Shown here piece after piece: positions 1 through 64,000 of a stretch of DNA of 64,000 nt. Under the pieces are notes generated by a model, which made no database searches, was not told the origin of the DNA, and saw only the letters and a list, made by a program, of their open reading frames with translations. The first letter of the stretch is position 1. Each line of letters opens with the position of its first letter. This DNA is from Phytoseiulus persimilis (taxonomy: Eukaryota > Arthropoda > Arachnida > Mesostigmata > Phytoseiidae). A program made the translations under genes and the position numbers. The stretch is from the NCBI GenBank assembly GCA_037576195.1, contig CM075104.1:2734775-2798774 (forward strand), in the 5' to 3' direction.

Positions 1-2470
1 TGGGCGCGAATGATTGACAGGAGGTTATTATGCGCAAGAAAGTCGCAGCACGCCGCGTACGAATAGAAGTACGAGCAGCCGCGAACGCTATTGTGGCTAA
101 AATGTTCACTGGAACTCTTCTCCGAGCCGAAGTCCTCAAGGGGGTCCGACCAAAGTAGATCACACATTGGACCATATGCTGGAGGCTCCTTGAACCGGTC
201 TAACCTGCAACCGAGTTGAGGGGGAAAGAGAAAGAGGTTTCTCTGTTAGAGTGCGAAGCAGTCGGTCTCTTGCACCTGTGGAGCCATGGGGTCGGCGCAA
301 TCCGAATCAAGATTAATGATTGACATTGCTCTCTTCAGCCGAGCTCCCGACGATCGGAGAGCTACCGACTGAGCATGTTAGACAAACGGATGCCTTCTGC
401 TGAGGTGACATAATGACAAACCTTCTGATATCGTCTAGCGTATGGATTTCGGGAGAGAGGCCCCCGTGTACGCAAAGGAACTGCTGGTTCATGAGAGCGG
501 CCAGAGGCAGGCAGTCGAACGCCTCCATGCAAGCATCGTAGACACGTTCCGAGTACTTGATCTTGCACTCGGTTTTGAATGTGAAGTACTCTGTCAGATG
601 CCGACACTCGTGATTGCCGCGCAGCAGAAACAGCGTATTGGAGTAGCAGATCTTCAGGGCCCAGAGGAATAATACACACTGCGAATCAACGAGAAGGACG
701 TTAGACTTCGTCGACTGAGCTGCTGGGATGGGATCGTTGAGCTTTTGACTTCCTCAATCTTCGGCTAACTCGGCGCCTCATACTCCGGAGAGGATGCGAG
801 CAATCACTTACTTCAATACTAAAGTAGCCTCGGTCTACATAGTCCCCCAGAAATAGATACTTGGTTGTGGCTGGCGGACCACCCACTTCAAATAGCTTCA
901 TGAGGTCGTAGAACTGCCCGTGGATATCGCCACAAACTAGAAGAGGAAACAGCGTCAGTGAGGTGTTCGAGGGTATCGTGATCGCCCTCGTAAAGCGTTC
1001 CGGCGATATCAGATTGAAGGTGAAGGAAGAAAACGGGGGAAGAATGATCGAGCGCTCGTGGAGCATCGATGCACTTATGCTTAGTGCTTCGTCGCCGCCC
1101 GCAACCTTATGATCATAATGAAATGCCTCCAACGATCTGATTCTTATTGCTCGCCGTTTACGTGCCCTGCTGGGCTTCCGTGCAGCGTTTTTATGTTCGC
1201 CTCATCCACCGAGAGTAATATTTGTAATTATTCCGCCAACAAGTCTCCGCTTCTGCGAACTCCATATCGTCCGGTAATTATAACCGTGCCAACACGGGAG
1301 AGAACCCCGAAGCTGGGCATGAAAAACAACCAATTTTTCCAGCGTGGGCGCCTTGGGGAATTGCAACGAGAAAGGATTCAGGCCGATCCAACGGAAGATT
1401 CCGTTGTGGAACCACTGCGACCCAACGGATGAACCCGATTCAAGACGCATTCAATCGTTAGTTCCCCGACACAGACTCGCTCGTTTCCTCTGTTCCTCCC
1501 CCGCGTTCGAACGTGCGTGCCTATTGTGCTTGTCTGAGACCGAGATCCAGACAGAGCACAGCCCCGTTTTAGTAACTGCGCTGCAATTTCAATCAGCCCC
1601 AACGTGGCCGCGACCGACGGATGCGTGGTGTGTGTGCGTGCGCGAACTGGAATCACATTTCGTTCATGAAGTTAGCTCGCTCAAAACTTCCGATTCCGCG
1701 GACAGCTCCAAATGAGTCTCCGCCCGCCCTATACAACATGTCTGCAAAGGCTCGCTCGACGGAAGCAGACGGCGAACAAGCGAGCGCGAATCAGTGCACC
1801 GGAGACGCTTGGCATCGGCCATAGAATCACCGCCAAAGGTCGTTCCCTGCAGCTTCCTCGGACAGGCCGCAGTTTTCCATAAATAGCCAGAGATGCTTGT
1901 TTGGAAGCTGGTTGGTTGGTTGGTCGGTCGGTTGGTTGGTTGGCAAACCGCGAGGACTATGCGGGAACGGCCGACGATTGGATGCCAGCAAGAGAGAATC
2001 GGGTAGGAAAGCGGATCGTGGGGGACTTTCATTGAAGCGGCCTCTGACGGCTTTTGGAAAGTTCACGGGACTCGACCAACATCGTAGTTCATCCGATCGG
2101 GCAGTCTGATTCCGACACGGAAGTGTTCAGGATCGAGTCCGAGGAGAGCAACGATAAGTTGCACGTTCCGAATGCGTCGACTCGAAGCCGCTTCTTCATC
2201 AAGTGAGAGAATATTGCAGAGCTCATGACGGAATGACTCGGCGGATAAATGGATTGGGAGACCTACCTGTAACGGGTGCCTCGATGTCGATCATAGTTTT
2301 CTCCTGGCGGAGGAGGGCCGCGCCCTCGTTAATGACTTTCAGGGCGGCACCTTCCTCGATTCGGCCTTCGTGGATGAAATGTTGCTTGAGGACATCGATG
2401 CGCGGTTTGCCGGTTTTCGTGTCGAACACCTCGCTAATGGTCAGCTTGTGCGACGGAGGGAAGGGAACAC
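1..2470 (-). CDS. CanA: Calcineurin A (PP2B catalytic subunit), 5' and middle exons, partial
   Basis: This is the catalytic subunit of the calcium/calmodulin-dependent serine/threonine phosphatase calcineurin, which works with calcineurin B in the cytosol. Four exons are seen on the minus strand: 2470-2267, 936-812, 678-422 and 204-1, the last cut by the window edge. All junctions are GT..AG and phases fit: one base carries over from the first to the second exon, none to the third, two to the fourth. The reading begins [10 protein letters not shown] and continues through [12 protein letters not shown]. The metallophosphatase motifs GDIHG and GDYVDRG (exon 936-812) and RGNHE (exon 678-422) are intact. 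They are followed by [37 protein letters not shown] and SYAACCDFL. The frame stops inside IRAH, so the rest of the catalytic core, the B-binding helix, the calmodulin site and the autoinhibitory tail lie outside. The N-terminal start exon is not in this stretch. PFPPSHKLT separates it from PP1, PP2A and PP5. Confidence 0.95.
937..2266. other. Intron of calcineurin A
   Basis: Lies between the exons ending at 2267 and starting at 936, with donor GTAGGT and acceptor CTAG read on the minus strand. Apart from a GGTT/GGTC tract I see nothing coding in it. The open frames here show no recognisable protein. Confidence 0.85.
1910..1943. repeat. (GGTT/GGTC)n tetranucleotide tract
   Basis: Eight tandem GGTT or GGTC units plus a partial one, inside the calcineurin intron. 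Simple sequence with no visible function. Confidence 0.9.
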
Positions 2471-5400
2471 CTGAAAATAACGAACGCGTTTCCTTTTTAC
2501 TCTTCCATCTCTTCCATGCTGTCAACTCGGATGCACCCGGCGCACAGCAAGGGCTTTTTGTCGCTGCCTCCCTCTCATTAAGTCCGCACACAAGCACACC
2601 GAGAGCAGGTGGCCTACTTCAGAAACGAGCGCCTTCAGGCCGAGGGATGGAGGCGCCGTCAAGAGCTGATTGCAGAGGAATCACTCGCGAATTGGATCTC
2701 TTCAAAAGCGCATCTACGTGAGCAGTCTGAACACGGTGGTCCGAAATGGGATATCAATTTTCACTTGTGAACGGCTCTCCACTGGCCGAACGACCTATCG
2801 GAAGAGATCGGGAGCGCGCGTCTTCCGCTGCAGGTGGTTCTGCAGGTGATGGCAGGGAGCTTCATGTCCAGCATCGTCTGAGCTAGCGGGCTCGGTCGTT
2901 GTTCGAAAGCAGTGCGTCGTCTCGGCTTCTTTTGGATCGCGTGGTTATCGGCGTGCCCTGTTGTCCCATTATCCGAGAGTCGTGTAGAAGACCGTATTTA
3001 GAAAATGTCCACTGCTTGTCCCCATCGAGCTCGCCTGCCGCTTCCTTTTATTCTTCTACAGCAGCGGAACGTGAGGAAAACGAGCTCGCTGCCAGTCTGG
3101 TCGTTGAGAATTCACCGAGCAGCACGTTCGGGTAACAACAACAAGGACCTCGCGACGGCAGTTGAAAACATGTCTAGTTCTGGAATTTCCCTTCCGATGT
3201 CCCTTTCGGCTCAGAGACTCCTCGCTGCGTTTCTCCGGTCGCCTTCCAGTTTATTGGTTGGTTCCTCCATGACAGGCTCGCTCATTGTCGACAACTGACG
3301 GCACGACTCGCCCATATATGGCTTTTAGTGGAATTGTGAGTTTGGGCACGGCGGGATTATGCGATGTCACATGGCTTTAAAGCCATAACTGAAGTCTACC
3401 ACTAGGGGTGCAATAGGTTGCTGCACCGACGGCGGCGTTAGCAGAGTATATTTCTGTTATTAACGTCCACGCCATCAGGCGCGTCCACACGCTGCAGGAG
3501 ATCCTCGCTCACTGGTAATCAGACATAAAGATCGTACTCTAGCTTTTTACTCGCTCGGTTTTATTTGCGAAGCACTGCCCAGGAATATCTACGACTGTTG
3601 CCCATTCTCAGCGGATGGGGATGACACACTGAGGTCGACGTGAAATTCCGTAGTTCCGCCGATGCGCGCCTCCGGTCCCAAAGAGAGAATACCAACCCGT
3701 ACTTAATGTGAAGTCGAGCTGCAAAACAAGCCGCCCGAGCATCTCGTCGATGATGGGCTCCGCGTTCCTTTTCTCTCCGTCGACCGCAAAAGCTGCGTCT
3801 ACAGGGTGGCGGAGCAGTTGATATTCCGGGTTCCTCTCGAACCCTTCCAGCATTTTGATTCATTGGATGGAAAACCTCGTCCCTGAGACCTACGGAGAGA
3901 CTCGTGTCCTCAACCGAAAATGGTTCCCAGCAAAGACCCGAGGAATCGATTCCAGGACCACCCCGCGTCTCGCACGGAATTTAGCCCGCGATACCTCTCT
4001 TCGAACCTGACCAAGACCTTGAGATGGAGCTGATTGATTTTTGGCCAAACCGCTGAGAGCTCGCGCTGTCGGCGGTTTATGCGATCATCGATCTGAGTCT
4101 GAAGATCGGCTCACAGGAGTGTCGACTCCCCCATTTCTTCGAGGACTGCGATGGAAAGTTGATGACTCTGTTATACGCTCGTAGGATCGTATACATACAC
4201 TTGCAACTCGGTGGAGAGATGGGGGTTGAAGATCGTATGCATTTTCATGAATATTGATCACCGATTCCCTCCGTGCCGCGCAGAGACATCGCCCTCTCGA
4301 TGCCGGCGGATAGCCGACGTCTGAGCTTTATTTTTTCCGCGGCCATGTCGACACAGGAACGTCGCTGGCGTACAGCGCACCCGGTGTTGCCCCGAGCCAC
4401 CTGAGTGGGTCACCCAGCTTGTTTTGTGGTTTACTCCATTTATGCGCCGCGGAGCAGTCCACACGGTACCATGAGTCGTCACATCCGAGAATCCGAGCGG
4501 TGTGTTCTAAACGACCTCGCATCAGCGGCGGCTGACCCGGCTGGCTGTTCCGGGGCGCGAAGGGTTCGTAAACAAATCACGCTATACCCCAGCGGTCGGT
4601 CTACGCACGCACTCTGTGCCCCTGGGATTCAGCCAACAAACCAACTCCAGCCATCCGGCGAGCAGAGCGACGCCCGCCAGACGTTGAAGGGAGCAGGCTG
4701 TTGAAATTTCAGCAGGCGAGCGAACAAATAGGACACGTTTTCGAGATGGCGGGCCGAGGACGCCAACTATAGACGCGGTCAGCCGCTTATTGGAGGCTCT
4801 CCGGAAACGAGTAAACAGAGGCCTTAAGCCGCTTCCATAGAAAGATCGCGCGCGGAGAGTTTTGTCGTGGGTGGCTTCTGTATACGACCGCTGAACTACA
4901 ATCAATGCGACCCCCCCCCCCCCCCGCTCGATATAGGGTCGAAGTTCGTCGGAAGAAGTGCCAGATGGATCGCTTGCAGTTCTCGAATGTTCATCGAGCG
5001 CCTCACTCTTAGGCCGTTTATGTCGAGAGTGTTTCTCCACTGGTAACATGATCTCTCTGATTTCGCCTAAGAGTCCCTTCTGCGTTTCTGAAACTCGCGA
5101 GCGGACGCTTGCTTTGAAACTTGACCAGATCCATCAAGAACGAGGCTTCTGGCTGCGAGATAACAACATGGCTGACATACGCAGCACAAAAGCAAATGTC
5201 CACCGAGATAACCTGACTGCCCTCGCAGGTCTGGCCTCGATTGCCTTGTCGTCGCTGAACATCGTTGGATCTCAGCTTCGAGCGAGGGATGTGGCCATAC
5301 TGGGTATCGGGGTGCGCGTGAGCGGCCAACTCGATCGTCATAGGTCGCCAGTTAGGATCACTGATTTTTTCCCCGTCGACCAGCGGCCAACCAACCCGAT

Positions 5401-8400
5401 CCATATTTCACTGTGCCACGCGCGCTCACCGCAGAGACCACCAACACAGACGAAACCGACCGTTCCACTATAAACTACGGGACTGACGTCTCAAGGTTGT
5501 GAGCAGCATCCTGGCGACTGTTCGGTCCAACCTCAGGGGCTACGTGACAAATGACTTCTGCGTCGCATCAAAAATTTTGTCAACCCGGACTCGTCAGCCT
5601 CACAACGTACCACGGCCGGCTACCTCCCGTCTACATATCAGACCCCTGTCAAAAGAGCCGAAAATGGGCCGAAAAGGAGAAGACACCAGGAAGCGGAGCT
5701 ACGGCCGAGGGCGGATGGCGCACCACGCGATGAGGCGAACGCTTTCTTGAATTGCACGAACGACATCGAAGGTCAGTTGCATTTAGTAATGAGATTCTCA
5801 CAGAAAGCCCGGCCCCAACAAACGACCCGTTGAGGACCGGCAGCTCCATCTCGTTTCGTGCATTGACTCCGCGTTCCGCTCCGGGAGCGATGACGACGGG
5901 AGGTAGAAGTGGAAGAACTCCTTCTTGAGAGAGAGAGAGGATAGGACTCCTTCGAGCACATGCGACCACCTTCCTCCATCAGGTGATCCTGTTCCGAAAC
6001 GTTGGGCGTGCTTCTAGGAGAAATCAACACGTGTCCAAGTCGTTCCATCCAGCGGTGCATGCATACTGGGACAGAGCTAGGTACACTCGAACGTATGCTG
6101 TATGTTATGAGCACACGCTCCCACTGTTCGCCAACGTCTTGAGCGTCTGAAAGTCCACTCGATGGCTCTCCTCAAACTACTCGAGTGCTGGACTCGCTCG
6201 AGGAGTGTGCAACCGCAACCGTTTTGCTCTGCTGTTATACATTCTCCCAAAGCATCGTTATCTGCACCGCTCAAAATCGAGCTCGCCCTTCAGAGCTCTC
6301 GCAGATTTCCCTCAATCGTTCCACCTTGCGACGCTCGATAGTTCTCGGAATCGAGGATATGCTTCGGTTGGCTGCCGCCGATCCACCCCCCGTACCAGGA
6401 ACTCCCTTCACGTGGTACGAACTTCGAGACAACTGAATTATTTGCCCTCCATCTCCAGAGGGTTCACTGAATACCGAGCACAGTCGCAGCGCGTGCGGTA
6501 AACCTATCAGTCAACGTCTGCTTGCAAACGCGACTCTCGATTTGATTATCTTTCCACGTCGAACTGCAACGACGCTGTTCACATTCCGACGAAACCCCAA
6601 CAAGCTCATGATGAATAACAGGCAAATAACGCGCAACCATTTGTCGCGAGGTTTGTGCCACGGCACCAGCCTACCGCCAATTTTGACATCCGGGCAAACA
6701 AGATGGAAACGAGAACGGAGCTTGGTTCCATTATGAACGTCGGCTTACGAGCAGCTCACGCGCAGAGATGTGCGAAGTGGTTGCAGGCTTTGAATATCAT
6801 GTTATGATGGCTTCCTGGGCTCCACTCCTATGTGCCGGGAGAATATTGCAACGTACGCCGATGTTACACCTGTTGTCGTCTCCTGTAGAAATACAGGAAT
6901 GGCGGACGTAGCTGCCGCCGATGGCGACTTAAACCATCAGTGGCGACTTCAGATTTCGATGGTGACTTGGCGCGACGTTGCTGCAAGACCCCTAATCGCT
7001 GAGCTGCAGACGCAGCTCCGGCGGATCGAGAGATGTGCATGCACGTTTCTACAGAGCGCCTAGTGACCCGAACGATTTCCCGCTCTGAATGGGGCGCTCG
7101 GGGTGGAGACGTCAATGATATAAGCACCTACGACCGTTCCGGCGTTTTTGAGCCTTTCTTGTAGGAACGGCGAGCAGCAGGCCGCCTGGCGAGCAGCGAC
7201 GCACAGCAAACACATCCATGCGGTCTCGCCAGGAATTTCCTGAGGGGTTGTTCCCAGCCTGCCTGATGGCATTCCCTTGCGGCCGTGACCGCTTCTTTCC
7301 TTTCACAGCACGGCATTCTTGGGCTGAACGTTGGTTGTTTGGCCAAATGTGATGTGAGCCCGTGGCTGTTACCACTGCCGACCACTGTTGTAGTCGTTGA
7401 CGCCCCTGTTGTTCCTTCGACCGGCGCGGACGAATACTCGAAGAAGCCGGGGAATACCGTTGTACCCCGAAGTAATACATTGGGCAGAGTAGTCTCAGGA
7501 CCTGGAAAGGCGACGGGCGCCTGCCAAGAACGGCCAACGGTTGTTACACGTTGGGAAAATAACAGATCTCAACTGCAGATCAACGACAAACGCAGAAACG
7601 AGGTCGGCCCCGAAAGCCCGCGTCGTTGTAGCAACGCCGGGAAATTCAAATGTCCTCACTGAAGCGAACCCGTATTGATTCGCTGCTGTTTACGAGAGAT
7701 TCCTGAGCTTGTTGAACACATTCGTCCGGGTCTTCGAGAGTTTCACGGGTCGGCTATTGTTGTTACTCGACCCGGAGACCTCTCGAAACCTTCAGGCATG
7801 AAGCCTTCTCGGCCCTCGACCAAGCGCTTCCCCGAGAAATTCGAGAGCGTTAGGGGAGAGATCAAAAAATGCAACCATTCATGCTGAGAGCTGAAACAGG
7901 AAGTTCGCGGCCGTCATTCTCGCTCCTTGGTTACTCAAGATGAAATATGAGAATGCTGAGTGTTGCACAGCGACCGTGCGAGAGGGAATGAGATATAGAA
8001 GTAATGCATGAATCAATTTGCCTGTAACCATGCCATCCGGCCGGATGACCGAGGCGACATTCAAGCCAAAAATGAAAGACAAGAAGGGAATTCCGAGCTC
8101 GTGCTGCCTGCACGTGATGAATCGTGCTTGAATGTGCCTGGTGGCCCTGCGATGGCGACTGGCAAAAGCTCAAGCGACAAAAGTTCAACGGGAAGAAGTC
8201 GCTTCCCGAGTCTGCCATAGGGAAGGTCACTAGAAACGAATACAACGGGACCATCACGACATTCGGACCATCTTCCTCGAGAGCTCGTCCGTTCATTCTC
8301 TCTCCCCCTCGCAGCAGCAGCAGGGCCTTTCGCTCGCCCGGTTTCAGAGTTCCTCAGCTGGTTCCACGGCCCGGCTGTTATTTGCTGGCACAAAGGGAAC

Positions 8401-11400
8401 CGGCCATCCCAGTCTGAAGAACATTTCCTCTGCATTTGCCTTCGAAGCCGTGCTCTCAAATGTGCTCGCGCAGTCATTGTTGCGCGGGGCGTTTCGCGCT
8501 CGTGCTAATCAGTTGGGCCCGTCTTCTTTTTTTTCCTCCTCCAGTCTCCCGAAACGACCCACTAATGCGGCGTTCGAGCGCAGAGAAGAATGTATAAAAA
8601 TACCACGGCGGAGTGTTTCGGGAGTCTCCGCGAAGCCGTTTGGTCCGATGTGACTCCCCATACACATGAGCTCATCCACGTGCGAGCAGATTTCATAATG
8701 ACGGTGGTTATAAATACTCCCATCCCGTTAAGATACACAACAGTATCTTCGTCATATGACTCACTGACGGAGAGAGCCTGTCGGGGAGAATGAAAGGACA
8801 AAGAGCGAGGAAAGGACCTTGGCATTTCGGGCAACATTCAATTCAGGAGCGGCGACCGCTACTCTGGCGATGGTGGCGGTTGTATCGCGTCGTGGAAGTT
8901 GCTTGCGAAGGAAGCCGTCAATTACGAGCAAACCCTGTTAGGCCGTATATGTGAATGTCCCGCTCAACAGCACTGCGGCGGCGAAGGCGACGACGAAAAA
9001 GGAGAATAACAACAACAACGACGACAGGGCCGCCGCAGGGACGGAACGTTGACGTCGCCACATTCACAACGATATAATTATTTAGACCAGTGGCTGCTCT
9101 CGGCCCGGAGGCCGCATGGACTCCTCGCGTCGGGCTCCTCGGGGCCCGGGTCACGTAGCCCGCGCGAAAATCGGAAGAACTTGAACTGCACGGTTGCCGA
9201 CGATTGCTCCTTCCGATTCGCAGAGACAGAGGCACTCGACGAGAGGACTGCAGCAGCATTCTCGAGCGGAGAAACGTCGCCACGAGCATCTAGCCAAGAT
9301 TCAGCAGCTGTACGGCATCGGCGGAATCACTATCCAAGAGCCGGTGATAAACCAATGCTCGACTGAGAATGGGCTGTCGGTGTCAGTCGTTGCGTTGTGA
9401 CAGTATGTTCCTGTCCGTGTTCCCATAGCGAGTCGGCGAGCAACAGGACCGACAAAGGAGGAAAAAGACAACTTCTATTGGAGCTCACATGTTCCACTCA
9501 GAATCAACTGGTCGACGACCAGAGGAGGTCGATTATTATTATTCGACTTGATGGCTCCCGAACTAGCCGGCAAGAGAGTCGATCGCCCGGCTGGCCAGCC
9601 ACTGCGATGATGTCATTGGGACGGGGCACCGACAAGAAGCTTCAAGTAGAACTGGTGGACATCGCTCTCGAGGCGGAAGCGATACAACGGATGGGAGAAA
9701 CTCATCAGTAGGCTTCAGATCGGATTCAGAGGAGCGAGCGAACTGAGACAGAGAGATAAATTGGAGGAAATGAAAAAGGGCACACGGAGGGTCCGAGCCC
9801 TGGCCGAACAGCAAGCAACAGGGGGACTCCGGCTCCGATTCCTCGTTAATGGATCAAATATCTTCTGAAGGCCTCCGGCTCGGGATTGGCCGGCAGAAGT
9901 ACGTTACTTTCAACATGTCCATAAATCACTGCGGCCCCGCAATCATTCCGGTGGACTCAACAGGAATACGGGTGAGAAAACAGGCGCTCGGATTTCCTCG
10001 GAAATCGGAGCTCGAATCCACACGGAACTCGAGTCGAACACCAATCGATACGAGGCCGCCGCTGCTGCCCGGTAATCTTACGCACCGGGGTCGAGGCGGA
10101 AAAACCAGCAGAACGCGAGGAAGGTTAGTCCACACGGCCGGTGAAATGGCTACTCGAGTGATAAGCCACGTGTTCTTGAGTGGCCAATGCAGGTGCTCTT
10201 GTCGGGGTTTCAAGCTGGATGTCGTGACAGCAGTGAGTCCTGCACGGATCCTCGCAGGCGGGGTTTCCAGGGCCGCCATCGCTCAGATCCCCTGGTTCTG
10301 CAGTGACATGTTTCTGCGTCGCTGAGCTCAGTTCTCGAGGATTCTGCGCGGGATCGAGAAGCGGGTCCCGAACTTGGCGGAGTTTCAACCCAATGAGAAC
10401 ATTGGGCGTTCTCTCATTCGCATTCGAACATCGCCGCACGGTTTCAGGCCATCGATCGCATGCGACAGCCTCGAATGAAGTGTTTTCGAAATTATTATAC
10501 TCCATCTGGAGCTGGTCGGCTCTTTGATCGGGAATCGTTCATGCTCTCTCCGAGCCTCGTACAGCTATCGGCAGAGCGGCAAAGCGACGATGGACACCCC
10601 GGAAGCGGGGAACGTACAGCACGCAGCCGTTCGAGCGGGTTTGTCGAGACGCCCGTGCAGAAGCTTTGATCCGTGCTCGACCCACCCCTAGCCCGCTGCA
10701 CAGCGCGGTGTCCCCGCACCGTACGACTCTGGACATGCGATTACAAATTACGGAGAATCCACGACGACTATTTTTAGCTTCGACGGCGGTTGCAGGAGCG
10801 GTGGCAGCGCAATCGGAGGAAGTTATATTTGTAACAGTTCAAATCTACTGGTCGAAAGGTTGCCGAAGGACACGACAGCTCGGGTCGGTGAGCACCTGCG
10901 GAGGCATCCTTCACGACGCAGGAAACTCACCGGCTGCCGATCCCGCATAGCTGGGGCATACCGACTCTTTGTTTGGATCGCGATCAAGCCTTCCGGGGAC
11001 AACTCCATGGAGGGCTCAATCACTCTTCCGGCCCCACGAGGGCTGCTCCATCGAAGACGATGGCCAACAAACATCGGAACGGTGATAGCTGGAGATTCTT
11101 TGATGAAATGAACGCGTGCTCATACGTCGCCGCCTGCGTTCATGCATGGAACGAATGAAGAGTCAGGACGGGTCGGGTAACGTTGAGGCTTGCTGATCGA
11201 CAACAAATTAAACGGAGCCATCTGTAGTAGGGTCGAAGTGATTGCTGATCTAACTACGTAGCTGTCAGTCCCGGACACGGATTTAACTTGTGCTACGAGC
11301 GCCGCTGAATCTCAGAATTCCTTCATTTTTCCTCAACTTCTCACTCTGAGACTCAACCAGCCGCCAATTGATCCACCAGTTCCGGACCACTCCGACCTAA

Positions 11401-14275
11401 GCTCGCCGGGAAGTATCTTTTGCAGAACGTCTCCAAGATGCTTGCGGTCGTGTAGCAGAAGTGATTTTGAATTTTCCCGCGGTTCCCCACGCAGAACTTC
11501 GGAGACGACACTTGTCGCCGTCGCTCCCTTCTTCCCCGATTCTTGGAAGAGCAGAAGAATCCGATGATTCTCACTCCCCGCTCTCTCTGAATCGATCGAT
11601 CGACAGCGTTCGACAAATCGCCGTGATGACGACGACGACCTGGCGGCGGTTGTTGAACGTTCAACTGAACTTGGAGTGGTCGCGGAGGAGGACAGATGGA
11701 AGAGTACAGGGAGCCTCGTGTGTTTGCTTCAGCAGCCCTCCAATCCGTCTCGTGGATGGAAGCGATTTCTCAGTTTCGAGTCGGAAGCATTAGCATTAGG
11801 GAAGAAAGCGGCCAGGCGACCAGCCATTCGATCCTGTGGCGCCGTCGTCTGGAGAAGATCGTCGGCCGTGGGGTCGGGATCTCGGAACTGCAAGACGAAT
11901 ACATCGCCGAGTACGTCGTCCTGCTTTCGGTTCGCTCGCAGCCCGAGAGTGGGAGAAGACCAATGTACAAATGGCTTGCAAACTTTGTTGCTCGTAGATC
12001 TCTGGGCGGAAAATCCCGCGCTGAGTGAGAGACGGTCCAGTGCGGCGAACATGGGTTGGATCGCGAACAACACCGGCACGGCGTGCAGGAGCCGCATGTG
12101 GAGCTGCGACGTTGCCTCGGGTGAAGTCACGGAAGTGAAACTCACGGATGGCCGACTGGTTGGAGTCGCTCTACAGCAGGGCCGTTCAACTCGGCGTCCA
12201 CCTCTCATCGCCCGTGGCAGCGCCCGGGAATGCTTCAGGAAAAACGTGGAAAGCCAATACGGAGCCCCGCGTGTCACGCATGCATGTCCACTCCGCAGCC
12301 CGTCGGCACGTCTGCGCGTGCATGAGGGAGAAGGAGAAAGTTTGTATCAGAGACGGAGAGGCGGGAACAGATTTGCATTGCTAACAGCACCCTCCGCGAG
12401 TAGTGGAAGGAACTTTCACCCCATCCCGTCTGTCCGCCCGCTCGTTCATTAATTCATCCATTCATCTACGCTTTAGAGCATTTCCCGAACCCAAACTTTG
12501 GTACAATTGAACCAACACTCGCAATCGTTTTCGAGCTCTATCGCTCGGAGCCAGAGGAAGGAGGGCGACGGCAGCCTGATGAAGAGCAGCGAAGAAAATC
12601 CCGGGAACCACTCCAATGTGCTTATGCCCGTTGCGGACTCGAGCAGAAGGTTTAAGAGCGTCTCAGGGAGCACGAGCGGTGAACGATGAGCGATCCTTCA
12701 TCGAGGATGAACTTTTCTGTTGCTTCCAGTTTCTTTTCTACGGATTCTGGTGGTTGGCCCTATGATGGATCAAATACTTAGTCCGGCGAGTATTTACACT
12801 TGTGCAGGGAAGGGACTCGGCTCGATCGCTCATCGTCGGTGACGCCCCCGCTCGTTCCTTCTTCGCTCCGGCGTTCAAACGAGTCGCTCAAAACATGCTG
12901 AGCGAACAGATGAATCTCGGCAGGTCCACAAACGCAGTGATACGCGAGCTCAGTTCCACTTGTAGAGCCTGCATCACCGGATCTCGTTGTTGGGTGCTAG
13001 ATGACTCCGCGCAAGCCATGACAACAACAAGGCGCATTCAAGGTGCTGGTACATGTGATGGTAGTAGTAGGCGAACGTGAAGCCTCGACCTGATACCTGA
13101 GTGAAAACACCGCACGCCGTATAAAGCTCATTGCCGGTCGACATCAACGTCACCGTGCGACTGCCACCACTCGAACGAGCCCTAGAGCTCACAAGGCTAG
13201 ATAGCGAAATCGCTAAACCGACATTGTTGGGGCGAGCGGCTTCGTGAACGTGCGTACGTGACAGCCAGCTGATGGACTTGTCGTTGGACTGCTGCTCGAT
13301 GCCTTGCTTGACGGTCGGTGGTCCTGCATGAATACTGTGCAATACTGTACCGTACTTGTCCAAGAAGCTCCAACCAGATTGAAAAAGACAGACAGAGAGC
13401 GCTATCGTGGAGATTCCAAAATCCCTCCCTCGGAGACGATGCTACCGACGGATCCTCTCCTGGTTCCAATCTCGACTTCCCGACCGGTCGAAAACGATCG
13501 CTCGCTCCGGGAACACCTCTCCCCCTCGGACTGTTCACTGCGATCTTCAGCCATGGACGGATTTGATCGAGTCGACGATTCGCACCATTTAAATCGGATC
13601 TCGCACTGGAACCATAACTCAAACCCTGATTCATTTTCTCAAGGGCGTTTCTGGAATCCCCTCTTCCATCGTCGCTCAATCCATGGGACTCTAATTTTCC
13701 TCCATCTCGGGTGACGAGCGGATGCAATGCTCGTCTGAGCAGAATTAGTTGTCATGTCGAAGCGCATCGGACTCCTGAATGAAGACGCGTAGGCGAGCGA
13801 TTTACTTCTGCAACGGTGCGCCGTCAGGTGCTTTCCTCTGGCCATCCAATCCACTTTCCTCATGACGAAGGAAGGTGTTTGCTGCGGCTTGCCCGCCAAC
13901 TGGTTGTTCTGGGCTTCGTTAATTACTCGAGTCCAAGTTTGCTCGCTGCGATTATGATTCGTCGAAGAACACTTGTGGAACAGCTCTCCGATCTGCCGCT
14001 GCTTCCGGGCGCAGCTCTTGTGAGGTCGAACGCAGCTCCTTCCGATCGCGATATTGGGAAATGATTCCGACTGCTCCTCTCATCTGCCGTGGACCGATGG
14101 GCGTGATTGAAAACCATCATGAACTAGTGATTATCCCTCATCTCTGACCAATACCTCTATTCTCCACTTGTGGCGCGCAAAGTGAGTCGGCTTCGAATGA
14201 TTTGACAATTTCTGATTTGACTGAGTGCCGCAGATGCGATCGGGGCAGTGATAGAAAAACCAAGCTGCACGAAAC

Positions 14276-14623
14276 ATGAACTTTGATCCCGAGAATTCCG
14301 ATTCGGTAACCCAGCAACCAGAATTATCGAGTCAGCGTTCTTTCGCGGCCCCCGAAAAGCCATCGGAACAATGTCAACAGAATATCTCGCCGCTATCGTG
14401 GAAGGCCATACGAGTAAACTCGCAGTCCTGCGATTATTATTTGTTCGATCCCGCCTCGATCGCCAGAACGGCCAGCTTTCCTGTTGAGCCGACCGAGGAG
14501 GATCTTGTCATGGAGGCATGGGAAAAATATGGAATCACTTCTCAATTGTTCGGACGCCATCGCAGAATTGAACGTTTCTGGAAGAACAACACCGCGTCCA
14601 TAGCCGTCTGGCTCACCGGTTAG
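14276..14623 (+). CDS. Candidate 115-residue ORF, unknown
   Basis: An ATG with A at -3 opens a frame of 115 codons. It has an acidic, Gln/Ser-rich first half and a more ordered second half (EEDLVMEAWEKYGITSQLF, then RRIERFWKNNTASIAVWL). A possible donor, GTTAGT, overlaps the final Gly codon and stop, so this could be a 5' exon. A second open frame on the same strand follows, with an ATG at 14947 running to 15465 (MSIPSIGKIFDRAEISPKL and onward). Neither matches a family I recognise. Amino-acid composition is the only argument for coding, and chance is a serious alternative. If real, it would be a gene nested in the calcineurin intron on the opposite strand. Confidence 0.2.
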   Translation: MNFDPENSDSVTQQPELSSQRSFAAPEKPSEQCQQNISPLSWKAIRVNSQSCDYYLFDPASIARTASFPVEPTEEDLVMEAWEKYGITSQLFGRHRRIERFWKNNTASIAVWLTG

Positions 14624-17600
14624 TTTGTGCTGTGTTCTAGAAGACGATCGAACACATCCGCAAGAGAAAAACCTCCTCTTAGGCGAAACCCTCTGAGTTT
14701 CATTCTCCCTAGGAACGATGAAGCCCGTCTTCAGTCGATTCCATTCTCAGCGATCTCAGTGAATTTAACGAAAGTTTGGTTCGGGGCCAGCGTTGAGCAG
14801 CACGGATTGATTCGCGAGCTGCCTTTCCGCAGATCCGAAATAGTTCACGGGTTCAGTTCTCGCGAACTTATTTGAGCTCGGGCTCTCCACTCCCAGTCGA
14901 AGGGAAACGGGAAAACTGCGAATCCGACGGCGCGGCCTTCGGAAGGATGTCGATTCCTTCAATTGGCAAGATCTTCGATCGAGCTGAGATCTCGCCGAAG
15001 CTCTGTCGGAGTTATCGGTTATTGTCTGATGGTCTCTCGCGCTATGTCTGCATCTACTTCTTAAGCGGAAAATGTTTTCGAAGAGGATTCCGGCGAGTCG
15101 TGTACAACGACGAAACCTTTTTCCTCCTGGCTCCGACGCGCATCTCTCGACTGCGTGGATCAAAAGTTTGGAGTTTCCATGTCAGGCATTCATGGTCGCA
15201 TCGGCATCCCGTTCCTCTGAAGTCTGATTGGAGTTGGCGTCTTGCGGCCCTAAGCTTGGAGTCATCTTCATTATGCTCCATTCTCTGTGTAGCGACGGAA
15301 CGGCGCTCGTTGCGCTGTTCTAGATTGCGAGGACGCAAGTTCTCCGAGCGGATCAAGGATTCAATTCTAGCGATGAACGAAATTTCGCTCCCTCATCTGT
15401 CCGCCAGGGACTCTTTCGCAATTCCTCGAGCTCCATGTCCCAATTCAGGCTTAAGATCGCTTTAGAGACCTCGGGGTGGCTCCGAAAGCGAGACGAGTTG
15501 TTCGTCTGGACGGAAGAATCGAGCAACGATAAGATGGGAGGCGAGAATCCAGCCTGGAGAGCAGATTGCGTTTGGCACGCATCCGCTCCTCGGAGTCAGT
15601 CAGCTCGAGGTTTCTAGACTATGGAACCGAGAGCGGTTCCGTTCAAGGTCTCGGCGAATTTCAACGACGGCCAACTCATTTTGTTGGAGCTCCCAATCAA
15701 TCAGACTGCCCATCTGCCATGCTCTCGGATGGAAGTTCGTCATTAACTACGGGAACATTAGCGTTTGACCGAAACGGCAACGCATTTGCTTGGGCTCTCG
15801 CGATCCAAGCATGAGCCTTGAGAATTCACCAGGCACACCATACAATGGAAAACGTTGCTCGTTCCAGTGGGGTTGGTTTCCTGCTGGCATCACGGCACTG
15901 ATAGCCTGAAGTCGATACCGGCAGGCCCTCAAAGGAGGGACAGTTCTCCACTGCCTCGACTCGTTTGGTTTTTCTGAACGAGTATTTTGGAGCGGAGCAA
16001 CGATGCTACCAGCTTTTGTATGGGAGAGGCCAGTCAATGCGGAGCATTGGCGTCTCTTCGAGGAGGGCACCGAGGGCGCGAAGGAGGGGCAGCGAGGCTC
16101 TCAATGCTAAATATAGATCGGCACAGAATCTCCGAAAGCTCGCCGCCGCCGCCAAGCCAACGCATCTTGCCGGAACAGAGAAACGGAGACAGGAGACCGA
16201 AAACTAAACGAGGCACTCCAAGGAGAAGGCTTGAGCGAAACTACGCGACAGCCGATAGCTGCGGCACAGTTACCTCAAATCTGGCACCAGGAAACTGGGA
16301 ACAGCTGAAGTTTCGTTCAGACTGTCCGCTGAACCGAATCCAATGACGGCTCGGGCTCAATTATCCCGTTATCGGAGATATTTTCGGGCTGCGAACGGAT
16401 GCGTCTGATCGTCGTCGGAGCCGATCCAGTTGGAAGCGATCGGAAAGATTCTTCTTCGTGCCGCATGTCCGGAACATCTCCGCGAGCACGGCAAGTCTTT
16501 CGGCCGAACAACTGCGCCCGCGTGCGGTTTGCAACTGCATCGCGGCAGACGTTCTGCTTCCTCGAGGACTACTGTTCCGAACGAATGTCCTCCGAGCTTT
16601 TGCTCATGCCCTCTCGTCGGTCCGCTAGCGTGCGCTTCAGCCGTGCCCGCTCGACACAAAGGGATGTAGCGACTTTTCTGTGCGGTTGCCTTGCTGTAGA
16701 GCAGTACGACACGGACCCGGATAGCTTTTGTCCTCCATTTTGGCGCTGATCTGTCTTCAGTTCTTCTTTCAGCGGTATCGTTCAACGCGTTCATACATGC
16801 AACCGCAGCCGCGGCCTCAGCGGGAGTTAGAGGAAGGAATGGTCCGAGGCCGCAGGAACCGTGTGGGAATTCTTCGTTCTTCTTACAGCGAGCCCTTCTC
16901 CGACCGATCGATCGTTCTTCTTTCCCGCTTCGGCGTCTGTGTGGAACCGTTCGCCTCCGGAATAATCGCGCTCAGAGCCGAGTAATCTCCGCTTAGGATG
17001 AAACATCGTTGAATGTCTATGCTTGCAGAGTCGCGTGACAGATGTACCGTTATTCGCTGTAAAAAGCGGGGAGCCCAACTGGGCCCAGAGCCAACTGCGG
17101 CAGAAGCCAGATCGAGTCGGATCGAGATCCACCTGAGAGATGGGACATATCGAGTCCGAGCTCGGTTAGGTTCAATTCAGTTCATTTCGCTCGTATCCGC
17201 CGTGTCATTGTACGTGTTGGACTCGAGAGTTTTGGAGGCCATGCCGTTGTTGTTGCTCGTCCCGACCGTCTGGCGCGGCTCTGCTGATGCAGTCGTTATC
17301 GTAGCCCTAAGTCTCTGCACCGCCCGGTCGAATCGACCCGCGAGGAAACTCTTTTCCATTCCACCGAGTGCCATTTCGAATCGCTCCTGGCGCCAGCGTT
17401 CGTTTCATCTTCTCGTGAGCTCCTCAACTCACTGGGAAGTCCATCGATCCGATCAGCCGTGCAATACAGCGGCGGTCTCGCCCACAGCTCTGCGAAGCTT
17501 CAGACTGTTTCGAACTTGTGACCATGCGCCGTGACGCCAGGCTCCGAGACATGATTGAAGCCGTTTTCCGATCCGACTCCGGACTGTATAATCAGAGAGC

Positions 17601-20600
17601 CGGTCGTCTCGAGAGAGAGAGAGAACGATTATCCGAAGATCGTTCCAGTCAGGATGGTGATACGGTCATCGAAATCTCTGTTCAAGTCCCCACCCGACCC
17701 ACTCAGGAAAATTGCAGAAACAACTCGAAACCTCTATTGATTTCCTCGTTGAGATTCACGGTATGTCTGGAGGTAATCGCTCGAGATCTCTGGAATTCCA
17801 AGAGAATGGATCCGAGCTCCGACAGAGAGAGAACCACCCCCTGTCGGAATGATAGCCTTGTAGTTCCCCGAAATCTGGAGCTGATCGCGACCTTGGAAAC
17901 GCGTTCGACAGTCATGCATTCGTCACATGGACGATCAAAGTGATGAAACCCTTGATGCGCAGTAGCGCATCGCAATTAGCCATTGGATTGAGAGCTTACT
18001 TCTGTGCCGTCACAGTTGAGGAGCCGCGAGCGTTGACAATTTCCATACATGACATCCACGAACGAAGACGTCGCATGCGGCCTCACCGTTACGCGGTTCT
18101 GGCGCATCGTCGGCGTCTATGCATCCAGGCTGCCATCAGCTCCGCATTCCTACGCGGATCGCAGAGGGAAATCGATGAGGAGCGTTCACGGATCCCAAGT
18201 TTCACGCCCGTGGGTGGGTCGAGGCGGTGGCTAGTTGGACACGACGCGAGCCGAGCGGCGAGGCCGGACTGGGAAACTCACTGAGACACGGAAGAATTCA
18301 TTTCCAAGCTTTCGCAGAGGCATCCATCGCTATCTCTCTTCCTGATCGGATGCGCGTCGAAACAGAAAAAAAAGTAGGGACCGATCCGACGCTGAGTCTC
18401 AGAATAAAACAGATTAAACTCCAATCGATAGGAGGATATGCGCGCCGGAACGAAGAGCCGAACAAGTCGTTCGCTTGAGCTCTCGATCGGGAACGTACTC
18501 GAGCGATTCGGATCGGATCGACAACAGGCGTCGGAAATTCGACATCTTCGACGATCGCAAGCTGCGGCGGAAGGATTCCGAAAACGTCAGTCAGTCATCG
18601 CTCACCCGCCTCGCGGACTTTTCGGTGGAAGCAGAATCAGAGAAAAACGCGCACACCGACGGACACAAAAGCGGATTATCGCTCATTCTGAGAGCAACGT
18701 CAAAGCTGTCTGTGGACTGGTGGATGAAAGTGTGTGCCTCCTCCGACGTCATCGACGCTCGAAAAAAAGAAGAACAGAGAACGCCATTTTCGTTGACGTT
18801 CACAAGCTACGCTCTGTGAGTTTCTGCTTGTCATTTCGCAATGATGAACTCGAGCGGCCGAGAGAGGAACAGCACAGAGGGAGAGATATCCCAAGGAGCT
18901 CAGACCTCTGTGACACAACCGTCGCACGAGTCATCGAGCGCAAGTTGTTATTACGAGTTATTTTCCCTGTGCACTCCCCACATTCTTCAGCGAGCCCCCC
19001 CCCCCCTCCCCGATTGACGGCAAGCGGCCCGATCTCTGCGAAATTTCCCATCGGGATAGACGAATTCCCTCTCGATGATATATCCGCGGTCTGGGATTCC
19101 TTTCTGTCTTCGATCACCGGCAATGGTGGTGTTTCCGGAGATCCGCGTGAGAGCGCCCTCAAACTATCTGCAAGTTTCTGACATTCGCTCGCGCGACCCC
19201 AAATTTCCCTTCACTTCCGCTCTGACCTCGCCTGTAACGTGCCTTCTCTTTCCTTCCGCAATTTCCCTCTCACGCAGTCACTCACAGAAGACCAAAGTTT
19301 CATCACAACGGCCTGGACGGTTCGGAACGAATCCGCTTCATAGCGGCAGATGCACAGTAATTTGAGAACGTCATCTCTACAGAGAAGTTATTCCTTTCCG
19401 CGGTCGTCTCCGTGGAGTCCGACGTCGTTGAAACTCCGGCTCGTTCCGTCAATTCCGTCAGAGGCTCTTCGCAGAAGGAACGGCATTCCACGAGCATTGC
19501 CGACCAACGCCACTGGCTTCATACAGTCCATCTTCTCCAAAAGCTGTCTGTTTCTGTGGTGCCGCGCAAGTCTCTTTCCTTTACGGCCTCTTTCAGCTTC
19601 ATACCTTACTTCTGATTTTCCTGCAGGATCGTCGAGGCCGAAGATTACCCGAGCTTCCGTGCTAGGAACGCTCACAAACACCACTCGGATAAACAGTTCC
19701 CAATGATCAGCTTCGTCGACGCGCTAGCGTTGTTGTTAATAAACAGAACCCGCATCCCGACAATCCCTGCGCATGTTATTCGTCCCTTCCTGGGAGGCCG
19801 ACTTATAACACCGGTCCCAGGATCCAAACCCCGGGACCTTTGTGCGGCGTTACCACAACCGGAGCAACTCGCTTGAGTTCGACATCCGAGGGTTCATTGC
19901 GGTTTCTGCTGCTGCTGTTGCTGCAGCTGCTGTTCATGTTGATGACGATGGGTTTGTTGATGCTGTTCGTAGCCTTGCAATAACAGTGATTGAGTTTATC
20001 TTCGGGCATCGTCCTGGACCAACAGGTGAGCTCAATTCCTGGCTCACTGGTTCGCCTTCTTACCCGATGGGCGCCCCCTCCCTAACTTGATGTGCTACTT
20101 AGAATGCAGTGAGTGTATGCTCTCATAATGAATACAGGACTTCCCCATTCAATTGACTCCTGCTCTGTACCACGCTTCCAGTCGATGGAGTTTTTTTTTA
20201 GTTGAGGGAGTCTACGACGAACCAACTACGCGCGATTGTTTCGGTGCACCGAACCAACGAACGAAGCGAGACGATAGGATCTAACTTGAATGACGCTCGC
20301 GTAGATCGAAGACAACGAAGCTGATTGCCGATCACGAAGCGGAGTGCTCGTCGCTCGTTCCATTGCTTCGAAGTGGGATCCGAACGGCTCGTCAAGCCGT
20401 GCGTTCGTCAGCGGGGAGAACAACAGCCCATCGAATCCCAAGAAGCTCCTAGCCCTCCTCTTTCCACGCGAGCCGCCAAGAACTGGCGATCCCAGTGTTG
20501 GGAGGGGAGGGGCATGCCCCCCGGAAGCTCTTCGATCATATTGGGAAGGATGGATAATATTCTACTCTAATGGATGAGAGTATCTCGCAGAGATTCAGTC

Positions 20601-20604
20601 TCAT

Positions 20605-20717
20605 CGGAAACATCCTCACAGGTCCGAACACTAGGTTGCTCGCGTCATGGAAAGCTCGCGACGATTATCATCGTCATCATCATCATATCCCTTGACTTCC
20701 CCCCCCCCCCCCCCCCC
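20605..20717. repeat. Dispersed repeat copy A with ATC tract and poly-C tail
   Basis: Aligns by eye with 40689-40802. Both copies share AACATCCTCA-AGGT-CGA, then AAAGCTCGC-ACGAT, an ATC/ATG-rich tract and a terminal C-rich run, here 19 uninterrupted C. The other copy lies just inside a hAT-like terminus, so this is probably a decayed non-autonomous transposon fragment. Confidence 0.55.
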
Positions 20718-21059
20718 TCACTGAGTACAGCCGGGTAGGCCCCTTGAGCACTGATCACCCCCACTCGCGTTGCGGGTGCTGCACCATGTTTCACGCACAA
20801 TCTCTAGGCGGATCGGGCTCTTCCGAGCCCCGAGTTTTCGACGCATTAGGAAACGCTCGTGTTTTTATGGCATCCCGACGCCAAGAGAAACAAAGTATGG
20901 ATGAGCCGCCTTCAGACCTAACCGAAGTTCACGATGAAAATATCTCTGTACTCACTTTTTATAACCCGTTCGGTGGTGCTGATTTTGTTGGCTTGAGCGG
21001 AGGATCCCGGAGGATTCGCTCCTGAATTAGAGTTCGCGTTGCTGGACATCTTCTAATGG

Positions 21060-21416
21060 ATGCGTTTCAAACTGTTCGTCACGCTGAAGAAATGTTTTCC
21101 GCTAACTCCTCGTCGATTCCTCCTTCTTCGCCTCCTGTGTTTCGTCTCACTTCTGTCTGCCGAGCACGCTGTGTCGATTCCCAGCAAAGTAAACGCTAAA
21201 CTCGACTCGTTCGGCGCTCAGAAACTCGTGTTCTTCGTTCATGGATTGAGTTTCGATAAGCTGCTCATACTTGAGGAGTTTAGTTTTCCTTTCCTGCACT
21301 TCCTCTCCACTTTTTCAGTCTGCGGGGAGCTTGGACCGCGCGTGACAACTAGTATTTTTCCACCTGTAACGGAGAGCAACTTGTTGTTAGAACAGACTAA
21401 AACGCAGACTATGTAA
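21060..21416 (+). CDS. Candidate 118-residue ORF with signal-like N-terminus, unknown
   Basis: An ATG opens a 118-codon frame. Basic residues are followed by a Leu/Phe/Cys/Val-rich segment at about residues 19-32 (RRFLLLRLLCFVSLLSAEHA), which resembles a signal peptide or anchor. The DNA here is strongly C/T-rich, which produces Leu, Phe and Ser by composition alone, so the hydrophobic stretch is weak evidence. No family recognised. Confidence 0.15.
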   Translation: MRFKLFVTLKKCFPLTPRRFLLLRLLCFVSLLSAEHAVSIPSKVNAKLDSFGAQKLVFFVHGLSFDKLLILEEFSFPFLHFLSTFSVCGELGPRVTTSIFPPVTESNLLLEQTKTQTM

Positions 21417-24400
21417 CTATAAATCAACGCGAAGATAAGAGCTTCGCTTGGAAGATGAACTGAGTCGGTTTCGATGTCTCCAAAAGCGATTCATCTCCCT
21501 CTGATACCCGGCACTGCGACGTTGTGTTTTCAACAGGTAGTTACGCTCGAATCAATCTGGGCTCAACCAAGAGATCGTGAGCGGAGAGCTCTTACCAGCT
21601 CCGCTTGGTAGTATTCATGCGTCCCGCGGAACCCACGGCAGTACGGAGCCGTACTTTCACGGCTTGCGAATGTGAATCGTAGCTCAGTACGGTATTTCTC
21701 CCAGGAATGAATCAGGTTTGAACGGTCTGTGTTCCTGGTGGAACAACGGCTCTGTATTTGCCGTGCCTGCGGGGAATATTTCCATCACGCAGTTATCCAG
21801 TCAAAGCCCAAGGATCACCTCGGCTCGATCTGATCGTTTCGAAATCAACGTCGGATGGCAAGAGATTTCCGAGGAGTCGAACATTCACCTCGGAGACCAG
21901 CGATGATGAATGCTTTCGAGGTGGTGAGAGATCTCCTCTCGGACAGTTCAACGCGCACGTCAGAATATTGGAGAGTTGAGACGTTTCGGCTTGCGGGGTC
22001 AAACATAGCCCCCGTTGAGGTCAGGGGAACCTCTAGCAGAGAACTCCCGGCAGGGGAACGAAAACAGCGTTCGAACGCTATACTCCTCCATAGATTTGAC
22101 CGTCTCCGCGGTCAGCTCAATCGAGTGCGGCTTGATAAACAGACAGATGAAAGGAGGTCACCGAAAAAGACAGATAACGGTCAAAGACAAAGATCTAGAG
22201 GTCGTACTTATCTGGCCCCAGGGCAGCGACGAGCCACCTGACCTACTCCGACACACAAACCAACGAGTCGCGCGGGCCGATCGGTGGTACATCGACTACA
22301 CGAGAGTTCAGCCAAGCAAGCAAAACCTCTTGGAAATAATTCAACGCAGGTGTTGTACGACAAACACGCTTTTCAAACAGCGTCGGAGATCATTGAGCGG
22401 TCGATTCCTTGTGGGTTCCGTGTGGCTCTAGTTCTCGGCTAGCTCACTTGGAGCCAAGTTTGCCTCGGGAACAAAAAGAAACGCCGAACAATGGGGATTT
22501 GCAGCTTTCTATGAAGCACATTCGAAGAGATCCAGCGGTTCGGCTTGACTCAAATTCCACCATACGTTCATGTGCGACTGGAAAGTCCGAAAGTCGTGAA
22601 ACAGCCGCTCGCGCGGCCAAGGGATCACCGTTATCGGACTCAGACTATGTGACACGTGAGCGACCTTCTTCCTGATACAACGCGCAGAAAAACACGAAAA
22701 ACGAGAACTTCCTCGCGATCCAGCAGCGTCAACCGTCCCCCACAGAGGAGGTTCAAAAAGCTAGCTGCGCATCAAAGAACGAAAGAAGTATAGGACTGCG
22801 ATGAGAAATCGACTCGGTGCCGCGCCGACAATCAGTGCGTGCAGTTTCCACGGAACGGAGTTGGAATCATCTCGACAACTCGAACACGCGAACACCGAAA
22901 GTAATAGGAGAAAAATCTACGGCAGCCCCCGGAGTGTTTCCGGCTCGCCTCGGTCAGCTGTGGCTCAGGATCGTATCAATCTGCAAAGCAACGCTCCAAG
23001 ATGGGAACCGAAGTCATCTGCGATCGGAGCTGCTCTTTCCGAGGACTGCGTATATCGTCGAATGGAAAACACCGGAGCTGAGAAATGTTCCCTTGGAGGC
23101 TTCGAGGAGGTCGACGGCCAGATGTTCTAGGGAGGACAACGCGATTGAAAACTTACAGCGATTTCAAAACTGCGGTTCCGACTTCTGAGGAAACATCGTT
23201 GAGCCCAGCCCGTCGGAAAGCTCGTCTTTCGTCAGAGGGTCCTTAGTTCGGCTTTCAGGCCGCTTCGTGAACTGGGTGCGAGTCACGGCCCGAAGGCCGG
23301 CAACAAGAGGGCCGGTCGCCGACCAACCGACTGGCAGATAGTCAAGAAAAAGAACGATACCCTGCTTTTCGTCCCTTGTATCGGTCAGTTAGTGGTCGCT
23401 CGTTTCGTTCATTGGCGATTCTGAGATTGCTCGAAGTGCCCACCGCCACCGCTGCCTTCTCAACTCGACAAAGAGAATCAGCGCCGGGCATCGCCGGAAG
23501 CGTGATTTCTCCACTCTTCAAAATGAAGTTCCAAATGTTCCAGACCCTGCGAACGGTGTCTGAGCGACGATGAGAAACCGATATCTTCATTCTGAGAAGC
23601 CCTGAAAGATCTCACCTCGCCAACACGATATTACCGGATGCCGAGAAAAAACCAGTTGAGCGCTTGCCGAATTAGCACCATAAAAACCAATTTGGCCAGT
23701 TCGTGATTCTCGCAATGCAGTGTGAGTTGTCGGTTGAAACCGTGAACTTGTTGGAGTCACGGGTACTCCGAATCAACAGAAATTCCGGACAGGACGAGGA
23801 ACAAACGTCTTCACAGGTTTGAGACGATTTCCAGCTACGCTTAAGAAATTACGACCGAAGTCTGACGGCGCGAGCTGATCATTCAGAGAGTTTTCGCCAT
23901 GATCGGGCGGTGCCTTTGAGAAAATTCACTATTGTGAACTCATTGGTAGTCCCGCAAGGATTCGAATCCACTGTCGGGTCGAGATCGCCAGGTAGGCGCT
24001 GAAGTTGGCAAAACACTCCGTAACTAGGAAAACATGGGCTTCAGAGCGAAAATTCGATTGTCTCGGCGTTCACGACTCCTATTCTTCTGAAGATGCTCAA
24101 TCGGAAAGCTGAAAGGGCTTTTCGAGGCATGGAACCGAGCAAACGATCCAACCGCTGTCTTCCTGATGTTGTAATCAGAGCCAGAATACTCACGGGGATT
24201 CGTGGCAGAGTTGTTGTGCTCCTCCGAAATTCAACGGTTTGACGTTGCTTCAATGATTGTTGTTGATGCGACTCTGCATAGAAATGTTACGGCGGCGCTG
24301 CACTGGGTTGCTGGCTGATTTATTTGGTTATCAGTCACTAGTTTGCTTCACACAGTAGAGCAGGAGCGCTTGCACGACCGCATCCACGCACGCACGCACG

Positions 24401-25078
24401 CACACAAGCACGCAAGAAGAATTCAGCGGACGGTGACTGTGATTCTCGTTGTTGCTGCCGCTGCTGCTGCCGCTGCTCTGGGTGTTAGGTTGCCGCTGCT
24501 TCGGTGGTTTTCAAGTTGTTTGCCGTTGTTGTCACTATCCAGCTGTTGTTGGCGACGACGATCACAAAAATTGGAGAGATTCAGAGAACGGAAGCTTCCC
24601 CGTCAGGACAGATCCACGGAGTGACCGATCAGGCTGATGATAGCGCTTCGAAAACCGCGTTTGTACGTCGGCTGGTTGCGATATCGGCGACAAAGAAATT
24701 GTCCGTTTTCGCGAGCTTCAGTTCAGCCAGCTGGTTCGACCCGCGCCCAGAGACTCTCCGCATTTCTCTCCGGTGACTTGATTGTTGGCTGTTGGGCTTC
24801 TTTTTGTTGGTATTTTGAGTATTTGTTTCACTCGCGCTCACACAGACTGCTGCATCACTCACTCACATCCACACGCACTGCAGATAACCGGGAGATCGAC
24901 GTTGACGCTGTTTTCGCGCACTGAACTTGATTCACAGACGATGATGCTGCGGACGCTTTGCCCGTGGTACGACAGATCTACTACTGATCCCTGTTGTTGT
25001 GGTTCTTGTTGTTACGGCTGTGGTTTCGGCTGATCGCTGCTGATGATGGTCGTCGTTTGAGCGGCGGCAACATCTCAC

Positions 25079-25232
25079 TAACAATCCCCGAAGCACCCGA
25101 AGTTTTCACGGGAGCGCTCGCGGCTACGATGACTTGCTGAGACTTTTCTGCGTTCGGGACGTATTTCACGTCACTGCTTCTGCTACTGCTGCCGCTACTC
25201 GACCAACAGACGGACGGACGACAGACGACAGC
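25079..25232 (-). CDS. Candidate upstream coding exon of calcineurin A
   Basis: On the minus strand a frame open from after a TAA at 25235-25233 runs to a good donor (GTGAGA) that follows ..ASGIV plus one extra base A. The next calcineurin exon (from 2470) begins with GT of a split codon, so the junction codon would be AGT (Ser). The spliced product would read [16 protein letters not shown], a plausible calcineurin N-terminus. Against it, no ATG exists in this open frame, so a further 5' exon joined at an acceptor such as the TAG near 25195 would be needed. The N-terminal segment of calcineurin is also poorly conserved, so similarity cannot confirm it. Inference from splice phase only. Confidence 0.3.
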
Positions 25233-25887
25233 TTAGCACGAACCACTTTCTGCTTTCTCCCTCTCGTGCTGCACAAACAACACGCACACCTCGTCGCGTC
25301 CCCGCCGTACTCGGTCGGCCGTCAGATGTTCGGGATCGTCTTTTTTTGCCAGGCAGGCAGGACTTGAGGAAAACGCTGCCGATGCTACAACTGCCGCCGA
25401 TAGAGGCCAGTCGTCTGTCGCTCTCCAGCCGGTAGTGGTGGTGGTGTCGGTTGTGATGGTGGTGGTGTTGGCGGCGGCGGCGGTAGCGACGGTGATGGTC
25501 GCGCAGCGCGGAATTGTCGAGGGCCCGAGATTTTGTCTCACGCAGGCAGGTACTCACTCACTCACTGGGCGACTTCTGCCCCACGGAACAACCACCGTAT
25601 CGAGAGGGTGCGCTCGTGGCCCGCTTGTGGTGACACTCGGAAACTCCAGATCACGGGGACCCTGTTGGTTCACCTTCCGTGGTATCCTGCCAGAGAACCA
25701 GTCGGTCTCTTGGCTGGCTCAACGGTGTTTTCTCTGCGGCTCCGACTCCAGCTGGAAGATCGGCAGCACTCAGAGCACCGATCGAGACCAATTCACCGGA
25801 CGAGCGAGCCACCTGCTTGTTCGGTGTTTCTTCAGCGAGTTGGTGACCCGTTCGATCGGATGGGATGGTGGGCTGGCCCGGTGGCAG

Positions 25888-25923
25888 GCTAGCTAGCTAG
25901 CTAGCTAACTGACTGACTGACTG
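25888..25923. repeat. (GCTA)5 followed by (ACTG)4 microsatellite
   Basis: Two adjoining perfect tetranucleotide arrays inside the low-complexity region. The GCTA half is self-complementary. Confidence 0.95.
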
Positions 25924-28900
25924 TATAGTGGTTTGGCTTTCTGCTCAGTTTGTCCGTCTGCCTGGCCGCAGCCTCCTGCTGGCACTTCTTGTTGCTCGGT
26001 CGCTAGTTCGCTCACTTTCCTCGTCGGGTACCTCGCTTGTTTTCTCGCTTACTTGCTGGCTCGTTGTTGTTCTTTTTCACTGGCTGGTTGGCTGAGTGGC
26101 TAGATGGCCCGCTGCCTAGTAGCTAGCCACTCACTGCTGTTGATGCTGCCTCACTGGCTGGCTGGCTGACTGCCTGCCTGCCTGCTTCGCCTCTGTCTGT
26201 CTGTGTGTGTGGTTCGTTTGTTGGCAGCGGCGGCGGCGGCAAGCAAGCTGGCTGCCTGGCACTCCGATTGACTGGACGCCTGGCTGACAGGAGGGTTAGA
26301 GGGCTCGCTAGCTCGCTAGCGGAATGGTTGGCTAACCCGCTCGGTCGCCTGTAAGTGTGTAGCCTGGCTGCCCGGCTCGGTCAGCTGGCGTTTGGTGGTG
26401 CGCTGCGGCTCCCGCTCTAGCAGCCAACACGGGCGAGGAAGGCAAGTTGGCAGCGAGAGGGCCGTTCGCTGGCAATGCGCTCACAGCCGCCGCGACCGTC
26501 GATCGGGAGAGGGAAGCCGCAGCTGGCTCCGCTGCCGTCGTCGGGAGGCAAGTCGCCACCGCCACGGTCCCGAGCGGCAGCGAGTGCTCTATCTAGCCAG
26601 CAGGCCACTGCGCTCCGCCGACACCGCTCTACGCGCACCACAGGGCCCTGATCGACGGACGGACTGACAGACGGACCGACCGACCGACACCACTCGCGCG
26701 CACACACACAGACTCAGGTTTTTCCGCGCATGCGTGTCACAGAGCGTTCAGAGACCGTGATACGGTTGTGATACGATTGCGCACCAACGTCGGCTGCGGA
26801 CCTCAACGTGAACTCCTTGCTCATACAGCGCCAGCACTGCCAACACCACCACCTTGGCACCACAGTTCCTGCAGCAGTGCATCACTCTCACACCAATAGC
26901 CGCCGCAGCAGGGGCTGCCGCGGCTACACGCGCCTCACTCGTTCGCTCATCTTTTGCTTCTCTCGCTTACCACCACATGCTCCTGCGGCGACTGCAGGCC
27001 ATGCGCGCGTTTACTATCCACTACACTATATATTTTTTTGGATTGTCGACCATTATGTGATCAACCTAAGCTCAAACCCTCAATCGACGGCGAACAGGCG
27101 GAGGGAGCTCTTTTGAGCTGGGCCGCCTGTCTGGCTGTTGATTTTATAGGGAATGACGACACATCAACCAATAAACAGAAAGACAAGCACATCAGCGGAC
27201 GGACAGACGCAAAGCCAGGTAGAGACGGAGGCGGACCGGAAGGGACCGCGTGGAACGGCTCAGCATCCTCAGTCGTTTCGCTCCGTCTTTTCCCACAACA
27301 GGTCGGCGTATTTTCCTCACAGCTGTCGTCGTAGTTCTATTCGTCCTGCGTGCGGGCGGGCTGCAATCTATTGCCTCCGAGCTGCCAGGGATTGACTGCG
27401 AGGACATTCCTCCAATTATTTGTCCTGATTCAGTGCAGTCTTTTATGATGAGCATGAATGGGAGTTCAATCCAAGGCAGCAAAACTCTCTGCGTCATATT
27501 GGCGAGCTGACCATCGCTGTCGCTGCGTATTCCTGTCGCTGATTTGGTTCCGAATCCGCACTTTGCACGTCATCGTTTCCGCAGGGAGAAAAGTGTCAAA
27601 GCGCTGAGTTCACGCAACTTGACAGTTGTCGCTCTCGAAAATTTCCGCGCGCGCTGGACTCTCTGACCTAGTCAACGAGAGGCTCACACACGGAGCGAGC
27701 AACAGGGCTTTTTCTCCTATTGGAGAGAGCAGGAGGGGAGGAGGAGACATAGCAAAGGCAAGCAGAAGAAACACAGGGTGGCCAGACGTTATTCGGTCGT
27801 ACCACGCGCACTGTTCGCAAGTTTGGCTCAGCACCAAGATGATTTGAATCTCGCGAAAAAAAAGCACGCTTGGAACCTCCCCGAAGCGAACCCTTCAGAG
27901 AGGAAATCGAGCAGAAACCAAGAGACGCAGAGGTTTGCCGGGGAATCGACGATAAACTCGACGGAGGTCATAAACTGAACGAGAGAGAATGTTCTCGGAT
28001 CCCGATCTGACCTTGTTCATCGAATAACGAACTTGCGACTCTTGGAAATTGACCGTGCGGATGATTTGTGACTCCAGCGATTCAACGACGATTCGGTAAA
28101 CGGCCAGCAGCGGGTGAAAGAGGAAACCATTGATTCCAATTCCATTAACCAACGTTTTCCATTAGGTAGATATACTCGTACTCCCATCAATTCCTCTTGA
28201 AATCATTCGAATGAGCCGGGGACCCGCCCAGTTCTCCTGCTCGGCGAGGTGAAAATGCAGAATCCTCGTGCCTGTCCTCCACACACAGATTGTGATCGCA
28301 TTACATGAATGCTAGAACTTCGTTTTCTGCTATCTCAGATGAAGACCGTGAGGAGGTGTTTCCATAGATCGACCGGTACGGAGGATTTGAACCGATCTTT
28401 TTCCTAATCCCGCTTCTAGACTGTTGTGTGTGTTTCTGCGCTTCGTGAAGGCGACATATTCTTCGTGGAACTCCATGGACTATGGATTTCGAGCTCCGGG
28501 ACCGAGGATTCTACAGCCTGGTCTCAACATCTGAAGCTCTCGAGAAGGAGACTGTCTTAGAAAATACGGCAGGTGTCGTTCGCACTGGAAGGAAGAGGAG
28601 GTAGAGTTTGGAAACCGTATCGACGAAGCATCGCACCCTTCGAGGAGAATGACCTCGAGTCGAGAAGCTCGGATTCACCCCACCCGGCCGTTGATGGTGG
28701 TGACTGGTGTTGTTGTCACAAGCTTCGTTAAGAATCCGAGTGCGAGCGCGTCGCTTCTTCGAGCCATATCACCCGAGGCCGCTCATTGGCGCACAGAAGT
28801 GCGTAGGCTCTCCAGAAATCCCCTAGGAAAACGTTGGTACTTACGCACTGAAAAAAGTCGGGATATGAGTTCGAGAAACGGGGAAATGCATTTTGAGATT

Positions 28901-30868
28901 TATACAGAGCATCAAGTATTTGTTGATTACAACAGACAATGAGAACTCGTTAATCTTTGCTCTATATCGAATACAACTTTTTCCATTCGCACATCCCGAA
29001 CGGGGTCATGCTCAGTGGTGTCATCGCGCTTTGGCCGTCTCGGTCACCAGAGATCTCACTTCAGCATTTGTGAGCTCACTTAGGCTTCTAGTGACGGATT
29101 CACGAATGTCACAGCCGACTGAGGGCTGGTTCCGGGCCTCGAACGTATTCCTGAACCAATTGTTAGGATTCTACACATCGGAGCCATATGTATGCGCATT
29201 GATTCCTATCGCGATCGGATCAGTTCTCCGGGTGGAAATTCGATTTTTGTGATGTTTCTTTCGCGAACGCGAGCACCGGCGTATCCGTGAGAGAGTCCAA
29301 AATATCCGCTGGTCTCAAGATTCTGGGAAAATGTCGCGCGTGGGATAAAAGGCTCACAAGGCCGAATTGTGTGACCGGCAACCTACGATGCCGCTCGCGT
29401 ACGCTCATTCGCCATGAAGACGTTTAATTGCTGCACGACCGATCGATTTCGACACGTGATCGATGTAGCAACTGTACATCTTCCTCTTAACACGAAGCGA
29501 CTGAGCTTCCATCAATAGAATGCAGCTGTTGTCCCGTTGAATCTACATGTTCATGGTGTTGTCGTCGTTCACCATCTCAGCGTGGTACCAAGCCGGCTCG
29601 GAGAGCTTGTGAGTTACAGGGGAGAGGACCTTTCGATCTTTATCTCTCAGTTGTAGAATTTCCGGAACCGAGTCAGATGTTTCGCGTGAGACGCATGCGT
29701 TCCACAACATCATCGAACATGATAGGATCAGAGACGCTTCCTGAATGTGTTGTTCACTAAATGGGCGATTTTAAACGACGTTCCGATTAATATCAGTTGC
29801 AATGCGACGTGAACCCGATTATTCTGTATTCCTGCTCGATTTCCGCCGCGCGCTGCTCATCGGGTTTTCGTCATAAGCCGATACCGGGAAAATCAGGTCC
29901 TTGAAGGACTCAACCACCGGGCAAAACGCTCCCCCAACCAAGGGCTACCACCCACGCAATTGCTTCTCGAATCCTCATTTCACTCAACCTGTGTTCGACA
30001 GTGCATTTCGGCGCCTCTTTGAAGAAGCGTCCAAAGGAAGAGCGGTTCGAAGATCCGAAAACGCTCATCCCATTCACGGAACCTTCCATAAAAAACAGAA
30101 ACCGGTTTGCTGCGGAACAAGATATAGATATCGTATATTTCAGAGAGCACTTCGCTGAGTTAGCCGCAGACCGCAGGCGCTAACTCGAACGGAAAGCACC
30201 ACGCGTTCCGAGGCGACTTCGCGTTGAGGTAAGTGATGCACTTCTTAAAAGTCATCGACAAACTCAGACGTAGACCGAAAATTAACTGCTTTCAGCTGTA
30301 GCCTTTCTCAGTCTTGAAGCGAGTCCACCAGTGGATACGGCTGTCGGAACCAGTCACGATATTATTTCGCCATCTCGCACGTCCGCAACTCCCAACTCCT
30401 CCTTTCGGTCCAGTCGAACAAGTCCGACGTCAGGTCTGATCACGTGATTCTGGGTCTCGGGTATCTCGCTCTTTCCAATGTTTTCTGCGAGGAAAGAGAG
30501 ACGGACTTCCACTCTGACCAAGCATCTTGACCTCCATGTCAGATTGGTCCGCCTTGCGCAATCCGTTGAGAGCGACTTTTTCAGCACTCGATGGATCGGA
30601 ACTCGGTTCTTCCCGGCAGAACAAGCTCTATTTGGTATTGGAATCGGTCCTGTGGTTTTTGGCTCGCTTGAACCCAAGTCCCAGTGATGGAAGCGCCTAA
30701 AGTTTCGTTCCTCTTGCGGAAGAGGCGATCAATTAAGGATTTCACGCAGACTGTTCGTTCTGCGCCGAATTCAGACTCAAGCTTTTCTTGAAAGCATCGA
30801 GCGCTCCGCCAGACGGTCTTTTCAAGCTCCGAGTGGTTAAGGTCTCAATTTCCTTCGCTCCACTTCAG

Positions 30869-31274
30869 GGACATAGCTAGATGTGTGCGGGAGTTTCCCA
30901 GAGTGCTCCTAGAAGCGAACCCGACCCAGATGGAAGGGTGGGAAGTATCAGACTCGGTTGGGAAACGTTCACGTGTTTGCGCATCTGCTCCACCGAGGAG
31001 CCCGTTTGTTGCAGCTGCTTGGGCTGCTATCCGAGATGACTGCAGTGCGCACACACGTCGAGACAATGGCTTCCAGGATAACGACTCAAAGGATGACGAT
31101 GTCGAAGGAGATGCCGCCTCGGCTCGTTGTGTACGAATCAGCGACTATGTTGATTCTGCCGGGGTCGCTTGGAAACCGCCCCAGTCAGTAGGTCTAAAGC
31201 CGGGCGACGGGAGCCGTATCAGTGCGGAGACGTACCAGCCGGAGAAAGACCTTTCCGAGACGGATATCGTGTAA
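30869..31274 (+). CDS. Candidate terminal exon, Asp-rich, unknown
   Basis: A strong acceptor (pyrimidine tract TTTCCTTCGCTCCACTTCAG) opens directly into a frame running to TAA at 31272. It gives about 134 codons with natural-looking composition: an opening ARCVREFPRVLLEANPTQMEGW, an acidic block DNDSKDDDVEGDAAS and a C-terminus AETYQPEKDLSETDIV. There is no good ATG start, so it would have to be an internal or last exon of a plus-strand gene whose other exons I cannot find. No family recognised. Chance remains possible. Confidence 0.25.
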
Positions 31275-33625
31275 GCCCGCTTGAAACGATTCGTAAATCG
31301 CGCGCCGTATCCTTCTGTCCCACGTGAGTGAGAAATGCGTATTCAACGGAGGCGGGGCGTTTCCTTTCCATGAGGTGACTACAGCCCTCAGAGTTGAAAC
31401 GAGCCAGCGGACGTGTCGGTGATCGTGAAACTCGCAAGACCGGTTTGTAAGTAGTGATGATGTTCAAGTTCTTCCTGAGGTATGTCGGCGTCAGGACTTT
31501 CAGCCTGAGTGTGGCACTTCTCCGAGTTTATTGATGTGTTTTAGGATGTGGTTAGAGCCTTGGAGCTCTGGATGAGGGAGCCAACTTCGGGGCGAGTGTG
31601 AACAAGCTTCATTGAAGCTTCCTCACTTCCAACGAGCGAACATCGTCGGCTCAGACCAGGAACTGACTACAGCTTGATGCGGGAGGAGGGGCGAGCTGAG
31701 AGGAGAGGACTGTGACGGATCCAGGAACGATGTCTTTGAGACCATGACATGTCGCAGAGGGCGGCGCTTTGAGGGGGGTCTATAGTTGATGCTGATGGTG
31801 GTTAACATGGGCCGGACGAAAATCTTCGGAGGCCTTGGTTTTCTGCCGTCCGCCCCTTGGCTCAGGTCCCTTGACGCACAGACACTCGATTCATGAACTT
31901 GGTCCGCACTTCGCTCGCAACAGAGACGCCACCTGTTCGAGAACAGTGCAGGAACCGAGCACCGTTTGGACACGACAAACTCCTGAATCATTCGTCGCAT
32001 CCATCGTTCCAATCGCCGGGAACGAACATCTGGGGAGGAAGCCGGTTCCGTTCGAACACTCGTTCCAATCAAAGCCCTCATGCCCAAAACAACAAGCAGG
32101 CTCCCTTCCACAGTGTAGAAGGCGTCAGGAAGCAACGCACTCCCTCAACACGTTCACTTTGATTGCTCCGCTATGCGGATCAAGTGATAGATGCGGTCGC
32201 TGTGCGACGACTCCCCCGCAGGGACCCTCGAGTGTGCAGTCACTGTTGACTTCTCTCCATTGTCGCTGAGTCCGGAGCACAACGGAAATCTGAACCGCAT
32301 ACCACTTGAGCCGGGAACTTCGAGCATCATTCATTAATCTCCTCCCATCAAAGCATCGATGTGAATATTCTATTGCATATAGAATCGAGGAACTCAGGCA
32401 TCAGACTGTTCGAACGCATAGATGGATGGCATAGAACGATGAATGCCCGAACTCTCATCGTCCCACATACTCAATAATACGTCGCGATCGGAAGCTCTAG
32501 ATCTGCCCCGATTGAGTGGCCCATCGAGGACGGGCAAGGTGAGTTGGTAAGTGCTATGGAAGAAGGCTAATCGATGCTGCGGCGAAGTTTCGAAATACAC
32601 TCCGGCTCGAATTCGTTTTGCCTCTGGATGAGATGCGGCACGCACCGATCCTGTACAAAAAGGATGGAATTCTCTCGTTAGACAATCGTCGTTCCGTTCC
32701 GCATTCGATCCCCCTACATACACAGAGAAGGAGAGGGGCTCTGATAATATTCGGGAGTTCGGAAAAGCTTCCGGCGTCAATAGGCTCGTCTTCCCTCGTC
32801 CTTTTCTTCAACTGCGTTCACTTATATCCGTTTTGCCCGAGGGGACGACATTAAGAAGGAAGGGCCGCTTGATCGATACAGCAGGGAGCTATCGTCTCCT
32901 TCTCAGCAAAGCTCTGCGCGAGCCTCTGATATCCGAGACCGGAGCGTCTGCTTATGATAATCATTCTCATGCGAGGCCATTCCGCATAATACCATGTATG
33001 CCTGAACATGTGGGGAATAGCTACGGAATGCTCGTTCGCGCTATACGTGAGCATCAGAACGAATCTTAGGATTCAGCGAGCCACGAAATCCGTTGCTGGA
33101 CTTTCATTATTCCGAATTTGAGCAATCTATGGACGTCGCCGTGACCGCGGTCGGGTGAACAACAAATCGCACCATTCTTCCGGAACAAAGATCATGGAAC
33201 ATGAAATCGAATCCGCCAGAGAGTTCCCTGAGTGAAAGCCCGCGCTGCCGAGTTTCGTAAAGCGCTGGATCGATTCGATCTCTTTACGGCTTAACTGGGC
33301 CGAAATCATTGACGCGAAATCGAATTCAATCGTCGTCCGCCGAGCGAAAGAAACCGCACCGGACGTAGAGGGGCGTAAAGAGGCGAGGAGCAAGGAGGCA
33401 TCGGAGCTTGAATTAATCGTTGCCCTCTACTCCTCTGAGTGCAGACCGATGTTTTCGGGGAAATTGTTCTTTCAGAGAGTGTTGCCGTGCCCCGGATCTG
33501 TGGATCAGCGCGCGGTGCGTGGTATGTGTTGTGTTCGTATGCTTTTGATGCGTTTTTCCATGGAGGCAAGGAATCCCCCCCTCCTGGAGGGGGTGAGAGC
33601 AGCCACCGTCGCCGCAGACGACTAG

Positions 33626-34483
33626 ATGAAACGTTGGGAGCGGGATCATTGCGATCGATCCGCGTCGACGTCACGATTCGACGTCGACTGTTGCTTCGGA
33701 TGTGTGCAGGGAGAGGCTTGCGCAGCATTCCGCAGATCGTATCGCCGCCGGAGCGCCGCTTCCAGAAGCTCCACCGCAGAGCTTTCCCGTCGCCGTCATT
33801 GCGACAGAATGTGCTTCCTATCGACGGGATGCTCGTACCGTGTGGGGAAGCAGCACGCGTGGGGACAACCAGGCGGGTCTGAGTTCGAGGTGCAGGGCGC
33901 ACAGGCTACTGCACGATTTTCACCTATGATTCCAGCTTCAAGAACGACCAGCGTCGACACTGGAGAGCTGACTGAGCGAGACGTAGAGAATAAATCGTCA
34001 CCACTTTGCTCGGTCCCCCAGGTGCCGTTCGAAGCCACTCTCGCCGTTCTTGGAGGAACATCTTCAAGATCCCCCCGTCTGAACGTCGATTGGCAAGCCT
34101 CCTCACCGGCAGGTATCCTTCCCGGCACTCGTTTCAGACTCGCACTGGAACAGAAGCTCGTTCAACGGAGTGATTTGGGACCGCGAATTCATTTCGTTTG
34201 TCCGTCTTTGGGAGCCCGTGAATTTTCCCATGGGGCCCGGCAGGTCTGGATCAAGTTTTCAGTGCGCGTCCTCAGCGGAAACTGTTCAACGCATGCTGGG
34301 TTAGGAAGAACAATTCCGACACGTCTTCCGAAGCTGTTCCAGATCTCTCGGTTTCGTCCGACGCCTCGCTTGGGAAGGGAGAAACGCCTTCGTCGTGACG
34401 AGTCCCGTCATGAAGAGGGTTCTCAACACTGGGTCCCACACAATAGGCCACACAATACAGATCGGAGACAGTCGTTGGAATGA
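33626..34483 (+). CDS. Long open frame of 285 codons, doubtful
   Basis: Begins at an ATG and stays open for 858 bases. The first 70 residues are Arg/Ser/Cys-rich, typical of chance frames in GC-rich DNA. The middle (residues about 95-230) is more mixed in composition. The opposite strand is also open over most of 33902-33306, which points to a compositional cause. No domain or motif recognised. Confidence 0.12.
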   Translation: MKRWERDHCDRSASTSRFDVDCCFGCVQGEACAAFRRSYRRRSAASRSSTAELSRRRHCDRMCFLSTGCSYRVGKQHAWGQPGGSEFEVQGAQATARFSPMIPASRTTSVDTGELTERDVENKSSPLCSVPQVPFEATLAVLGGTSSRSPRLNVDWQASSPAGILPGTRFRLALEQKLVQRSDLGPRIHFVCPSLGAREFSHGARQVWIKFSVRVLSGNCSTHAGLGRTIPTRLPKLFQISRFRPTPRLGREKRLRRDESRHEEGSQHWVPHNRPHNTDRRQSLE

Positions 34484-37400
34484 AATTCGGTAGAGCTCAA
34501 CTGAGCAGGGACGCCTCGACGAAGTCGATGGCCCCATGCGGTTTACGGAATGAATGTAGACGAGAACGAGTGCGTGCAGTCGGACGATCTTGTGGTCGCC
34601 ATTCGAACATCGGCGGCTCCGGTGTTCGATGGAGGCATTGCAATTGTTCATCGGGGCGTAACACGGTTTAGACGTCAGTAATGATATGCATTACGTGCAG
34701 CCAGACAGCCGCACATAAACATACGCTGACAAGCATTTTTTTCTCTCTTTCTCGTCCGCCCGCGCTGAGAGGCGCGAACCCTCTGTGCCAGACAGAACTG
34801 CTCCAGTGAATACTTCCCCGTGTTTTTCCCTGCTGTCGCGATGCCCAGTCGCCCGAGTTGATCGTGCGGTTCCGATGAGAGCGGGAGTCGAGCGGGAATA
34901 CCCCAGAGAGCGGTTCCCATGACCCTTGGGGTTCCCAGAGTTCTGCAGGAATGTTTGCTTTACTTCCCCGAAGACGCGCGTTCCCCGTGTGCTCTGCTTT
35001 CCAAACTTCTCTTGTTTCTTGAGGTTGAACTCAGAGATCGTCGAGTCTCCGCGGCCAGACCTCCTGACATGATTAGTAGTGTTCTCCGCGTTGGAGCCAG
35101 TAATGTGGCGATGTAGCGAGTCGGACCCCTTTCCGCATGGACGTACGGGAAACCCACGTTTTGACTCAGAATCCTTCGAGAAATCCGTCGACCGAGGGGA
35201 GTTTGAGATTGTTGATGTAGCTGAGGAATCGATGCTGGATTCGATCCCCGAACCCAGCTCCGATAAGATCCATCGCGCTGAAAAGTATTGACGCTGACGT
35301 TCTAGGCCGTGCTCCCCGCAGACAGCGGAATTACTTTTGTTAACGTTCCAGGACAGTGAGACGGGGCTATCCGTTTTCATGGCGTACAATGGTCTGTGGA
35401 TGGTAGCGCTTTCGTTCCGTTCAATAGGCCCGAAATGAGTTTACGAACTCCGGGAAATGAACCCGCCGCTCACTCGACCGCTCGTTCTTTTAGCTGAATC
35501 GTACCGCCCAGCTTCCATGCTCCCTAGCGAGCCGAGCTATTCGCTGCAGGATCTTTGGGAGATCGTGCAACTTATTCATTGAGAAAAATGCCTCCCAATT
35601 CTCGGTCAGGTGACAAGCAGACGGAGAATATATGTTCGTCGACGCTGTTGAGCTTCATGGATAGAACGGAGGCCGTATGAAGTGTTCGGTGCAGTTTTCA
35701 GCTGGGGTCCACTCAAGCAAACTCGTCACTCAGGAGAATTGCTCTATCCATGCAAGAAGCTAACGGCTTGTTAGCGTCATTCGCGTGCTGGCAGAGTTGC
35801 TAGCTTGTCCAACGCGTGCAGCGGAATCCTCTGCTAGGAGCTGGCTTCAATTCCAGGACAACGAGCCCGTAACTCAGGAACATTATCAATTGCGTCTGAG
35901 GCCACAGCTCGTCTACGCTCTTTGCTAAACAACTCCGATGTTTTTCCCTCCCTTCTTCCCCCATTTGCGTGACGACGAGGCGGACAACCCGGCGGACAGG
36001 ATTTTCGGCACATAACGTGATCAGCATCCAAGATTTTGAGCTTTCGGCTTCTCCCCCGTTTCTCTCCGGGCTCTCGAATGTTCTAATTTCAAAAAGCGAA
36101 CCAGCCGGAATAGCTCAACGTGGAAAGAGGTTTGAGGGGGAAAATTACCGGGCTTCGATAGAGAAAGCAGAGCCAGGAAAATTGAGATCCATCACAACTT
36201 CCGGGAATCTCGAAGGAGGCGCAGCCTAATATCTCGATAATGGGGACTGACCAAACTTACCGGTATTTCGATACTTCAGGGCATCGGCGGGGGTTCTCAA
36301 TTGTCATACGCACGAAGGAGCTTCGCAACGGCCGAAAACATTCCTGCAAGTTCGGTCATCTCGTTTCATCCAACTCCATCACAAGAGCTCTGTTGAGCTT
36401 GCTCTCCCATTTAGGACGTTCGTTCCTGATGCCGAGAGCTCCATTAAAGCTGCAGAACATAAAATGAAAAGGTCATGGAAACGCCGTCTGCATTGAAGCT
36501 CTTACAATGACCCGGGTAGCTGGTGAGCTGTTTCCAGGGTCGAGATGAAGAAGCAAGCGAGATCGGAGCAGGACCCGGCCCCAGGGGCGCCTCAGCAACG
36601 AGTCGAGAGAACCCTCGTAGAAAGAAACATCGCTGCCGAAGTCAATGGTAACTGGCCCAAGCATCCGCGCCAGGTTCGAGGGACGTTCGGGTTCCCTGTC
36701 GGTGACAACCGATTCTGCATCTGGTCCGATCGAATGCTTTCAAGACCCTTCGCTCATCGCTGTGCGACTGGAGGAGAAAACTTCATTGGTCACGAATCGT
36801 CGAAATCAGGCCTCGAATTTCGGTGCTTTCGATGCGAAGGACCGAGCCGCAAAACCGTCTTGCCGAGTCCAAGACGACCGGGAAGGGGCGTGTCGACGAA
36901 GTTTTGAGCGGGCATCGTGTCGAAACTCAGTTCGCTCTCTTCATAAGGAGCCAACCCACGGTGTGCTCCTGGAGTTGATGGTCTTGTTGATCAGATGGCT
37001 GCGCGTAACACTTCGAGCAGAAGTGCATTGTCCTCGACGGGTGAAAGATGTTCAAGGCACGGAAAACTCCCGCGCACCCGTGAGGAGGCGAGGCAGCGAA
37101 GGCGAGAGCTGTGGAGGACGAAATTCAAAGCAGTCGTGGCGAACGGGCTCAGGGATAAAATTGAACGGAATACAAGAAATGTTGTTGTTTCAACTGGACG
37201 CGGCGAGCTTCGGCCAATAGGTTCGGCGCCAGCTTCACAATGGAAGCGTGTGCGATGGCGATCACTCAACTGTGCTCTCTCGATCTCACCCTGGGTGGCG
37301 TCGTTGTGTTTAGCAAAGGTGGTCAAGTTTAGGGCTCTTCCGACTGGGAACAGCCGAGCCGGCTAGACCCCTATGCAGCCGACGGGGCAGGCATCGAGGT

Positions 37401-40400
37401 GGAGTTTTGTCCTACTCATGTTTGTTGTTCCTGCTGCTTGAGTCCACTGCAGATTGGATTGCAGAGCTACAGTAGTCGTATCGACGTCAGGGCTAGTAGC
37501 CGTCGCGGTAGGTGCCTTGTCGCGCAGTCTCGGTCTCGGCTTTCCCGCGAAATAGGTCGGATTGTCTTCTTGACCTCGACGTTCCCCGTAGGAGCCTTGG
37601 TCTTGAACACCCCTGGAGCCTGTGTTGCTCAGCGCTCAGGTGTTTGTAGGCTGGGCAGATTATCAGGTGCAGATGAATCATGAAGAATGGGTGATGTTTG
37701 CTGCCGGTTCCTCCCGGCCCCACAGTCGATCACACTCATCGTTGGTCCTGCTCCCTTGAAAGCGGGCTCCGAAGAGCATGAAACAAGTTGCACTACGCAC
37801 AATCGGAAGGGGGCCGTCTAGGGAGAACTCCATTCTTCCATTTTTGCTAAGAAGTTTCTCCTGCTGATAAGATTTCAACGTTCTGATCGAATAGTCCGTA
37901 GAAGCTCTGACTCCGACGACCGACAGATGGCCTGTTCGCGCCGATCCTCGGTTCTTTCCTCATTCTATTCGGTCCGCAACGAAGTCTCAGTTTACAGCTG
38001 GAGTTAATCATTGAAGGTGGTTGAACTCGCCCTGCACGTCCCAAACGAGTGAACCAAAAGTAAAAACGCCTCAAAACGGAAACGTCTACAGGATGGACTC
38101 TCCCACGCTGATAATGAGCAGCCTCAAGTCCGTTCCTAGCCCGATTGGTTGCCCGGTAGGACTCCAAGCGGTGAATCAGTTGGATGAGATTCGCATGTCG
38201 AATCGCTCCCCGGACCATTCTCTGAGCTGGGGGCCAGCGATTCCGGGTCAAGATTTCTGTTGCTGGAGATGCGTTCTCCTTTTAGAAGTATTTTTCCTCA
38301 CTCGCCCTCCTTTTGCTCATTTCTCGGCAACTCAATCATCGGGTACCTTGAACCAATCCAGGAACGTTCAGCCAGCGGATCGCATGGAGGACAAGATTCC
38401 GTCAACAGTCCAGTGATTTCCGTGAGGCTGATGAGATCGATCGCCGATTTCTTCGGCGACTCGATGGAATCTTTTCGCGCATCTGATGAAACTAATGCGT
38501 ACTCGATCAGTTGAGTCGCGACGTTTCCCAGGGAGTTTTGGTGGAACAAGTCGAAAAAAAAGGTGATTTCCTACCCGCTTAACGAAATGCAATCGTTGAG
38601 AAACTGACGCGAATAAGGAAGAAGCATCATTCTTTCAGCTATCGATCGCAAGAAGGAAGAAACCTAAAATCGTATCATTCTCCACCGAGGAATTAGCATG
38701 GGAGAGGAGGGTGAGAAAATTACCTACCCACGTTGACCACCCTGTATGTTCGAATTATAGTCAGGCGACACCGAGGACTGAATCCCTCTGAATTCGACCC
38801 TGGACTGAAAAATAAAACCATTTACCCTTTGAGGTAATTCCGAATCGCTTTCGTCGTTCGAGGTAGCGAAGAAGATGCTTGAGGCTAAGGCGGAAATGCT
38901 CCTTCCCAGACGCAACAGGGATGCAAACAACCGGTGCAAAAGCACATTCGTGGACCTGACCGAACCCAGAGAGGCGAGGCAATAGGGAGCCGTACGGGTC
39001 ACGTGCTCAAGTTCGAGTTACGCTCAAACAGAGCGAGAGACAGAGAGCTCAAACAGAGATATGAGATGCTTCTGTCTATTAGGTCGTGAGCTGATACGAA
39101 TTGAAGGCAAATTGAACACCGAGAGCACTCCCCGTCATCTATGACCGTCAGCTAAACGACAAGATAGGAGCCACACAGCACAGCGACTGGGTGGGTCGCA
39201 CTGACCACAGGGAGATGAGAACAACAGTTGTTCACATGACAGACAAAAATAGGGGGTCCTCCTTACTCGTTTCGCCAGTGCTGGAGCTCTCCCTATGGGG
39301 GAATGTTGCTCCCGTTCCACCACCGACCCAGAACCGATTTGCAATCGATGCGGCCACTGACCAGCCTTGGAGTGATTGGGGAGAGGCATCGTTCATCGCT
39401 CGGAAGCCCAGACTTAATGTTGGAGGTTATACTCTTGACGGGGAATTCCGACGAATCACGCCAACAGGCAGGGAGCAATCGTGTTCGCTTTGTTCGCTCC
39501 CCGATATTGTTCCTCTGCAATATCCCCCCCACGGGAGTAACCCTACGGTTTCTCTCCGTGATCTCCCTTTATTCTCTCCGCGATCTCCTCCCATTCTCTT
39601 CGTGTTTCCTCTCCCAGGTTTTGTCATTGTCTCTCACCATGGTTCCTTTGTCTAGAACTTTTTGTCCATAGTATTCGTTATATCTCTCCCCCGCTCCCTT
39701 TATCCATGCTCTACACGTCCCTGGGCTCGGTTGTCTGTGTGAAGAAGGATTTTTATGCTGAAACGAAAAACACCTGGCCTCTGTCTAAGAGTCACAACAC
39801 ACATCCATTCTCAGGGAAACGGGTCCCGATCCAGCTGGATAGCTACGTTACTACCCGTAGAAGCATCTATGTCCAATACTTACGTGCTCTCGCGAAGCTC
39901 CCGGAGACCGCGGGAACAAAAAGGAATTACATTGGAAAGTGACGAGGAATAATCGGCGAACGTACATTCCGGCCGCCGAAGGTGCTTGAGGTCTGCTCTA
40001 ACACGTTCCGGAGTGAATTGTGCTGTCTCACCCTCCCCCTACGATGCTCACCCCTTCTGTATCCTGGTGCCTCGGTAGTATTGCCGAACATGGTCATCAC
40101 TTTTCGGACGCGCATTTCATCATCCAGAGCTCGCGTTCCCTTCAAGCCTTCGCCGAAGAACGTCCCCCGCGCTTCCGACGTCGACGCGCTGGACGCGGGT
40201 TCGGCGGGAATGCACTTCGGGTTGTCTTGCTGGCACCCTCTCTCCTTGTCGCGCAATCGGGATTCATCCCGAATGATGACTCGTAACGTGGGGACACGCG
40301 GTTGCAGATGTTATGACACGACGCAAACAGCGAGGGAAAGTCGATTCAGGAATCCACTCCCGTTGAATCAGCGTCGTCTGCTCTGGCACTTGAAAACATG

Positions 40401-40656
40401 GATTTTCCGGATCTGTATTTTGAGAAACTGCGGTCGGTGGACTGGGTTTCACGGATCTGGCATCGCGGACATGGCAGTCGGGGGAACATCCTCCTTCGAA
40501 CTCTGAAAGGACGATCCGAGAGAGCGCCCGTGCTGAGCAACTTTTAGCTCTACAGAAAACCTATCGATTGTCCAGAGACGTTGAACGGATCGTGTCCGTG
40601 AAGGACTCAAAGATCGGGACGGGGCCCACTCAAGTTGCTTCTCCTCGGGTTCCTCC

Positions 40657-40802
40657 CAGTGGCGTGCCCAGGGGGTCAATATGGCTTATCAGGAACATCC
40701 TCAAAGGTTCGAGAACTGCGTTGATTGCGACGAGAAAAGCTCGCTACGATGATGATCATCCTGATCTTCATCATCATCACATCCCCTGCCCCCTCCCCTT
40801 CC
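40657..40802. mobile_element. hAT-like terminus with dispersed repeat copy B
   Basis: Begins with CAGTGGCGTGC followed by CCAGGGGG. The first 11 bases equal the terminal inverted repeat of the full hAT element at 57029-60132, and the following G run resembles that element's other end. From 40689 the sequence aligns with copy A at 20605-20717 and ends in C-rich DNA. No matching right-hand terminal repeat or target duplication is visible, so this is read as a truncated or diverged non-autonomous relative. Confidence 0.5.
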
Positions 40803-40812
40803 CAAAAAAAGC

Positions 40813-40856
40813 TGTGTGGGGAGTAACCGGGAGCGTTCCCGGTTACTCCCCACACA
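40813..40856. repeat. Perfect 20-bp inverted repeat with 4-base loop
   Basis: Arm TGTGTGGGGAGTAACCGGGA at 40813-40832, loop GCGT, then the exact reverse complement at 40837-40856. It directly follows the hAT-like fragment and a short A run. It could be a hairpin tip or a target joint left by a mobile element, or a structured RNA element. Nothing else in the sequence decides which. Confidence 0.9.
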
Positions 40857-43800
40857 TTCTCTTTGTTCCTATTGCATCGCGTTGAGCGTTCTTTGTTCAC
40901 GGTTCCGGCTTAACATACGAGATCCTAACGGCACCGCGACTGCTACGTCGAGCGGAATTTTCTCCCTCACCCGGAAGCGCTTCCGGAAATCGGTGCAATG
41001 CTGAAACGCAATGGGATGGAGCGTTCTCTTGGGGCTGTGGCGGAGTCGGGATACTGCGGTGAATCTTGATACGAAGTTCGCGATGCCTGAAAAGCTCGAC
41101 TGGCGTCGATCAAAGGATGAGTGTTGTCTTTGGAAGAGAGAAACGCTTTCGTCCGTTCACCACCGACTGTGCGGCGCAGAAGGGGAGACGGCGAACGTTG
41201 ACGTCGGATGCATACGGATCGCGTAGCTTTTTTGAGCCGGTGTAATCATAGTGGTTTTTCCAGGTCAGGATTTCTTTTCAGAACGGTGTTTTTGTCACTG
41301 GCCTTCTCCTAGAGCTGCATTTGTAGTTTCCAATGAAGGCTATCACGGGAGAAATGCCTGCGACAACAGCAATCTCGGAGGGAACAACAGAGTTTTCTGC
41401 AACAGCGGAAACAAGAACAACGTTCCCGACAGAACCAGAGAACGAAGCCCGCGACAAGCTGGCAGCAAGCTCAGCGATAAGGATGAGATAATGCGTGCCA
41501 CAAAACCCTATAGAACATCGCCTCTTTCCGCAGAAGCGCGCCCCAGCCGCGAAGCAACAGAAGTGGCCACAGGTGCGAACCGGGCGTTGCGGCTCCTCAC
41601 TGTGAAGAGCTGCGTGGAACATTAATGAACATTAGCATATTATTGCAGAACGCGACACAATAACAATCGGGATTTGTTCTCGCAGCTCCATAAACATTGA
41701 GAGAAACCGCGGCTGTCACTCGGGCCGAGTTGACGTCCCCTGCTCGGAACATATTTCCTCTTGTGTAGCAATTTCGAAATGAGAGTCGTACGAATTTTGC
41801 ACTATGCTCCCGCAGGGGAGGCTCTCCGGTGACAAGGCCTGTGCAGCTTGTTGTAATCGCCTGGCCGTAACTGCAACACGGTGAGGTGCATTCGATACTT
41901 GGTGGGATGTACCTTCCAAAGTTTTCCCCTGGGAAAGCGTTTTAGCAACGCAAAGGAAGCAGCGAACTGAATTTAAGGTCACTGGGAACACTCCCACGGA
42001 AGTTTTCCACGAGGCGGAATCTGGGCCTCTTGAGGGTCTTTTCTCCGGATATTTCTACGAATGATCGGGCTCAAAGAGAAATTATTCGAAATTGCTTCCT
42101 TAGAAGATCTTGCTTATCTGAGCGATGAGTATATGAGTGATGTTTTCGAGGATGTTCGAGATATGAACAATCAATAACATCGAAGAGATTCGTGATACAT
42201 TCTACGATTCACCGTCTGATAGTAATACATTGAATGGTATTAAAATAGCACGAATGAATGTAGAGCAGTCCACATCTTGAGACACTCTTCCCTTGTCGAA
42301 AGATAGCCTGCCTTCAAGCATATAAGATGGTGATAACTGGAGCCTGGAAGTTCAGGTGATTCTTCGAAATTATTCCATCGATTGCCCGAGATTGATCGAA
42401 TGCAATCGAAAGACAATTTCGAGAAATCACCTGAACCCCCATGTTACTATTCGCGAATTTCTCTTCGTGCGATCCGACGACGGGACGCGCATACTGGGTC
42501 CTTCCAGTTCGATTTCCTCATCGTTAAGGTTGGGAAGCGCTCAGGCTCAATCCCGACCATTCAGCTCGACATCTTCGACGGTATTCCCTGAAGGCTGCAG
42601 TTATCGGCAAGTGAATCTTTTCTCTCATGTCTTCGGTCTTCAAACACGTGCCGGCTAACCGGTAAACCAGTCGATCTCGAAAGTGCGCAGACCCCGAAAT
42701 TGGCTTCAAGCCTCCAGTTTGCCGTGGCCTGTGAGAGGGACCGAACCCATTTGCTTCCTTTGGAGTTGGACTCTGCAGCTCGGCGGCAGCTCGAGATCTA
42801 AAAAGGCCGAGAGCGCCCCGCATAACACTGGGATGAGATCGAAGCAAGACCAAGCTCAGCCTTCCTGATCCGCCTTCCTTTGTGTGTGTTCCGCACGTGA
42901 CATGCGATAGGCTCCAGGCTGAAAATTCGGAATATTTACAATGTCATTTCGACGTGTGAAGTAGGATCACAAGCCCGTCTTGAATTGGAGGTCTATGAGC
43001 TCCGCAAACGAATTTTGCGGAACAGACCCCCAAATTCATACTGTGTACCACTGGTTATCTTGTTCCCGATCGACCGCTCTGCAAAAAGTATTGAGCATGT
43101 CTCACCAGATGAATGAACAGATAGTGGAATGTATCGGGGAAACGGGCTCGTGTTGCGCAGAACTGGCGAAAGAACATTACAAAATGACAGACTTTCCGAG
43201 CAGTGTGGCTCGATCCCTGCCGTGGCCTGTAATCACAGTGAGGACTACTGGTGCGGAGTCCGCTGACCCTAGCATATAGTCAGGGGCACCACGACGGTCT
43301 GTGTGACAACAAATGGAATTCCTACGAGTTGCGTACATGAGCAAGCACATTGTCTCTTAATCGAAGCAAACAAGTTAAGGCATCCGGACGCAACTGTTCC
43401 CGGGGGTACAACTTGATGAGGTTCGATGGTGCCAATATACGCATGTGTCGGGAAGTTTCCGTACGATCTTCTGCGTCATGAAACGCCGTGTTCAGCGTCT
43501 AGCAGCGCTTCTGAGTGCAGCTGGGTGCATGCCACCGGAGCATCGTGGTGGACGGAGGAGTTGTTCCAAGGTTTAAGAAATGCTGAGAACAGTGAGGGGT
43601 GAGGCGTCATGTGGAGAGCTTCCGATCCGTGTCGAGTAATCATGGTCGAAGTAGGGCTCCCAAGCAGAAAAACTTGACAACAACATTGTCTGTACGCGGT
43701 ATGGGGCAGATGTTACGGGAAGTGCATCCGCTTTGAGCAAGTGCCGTCACGAACGGTATGGTCGGGGTTCGTCTTCATAATGAACTACAACTTTGATTTT

Positions 43801-44929
43801 GGTTCTCGGCGTACCGACATATGCACACGCGAAGAAAAACGATAGAAGATCAAGCCAAGGAACGATGAAGCGGATGAGGCAAGACTGAATGTCACCGGAT
43901 CCCAGTTCTTTCTCTGTGATAAAAATCAACATCTAGCTCAAACTCAAACCCGCGATACATTATCCCTGTTTCACGTTTCAATTTTCTGTACTCCTACATA
44001 CAGGTATTCACTCCAGACTTGCAGATTGAAAACTTCAGATCCATCTGGCCTACATTGCGTTCCACCGTTCTCCCGCGGGGATTCCGGTCCACAGGAATCC
44101 ATAGCGCTCCGCGACTGTATTGGCTTGAATAAGTATCAAGAGAATTTCGTCCAGTTCATGAACGACCACAGTTTTTCGTTAGTTTTTCGAGAGCCAAAGA
44201 AAGTGGAGACGTGATGTTTTGGAACTGGGCTCTTGAATTTGACCACTTAGTGGTTGGATCTGAGAGAAAATCTCTTGTCTCGTCGCACTCTCACGCGTTC
44301 AAATCTGCTCCTTCTCCGTACACTGTTCCGTTGTCCGTTTCCGGACAGTCCACGGTCCTGTACAGTACAGGGTGGCATTTTTAAGGGAATGCCAGAGCCC
44401 CACTTCGTTTCGGCCGTAACATTGCGGTACCTTTGGCCTCGGAATTCCCTCAAAAATCAGGGAGTGATCGATGGAGGATTTCGAGGCGATCGTTTTGGAA
44501 ATTTCGGCTAGGGGGTCTTTCCGATAGTTACCCATAATTCCGAGGCCCTACTGATGGTGATCAGGAAACCGTGAAATTTTTCGGACCGGACTCGCTGATG
44601 TCACGCTCGATGCGCAGAAGAGAGTCCGTCGCGAGCCAGAGAACCGATCGAAGTTTTCTTGAGTCTTCGCAAAATATCAAGCGTTTGTATCCGGGAATTC
44701 CTTGGTCTCAGGGGTGCTGTTAGGAGCCGAGGGCCGCAAACTGAATAGCGGGGATTTCGGGTGCGAATTATAAACTTCAAACCCCTCAGCTGCGCCCCCC
44801 CCCCACCTCCTTCTTAGCAGTGCCCTGCGCGACCGCTTCCAAGTTTCCTCGAGAGCCAAACAACGTGACACAATTCGAGCTCCAAAAAGATATCTCACTG
44901 TAGCGAAGCCTCGTTTCCCACACGTGGAG

Positions 44930-45175
44930 TCAGCTCAGAGAGAATGGATCATCCATTGGGCGTTTGCCCTTGCTGCCGGCCGAGCTCTCCTCGAACGGAG
45001 CACCAGAGAGGTCTCCCGATTCGGGAGTCTCGCTGCTTCCTCTCAGACGTATATTTTCAATGCGGAGCCCGCGGTGGCTTAAACTCACTCCGGAAGTGCA
45101 CTCAAACCGGGCGATGAACAGCACGTACAGATTTATGTTGATGAAATAAGCAAACACTCCCCGCCCTCGAGCGTC
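44930..45175 (-). CDS. Candidate membrane-protein exon, unknown
   Basis: On the minus strand an acceptor (CTCTGGCTTGCAG) at 45176 opens into about 81 codons ending at a stop at 44930. An early hydrophobic stretch (GVFAYFININLYVLFIARF) could be a membrane helix, followed by a Ser/Glu/Pro-rich tail. Just upstream, 45401-45200 is also open on the minus strand from an ATG (MEELKEETRTAIGNFYLDSM). Joining the two would need an unusually short intron of about 35 bases. No family recognised, and no other exon supports it. Confidence 0.2.
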   Translation of the reverse strand, partial: DARGRGVFAYFININLYVLFIARFECTSGVSLSHRGLRIENIRLRGSSETPESGDLSGAPFEESSAGSKGKRPMDDPFSLS

Positions 45176-45826
45176 CTGCAAGCCAGAGCACGAGCCCTAG
45201 CACGCTATACCGACCGCAGCCCGAGCAGCAAGAGCCTCTTGACAAGCTTGAAGTGCAGAACCTGCCTCGCATGGTCTTATTCGCATGCGGCGGCGAACAG
45301 CGGCAGTTCGACAAGGAGGGATTTTGGGTTCCACAGTCCAGCATGGAGTCAAGATAGAAGTTTCCGATCGCTGTTCTGGTTTCCTCCTTCAACTCCTCCA
45401 TCCGTGACAGCTTACTGATCTAGGGATGCTCATCGAGGGCCATTCAGAGCACTTACTAATTTTGACGATCCTCAGCTCATGGAGCTCGAACAGATTCTCA
45501 TTCAGAGGTTTCCCATTCGAGTTTTGCTATTGCCTCATTGCATTCACCCTCCTGGCGTCAGCGTTCCCGATGTCATCTGTGGCCGGGAGCATTCACCAAA
45601 TTTATATGTGAACTGCACCAACAGTTTCAACAAACGTTCGGCGTTCTATTCACGGGACGAGGTCTCAAACTCAATCGAAATAAACAGTGCGTAGATTGCA
45701 GGCAGAGAGGAGTCGCGTGGCATCCAGCTAGTCTGAAAGAACTCTCGGTTTGAGATTGCTTCCATTGAGATTTATACAACGAGTTTGAGGAGGCCCCGTC
45801 CGAAAAATCTAATGTGTCTCTCCTAG

Positions 45827-46735
45827 GATCCTCGGAGAGCCACGCGGATCCTTCGCACTCGGAAAGAGCACAGCGGGGACGAAAGGGATTCGGCGCAGCA
45901 GATAAGAGCAGCAAACTTCATTCTGACGACGACAGAAGCTCCTACATCAGCTTCAGCAAGGGGCAGGCATGTCAAGGACGAGAACATCGCCTGTAACTTC
46001 AACTATTCTCTGAGGAGCAACAAGGGAAACAACGTGTCGGCCCGGGAGATATCGAAAAAATCGGCTTACAGTACTGCAGGAACAGCTCAAACCATTTGTC
46101 ATCTTCTTGGTGCAGGTTACCCGGTCCTCTGGAATTCCGAAGTCAAGGTGAAGCGCTCACGATCACCCGAGTGTTCTCTTGAGGGAAACGATCACAAAAC
46201 GTATTGCAGGCGACGAGTCCTAACATTTCTTCTGGGTGCTCAAGAATTCGGGGGAGGTTATCGGGTGTCGTATAATGTAGGTTGTGAGAGAATTTCAAGT
46301 GTGGGCTCGATAGGAAGCACGGAAGAGTCATACGTGAACTGTAGAAATTATAGCATCGGTGGAGCGCGACGATCTCGATACCGAAAACTCGAAACTTCAC
46401 ACTTTGACGAGTCCGAGATTTCCAACGAGCTTTGTTTTGTCTCACGGGTATGCAACGTTCTAACCCGATCCACAAAAATCCACAGAATCACCGCCGACCG
46501 TCGTCATGGACTCATGGTGGACAGACCGGAGACCTTCTCCGGGAGTAAGTTCCTCCTAGATGTAAAAACCTATGAGATGGACGTCTGGTTCGATTCCGGT
46601 CTGGGGCTCAAAGTTGATCGTATCAACGACCGAACTCTACGAGGAATATCTCCGCGGGTATGGTATCGCCGCTCCTCGCTGCCACGCTGTCCCGAGTCCC
46701 ATTTCCCGTTCATTGCCGAGTTCAACAGTTTATAA
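45827..46735 (+). CDS. Open frame of 302 codons behind a splice acceptor, unknown
   Basis: The longest uninterrupted frame outside the recognised genes. An acceptor-like GTCTCTCCTAG, whose TAG is also the in-frame stop that bounds the frame, is followed by 909 open bases ending in TAA at 46733. The DNA here is not especially GC-rich, so such length is less expected by chance. The translation starts DPRRATRILRTRKE and includes NFILTTTEAPTSASA and a Tyr/Arg/Ser-rich second half. There are no domains, repeats or membrane segments I recognise, and no convincing ATG near the start. It could be an internal or last exon, a relic of a retroelement or chance. Confidence 0.25.
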   Translation, partial: DPRRATRILRTRKEHSGDERDSAQQIRAANFILTTTEAPTSASARGRHVKDENIACNFNYSLRSNKGNNVSAREISKKSAYSTAGTAQTICHLLGAGYPVLWNSEVKVKRSRSPECSLEGNDHKTYCRRRVLTFLLGAQEFGGGYRVSYNVGCERISSVGSIGSTEESYVNCRNYSIGGARRSRYRKLETSHFDESEISNELCFVSRVCNVLTRSTKIHRITADRRHGLMVDRPETFSGSKFLLDVKTYEMDVWFDSGLGLKVDRINDRTLRGISPRVWYRRSSLPRCPESHFPFIAEFNSL

Positions 46736-49065
46736 TTGAACTTCCCCGATCGTCACCAATCTCATACCCCTTGATGTTCGGATGAGGCAGAACATGTGAT
46801 CACGTGATGCGATTTTCTATGAACAGCTCATTGGAACCGGTCCGAGTGCCCAATCGCCTCCAGTTTCGCTTTCCACGGATGCTTACTCCCCGAAGGGTAT
46901 CCCCGAGCTCGGGGATCTGGATCGAGTTTGAAACTCGCATGTGACTGCTAACATTCTCGATAGTCGGTCCGTCGGGCTCCTCTAACGACGTCGAACCATA
47001 TCACCCCGTGACTCGTCGGCTGTTGCGGAACGGCCCTGAACTCGTGAACACCCATCCACTTCCAGCCTCGCATCCTACAGGCCGACGGTCCCCGAAGAAC
47101 GGGTTGAACTCAGCTCTCTAGCTCACATCGTTTGGGTCGATGGTCATGGAAGGACGAGACTCAGTTTCCCCGAGAATTTTGATCCTGAATCTCGCTAATC
47201 GCCAACGACTGAGAAACGGACGTGGAATCGACCACCGCGATCGATTCTCAACCTCGCATCCCGTGTGTCCCGTGTTTCGCGGAAGCTGGCCTGAGTTTGA
47301 CGTGTTCGATCAACTTCGAGCCTCATATCCGATGACTCGACGGTTTCACTCCTTCCAGCATAAACAGGTGATTTACTCGCATCCTCAACCCTCGATCGAA
47401 ACTCCCCTCAGACCTCAACGCAAAATCCCCGGCGTCTAAACCCTGAAAATACACTCCCGAGACGCTTCCGGATCGTCTGGAATGTAATGGTGCACCCGGT
47501 CTCATACACAGTCACAAATCGGCGCCAAAAGTCGCTCTGATCTGGCTTCTGGAGCGCAAGTTTGCGGTTGCAAGTTCCACTCTGCACGTCTTTCGGTTGT
47601 CCGTCAGATGGCGCGGCATCCGCTCCGACTTCAGTTTGGACACTCACAGGTGATTAGTGAGGTGATGTTTGAAACACTGCCAAGGCTGATCCTCAGGGTG
47701 TTCGCCATCTCCCCTCATTCTATCGCCGATCGGGAATGGTGATTAGGCGCAGTTATAACGCCAGTTTGCCTCGGTGAGGGCCGTCGGAGGCCAACCCGAA
47801 CGGGATGCCTCGGCGGATGACATTCGACCCCTCCTGAAGTTCGCGACCGAGCTCTTAACCGTCGCTTGTGAGGGAGCATTATCACCGTAAGATTTCTGTT
47901 AGGTTATGTTGATTTATGTGGTCTCCAACACCTCTGAATGAATTGGTTCGATGACTACTCGAAGCTCCTGGCCCTGCATCCCGTCTAAAGCATTGACTTG
48001 TTCGGACGAAGCCCGAAGTTAAAAAGCCGCGGAAAGGCGGAGGCAATTCGATGTGCGCACATTCTCGTCGAACTGCCGCCTCTACCTAACCTGACGGCGG
48101 TTTTCCATTGCTTATTCATTTTCACCCTGAGACTTGGGAGTTTCTGAACAGCCCAGAACGAGTGGGAAAATTCTCGAGTTGAATTCGGGCACTCTGTGCA
48201 ATATGACATAGAAATCTCTGTGAATTCAGGAAGATCAGCTGTGGAGCAGGAAATCCATATCGGAAATCTAGTTGCTGAACGAATCGTGAAACTTCTGACA
48301 GTTTTCACACTCCCGAACTAAGTGATGAGAGGATCCGCCTACCCTCTATCTTCATCGTTGATGAGAAAGATTTTTCCACAACGCTGGGAGCTTGTCTCTG
48401 ACACAAATCTAGATCTGAACTCAATTGGGAGCATCAACGCTGAGCGGGGAACGTCGCACATGGGAAATTGTGTGTCGATCTATTCCATCGAGTACTCAAC
48501 ACGAAACGAGCTTCATGATTTTGTCATGGCTCAAGTCAAGCGATGGCAAGAGTTGCCCAAAACCGGGAGAGCCTATCGAAAACTGGCAGCCCGCTCTTCA
48601 GAGGGTGTCAGGTCGAAGGGGCTAATCCTGTGATTAGGAATTCCACGCTGGCAGCGATCCCGACGGCTTTTCAACTATGATGTGTCAATGTTATAGTGTA
48701 TGTCTGCTAAAACATGGGGAAAATCAACCGGAGCAGCCGGTTTTGCGAGTCACCGCGGGCTCTGAATAATGCATTCCTCTCGTTGAGGGACTCGGTCGTT
48801 TGCTCTCGGTGATCTCTTCCCGGCAGGGTTAAATTCATCACCACACCATCAGGAGCTCGTCATGCAGTTTTGTCTGGCCCCTATCGGGGCGAGCTACCGA
48901 AAACTGGCCGTCAAACTGGCCGTTGTTTCCTGAGCTTAAACTCGAGGCATCCGATTAGAGTCCGTGGGATTCCTCTCCTCGAGACTACATTACTCCCTTC
49001 CAGATCCGTCGTCCGAGCTCCTGACTCGAAGTGTCGGACGTATTCTTTCCTCCCCCCGTGCGGAG
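46736..49065. other. Intergenic region upstream of IFT140
   Basis: No recognisable gene or repeat. Short open frames only. A CpG-rich patch begins near 48900. Confidence 0.5.
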
Positions 49066-49228
49066 CAACGACGTCGACGGCTCTGGGGCCCAGAGCGAGC
49101 CGCTGATCAGAGCATTGGAGCGGGGCGCGATGGGGAGCACCGGCTACTTCAGCGGCGGCCGCCACATCCCATCCGGGGATTCCCATAGCAACCCCGCCGA
49201 GACTGCACAACATTCCTGCTGTCCTTGA
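49066..49228 (+). CDS. Candidate terminal exon just upstream of IFT140, unknown
   Basis: A very good acceptor (TTCTTTCCTCCCCCCGTGCGGAG) leads into a frame with strongly G/C third codon positions. It reads NDVDGSGAQSEPLIRALERG.., continues through GAMGSTGYFSGGRHIPSGDSHSNP, and ends HSCCP at TGA. Gly/Ser-rich and natural-looking, about 53 residues. No AATAAA follows before the IFT140 start at 49423, which argues against a real last exon. The reverse strand is also open here. No family recognised. Confidence 0.22.
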
Positions 49229-49422
49229 TTCCACTCGCCGGCTCGTGAGCTGTATCGATTCCCCAGAATGTGGTACTGTGACGATACGGTTGGGATTTGC
49301 TAGCTGAGCTTCAGAAACCGGGAGACGTTGTGTGCGACGAGGTGTTTGCTGGCCCGGATGTGTGAGAAACAAAACTCGAACTATATCCGTGGGGTAGCGC
49401 TGTGTTTGTGAGCCGGGAGGCC

Positions 49423-52361
49423 ATGCCGGGAACTGTTTACCTTGATGTTGCGGTGAAGTTCGACGATGACGACGAGAGCCAGGTCACGCCGAGCGACTCT
49501 GTTTGGCACTCGCGGTTCCCGCTGCTCGCCGTCGCGTACGCGAAAGGTGTCGGAGGACTCGTGCGCGTCGTCGAGTATTCGCTCGATCATGACAACATAC
49601 GCTCGCTGGACGATTACGAAAGCGCATCGTCCCAGCCCCACCGGCTCTCTTGGCATCCTTTCGAGCGCTGTCTTGTGGTCGGCTGGGAGAACGGAGAAGT
49701 TACCATATGGACACCGATGGGAGGAACGATGCTCCAGGCCGTGCAGCACAAACAAGCTGTCTCTATTATTGAGTGGAGTACAGCACCGCCCCTCAGATTG
49801 ATCACAGCTGACGTCGCGGGTTCCTGTCTGGGCTGGCAGATACAGGATAACAGCGGAGAGCAAGCGTTTTATCATGAAATTCGGGAGAGCCTCGTGGACC
49901 TGGTGTTCCGAACCAACGCGAAGGACTTTTTCGTCGCTTCCGAAACCAGCGTCATTTACAATGTGGCCGAGACGGGCGCATGCCAGGACTTACTCCGCGT
50001 GGACGGAACTCTGATCCGTCTGCTGTACAACTGCGACAACAACGCCCTGGTCACGGTGACGGACAACCTCGTCGTGTCGCAGTTTCGCGTCGGCGATGAA
50101 GGCTCTCTCGAGCAGATCAGCCGCATAAAACTGGCCGGGTCCGGCTACCGGGCTCAAATTGAATGGCTCGTTCAGGGCGTTCTGGTGGTCGCTGCGGGGG
50201 ATACGGTCCTGAGGATCGTAAACTTGAGGACGAACGAAAACGCCACGCTGAAAGTCAGCTCAGATAACGCAACCGAGTTTTTCGTGGCTCTAGCCGTCGA
50301 CAGCGGCGGCCGGCACGTCTGCGCGGGCACGACGAATGGTCGCGTGTTCGTTTGGACCGATCCCTCGACTTCGGACGACGCGGAAGAGAGGAACTCGCAT
50401 CCGTATGAAATAGGAGTTGCAGGGAATCTGAGGACGTTGAGCGTCTGCTGCGCTCATGGCCTGCTGAGTGCCGTGGCGCTTGGCGTCACGGTGTTCCGAG
50501 CTCGCGAGCCCTGCACCGCCTATTCCTCGCAGCTGCTCGTGGCGCAATCGGCGGCGCGGAAGGCCTACATCGACGTCATCCACATGTCGAGCAGCATCAA
50601 GCTGGAAACCGAAGTGGCGATCAGAGCCGTCTTCGCGGGGCGCGATGTTGTCGCGGTCTCGAACAAAAAACGTATCCTGTTCTACGAGCTGCAACACGCC
50701 TCAAAAACAGTGAAATTCGTGGGGGCGACGAACACGAGCTCGACGCTGGTTTCCCTCCACGACCAAAACGCGTTCGTCATCGAAAACGGCCAAATCCAAG
50801 TGAGATCCTTCCAAGGGGTTCTGAAGCAAACCATCGTCGCCCAGCAGGACGAAGGAGAAATCCTGTCGATTCACGTTGCAGGCTATTTCATGGGCGTTGG
50901 GAGCAGCAAAGGATTCATCCGCTTGTGGGACGTCGGTGGCAGGAAGGAAATCACTTCGCACGCCGGACCCAAGTCATTGCTTATTCCAGAGCGATCCAAA
51001 CTCCACAGCGTCCGATGCAACTCGAACGGCACCAAAGTGAGCGCTATTGTCACTTCCGCAGGAGGCGGTCGAATGCTCCCCCTATTGTATGTCTGGGACA
51101 TCGAGGAAGACGATGTGTCCTGCTTGGACTTCTCCAAAACTACGAACGAAGGCGACCGAAACCGAACTCACAAGGATATGAGCGGCACCTTCCCCACCAA
51201 TCACATCTGGGATGCTGAGGATCCCCGACTGCTGCTGGTGGAGTGTCATCCGGATGACAGCACGGGACAGGCGATAATAGCCATGGTGTTCGCCACCGCG
51301 GAGTTCGGGCTGGTGGTCCAGGATGCGACTACTTTCGATCACAAGAACTTCACCTTGATCGGCATTTCGGTCCCGTATATCTACATGGCCGGATCCGGAT
51401 CCCGAGAAACATTTGGCATTCCGGAGAAAATGACGTACACGAGGAACGTCTACCGGCAGAGCATGCGCGACTTCGCCGGTGTGGAGTCGTGCGACCGGGA
51501 AACTCGAGAAGCGATCCTTAAATTGAGCTTCTATCTCACGGTGGGAAACATGGATGAGGCGTTCGCTGCGATCAGGAGTATCAAAAACGAATCTGTCTGG
51601 GAAAATATGGCTCGAATGTGTGTCAAAAATAGGAGACTCGACGTGGCGCCCGTGTGTTTGGGAAAGATGAAACGCGTTTCCGCTGCGATGGCTCTGCGTC
51701 AGGTCCAGGAGAAATACCCTGACAACGTCGACCTCCAGGTTGGTTCCGTATCGACTCATCTTGTGGTCGTCCCATACTCCTAGAATAGATCCTGCTCGTT
51801 GACCTGGTTGCCGAAAGCTATTCCCGCATGAACCTTTGTGTTACGAAAAAAGGGGGAGAACACGAAACGGACAAAAAAAAAAGTACATAAGAGCAGCAGA
51901 GCCAGAAGGAAATGCGGTTCGTGTGAGGAGGCGACCTTGTCGACCACTCATCGAGTCGTCGGGAAGCGCTGCCAATAAGAAAAGGGCGGAGATCGGACGT
52001 TCTATCATCCGCGAGGCACAAACACCCAGTCGGATGGCTAGCCGGCCAGACAGTCACTCCTAATAAGATGGGCTCCCATTTTCCCTCCCTTCGCGGGTGT
52101 CGTAACCAGCCGCATTGTCACTTACACAGGTTGCGACCTTGGCAATCCACCTCGGGATGATGGAAGAGGCCAAGGACCTCCTTGAACTCAGCGGGGATCA
52201 TCGAATGCTCGTTAAACTGCTGTGCGATTCCAACAAGTGGGAAGAGGCGTTGGAGCTGGCGGAAAATAAGAGTCGGATCAACCTCAAGAACACGTATTTC
52301 AGGTGAGGCTGTAAATCGCGTTGAAAATTACTCCGATTCCCACCTGAACGAGAGGGGAAGC

Positions 52362-52402
<41 letters not shown>

Positions 52403-55400
52403 CTCTCGCTCTCAATGCAAGAAAGAGGAGAAAACCTCGCAGGAACGACCCGTGATGCCGCAAGATCCATAGTTTTGGTTGCAGATACGCGAAGCACTTA
52501 GAAGAGCTTGGGAAAATTCAGGAGGCCATTCTGTACTACGAAAAATCCAATACCCACCTTCAGCAAGTTCCTCGAATGCTCGTCGAAAAAGATATACACG
52601 GACTCGAGACCTACATCGTCAAAAGCAGGGAGCCGCAGTTCTATAAATGGTGGGCTCAATATCTCGAAAGTCAGGGCGATACCGAGGAAGCTCTGCGTTA
52701 TTACGAGATGGCGAAAGACTTCGTCAGCCTGGTGAGTGAGCGGTCCACAGACACACACGCACGCACAAGAGATACGCACTATCAAGATATTTCTACTCAT
52801 GTCACGTACGAACTCTCCCGACAACCCTGCGCTCGGTGGGTAGTCGTCATTCGCTCTCCCTAAGTTTCACTTTCCCCAGGTCCGGATAAACTGCTTCTTT
52901 AACAATGTGGACACCGCCATGGAAATCGCCAATGACGTTGGAGACCGCGCAGCATGTTTCCACTTGGCTAGACATCTGGAATCAATCGATAGATCTTCGG
53001 ATGCTGTGCATTTCTTTTCAAAGGTATAGCGCATGCATTCGAACACTTTTCCGAGCTTTCTGCGGGTCGGCTTTTCCTCCTGAAAGCTCTGCGCAGGAAA
53101 TTCCCGTCGATGGACGTATAAACCAGTTACGGTTGTCTCGTTGCTCCGAATTCCAGGCTGGGGCGATTTCGAATGCATTGCGCGTGTGCAAAGACAACGG
53201 AATGGATGACCAGCTTTTCTACCTCGCGATTCAAAGTCGGAACAACCAGGACATGCTAGACGTCGCGGCTCACTTCGAGCAGGAGGGAGAAACTCAACGC
53301 GCTGTGACGCTTTACCAGGTCCTTCAGTTTCCTCTGATACCTCCGTCCCTCTATTCCGGATTCTTCTTCGGACGGGCATAGCATATGAAGCTCTCCATAT
53401 CAAGTATAATAAGAACCCAGACGCTGTGTTGGAGGTCCATTTTCGGGGAACGAACTCGAGATCTGCAGAGCTAGTTTGGATGCGAGCGTGTCTCACACAG
53501 GGCTCCTGTTCCACAAGAAACGAAGAATACTGTTCCCAAGTTCTTAACAGCTCGGCTGACTTCTTGGCGTGGCTATTTTGGAAGGGCCACTCACTCGGTA
53601 TCCGTGCATAGAATTCATTCGTTCCTTCCGGGAAACAAACCGACCAACTCCCGAGCCGAGAGGGTAGTCGCCGGTGGCGCACACCCCGTGATGTTGTGGA
53701 TAAAGTCGTTGTACACAGATTGGGTGCGCGTCGACTCCCTCGGTCGGAGCCCAGCGGACGGATCGGTCGACAATTCTGACGGGATCGCATTGCTGTTGCA
53801 GAAGGCAGGATGGCTTGAAAAGGCTCGAGAGCTTTCCGGTGACGCTGTGAATCTCGGAGACGAAATCATCGGGGAAGTTGCTCAGGAAATCTCCCCGAAT
53901 AGCGACGCGGCCGAGGTACAAGCGGCCACCAAGCGTCTCATAGACATGGGATTAACGGAACAGGCCGTGGAGATCCTCGCTCTGAACGGGCAGGCGTACG
54001 CGGCGCTTGATCTCTGCGACCAGTACGACGTTGATCTCACGGAACCGCTGGCTGACAAAATGCTCCGAGGAGTTTACGGGACTCCTCGAACCCAGCTGCT
54101 GAACAGGATCGCGGAGTTCTGCATCAAACAGAAAAGCTTTTTCCTCGCTGCGAAGAAGTACTCAGAGGCCGGCGATAACTCCAGCGCAATGAAAGCGTTG
54201 GTGCAGAGCGACGACACCGACAAGGTGAGCCCCCACCGAGCTCTTATGGTTGAAATCGGAGATTCCTGCCGGCGGCTTCTTGCTATGGGAAAACGTTCCG
54301 CGAAACACGTCTCAACTCGACAGGTGATCCTTTTCGCCCAGGCCATAGACGATCCCGAGATCTACGTGCAGGCGGCCAGTTACCTCCAGACGTTGAACTG
54401 GCGCTCACAACCTGCAATAATGCGCCATATAATTGAGTACTACACGGCGGCTAACGATATGGAACTGCTCGGCAATTTCTACGAGAACTGCGCGGTTTCC
54501 GAGATAGCAGAGTACCACAATTACGAGACCGCATTGAGTGCACTCAACGAAGCCTACAAGGCTCTCAAGGAAGCCCCGATCGGTGAGTAGCCCCACTCAC
54601 ATCCAACGCTTCACCGGAAGTCTCTCCATCTCGTTGAGAGCGGGGGAAGGGGTTGATCACACTTCCTTCTTCGGGGAGCGTTCAATGGAAACTGCGGCAA
54701 CAAACAGATCAATACGATCAAGGCGGACACCTGCGGGAACCGAGGCACCTCGAGAAAGTAACCTGTTTTGGTCTGAAGAGTCTTTGTACAAAGTTTTCGC
54801 GATTTTCCCTTCGAGACATTAAGGCGGGCAATATGGGTCTTCCTCGAACAATTCCACGAGATCCACTCCGTCGCGTATCATCGCGACTATCTTGAAACCC
54901 TGATACATGAACTAAAGCCCCCGACCCCGGGAGCTGATTGATGGACCCCCAAAGCTTATTCGTATCCACCTGCTTTTCTCTTTTGCTCAGGAGACGGAGC
55001 TGCCCTTAATCCATGCGACATATGACCGGCTTCCGCGACAATAACTCGAGCGTTCCCTTAGCTCGAACTGCCACAGCTTATGTCGTTTCAGGTACTGCGC
55101 TGGGAACGAAACTCGAGGCTCTCAGAGCAAAGATAAAGAACATCCAGCAGTTTTTGAAGTTGAAGAAACTGTACAAAGACGGGGAAGTGCGTGAGGCTTT
55201 AGAGAAGATCCAACAGATGTTGCAGTCGCCGGGCAGCAATCCCATTGTCCGAAGAGGAGACCTATACGCTTTCATTGTCGAGCACTACGTCGAGAACGGT
55301 CAGATGAGGTAAACTCGGGGCGTTTACTGCGATGTCACCTCTACTTGGCACCGAGATCGAGCACACGGCTTGCGAGAATGATGAGAAGAACGACGCTAAA

Positions 55401-55831
55401 TGCTAATAATGCACTCACAAGCCAAGCGGACAGAGGAGCGCACAACACCTAACAATAGTGGATCTCATCCACCAGTGTGCGGCAGATGTTGCTCTGCCGT
55501 AGCGGCGGATGGGCTTCAGTTATCAGTCTGCTATCTATACCCCAGTCGCTCAACAATCATTCCTTCCTCCAGGACGGCACTGCGCAAATTGGAAGAAATG
55601 GAGGCCGACTGCAGCGAAGGTGCCAATAGCTTCCTATCGGAAAACGTTCTGAATAAAATATTCGAATCGACGAGTGGTGGCTTCTCCAAAGCGCCGATGA
55701 ACGTTTCAACGAAGCAAGATGAAGCGCCAATAGCTGGGATGAGCGGAGACGGATCAGCGTCGGAGGCTGCAGAGATTGATGGAGTCAAGGATGTAGAACA
55801 AATGCAAGAGATTTGGACAGCGACTCCCTGA
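49423..55831 (+). CDS. IFT140: IFT140, intraflagellar transport complex A subunit, complete
   Basis: A core subunit of the IFT-A complex that drives retrograde transport and membrane-protein entry in cilia. Nine exons: 49423-51738, 52130-52302, 52485-52731, 52880-53023, 53157-53318, 53802-54224, 54324-54582, 55092-55308 and 55573-55831. All are GT..AG with consistent phase, giving 4200 coding bases or about 1399 residues (human IFT140 is about 1460). The N-terminal half carries WD40-type repeats, for example RLSWHPFERCLVVGWENGEV near residue 74 and SSKGFIRLWDVGG near 495. The C-terminal half is TPR-like helical. Diagnostic blocks are VWENMARMCVKNRRLDVAPV near residue 725, FYKWWAQYLESQGDTEEAL, CKDNGMDDQLFYLA and LYAFIVEHYVENG, which match IFT140 rather than WDR19 or IFT122. 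The start is the first ATG in frame; it aligns with the family N-terminus and sits in a GCC-ATG context. Confidence 0.96.
52362..52398. repeat. (GT)n(GA)n microsatellite in an IFT140 intron
   Basis: About five GT units followed by about thirteen GA units, within the intron between 52302 and 52485. Confidence 0.95.
53319..53801. other. Largest internal intron in the 3' half of IFT140
   Basis: Bounded by the donor CAG-GTCC and the acceptor GCTGTTGCAG. It contains no recognisable coding or RNA element. Confidence 0.85.
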
Positions 55832-55862
55832 GAGCCGCGCTACACGAATCGAGGAACTTTCC

Positions 55863-55868
55863 AATAAA
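55863..55868 (+). terminator. IFT140 polyadenylation signal AATAAA
   Basis: Canonical hexamer 31 bases after the IFT140 stop codon, implying a very short 3'UTR. Confidence 0.8.
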
Positions 55869-56588
55869 ATTCATCCAACGTTGTGTTTCACCGCGGAGAG
55901 CCATTGTTCAGGAGCGTTGCCTTGGCCCCACTCCCCGATTCCTCGCTGAACTTGACGCTTTGATATCCTGCTCCAGGTGCATGTTCCGGCAGGGGATGTG
56001 ACCCCCTAGCCGGAGTGTTTCTCAACCTCAGCAGCCAGACAGCGAGAATTTATCGGGATGGGCTGCTCACGCCGATGCTCAGGAGTGATCGCAATGAGCT
56101 AGAGGTCAGATCAGCGACTTTCCTCCAAGCAGCAGGTGTGCCTATGAGAGCGGTAATAATTCAATCAATCGCGATGACGGAACGCGCAACGAGTGTTCCC
56201 GAATGGCGACCGGTTGTTGGTGTCGGTGGCAGCGGCGCGGCGGACGATGACTGAAATAAGCTCATCAATGATTCTCGGAGCACTGCGCTGCCCCAGGCCA
56301 TATCTGTTGACTCATAACGCACAGACGATCCGGTTATCGACACAGTATATGATACAAACCTGGTCGGAATACTCGACGATACGCTGACTGAGAGCAACTC
56401 AATGGGTTCGGAGAAAGACAGACATCATCAGTTGTGGGATGACAAGATTCTATGAAGTTATTCCGACTTTTCAGTCAAATGTTCAGCATAAATGCAGCCA
56501 TGAGCCCATCGCTCTACTCCGCTTTCTCGCGCGTTCAGACTCTGAAAGCAACGATCACAACGTTGGGAGGAAACGTTCGGAAAACGTT

Positions 56589-56909
56589 TCAGAGCAAATG
56601 CCCCCCGAATGAGAAACGGATGTTCGAGAAAAGCTGTACACAGCCAGCATTAGGTCGTAGACGAATTTCTCGCAGTCTGACTGCGATGCGAGTTTCCTCC
56701 CACATCACGTCACGACTCAGGGCCAAATATTCATCAGGCCCCGATAACCGATTTTCCGGGGTCCATTCGAAATGCTGCTCCGTTTGAAAATTCATCCAGA
56801 GTTCAACCAGCTCGAAATTGAATCGTTGAGACAGGAATGAGAGCAATGCGTTGCTGAGGATATTCCACCCCTGCGTTACAGGATCCCTGCGATCACTTGA
56901 TCCGGGATT
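56589..56909 (-). CDS. Candidate 106-codon open frame, possible gene relic
   Basis: The minus strand is open for 107 codons (including stop) after a TGA at 56912-56910. The composition is very protein-like: VTQGWNILSNALLSFLSQRF, then HFEWTPENRLSGPDEYLAL and RDVMWEETRIAVRLREIRLR, rich in Trp, Phe and Glu. There is no early ATG; the first is deep inside the frame. It could be an exon fragment, a pseudogene or a transposon remnant. I do not recognise the family. Confidence 0.3.
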   Translation of the reverse strand, partial: NPGSSDRRDPVTQGWNILSNALLSFLSQRFNFELVELWMNFQTEQHFEWTPENRLSGPDEYLALSRDVMWEETRIAVRLREIRLRPNAGCVQLFSNIRFSFGGHLL

Positions 56910-57003
56910 TCAGTGCTGGACCTAATCACGTAATCGAACGGAACTGATTCCAAGAGGAAAATCGAGCTCATCATAAATCGAATCGAATTTTCAGCCCCAA
57001 TGA

Positions 57004-57009
57004 TTTATT
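57004..57009 (-). terminator. Displaced native PUM3 polyadenylation signal
   Basis: AATAAA on the minus strand, 11 bases beyond the left target-site duplication. Removing the transposon would place it 18 bases after the PUM3 stop codon, the same compact arrangement seen for IFT140. It is now about 3.1 kb from the stop. Confidence 0.75.
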
Positions 57010-57020
57010 GTCGGAACATA

Positions 57021-57028
57021 TGTACAGC
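57021..57028. repeat. Left target-site duplication of hAT element
   Basis: TGTACAGC, identical to 60133-60140. Eight bases is the standard hAT duplication length. Confidence 0.97.
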
Positions 57029-57271
57029 CAGTGGCGTGCAACTACCTAGTGCCGCCCGGGGCGGAACCGCCTGACTTGGAAAATGCCGCCCCTCCACTGA
57101 TTTCCCCTGACGTTATCGGCATCACATTTTTGGAAGCAGCTTCGTCAGTGTCAGCAAACGCAAGTCTAACTAGCCCTGGTCTGATTATTGGGAAGGTTTC
57201 CATCCCTCGCGACGTGGATGCTCGGACAATGAGAGACTTATTTTTTGTTTTCTCTTCCCTTTTATTTTTCG

Positions 57272-59799
57272 TTACAGACTCCGCTGAGCGCCCATGGTTG
57301 ACCGGAGATAGGTTTTCATCAACTTCAGTTTGGAGAAACTGCGCTCGCAAATCGCAACGCTGATCCCGATAGTCAGGAGGATCCGAATTAGAATCACGAT
57401 GTTCGCAAGTGAATTCCTGAGCTCGTATTTCTGTATGAAATGTAGAAGGTCGAGTGGGCCTCCGTCTACGATTCGTTTCCTCTCTCCAGACTCGGCAGAA
57501 TCAATCAAACTTTGGAGTCTAGTTCTTTCGATCTTGAATTCCTCTTCGTCTATGTCTTCCTTGTGATTCGTGAGGTCACAGTGATAATCACTATTGAGGA
57601 GATTGCAGGGATTCAAAACATTGAAATCTCCAGCGATTTTGCAGACTTGATCGAATCGCGACTCGATTTCCGTTCAGTGCTCCCGACATATCTTGCTCCA
57701 ATTCTTCGTCGAAAGGCAGTAGAGAATTCCTTCGACGCAGAGGAATAGAGATATCGTTTTCCTCGCAGTGATTTCGTGCGCATACGATGGTATTCTTGAC
57801 GAGTTCGTCTCGATTCTCGAGAAAGAAGCTACTCGGGAATTGGAGCCTCAAAACACACGGGTGCAAGTCCAGCCCTTTTTTCTGCAGGTAATTCTGCGTA
57901 TCGTTGAGCTCTCTCAAGACCGGCTTCCAGAGGTTAAGAAATATCAGGAATTGATAACTTCGAAGGAGTCCGTGCATAATCTCAGCATCCCCTCTGGTCG
58001 CTTGGTTTTCATCATCTCCTGAGAGTTCATCCAAGACCTCAAGGAGCTTCGGGAACTATCGCTTCACTGCGCTTACCGCGTCGCCTCTTGCGCTCCAACG
58101 GGTATCGATGACGCGCTTTACATTGCCCGTCGCTGCAGTAAGAGCATCCCAATGATGATTAGATCCGGAAAATAAGCAGAATAGTTTCTCGATCGTCGCG
58201 AAGAAGCTCGCGGATTTCCCGGATGCTGAGGCCGCGTGTAGACCCGCTAGATTCAGCGAATGATTGCAGCAAGCGATTAACTCTGCCCGCGAATTGACTT
58301 CTCTGATCCTAGCTTGCATCCAGAACGACAACCAGCCATTACGGGCGCATTGTCGTAGGCCTGGCCTCGGCAATTCTGTAGGTCGAGAGCATCGTTCGCC
58401 AAAGTCGCTAGTATCATTGCTGTGATGCCAGCCGCGTCTTTGTTCTTGGTTTCAACAAATCCGACGAAGGACTTCATAACCTTGACGTTCTTACCTTCCA
58501 AGACGATGTATCGCTATACTTGACTGGTCTGGTCCCTGTGCGAGATGTCTGGAGTATTATCGAATATCATTGCGTAATATATCGCTGCTTTCACCTGTTG
58601 TATGATATGATTTCGAACACATTCGCCAAGTTCTTCAATGAACTTGTTCTGGGTACGGTTGGACAGGTGGGTCACGCGTCTTGTCTTCGATAGTTGGCCT
58701 CTGACAAGATGCTCGCGGAGCGCGGGATCCCTTTTAGCCATGAGATGGACGAGCTCGATGAAATTTCCTCGGCTGAATTCACCGTCAAAATCAACGTCGT
58801 AAATATTTTTCTCACAATGACCGCGGAAAGCCAAGTTCTGAAGAGCCAGATACTTGACTATATCCACTAATGTACTAAGTATTTCTTCCCTTTTCTCTAA
58901 CTCAGAGCTCATCTGCCGCTGTCTTTTCTCGTCGATAGTCTCGTTACGATCGATTCTGATGCGGAGTTCCTCCCACTTGGTGAGTGCATCCTGATGAGTT
59001 GGGCTTGCTTCGTGCTCCGGGACTTTCGGGTTCAATTTCCACCATTTTCCAAAACCTTCTTTCGAACTGAATTCGCAAAAAAATTCCCGGCTGAAGAGCC
59101 GACAGCAGAACCAGAAGAGGGCAGATTCTGACGGAGAATACACCATCCAATTTCTCAGTATTTTCTCGCCATTCTGGTTCCTTCGGAAAAACCAATCTCT
59201 GGTCAGACGACGGTCTTGCCCTTTAGTTTGTTCACCGGGACGCGTCGCTTTCTCGAAATTAAAATCCAGTTTCTGGAGAGAGACCATATCGCGGCGGGCG
59301 AAAATGAGAGCTCAAAGTCCTGGGCCACATCTTGACCTGAATCGAACGATATCTCCCGGACTGGAGAATCTTCTCCCTGGCTACTCCGTGGCTGTGCGTG
59401 GAAACCGTCACTGAGCTCAACTCTCTGAGCTTCACTAACGACAGATTCCACTTGCCTTGCTGAGCCGCCACGGAGCTGCGCACCAACCGGGTTCGACACC
59501 AGTTCGTTGGTACTCTGGTCGGCAGTATTACTGACATTTTCGGAGGATGCGTTACGGGTATCGCCGGCAGCTGACGCGTTGGCATTACTCGAAGCTTTAG
59601 CCATGACCCCTTGTGGATGCAAGCACTTGAGGAAACTTCCCCTTAGTTTCTTCATTTCTTCCTCTCTCAGTTTCCGCTTCTTCCCGGATGCGGCACCGCT
59701 CTCCTTGACGCGTTTCATGTCCAACTGAACTTTCTTGTTGACTTCCTCAACTCGATTGACAAACGACCTTGCGGCACCGCTCTCCTTGACGCGTTTCAT
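57272..59799 (-). pseudogene. hAT transposase (ZMYM1/TTF-like), broken
   Basis: The N-terminus MKRVKESGAASGKKRKLREE is typical of this branch; the first ATG is at 59799. Then come NGEKILRNWMVYSPS, a His-containing KVPEHEASPTHQDALTKWEE, FDNTPDISHRDQTSQV, NCRGQAYDNAPVMAG, CCNHSLNLAG, VIDTRWSARGDAV and the C-terminal dimerisation motif CERSFSKLKLMKTYLRSTM. The domain order is complete, but the frame is interrupted by shifts near 59205-59287, 58277-58373, 57591-57660 and 57285, and by in-frame TAG codons at 58516-58514 and 58058-58056. An 81-base tandem duplication near the N-terminus is in frame. Introns cannot explain the in-frame stops. Non-functional as it stands. Confidence 0.93.
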
Positions 59800-59851
59800 G
59801 TCCAACTGAACTTTCTTGTTGACTTCCTCAACTCGATTGACAAACGACCTT
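59690..59851. repeat. 81-bp perfect tandem duplication in the transposase N-terminus
   Basis: Two copies, 59690-59770 and 59771-59851. Each encodes the same 27-residue unit including MKRVKESGA, and the length is a multiple of three, so the frame is kept. Confidence 0.95.
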
Positions 59852-60015
59852 GCCTACGGTCACGTCACCACGCAAAACTATTAGTGAACGGCTCTGCCTA
59901 GGTTTCTACGCCTTGGCTCTAATCGTAAGTCCAACGGTTTGGGGAGAGCGGTCTTGAAAGACGACGAAATTGAACTGAAATCTTGATGCGTAGCTTTCTC
60001 GTAACCGTGAATTTT

Positions 60016-60021
60016 TTTATT
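60016..60021 (-). terminator. Transposon-borne AATAAA downstream of PUM3
   Basis: A canonical hexamer in the PUM3 sense, about 119 bases after the stop codon and before the transposase start. Probably the functional polyadenylation signal of the interrupted allele, but usage is inferred. Confidence 0.5.
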
Positions 60022-60086
60022 GATGCCGGAACTCGCGACAGGAAAGAGTGACAATGCCGCCCCCGGAAAGTGCCGCCCGGGGCGGA

Positions 60087-60109
60087 CCCCCCCCCCCCCC
60101 CCCCCCCCC
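60087..60109. repeat. 23-base homopolymer C run in hAT end
   Basis: An uninterrupted run of C on the plus strand, hence G in the PUM3 transcript. The true length may differ through sequencing or slippage. Confidence 0.85.
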
Positions 60110-60132
60110 TGCCCTCCCTATGCACGCCACTG

Positions 60133-60140
60133 TGTACAGC
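60133..60140. repeat. Right target-site duplication of hAT element
   Basis: TGTACAGC. Its last base is the complement of the final G of the PUM3 stop codon TAG (60142-60140). Confidence 0.97.
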
Positions 60141-62426
60141 TACAACTTTTGCAGGAGAATTTCTGCCCCTTTGCTCTTCTCTTCCTTGATCGCAGCTTTA
60201 TCCTGCGACAACAGACTCAGCGCCCAAGATTTCACGTCTTCGTCCCTGATTTCCAGCAAACGAATACACAAAAATGCGCCTCGGTTGCATCTCCACCAGG
60301 ATCTCAAAACACAATCGTTCGATTTTTCCATGAGGATTCTCGCAAACACTGATTTTTCCCTCTGCTTATCATGAGACAAGAGCTTCTTCAGAAAGAAGTG
60401 CCCGTGATTGCTTTCTATGAAGTGATTTTCAACGTTCTTTTCGTACGGAGTTTGCAGATGCTCGACAACACGGAGCATTGCTTTCCTCTGACAAGTCTCG
60501 TCAGCAGCCACGATCATCTCGCCAATCGCGACAGAAACTTCTCCTTCCTCAAAGAGATCTTCGAAGTTCTCACAGATTGCATCGATCAGGTGCTGCTGAA
60601 CCAACGCTAGGAGTTCTTTCCGTCGAAGAACCGGCTCTTTCTTGGAGTTTACGTTTCCATCACCCTGTTTGAGAAGCTCGATCGTGTCCGGCGAAAGCAC
60701 GCATGGATTCCTGCCAAGCATGAGATAAGCCAGAACTTTTGCTCCGAACTTATTCTTCAAAATTTCGTGGCGATTCTTCATGAGCTCCGTGATCACGGTT
60801 ACATTCAGCATGACTGTGTCGTCAACAGCGTCGAACAGTCCCATCAGCACCTGTAAGCAACGTTTCGGAACAGTAAAAAAGAGATCAGCCCAGGGAACAC
60901 GATACGAACAGTTTCCGCTTCGTAGCAATTTGATCCCGCCCGAGCAAGCATCGCTCCAGATAGACCGACCTTGTGCCCTTGGTCATCGGTGGCGATTTTG
61001 GTGACGAACTGCCTGAAGGACTTCGCGATCGCTTTGCGCTCCTTGGCTCCAGAGTGCCAGATGCACTGGAGCGCGACTTGCATGCCTTCTTTCGTGTGCA
61101 GAATTTCAACAAGAATGTGCAGAATTTGTCCGATCATATCCAGGCGGTCAGCTTTGTCCACGAGAACTTCGAACAATTGTTGCAGGAGCATGTGATATAA
61201 CCCGTATTTGATGACACCCTTGTCTGTCAATTTTACAAGCGTCTCCTAAGGGGAATTATGAGAGATTCAGTCGCTTGCAATAGGAATATTTCTCTGATCT
61301 GTCTCTCACGGTCGCGGAGATCTGTACACCATGGAAGCCTACCTTGAATTCGGATAGCATGTTTTCCTTCGCCAACTTCTCGGTACATTTGTCATAGACC
61401 ACCTTGAATGCTACCGCATCTTCTTTCTTAAAGTACACCAGCTCTTTAGAATAGAACTCTTGAGCCATTTCTGCTTTCTTCTTGTTGTTGCACACATCCT
61501 CGTAGAGAGTGGAAATTATCTGTGCAGCTTCTTTGTGTAGGAACAGGTCGGGCACGCGGGTTTGAACAGCCTTGAAGATAGCGTCTTTGTGAGCTTGACT
61601 TCCGTGGCGGAGGAAAGCCATGATGAGGTTCTTTGCGTATTTACACTTGGCGTAGTGGAGTATTTTGTCCTGGAAAAATGGAAGCGGATAGTGAGGTAAT
61701 CTGTCCCTGGGATGAGCGACCAGATCCAACGAGGCACTAAGTCTTCAGGAGTCGTGTCCGTCTTGGATCGCAACCGAGACAGACTATTTCGCGAAGACTC
61801 ACCTTCACTTCATCGAAAATCGAATTTTTGATTTCGGGACTGCCGTTCGTGTAAAGGCACTCAACTACCCTTGACGTGTCATGTGCTTCAACAACGTTTG
61901 CGATGCTACCCTTGAGCAGCTGGTGCAGCTCCAGTGCGAGTTTATTCCGTTCCTCTGAGCGAACGTCAGAACGCCTCAGTTTTTCCCAAACTTTTTTCGC
62001 ACTGTGTTGGAGCTGGTAAAACTTGTTGTCTTGTTGTTGCCGCATCTGAGGAAAGTTCTAGGCATGAGCCAACACGCACGCAGACATCGGCGTCACCCCG
62101 GCCAGCATATCATTCCAAATAATGCGAATACCCACCTTCTTTCGATCCTTCTTTTTCATTTCAAACCATTTCGGTTTATCATCGTCGGGCTTATTCTCAC
62201 CGGGCTTGCCAGTCTTTTTCACGAACGGTTTCTTCGTGAAAGGTTTCTGACCGACAGCTCCTTTCTTGATGAAAGGTTTCTTCGCATCGGTCTTTCCACC
62301 AAATGTACCTTTCTTCGCGAAAGGCCTTTTCGGAGCTGTTTTATCACCCTCAGTGCCTTTCCTGAATTTTGCTGGAGGACCCGTTGCGTCTCCAGCTGGA
62401 CGTTTCGAGGCTGTTCTCTTGTTCAT
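60140..62426 (-). CDS. PUM3: PUM3 / Puf-A (penguin), nucleolar Pumilio-like protein, complete
   Basis: A divergent PUF-repeat protein of the nucleolus; PUM3/Puf6 relatives bind RNA and act in ribosome biogenesis. Five minus-strand exons: 62426-62136, 62045-61803, 61669-61343, 61245-60970 and 60850-60140. All junctions are GT..AG in phase 0, giving 615 residues (human PUM3 is 648). The first exon is basic, with repeated KKPF/KKG motifs (KRPFAKKGTFGGK, KKPFIKKGAVG), as expected for a nucleolar-targeting tail. Then come VWEKLRRSDVRSEERNKL, VVEAHDTSRVVECL, LHYAKCKYAKNLIMAFLRHG and the C-terminal CPL-type region (GDGNVNSKKEPVLRRKELL, ENHFIESNHGHFFLKKLL). The protein ends GAEILLQKL with TAG, matching the family C-terminus, so the adjacent transposon has not truncated it. 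The start at 62426 follows a probable spliced leader exon. If that intron is retained, the same frame extends to an ATG at 62465. Confidence 0.95.
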
Positions 62427-62431
62427 TGATT

Positions 62432-62717
62432 GCTGATAAGGAGAGGATTCATTTGTGGGTGTCATTGAACCTGTCGTAGTTCACTCAGAGCAACCGGACG
62501 AAACTCACCCTTTCCAGCGCTTTAGAAGGAGTTCCTCCCTTGCCTTTCGTTCCCACTTTGTCAACCATTCCGTAACGTTTCCGAACGCACGGTGGAGTCT
62601 CGATGTGGCCCTGGTCGCGAAAGAGATACGTCTACTCGAATTATTAGGCAGTCCCGCGAACATGATAGGAATAGCGAACATTACTGCGATGTTTTCGAAG
62701 ATCCTCGTCTTGAACAT
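62432..62717 (-). CDS. Possible upstream small ORF on the PUM3 transcript
   Basis: A frame from 62717 encodes about 72 residues with a hydrophobic segment (NIAVMFAIPIMFAGL) and a basic/acidic end (EWLTKWERKAREELLLKRWK). A strong donor (AAAGG-GTGAGT at 62508) and an acceptor (CTCTCCTTATCAG at 62433) define a 76-base intron. Splicing joins AAAGG to CAATCAATGAAC, so the small frame ends GNQ-stop with TGA at 62425-62423, overlapping the PUM3 ATG at 62426-62424. I do not recognise the peptide. It may be a regulatory uORF, a second product of a two-cistron mRNA or simply an open 5'UTR. Confidence 0.4.
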
Positions 62718-63354
62718 CCGTATCTAACAAGCCTGACCGATAGTTAACTGGATCGCTGGAACTCACCAAGATTAGTGGAAACTCTCTATTGAGGAAGACT
62801 CAATTATCTGAGCAATTCTTCATGAAAAACAGTCTACTCAAATGCTGCGGCAACACGTGTGTTCTGTTTTGATGAGGGCAGACAAGCCTCCTCTCCACAA
62901 AGAGGAGGGGAGCGTTGCGACGGAGTACTACGTTGCCGCGAATGAGGGATCTGAGGGCCCGAAACTCCGAATTGCGAGAGAGTGTCGGACATCAGAGGCC
63001 CCTACCGATTGTTCACTGTCTTGCCATCACAAAATGGGAAAGAAACGGGTCATCACCGTGGTCGCGGTCACAAGTTTGAATCGTCTGCTATCGCTTGGCG
63101 GTTTGTTCGAATCCCGAGGGGTCGAAGGAATCGCCATACATTACAACAGCTGATATGAGCGCACGAGGATGTGATCGAGGATGTGAGGTTGGATCTTTGC
63201 TTGATCAGTCTTGCTCGATTCCCTCGTCAACGGGAGGGGGGCATACGCGATAAGACGGTCTGAATGAACAGGTTCTCGAATCGAGAGATACAAGGCTGAT
63301 TCTTCGCCCGTAGAGAAGACAGTGTGGAGTTACTTCTCCGATTTGCTGCTGCAA
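62718..63354. other. Divergent intergenic region between PUM3 and the right-edge gene
   Basis: Presumably contains both promoters; no defined element is visible. A 103-codon plus-strand ATG frame (62842-63153) is present but matches no family and is weak. Confidence 0.5.
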
Positions 63355-63830
63355 ATGTACTCAATTCGCCGCTTGACAACTGTGGTAGCCATTTCCTGTT
63401 TGCTCCTGCTGATCTACCTTGCCTTCGGTTTCAATAAATTCGAGCAACAGTATGCCAGAAGTCGAGCCAACGAATTCTCAGAGCGTGTCGCGAAAGTTTC
63501 GACGCATAAGAGACCCATACCGGTGAGTTCTCTGACGACTACGGAATGGAACTCTGCAAGGGCTGGTTCGATTCGACCGATGACTCTTCTGTTGGGATCG
63601 AATTTCCTCATTGAAATGTTGTTATCTTGGTCCGCCAGATAATGCCATCGAACATCCTCGAGCCGGAACTGCTTCATGAGCGAGTGCGGCGTCTGGTTCG
63701 AACAATCAAATTAGACCAGGAGTCGGTCGATGTCAGAACGAAACGAGTCAAGCGTGTCAACCTCACTGAGATCAGACAGCGTCGCGTTCAACATTATGAG
63801 GAGGAAGTCGGACTATCAGGAGCAGTGGAG
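63355..63830 (+). CDS. Type II membrane protein, N-terminal exons, unidentified
   Basis: Exon one runs from the ATG at 63355 to a donor (CCG-GTGAGT) after 63522. Exon two, 63639-63830, follows the acceptor GTCCGCCAG and ends at a donor GTTTGT. Phase is 0 throughout, and the intron is 116 bases. The protein begins MYSIRRL, then a single hydrophobic anchor at about residues 8-23 (TTVVAISCLLLLIYLAFGF). A charged, probably luminal stem follows (KLDQESVDVRTKRVKRVN, EIRQRRVQHYEEEVGLSGAVE). A short cytosolic tail, one anchor and a charged stem are typical of Golgi glycosyltransferases or sulfotransferases. The catalytic part is beyond the window, so the enzyme class is a guess. The upstream in-frame codons to 63322 lack an ATG. 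Confidence 0.55.
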
Positions 63831-64000
63831 GTTTGTGCACTGTCTGCAACGAATTTCTGTCCGCTCTAAAACAGCCACATTCAAAATCGGCTGTCTCGGA
63901 TTGGCCCCCGTTGCTCTGCCACGATGACGTACTTAACAAACGGTGGAAACTTCTTTTTTCCTCCCGAAGAACCCTTGGGGAACGGCGCACTCCTGGGTTC

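Follow-up and report, generated by a model that had tools for sequence, protein, structure and literature searches.

Poly(A) sites derived from transposable elements are common in vertebrates. In mouse Comt, a B2 SINE inserted at the 3′ end gives the host gene an earlier poly(A) signal, as described in a review (PMC10926513). Transposons of the hAT type are described in a second source (PMC3942097) as elements of 2.5-5 kb with terminal inverted repeats of 10-25 bp; the hAT element BuT2 of Drosophila, covered in the same source, has 12-bp inverted ends and 8-bp duplications, occurs as short, internally deleted copies alongside long ones, and is predicted to carry a five-exon gene.

Here we analyzed a 64,000-nucleotide stretch of DNA from Phytoseiulus persimilis (the window), in which a hAT element lies directly behind the gene encoding PUM3. 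Like the B2 SINE in Comt, the inserted element would provide its host with an earlier poly(A) signal. It differs from that case in several respects: the element is a DNA transposon of the cut-and-paste type, the host is an arthropod, almost no host 3′UTR is left, and use of the signal is predicted. None of the titles and abstract openings listed by our literature searches mentions this locus.

Anatomy of the insertion

An initial annotation of the sequence had described a hAT transposon inserted behind PUM3, and our analysis confirms this observation. The element spans 3,104 bp, ends in exact inverted repeats of 12 bp and is flanked by the identical 8-base duplications that had been reported, the right one ending on the G of the PUM3 TAG codon (Table 1). 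The 8-mer TGTACAGC occurs four times on both strands of the window, compared with 0.66 occurrences expected, and a count of four was reached in 1 of 100 shuffles. That an exact pair of 8-mers abuts an exact 12-bp inverted repeat is no chance pattern, and the same anatomy, each time with a different 8-mer, is found in 6 of the 16 other family members that were fetched. The insertion does not sit exactly at the stop codon, as had been proposed: the element starts 7 bases past it.

Table 1. Features of the PUM3 locus and of the inserted hAT element (positions within the window).
Feature	Position	Strand	Remarks
PUM3 exon 1	62136-62426	-	splice sites
PUM3 exon 2	61803-62045	-	splice sites
PUM3 exon 3	61343-61669	-	splice sites
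PUM3 exon 4	60970-61245	-	splice sites
PUM3 exon 5	60140-60850	-	TAG stop 60142-60140; CPL domain PF08144, E 3.6e-29; splice sites
Right target-site duplication	60133-60140	.	TGTACAGC; ends on the G (60140) of the PUM3 TAG
hAT element	57029-60132	-	3,104 bp; transposase in PUM3 orientation; broken copy; exact inverted ends
Terminal inverted repeat, right arm	60121-60132	-	TGCACGCCACTG, 12 bp, exact
23-G run	60087-60109	-	PUM3 sense strand; 30 bases past stop
AATAAA in element 5′ end	60016-60021	-	118 bases past PUM3 stop; predicted new PUM3 poly(A) signal
Transposase gene remains	57272-59853	-	several broken frames
81-bp tandem duplication	59689-59850	.	window copy
AATAAA behind transposase frame	57261-57266	-	absent from the initial annotation
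Terminal inverted repeat, left arm	57029-57040	+	CAGTGGCGTGCA, 12 bp, exact
Left target-site duplication	57021-57028	.	TGTACAGC
AATAAA, presumed native PUM3 signal	57004-57009	-	18 bases past stop in the joined empty site

Family membership and decay of the window copy

The assignment to hAT also rests on domain content. The broken frames of the window copy match the hAT dimerisation domain PF05699 above the cut-off (E 9.8e-7) and DUF4371 (PF14291) below it (E 3.9e-4); in the relative L029, both domains lie above the cut-off. The C-terminal dimerisation region is thus present in both, covering profile positions 17-84 in L029 and 17-71 of 84 in the window fragment, which lost its end through a deletion. 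At 62% identity over 69% of its length, the L029 transposase matches a protein of Galendromus occidentalis, and many relatives that combine DUF4371 with hAT dimerisation carry the name “zinc finger MYM-type protein 1-like”. A sequence search with the L029 protein against solved structures gave no match at E up to 1.

The element is a member of a multi-copy, DUF4371-type hAT family. Both ends together with their own exact 8-bp duplications are present in the 6 fetched pieces mentioned above (7 of 17 with the window copy); the remaining 10 of 16 lack the combination of two recognisable ends and matching 8-mers, among them L030, whose 5′ end has diverged and which has no matching duplication. In its 8-bp duplications, 12-bp inverted ends, length of 3.1 kb and domain content, the window copy resembles other DUF4371-type hAT transposons, but it is a broken copy situated immediately after the stop codon of a host gene. 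The inverted ends and duplications, and the occurrence of short, internally deleted copies next to long ones, are shared with BuT2 (PMC3942097). In contrast to the five exons predicted there, L029 and L030 encode the transposase in a single open frame.

Compared with the frame of L029, the window copy has four frame-breaking deletions, none of them common to L030-L033. An 81-bp unit that is tandemly duplicated in the window copy is present once in 14 of the 16 fetched relatives, namely those spanning the place (L029-L042). We also considered whether two stretches of 58 bp and 109 bp absent from the window copy could be introns and rejected this reading: both fall inside the frame that is open in L029, and L035 lacks a stretch with other borders at the second place. 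We infer the order of insertion and decay. Of 2,940 compared bases of the window copy, 65 are present in no other copy; these private bases suggest that the window copy is not brand-new, and part of them may predate the insertion.

PUM3 and the reconstructed empty site

PUM3 (Puf-A, KIAA0020), defined by Puf-like repeats and a C-terminal CPL domain, is encoded here at full length, and its coding region is untouched by the insertion. The gene is intact, with 615 amino acids and four introns with GT/AG borders, and its product is 76% identical to PUM3 of Galendromus occidentalis over 100% of the length. It aligns to its last residue with the solved structure 4wzr (KIAA0020; query 99-615, E 8.9e-78), and its C-terminal end falls in the same column as that of all six aligned relatives (two mites and four predicted proteins). 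The profile of the PUF repeat gave a single match only (E 0.022, below the cut-off). A candidate gene between PUM3 and IFT140 gave a weak Utp21-like match (E 0.089, below the cut-off); a search against solved structures returned its best match, at E 0.42, to another protein.

Joining the flanks after removal of the element and one duplication yields TAG-CTGTACA-TATGTTCCGAC-AATAAA. The presumed native signal indeed lies 18 bases past the stop in this reconstruction, as had been claimed. The further statement that the duplication restored the stop codon is too strong: the codon is kept automatically, since a duplication covering part of it will in every case leave the coding side with an intact copy. 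Neither an empty site nor a second PUM3 was found in the assembly, where each flank matches once.

Poly(A) signals behind PUM3

Between 56500 and 60700, the minus strand contains three AATAAA hexamers (60021-60016, 57266-57261 and 57009-57004). The first that PUM3 transcripts meet in the occupied allele is the one contributed by the element, in agreement with the initial annotation; it lies inside the element and close behind the host stop, and none of 12 other signal-like hexamers occurs between the stop and 60016. That the native signal had been displaced by 3.1 kb also holds, but the next alternative behind the element's 5′ signal is the hexamer at 57266-57261, which precedes the native one and is probably the poly(A) signal of the transposase itself. 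Over the interval 10-60 bases downstream, the T fraction amounts to 0.34 for the element's 5′ signal, 0.38 for the native signal and 0.20 for the signal at 57266.

AATAAA is enriched behind stop codons in this genome. It occurs within 125 bases of the stop at 14 of 38 sampled gene ends (10 of 20 cathepsins and 4 of 18 mitochondrial carriers), compared with about 2% expected from the hexamer frequency in the window. On this ground, use of the element's signal by PUM3 is plausible. In 12 of the 20 cathepsins, the hexamer follows the stop at a distance of 7-165 bases; it is absent within 700 bases in the other 8 and within up to 400 bases in 8 of the 18 carriers, so AATAAA is not the sole signal used in this genome.

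Among 14 BLAST-mapped copies of the family, we found no special conservation of the 5′ hexamer: its columns agree with the majority in 11 copies, and 131 of the 192 neighbouring 6-base windows lie at or below its fraction (mean 0.73). The literal AATAAA stands at this place in 9 of 16 rows, made up of the window copy and all fetched pieces but L044 (15 of 16; L034 barely aligns there). Both counts differ because the BLAST count relies on gapped mapping and leaves out L034, L043 and L044. In the other 15 aligned rows, the longest G run of the 5′ region measures between 3 and 20 bases.

Discussion

Taken as a whole, the locus is probably best explained by a hAT insertion at the PUM3 stop, after which the element's 5′ AATAAA came to end the mRNA. 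A hAT copy would have entered by cut-and-paste transposition at a staggered cut of 8 bp, the proximal edge of which coincided with the final base of the stop codon, and the short native 3′UTR would thereby have moved 3.1 kb away from PUM3. Cleavage and polyadenylation of the PUM3 mRNA would most likely take place past the AATAAA near the element's 5′ end, and the resulting 3′UTR would measure roughly 140 bases. Its first 7 bases would be host sequence, followed by the element with its 23-G run, so a 3′UTR made entirely of transposon sequence, as initially described, overstates the case.

The locus yields a precise prediction that is cheap to check, PUM3 3′ ends near 60000. It offers a clean natural case of whether a conserved gene tolerates the one-step replacement of nearly its whole 3′UTR by a DNA transposon. 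Ideas about mechanism are left unchanged, as mobile elements are already known to donate poly(A) signals; this would be an unusually neat example of an ordinary mechanism.

As a counterpoint, the 5′ hexamer may represent an AT-rich, promoter-like patch in the transposase gene. Transcripts would then leave this TATA-like sequence unused, cross the element and end at 57266-57261 or at the native 57009-57004, with a 3′UTR of 2.9-3.1 kb. Both downstream hexamers exist. The 5′ one shows no special conservation and, read in sense, precedes the transposase start, where a signal that the element wanted used would be oddly placed. We nevertheless consider such read-through unlikely: the first good hexamer past a stop is often used, and a distance of 118 bases fits the range of the cathepsin gene ends described above.

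With three successive AATAAA on the sense strand and a 23-G run between the stop and the first of them, the 5′ signal could also be weak or impeded, and short and long PUM3 isoforms would coexist. This seems quite unlikely to us. In a fold model without quadruplexes, the stretch is predicted to be no more stable than shuffled sequences (z −0.11, 77 of 200 shuffles folding at least as well), which speaks against the idea, and we rejected an unusual RNA structure in the new 3′UTR on the same comparison.

The insertion could moreover be a rare or private allele, or a fault of the assembly, with most PUM3 alleles keeping their native end, a situation compatible with any of the other readings for the inserted allele. 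A single assembly was available, and the duplications and inverted ends are still perfect. A fault is hard to reconcile with the exact anatomy of a hAT insertion, the private bases suggest that the window copy is not brand-new, and the assembly has no second PUM3 or empty site. We consider this reading very unlikely. Finally, we give very little credence to the notion that the family carries a 5′ sense poly(A) signal which halts incoming host transcription, shields the element and renders insertions behind stop codons harmless; if it were true, such elements would act as portable 3′-end modules.

Insertion of a hAT element directly behind PUM3

The 3,104-bp stretch behind PUM3 is bounded by exact 12-bp inverted ends and lies between two copies of TGTACAGC, in agreement with the identical 8-base duplications described in the initial annotation. 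In its minus-strand broken frames, the Pfam profile of the hAT dimerisation region matches above the cut-off and DUF4371 below it. A search of the assembly (181 Mb, 127 contigs; window at C4:2734775-2798774) with the whole element gave at least 81 matches including the window's own, many of them pieces of a single copy. Both ends together with exact 8-bp duplications were found at six of 16 other genomic places (L029-L044), and the 8-mer differs each time. Since these six carry duplications of their own, the anatomy is that of a cut-and-paste insertion. The hAT insertion directly behind an intact PUM3 is real.

Features of the PUM3 locus and two related element copies
Feature	Position	Strand	Remark
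PUM3 exons 1-5	62426-62136, 62045-61803, 61669-61343, 61245-60970, 60850-60140	minus	GT/AG introns, borders read from sequence
TGTACAGC duplication copies	57021-57028 and 60133-60140		
23-G run	60109-60087	PUM3 sense	starts 30 bases after stop
AATAAA, element 5' end	60021-60016	PUM3 sense (minus)	118 bases after stop
81-bp tandem duplication	59689-59850		window copy
AATAAA behind transposase frame	57266-57261	PUM3 sense (minus)	missed by the initial annotation
AATAAA, presumed native	57009-57004	PUM3 sense (minus)	18 bases after stop in joined flanks (element and one duplication removed)
Relative L029	G000:C3:34706201-34709386		
Relative L030	G000:C1:45274986-45278135		

The predicted PUM3 frame is uninterrupted over 615 residues, with exon borders as we read them. 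Its protein shows 76% identity to that of Galendromus occidentalis over the whole length and 60% over 99% to that of Tropilaelaps mercedesae, which identifies the host as a mite, most likely a member of the Phytoseiidae; no COX1 match turned up in the assembly. Because the end column is the same in all six aligned relatives (two named mites and four unnamed predicted proteins), and because the solved structure 4wzr (human KIAA0020) aligns as far as the last residue, the insertion very probably neither shortened nor lengthened PUM3. Three fish proteins are two residues longer at the end. The TAG codon is separated from the element by 7 bases. The duplication did restore the stop codon, as had been claimed, but this is automatic, since an 8-bp duplication covering part of a stop codon always leaves an intact copy on the coding side.

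A candidate poly(A) signal within the element

Joining the flanks placed the presumed native AATAAA where the initial annotation had expected it. The new AATAAA noted inside the element is also present, at a distance of 118 bases from the stop. Twelve other signal-like hexamers were tried, none of which occurs between the stop and 60016.

As a yardstick, we used stop-to-AATAAA distances from two families of genes in this genome. A cathepsin search with 66 matches gave 30 loci, of which the 23 extending to position 214 or beyond in the 220-position domain were used (L065 and L069-L074 were dropped); three of these (L049, L050, L055), in which the following stop comes after about 100 residues, were set aside. 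AATAAA follows the stop by 7-165 bases in 12 of the 20 remaining genes (ten within 125), including L048 and L051, which have stops inside the domain, and is absent from 700 bases in eight. Five genes with exactly 11 bases (L056, L057, L058, L060, L067) look like close paralogues. Such distances suggest that this mite often has very short 3'UTRs. Among 18 mitochondrial carrier loci, picked from 115 matches as resembling the last repeat, AATAAA was found within 125 bases in four, within 400 in ten and not at all in eight (400 bases searched, 338 for L083); L078 and L084 have stops within the matched region, and the frames of L083 and L092 continue for about 50 residues up to the stop. Pooled, 14/38 gene ends have AATAAA within 125 bases, compared with about 2% expected by chance from its frequency in the window, which makes both the presumed native and the new distance ordinary here and the element-borne AATAAA a credible candidate for the PUM3 poly(A) signal. 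The searched stretch lacks AATAAA at 16/38 gene ends, indicating that other signals also serve in this genome.

On the sense strand this AATAAA precedes the transposase start, and for the element itself it could be an AT-rich, promoter-like patch. It is spelled literally near the 5' end in 9 of 16 rows (window and fetched family copies), its columns are not more conserved than neighbouring ones, and nothing in the copy comparison supports its evolution as a family terminator.

The supply of a poly(A) signal by an element is an already-known kind of event: one review describes a B2 SINE bringing a premature poly(A) signal to mouse Comt (PMC10926513), and according to another, introns can acquire premature poly(A) sites through element insertion (PMC8232201).

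In the predicted 3'UTR, the length of the G run may be misassembled; the longest G run in the 5' region of the 15 other family rows is 3 to 20. The RNA fold behind the PUM3 stop is not more stable than shuffles. An IFT140 C-terminal TPR domain (PF24760, E 3.2e-16; 55010-55312, plus strand) marks a predicted IFT140 gene beyond the insertion, convergent with PUM3.

Decay and relatives of the element

The window copy is broken. Four deletions relative to the L029 frame (58, 1, 11 and 109 bp) each disrupt the reading frame, and none of them recurs in L030-L033; the 109-bp deletion removed the end of the dimerisation region. Of the 16 fetched relatives, 14 span the site of the 81-bp repeat and have just one unit there, and 65 of 2,940 compared bases are private to the window copy. 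Part of this decay may be older than the insertion.

L029 and L030 are 0.2% apart, and each has one continuous open frame, 871 codons long (870 residues from the first methionine), which points to recent activity or recent duplication. The L029 protein exceeds the Pfam cut-offs of both hAT dimerisation and DUF4371. Among the best 120 of 138 matches, many of them nameless, the label zinc finger MYM-type protein 1-like is borne by many of the named relatives. For the transposase (L029:917-3526), the closest named relative of nearly full length among the matches listed is from the frog Ranitomeya imitator (48% over 99%); a protein of the tick Dermacentor albipictus is less close (36% over 99%). 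Such patchy relatives would fit horizontal transfer. One internal deletion (element positions 647-2590, sense) is common to 7/16 places (L035-L041), apparently a short, non-autonomous subfamily of ~1.1 kb. Downstream of L029, a frame reads like a retroelement with what are presumably zinc-knuckle motifs.
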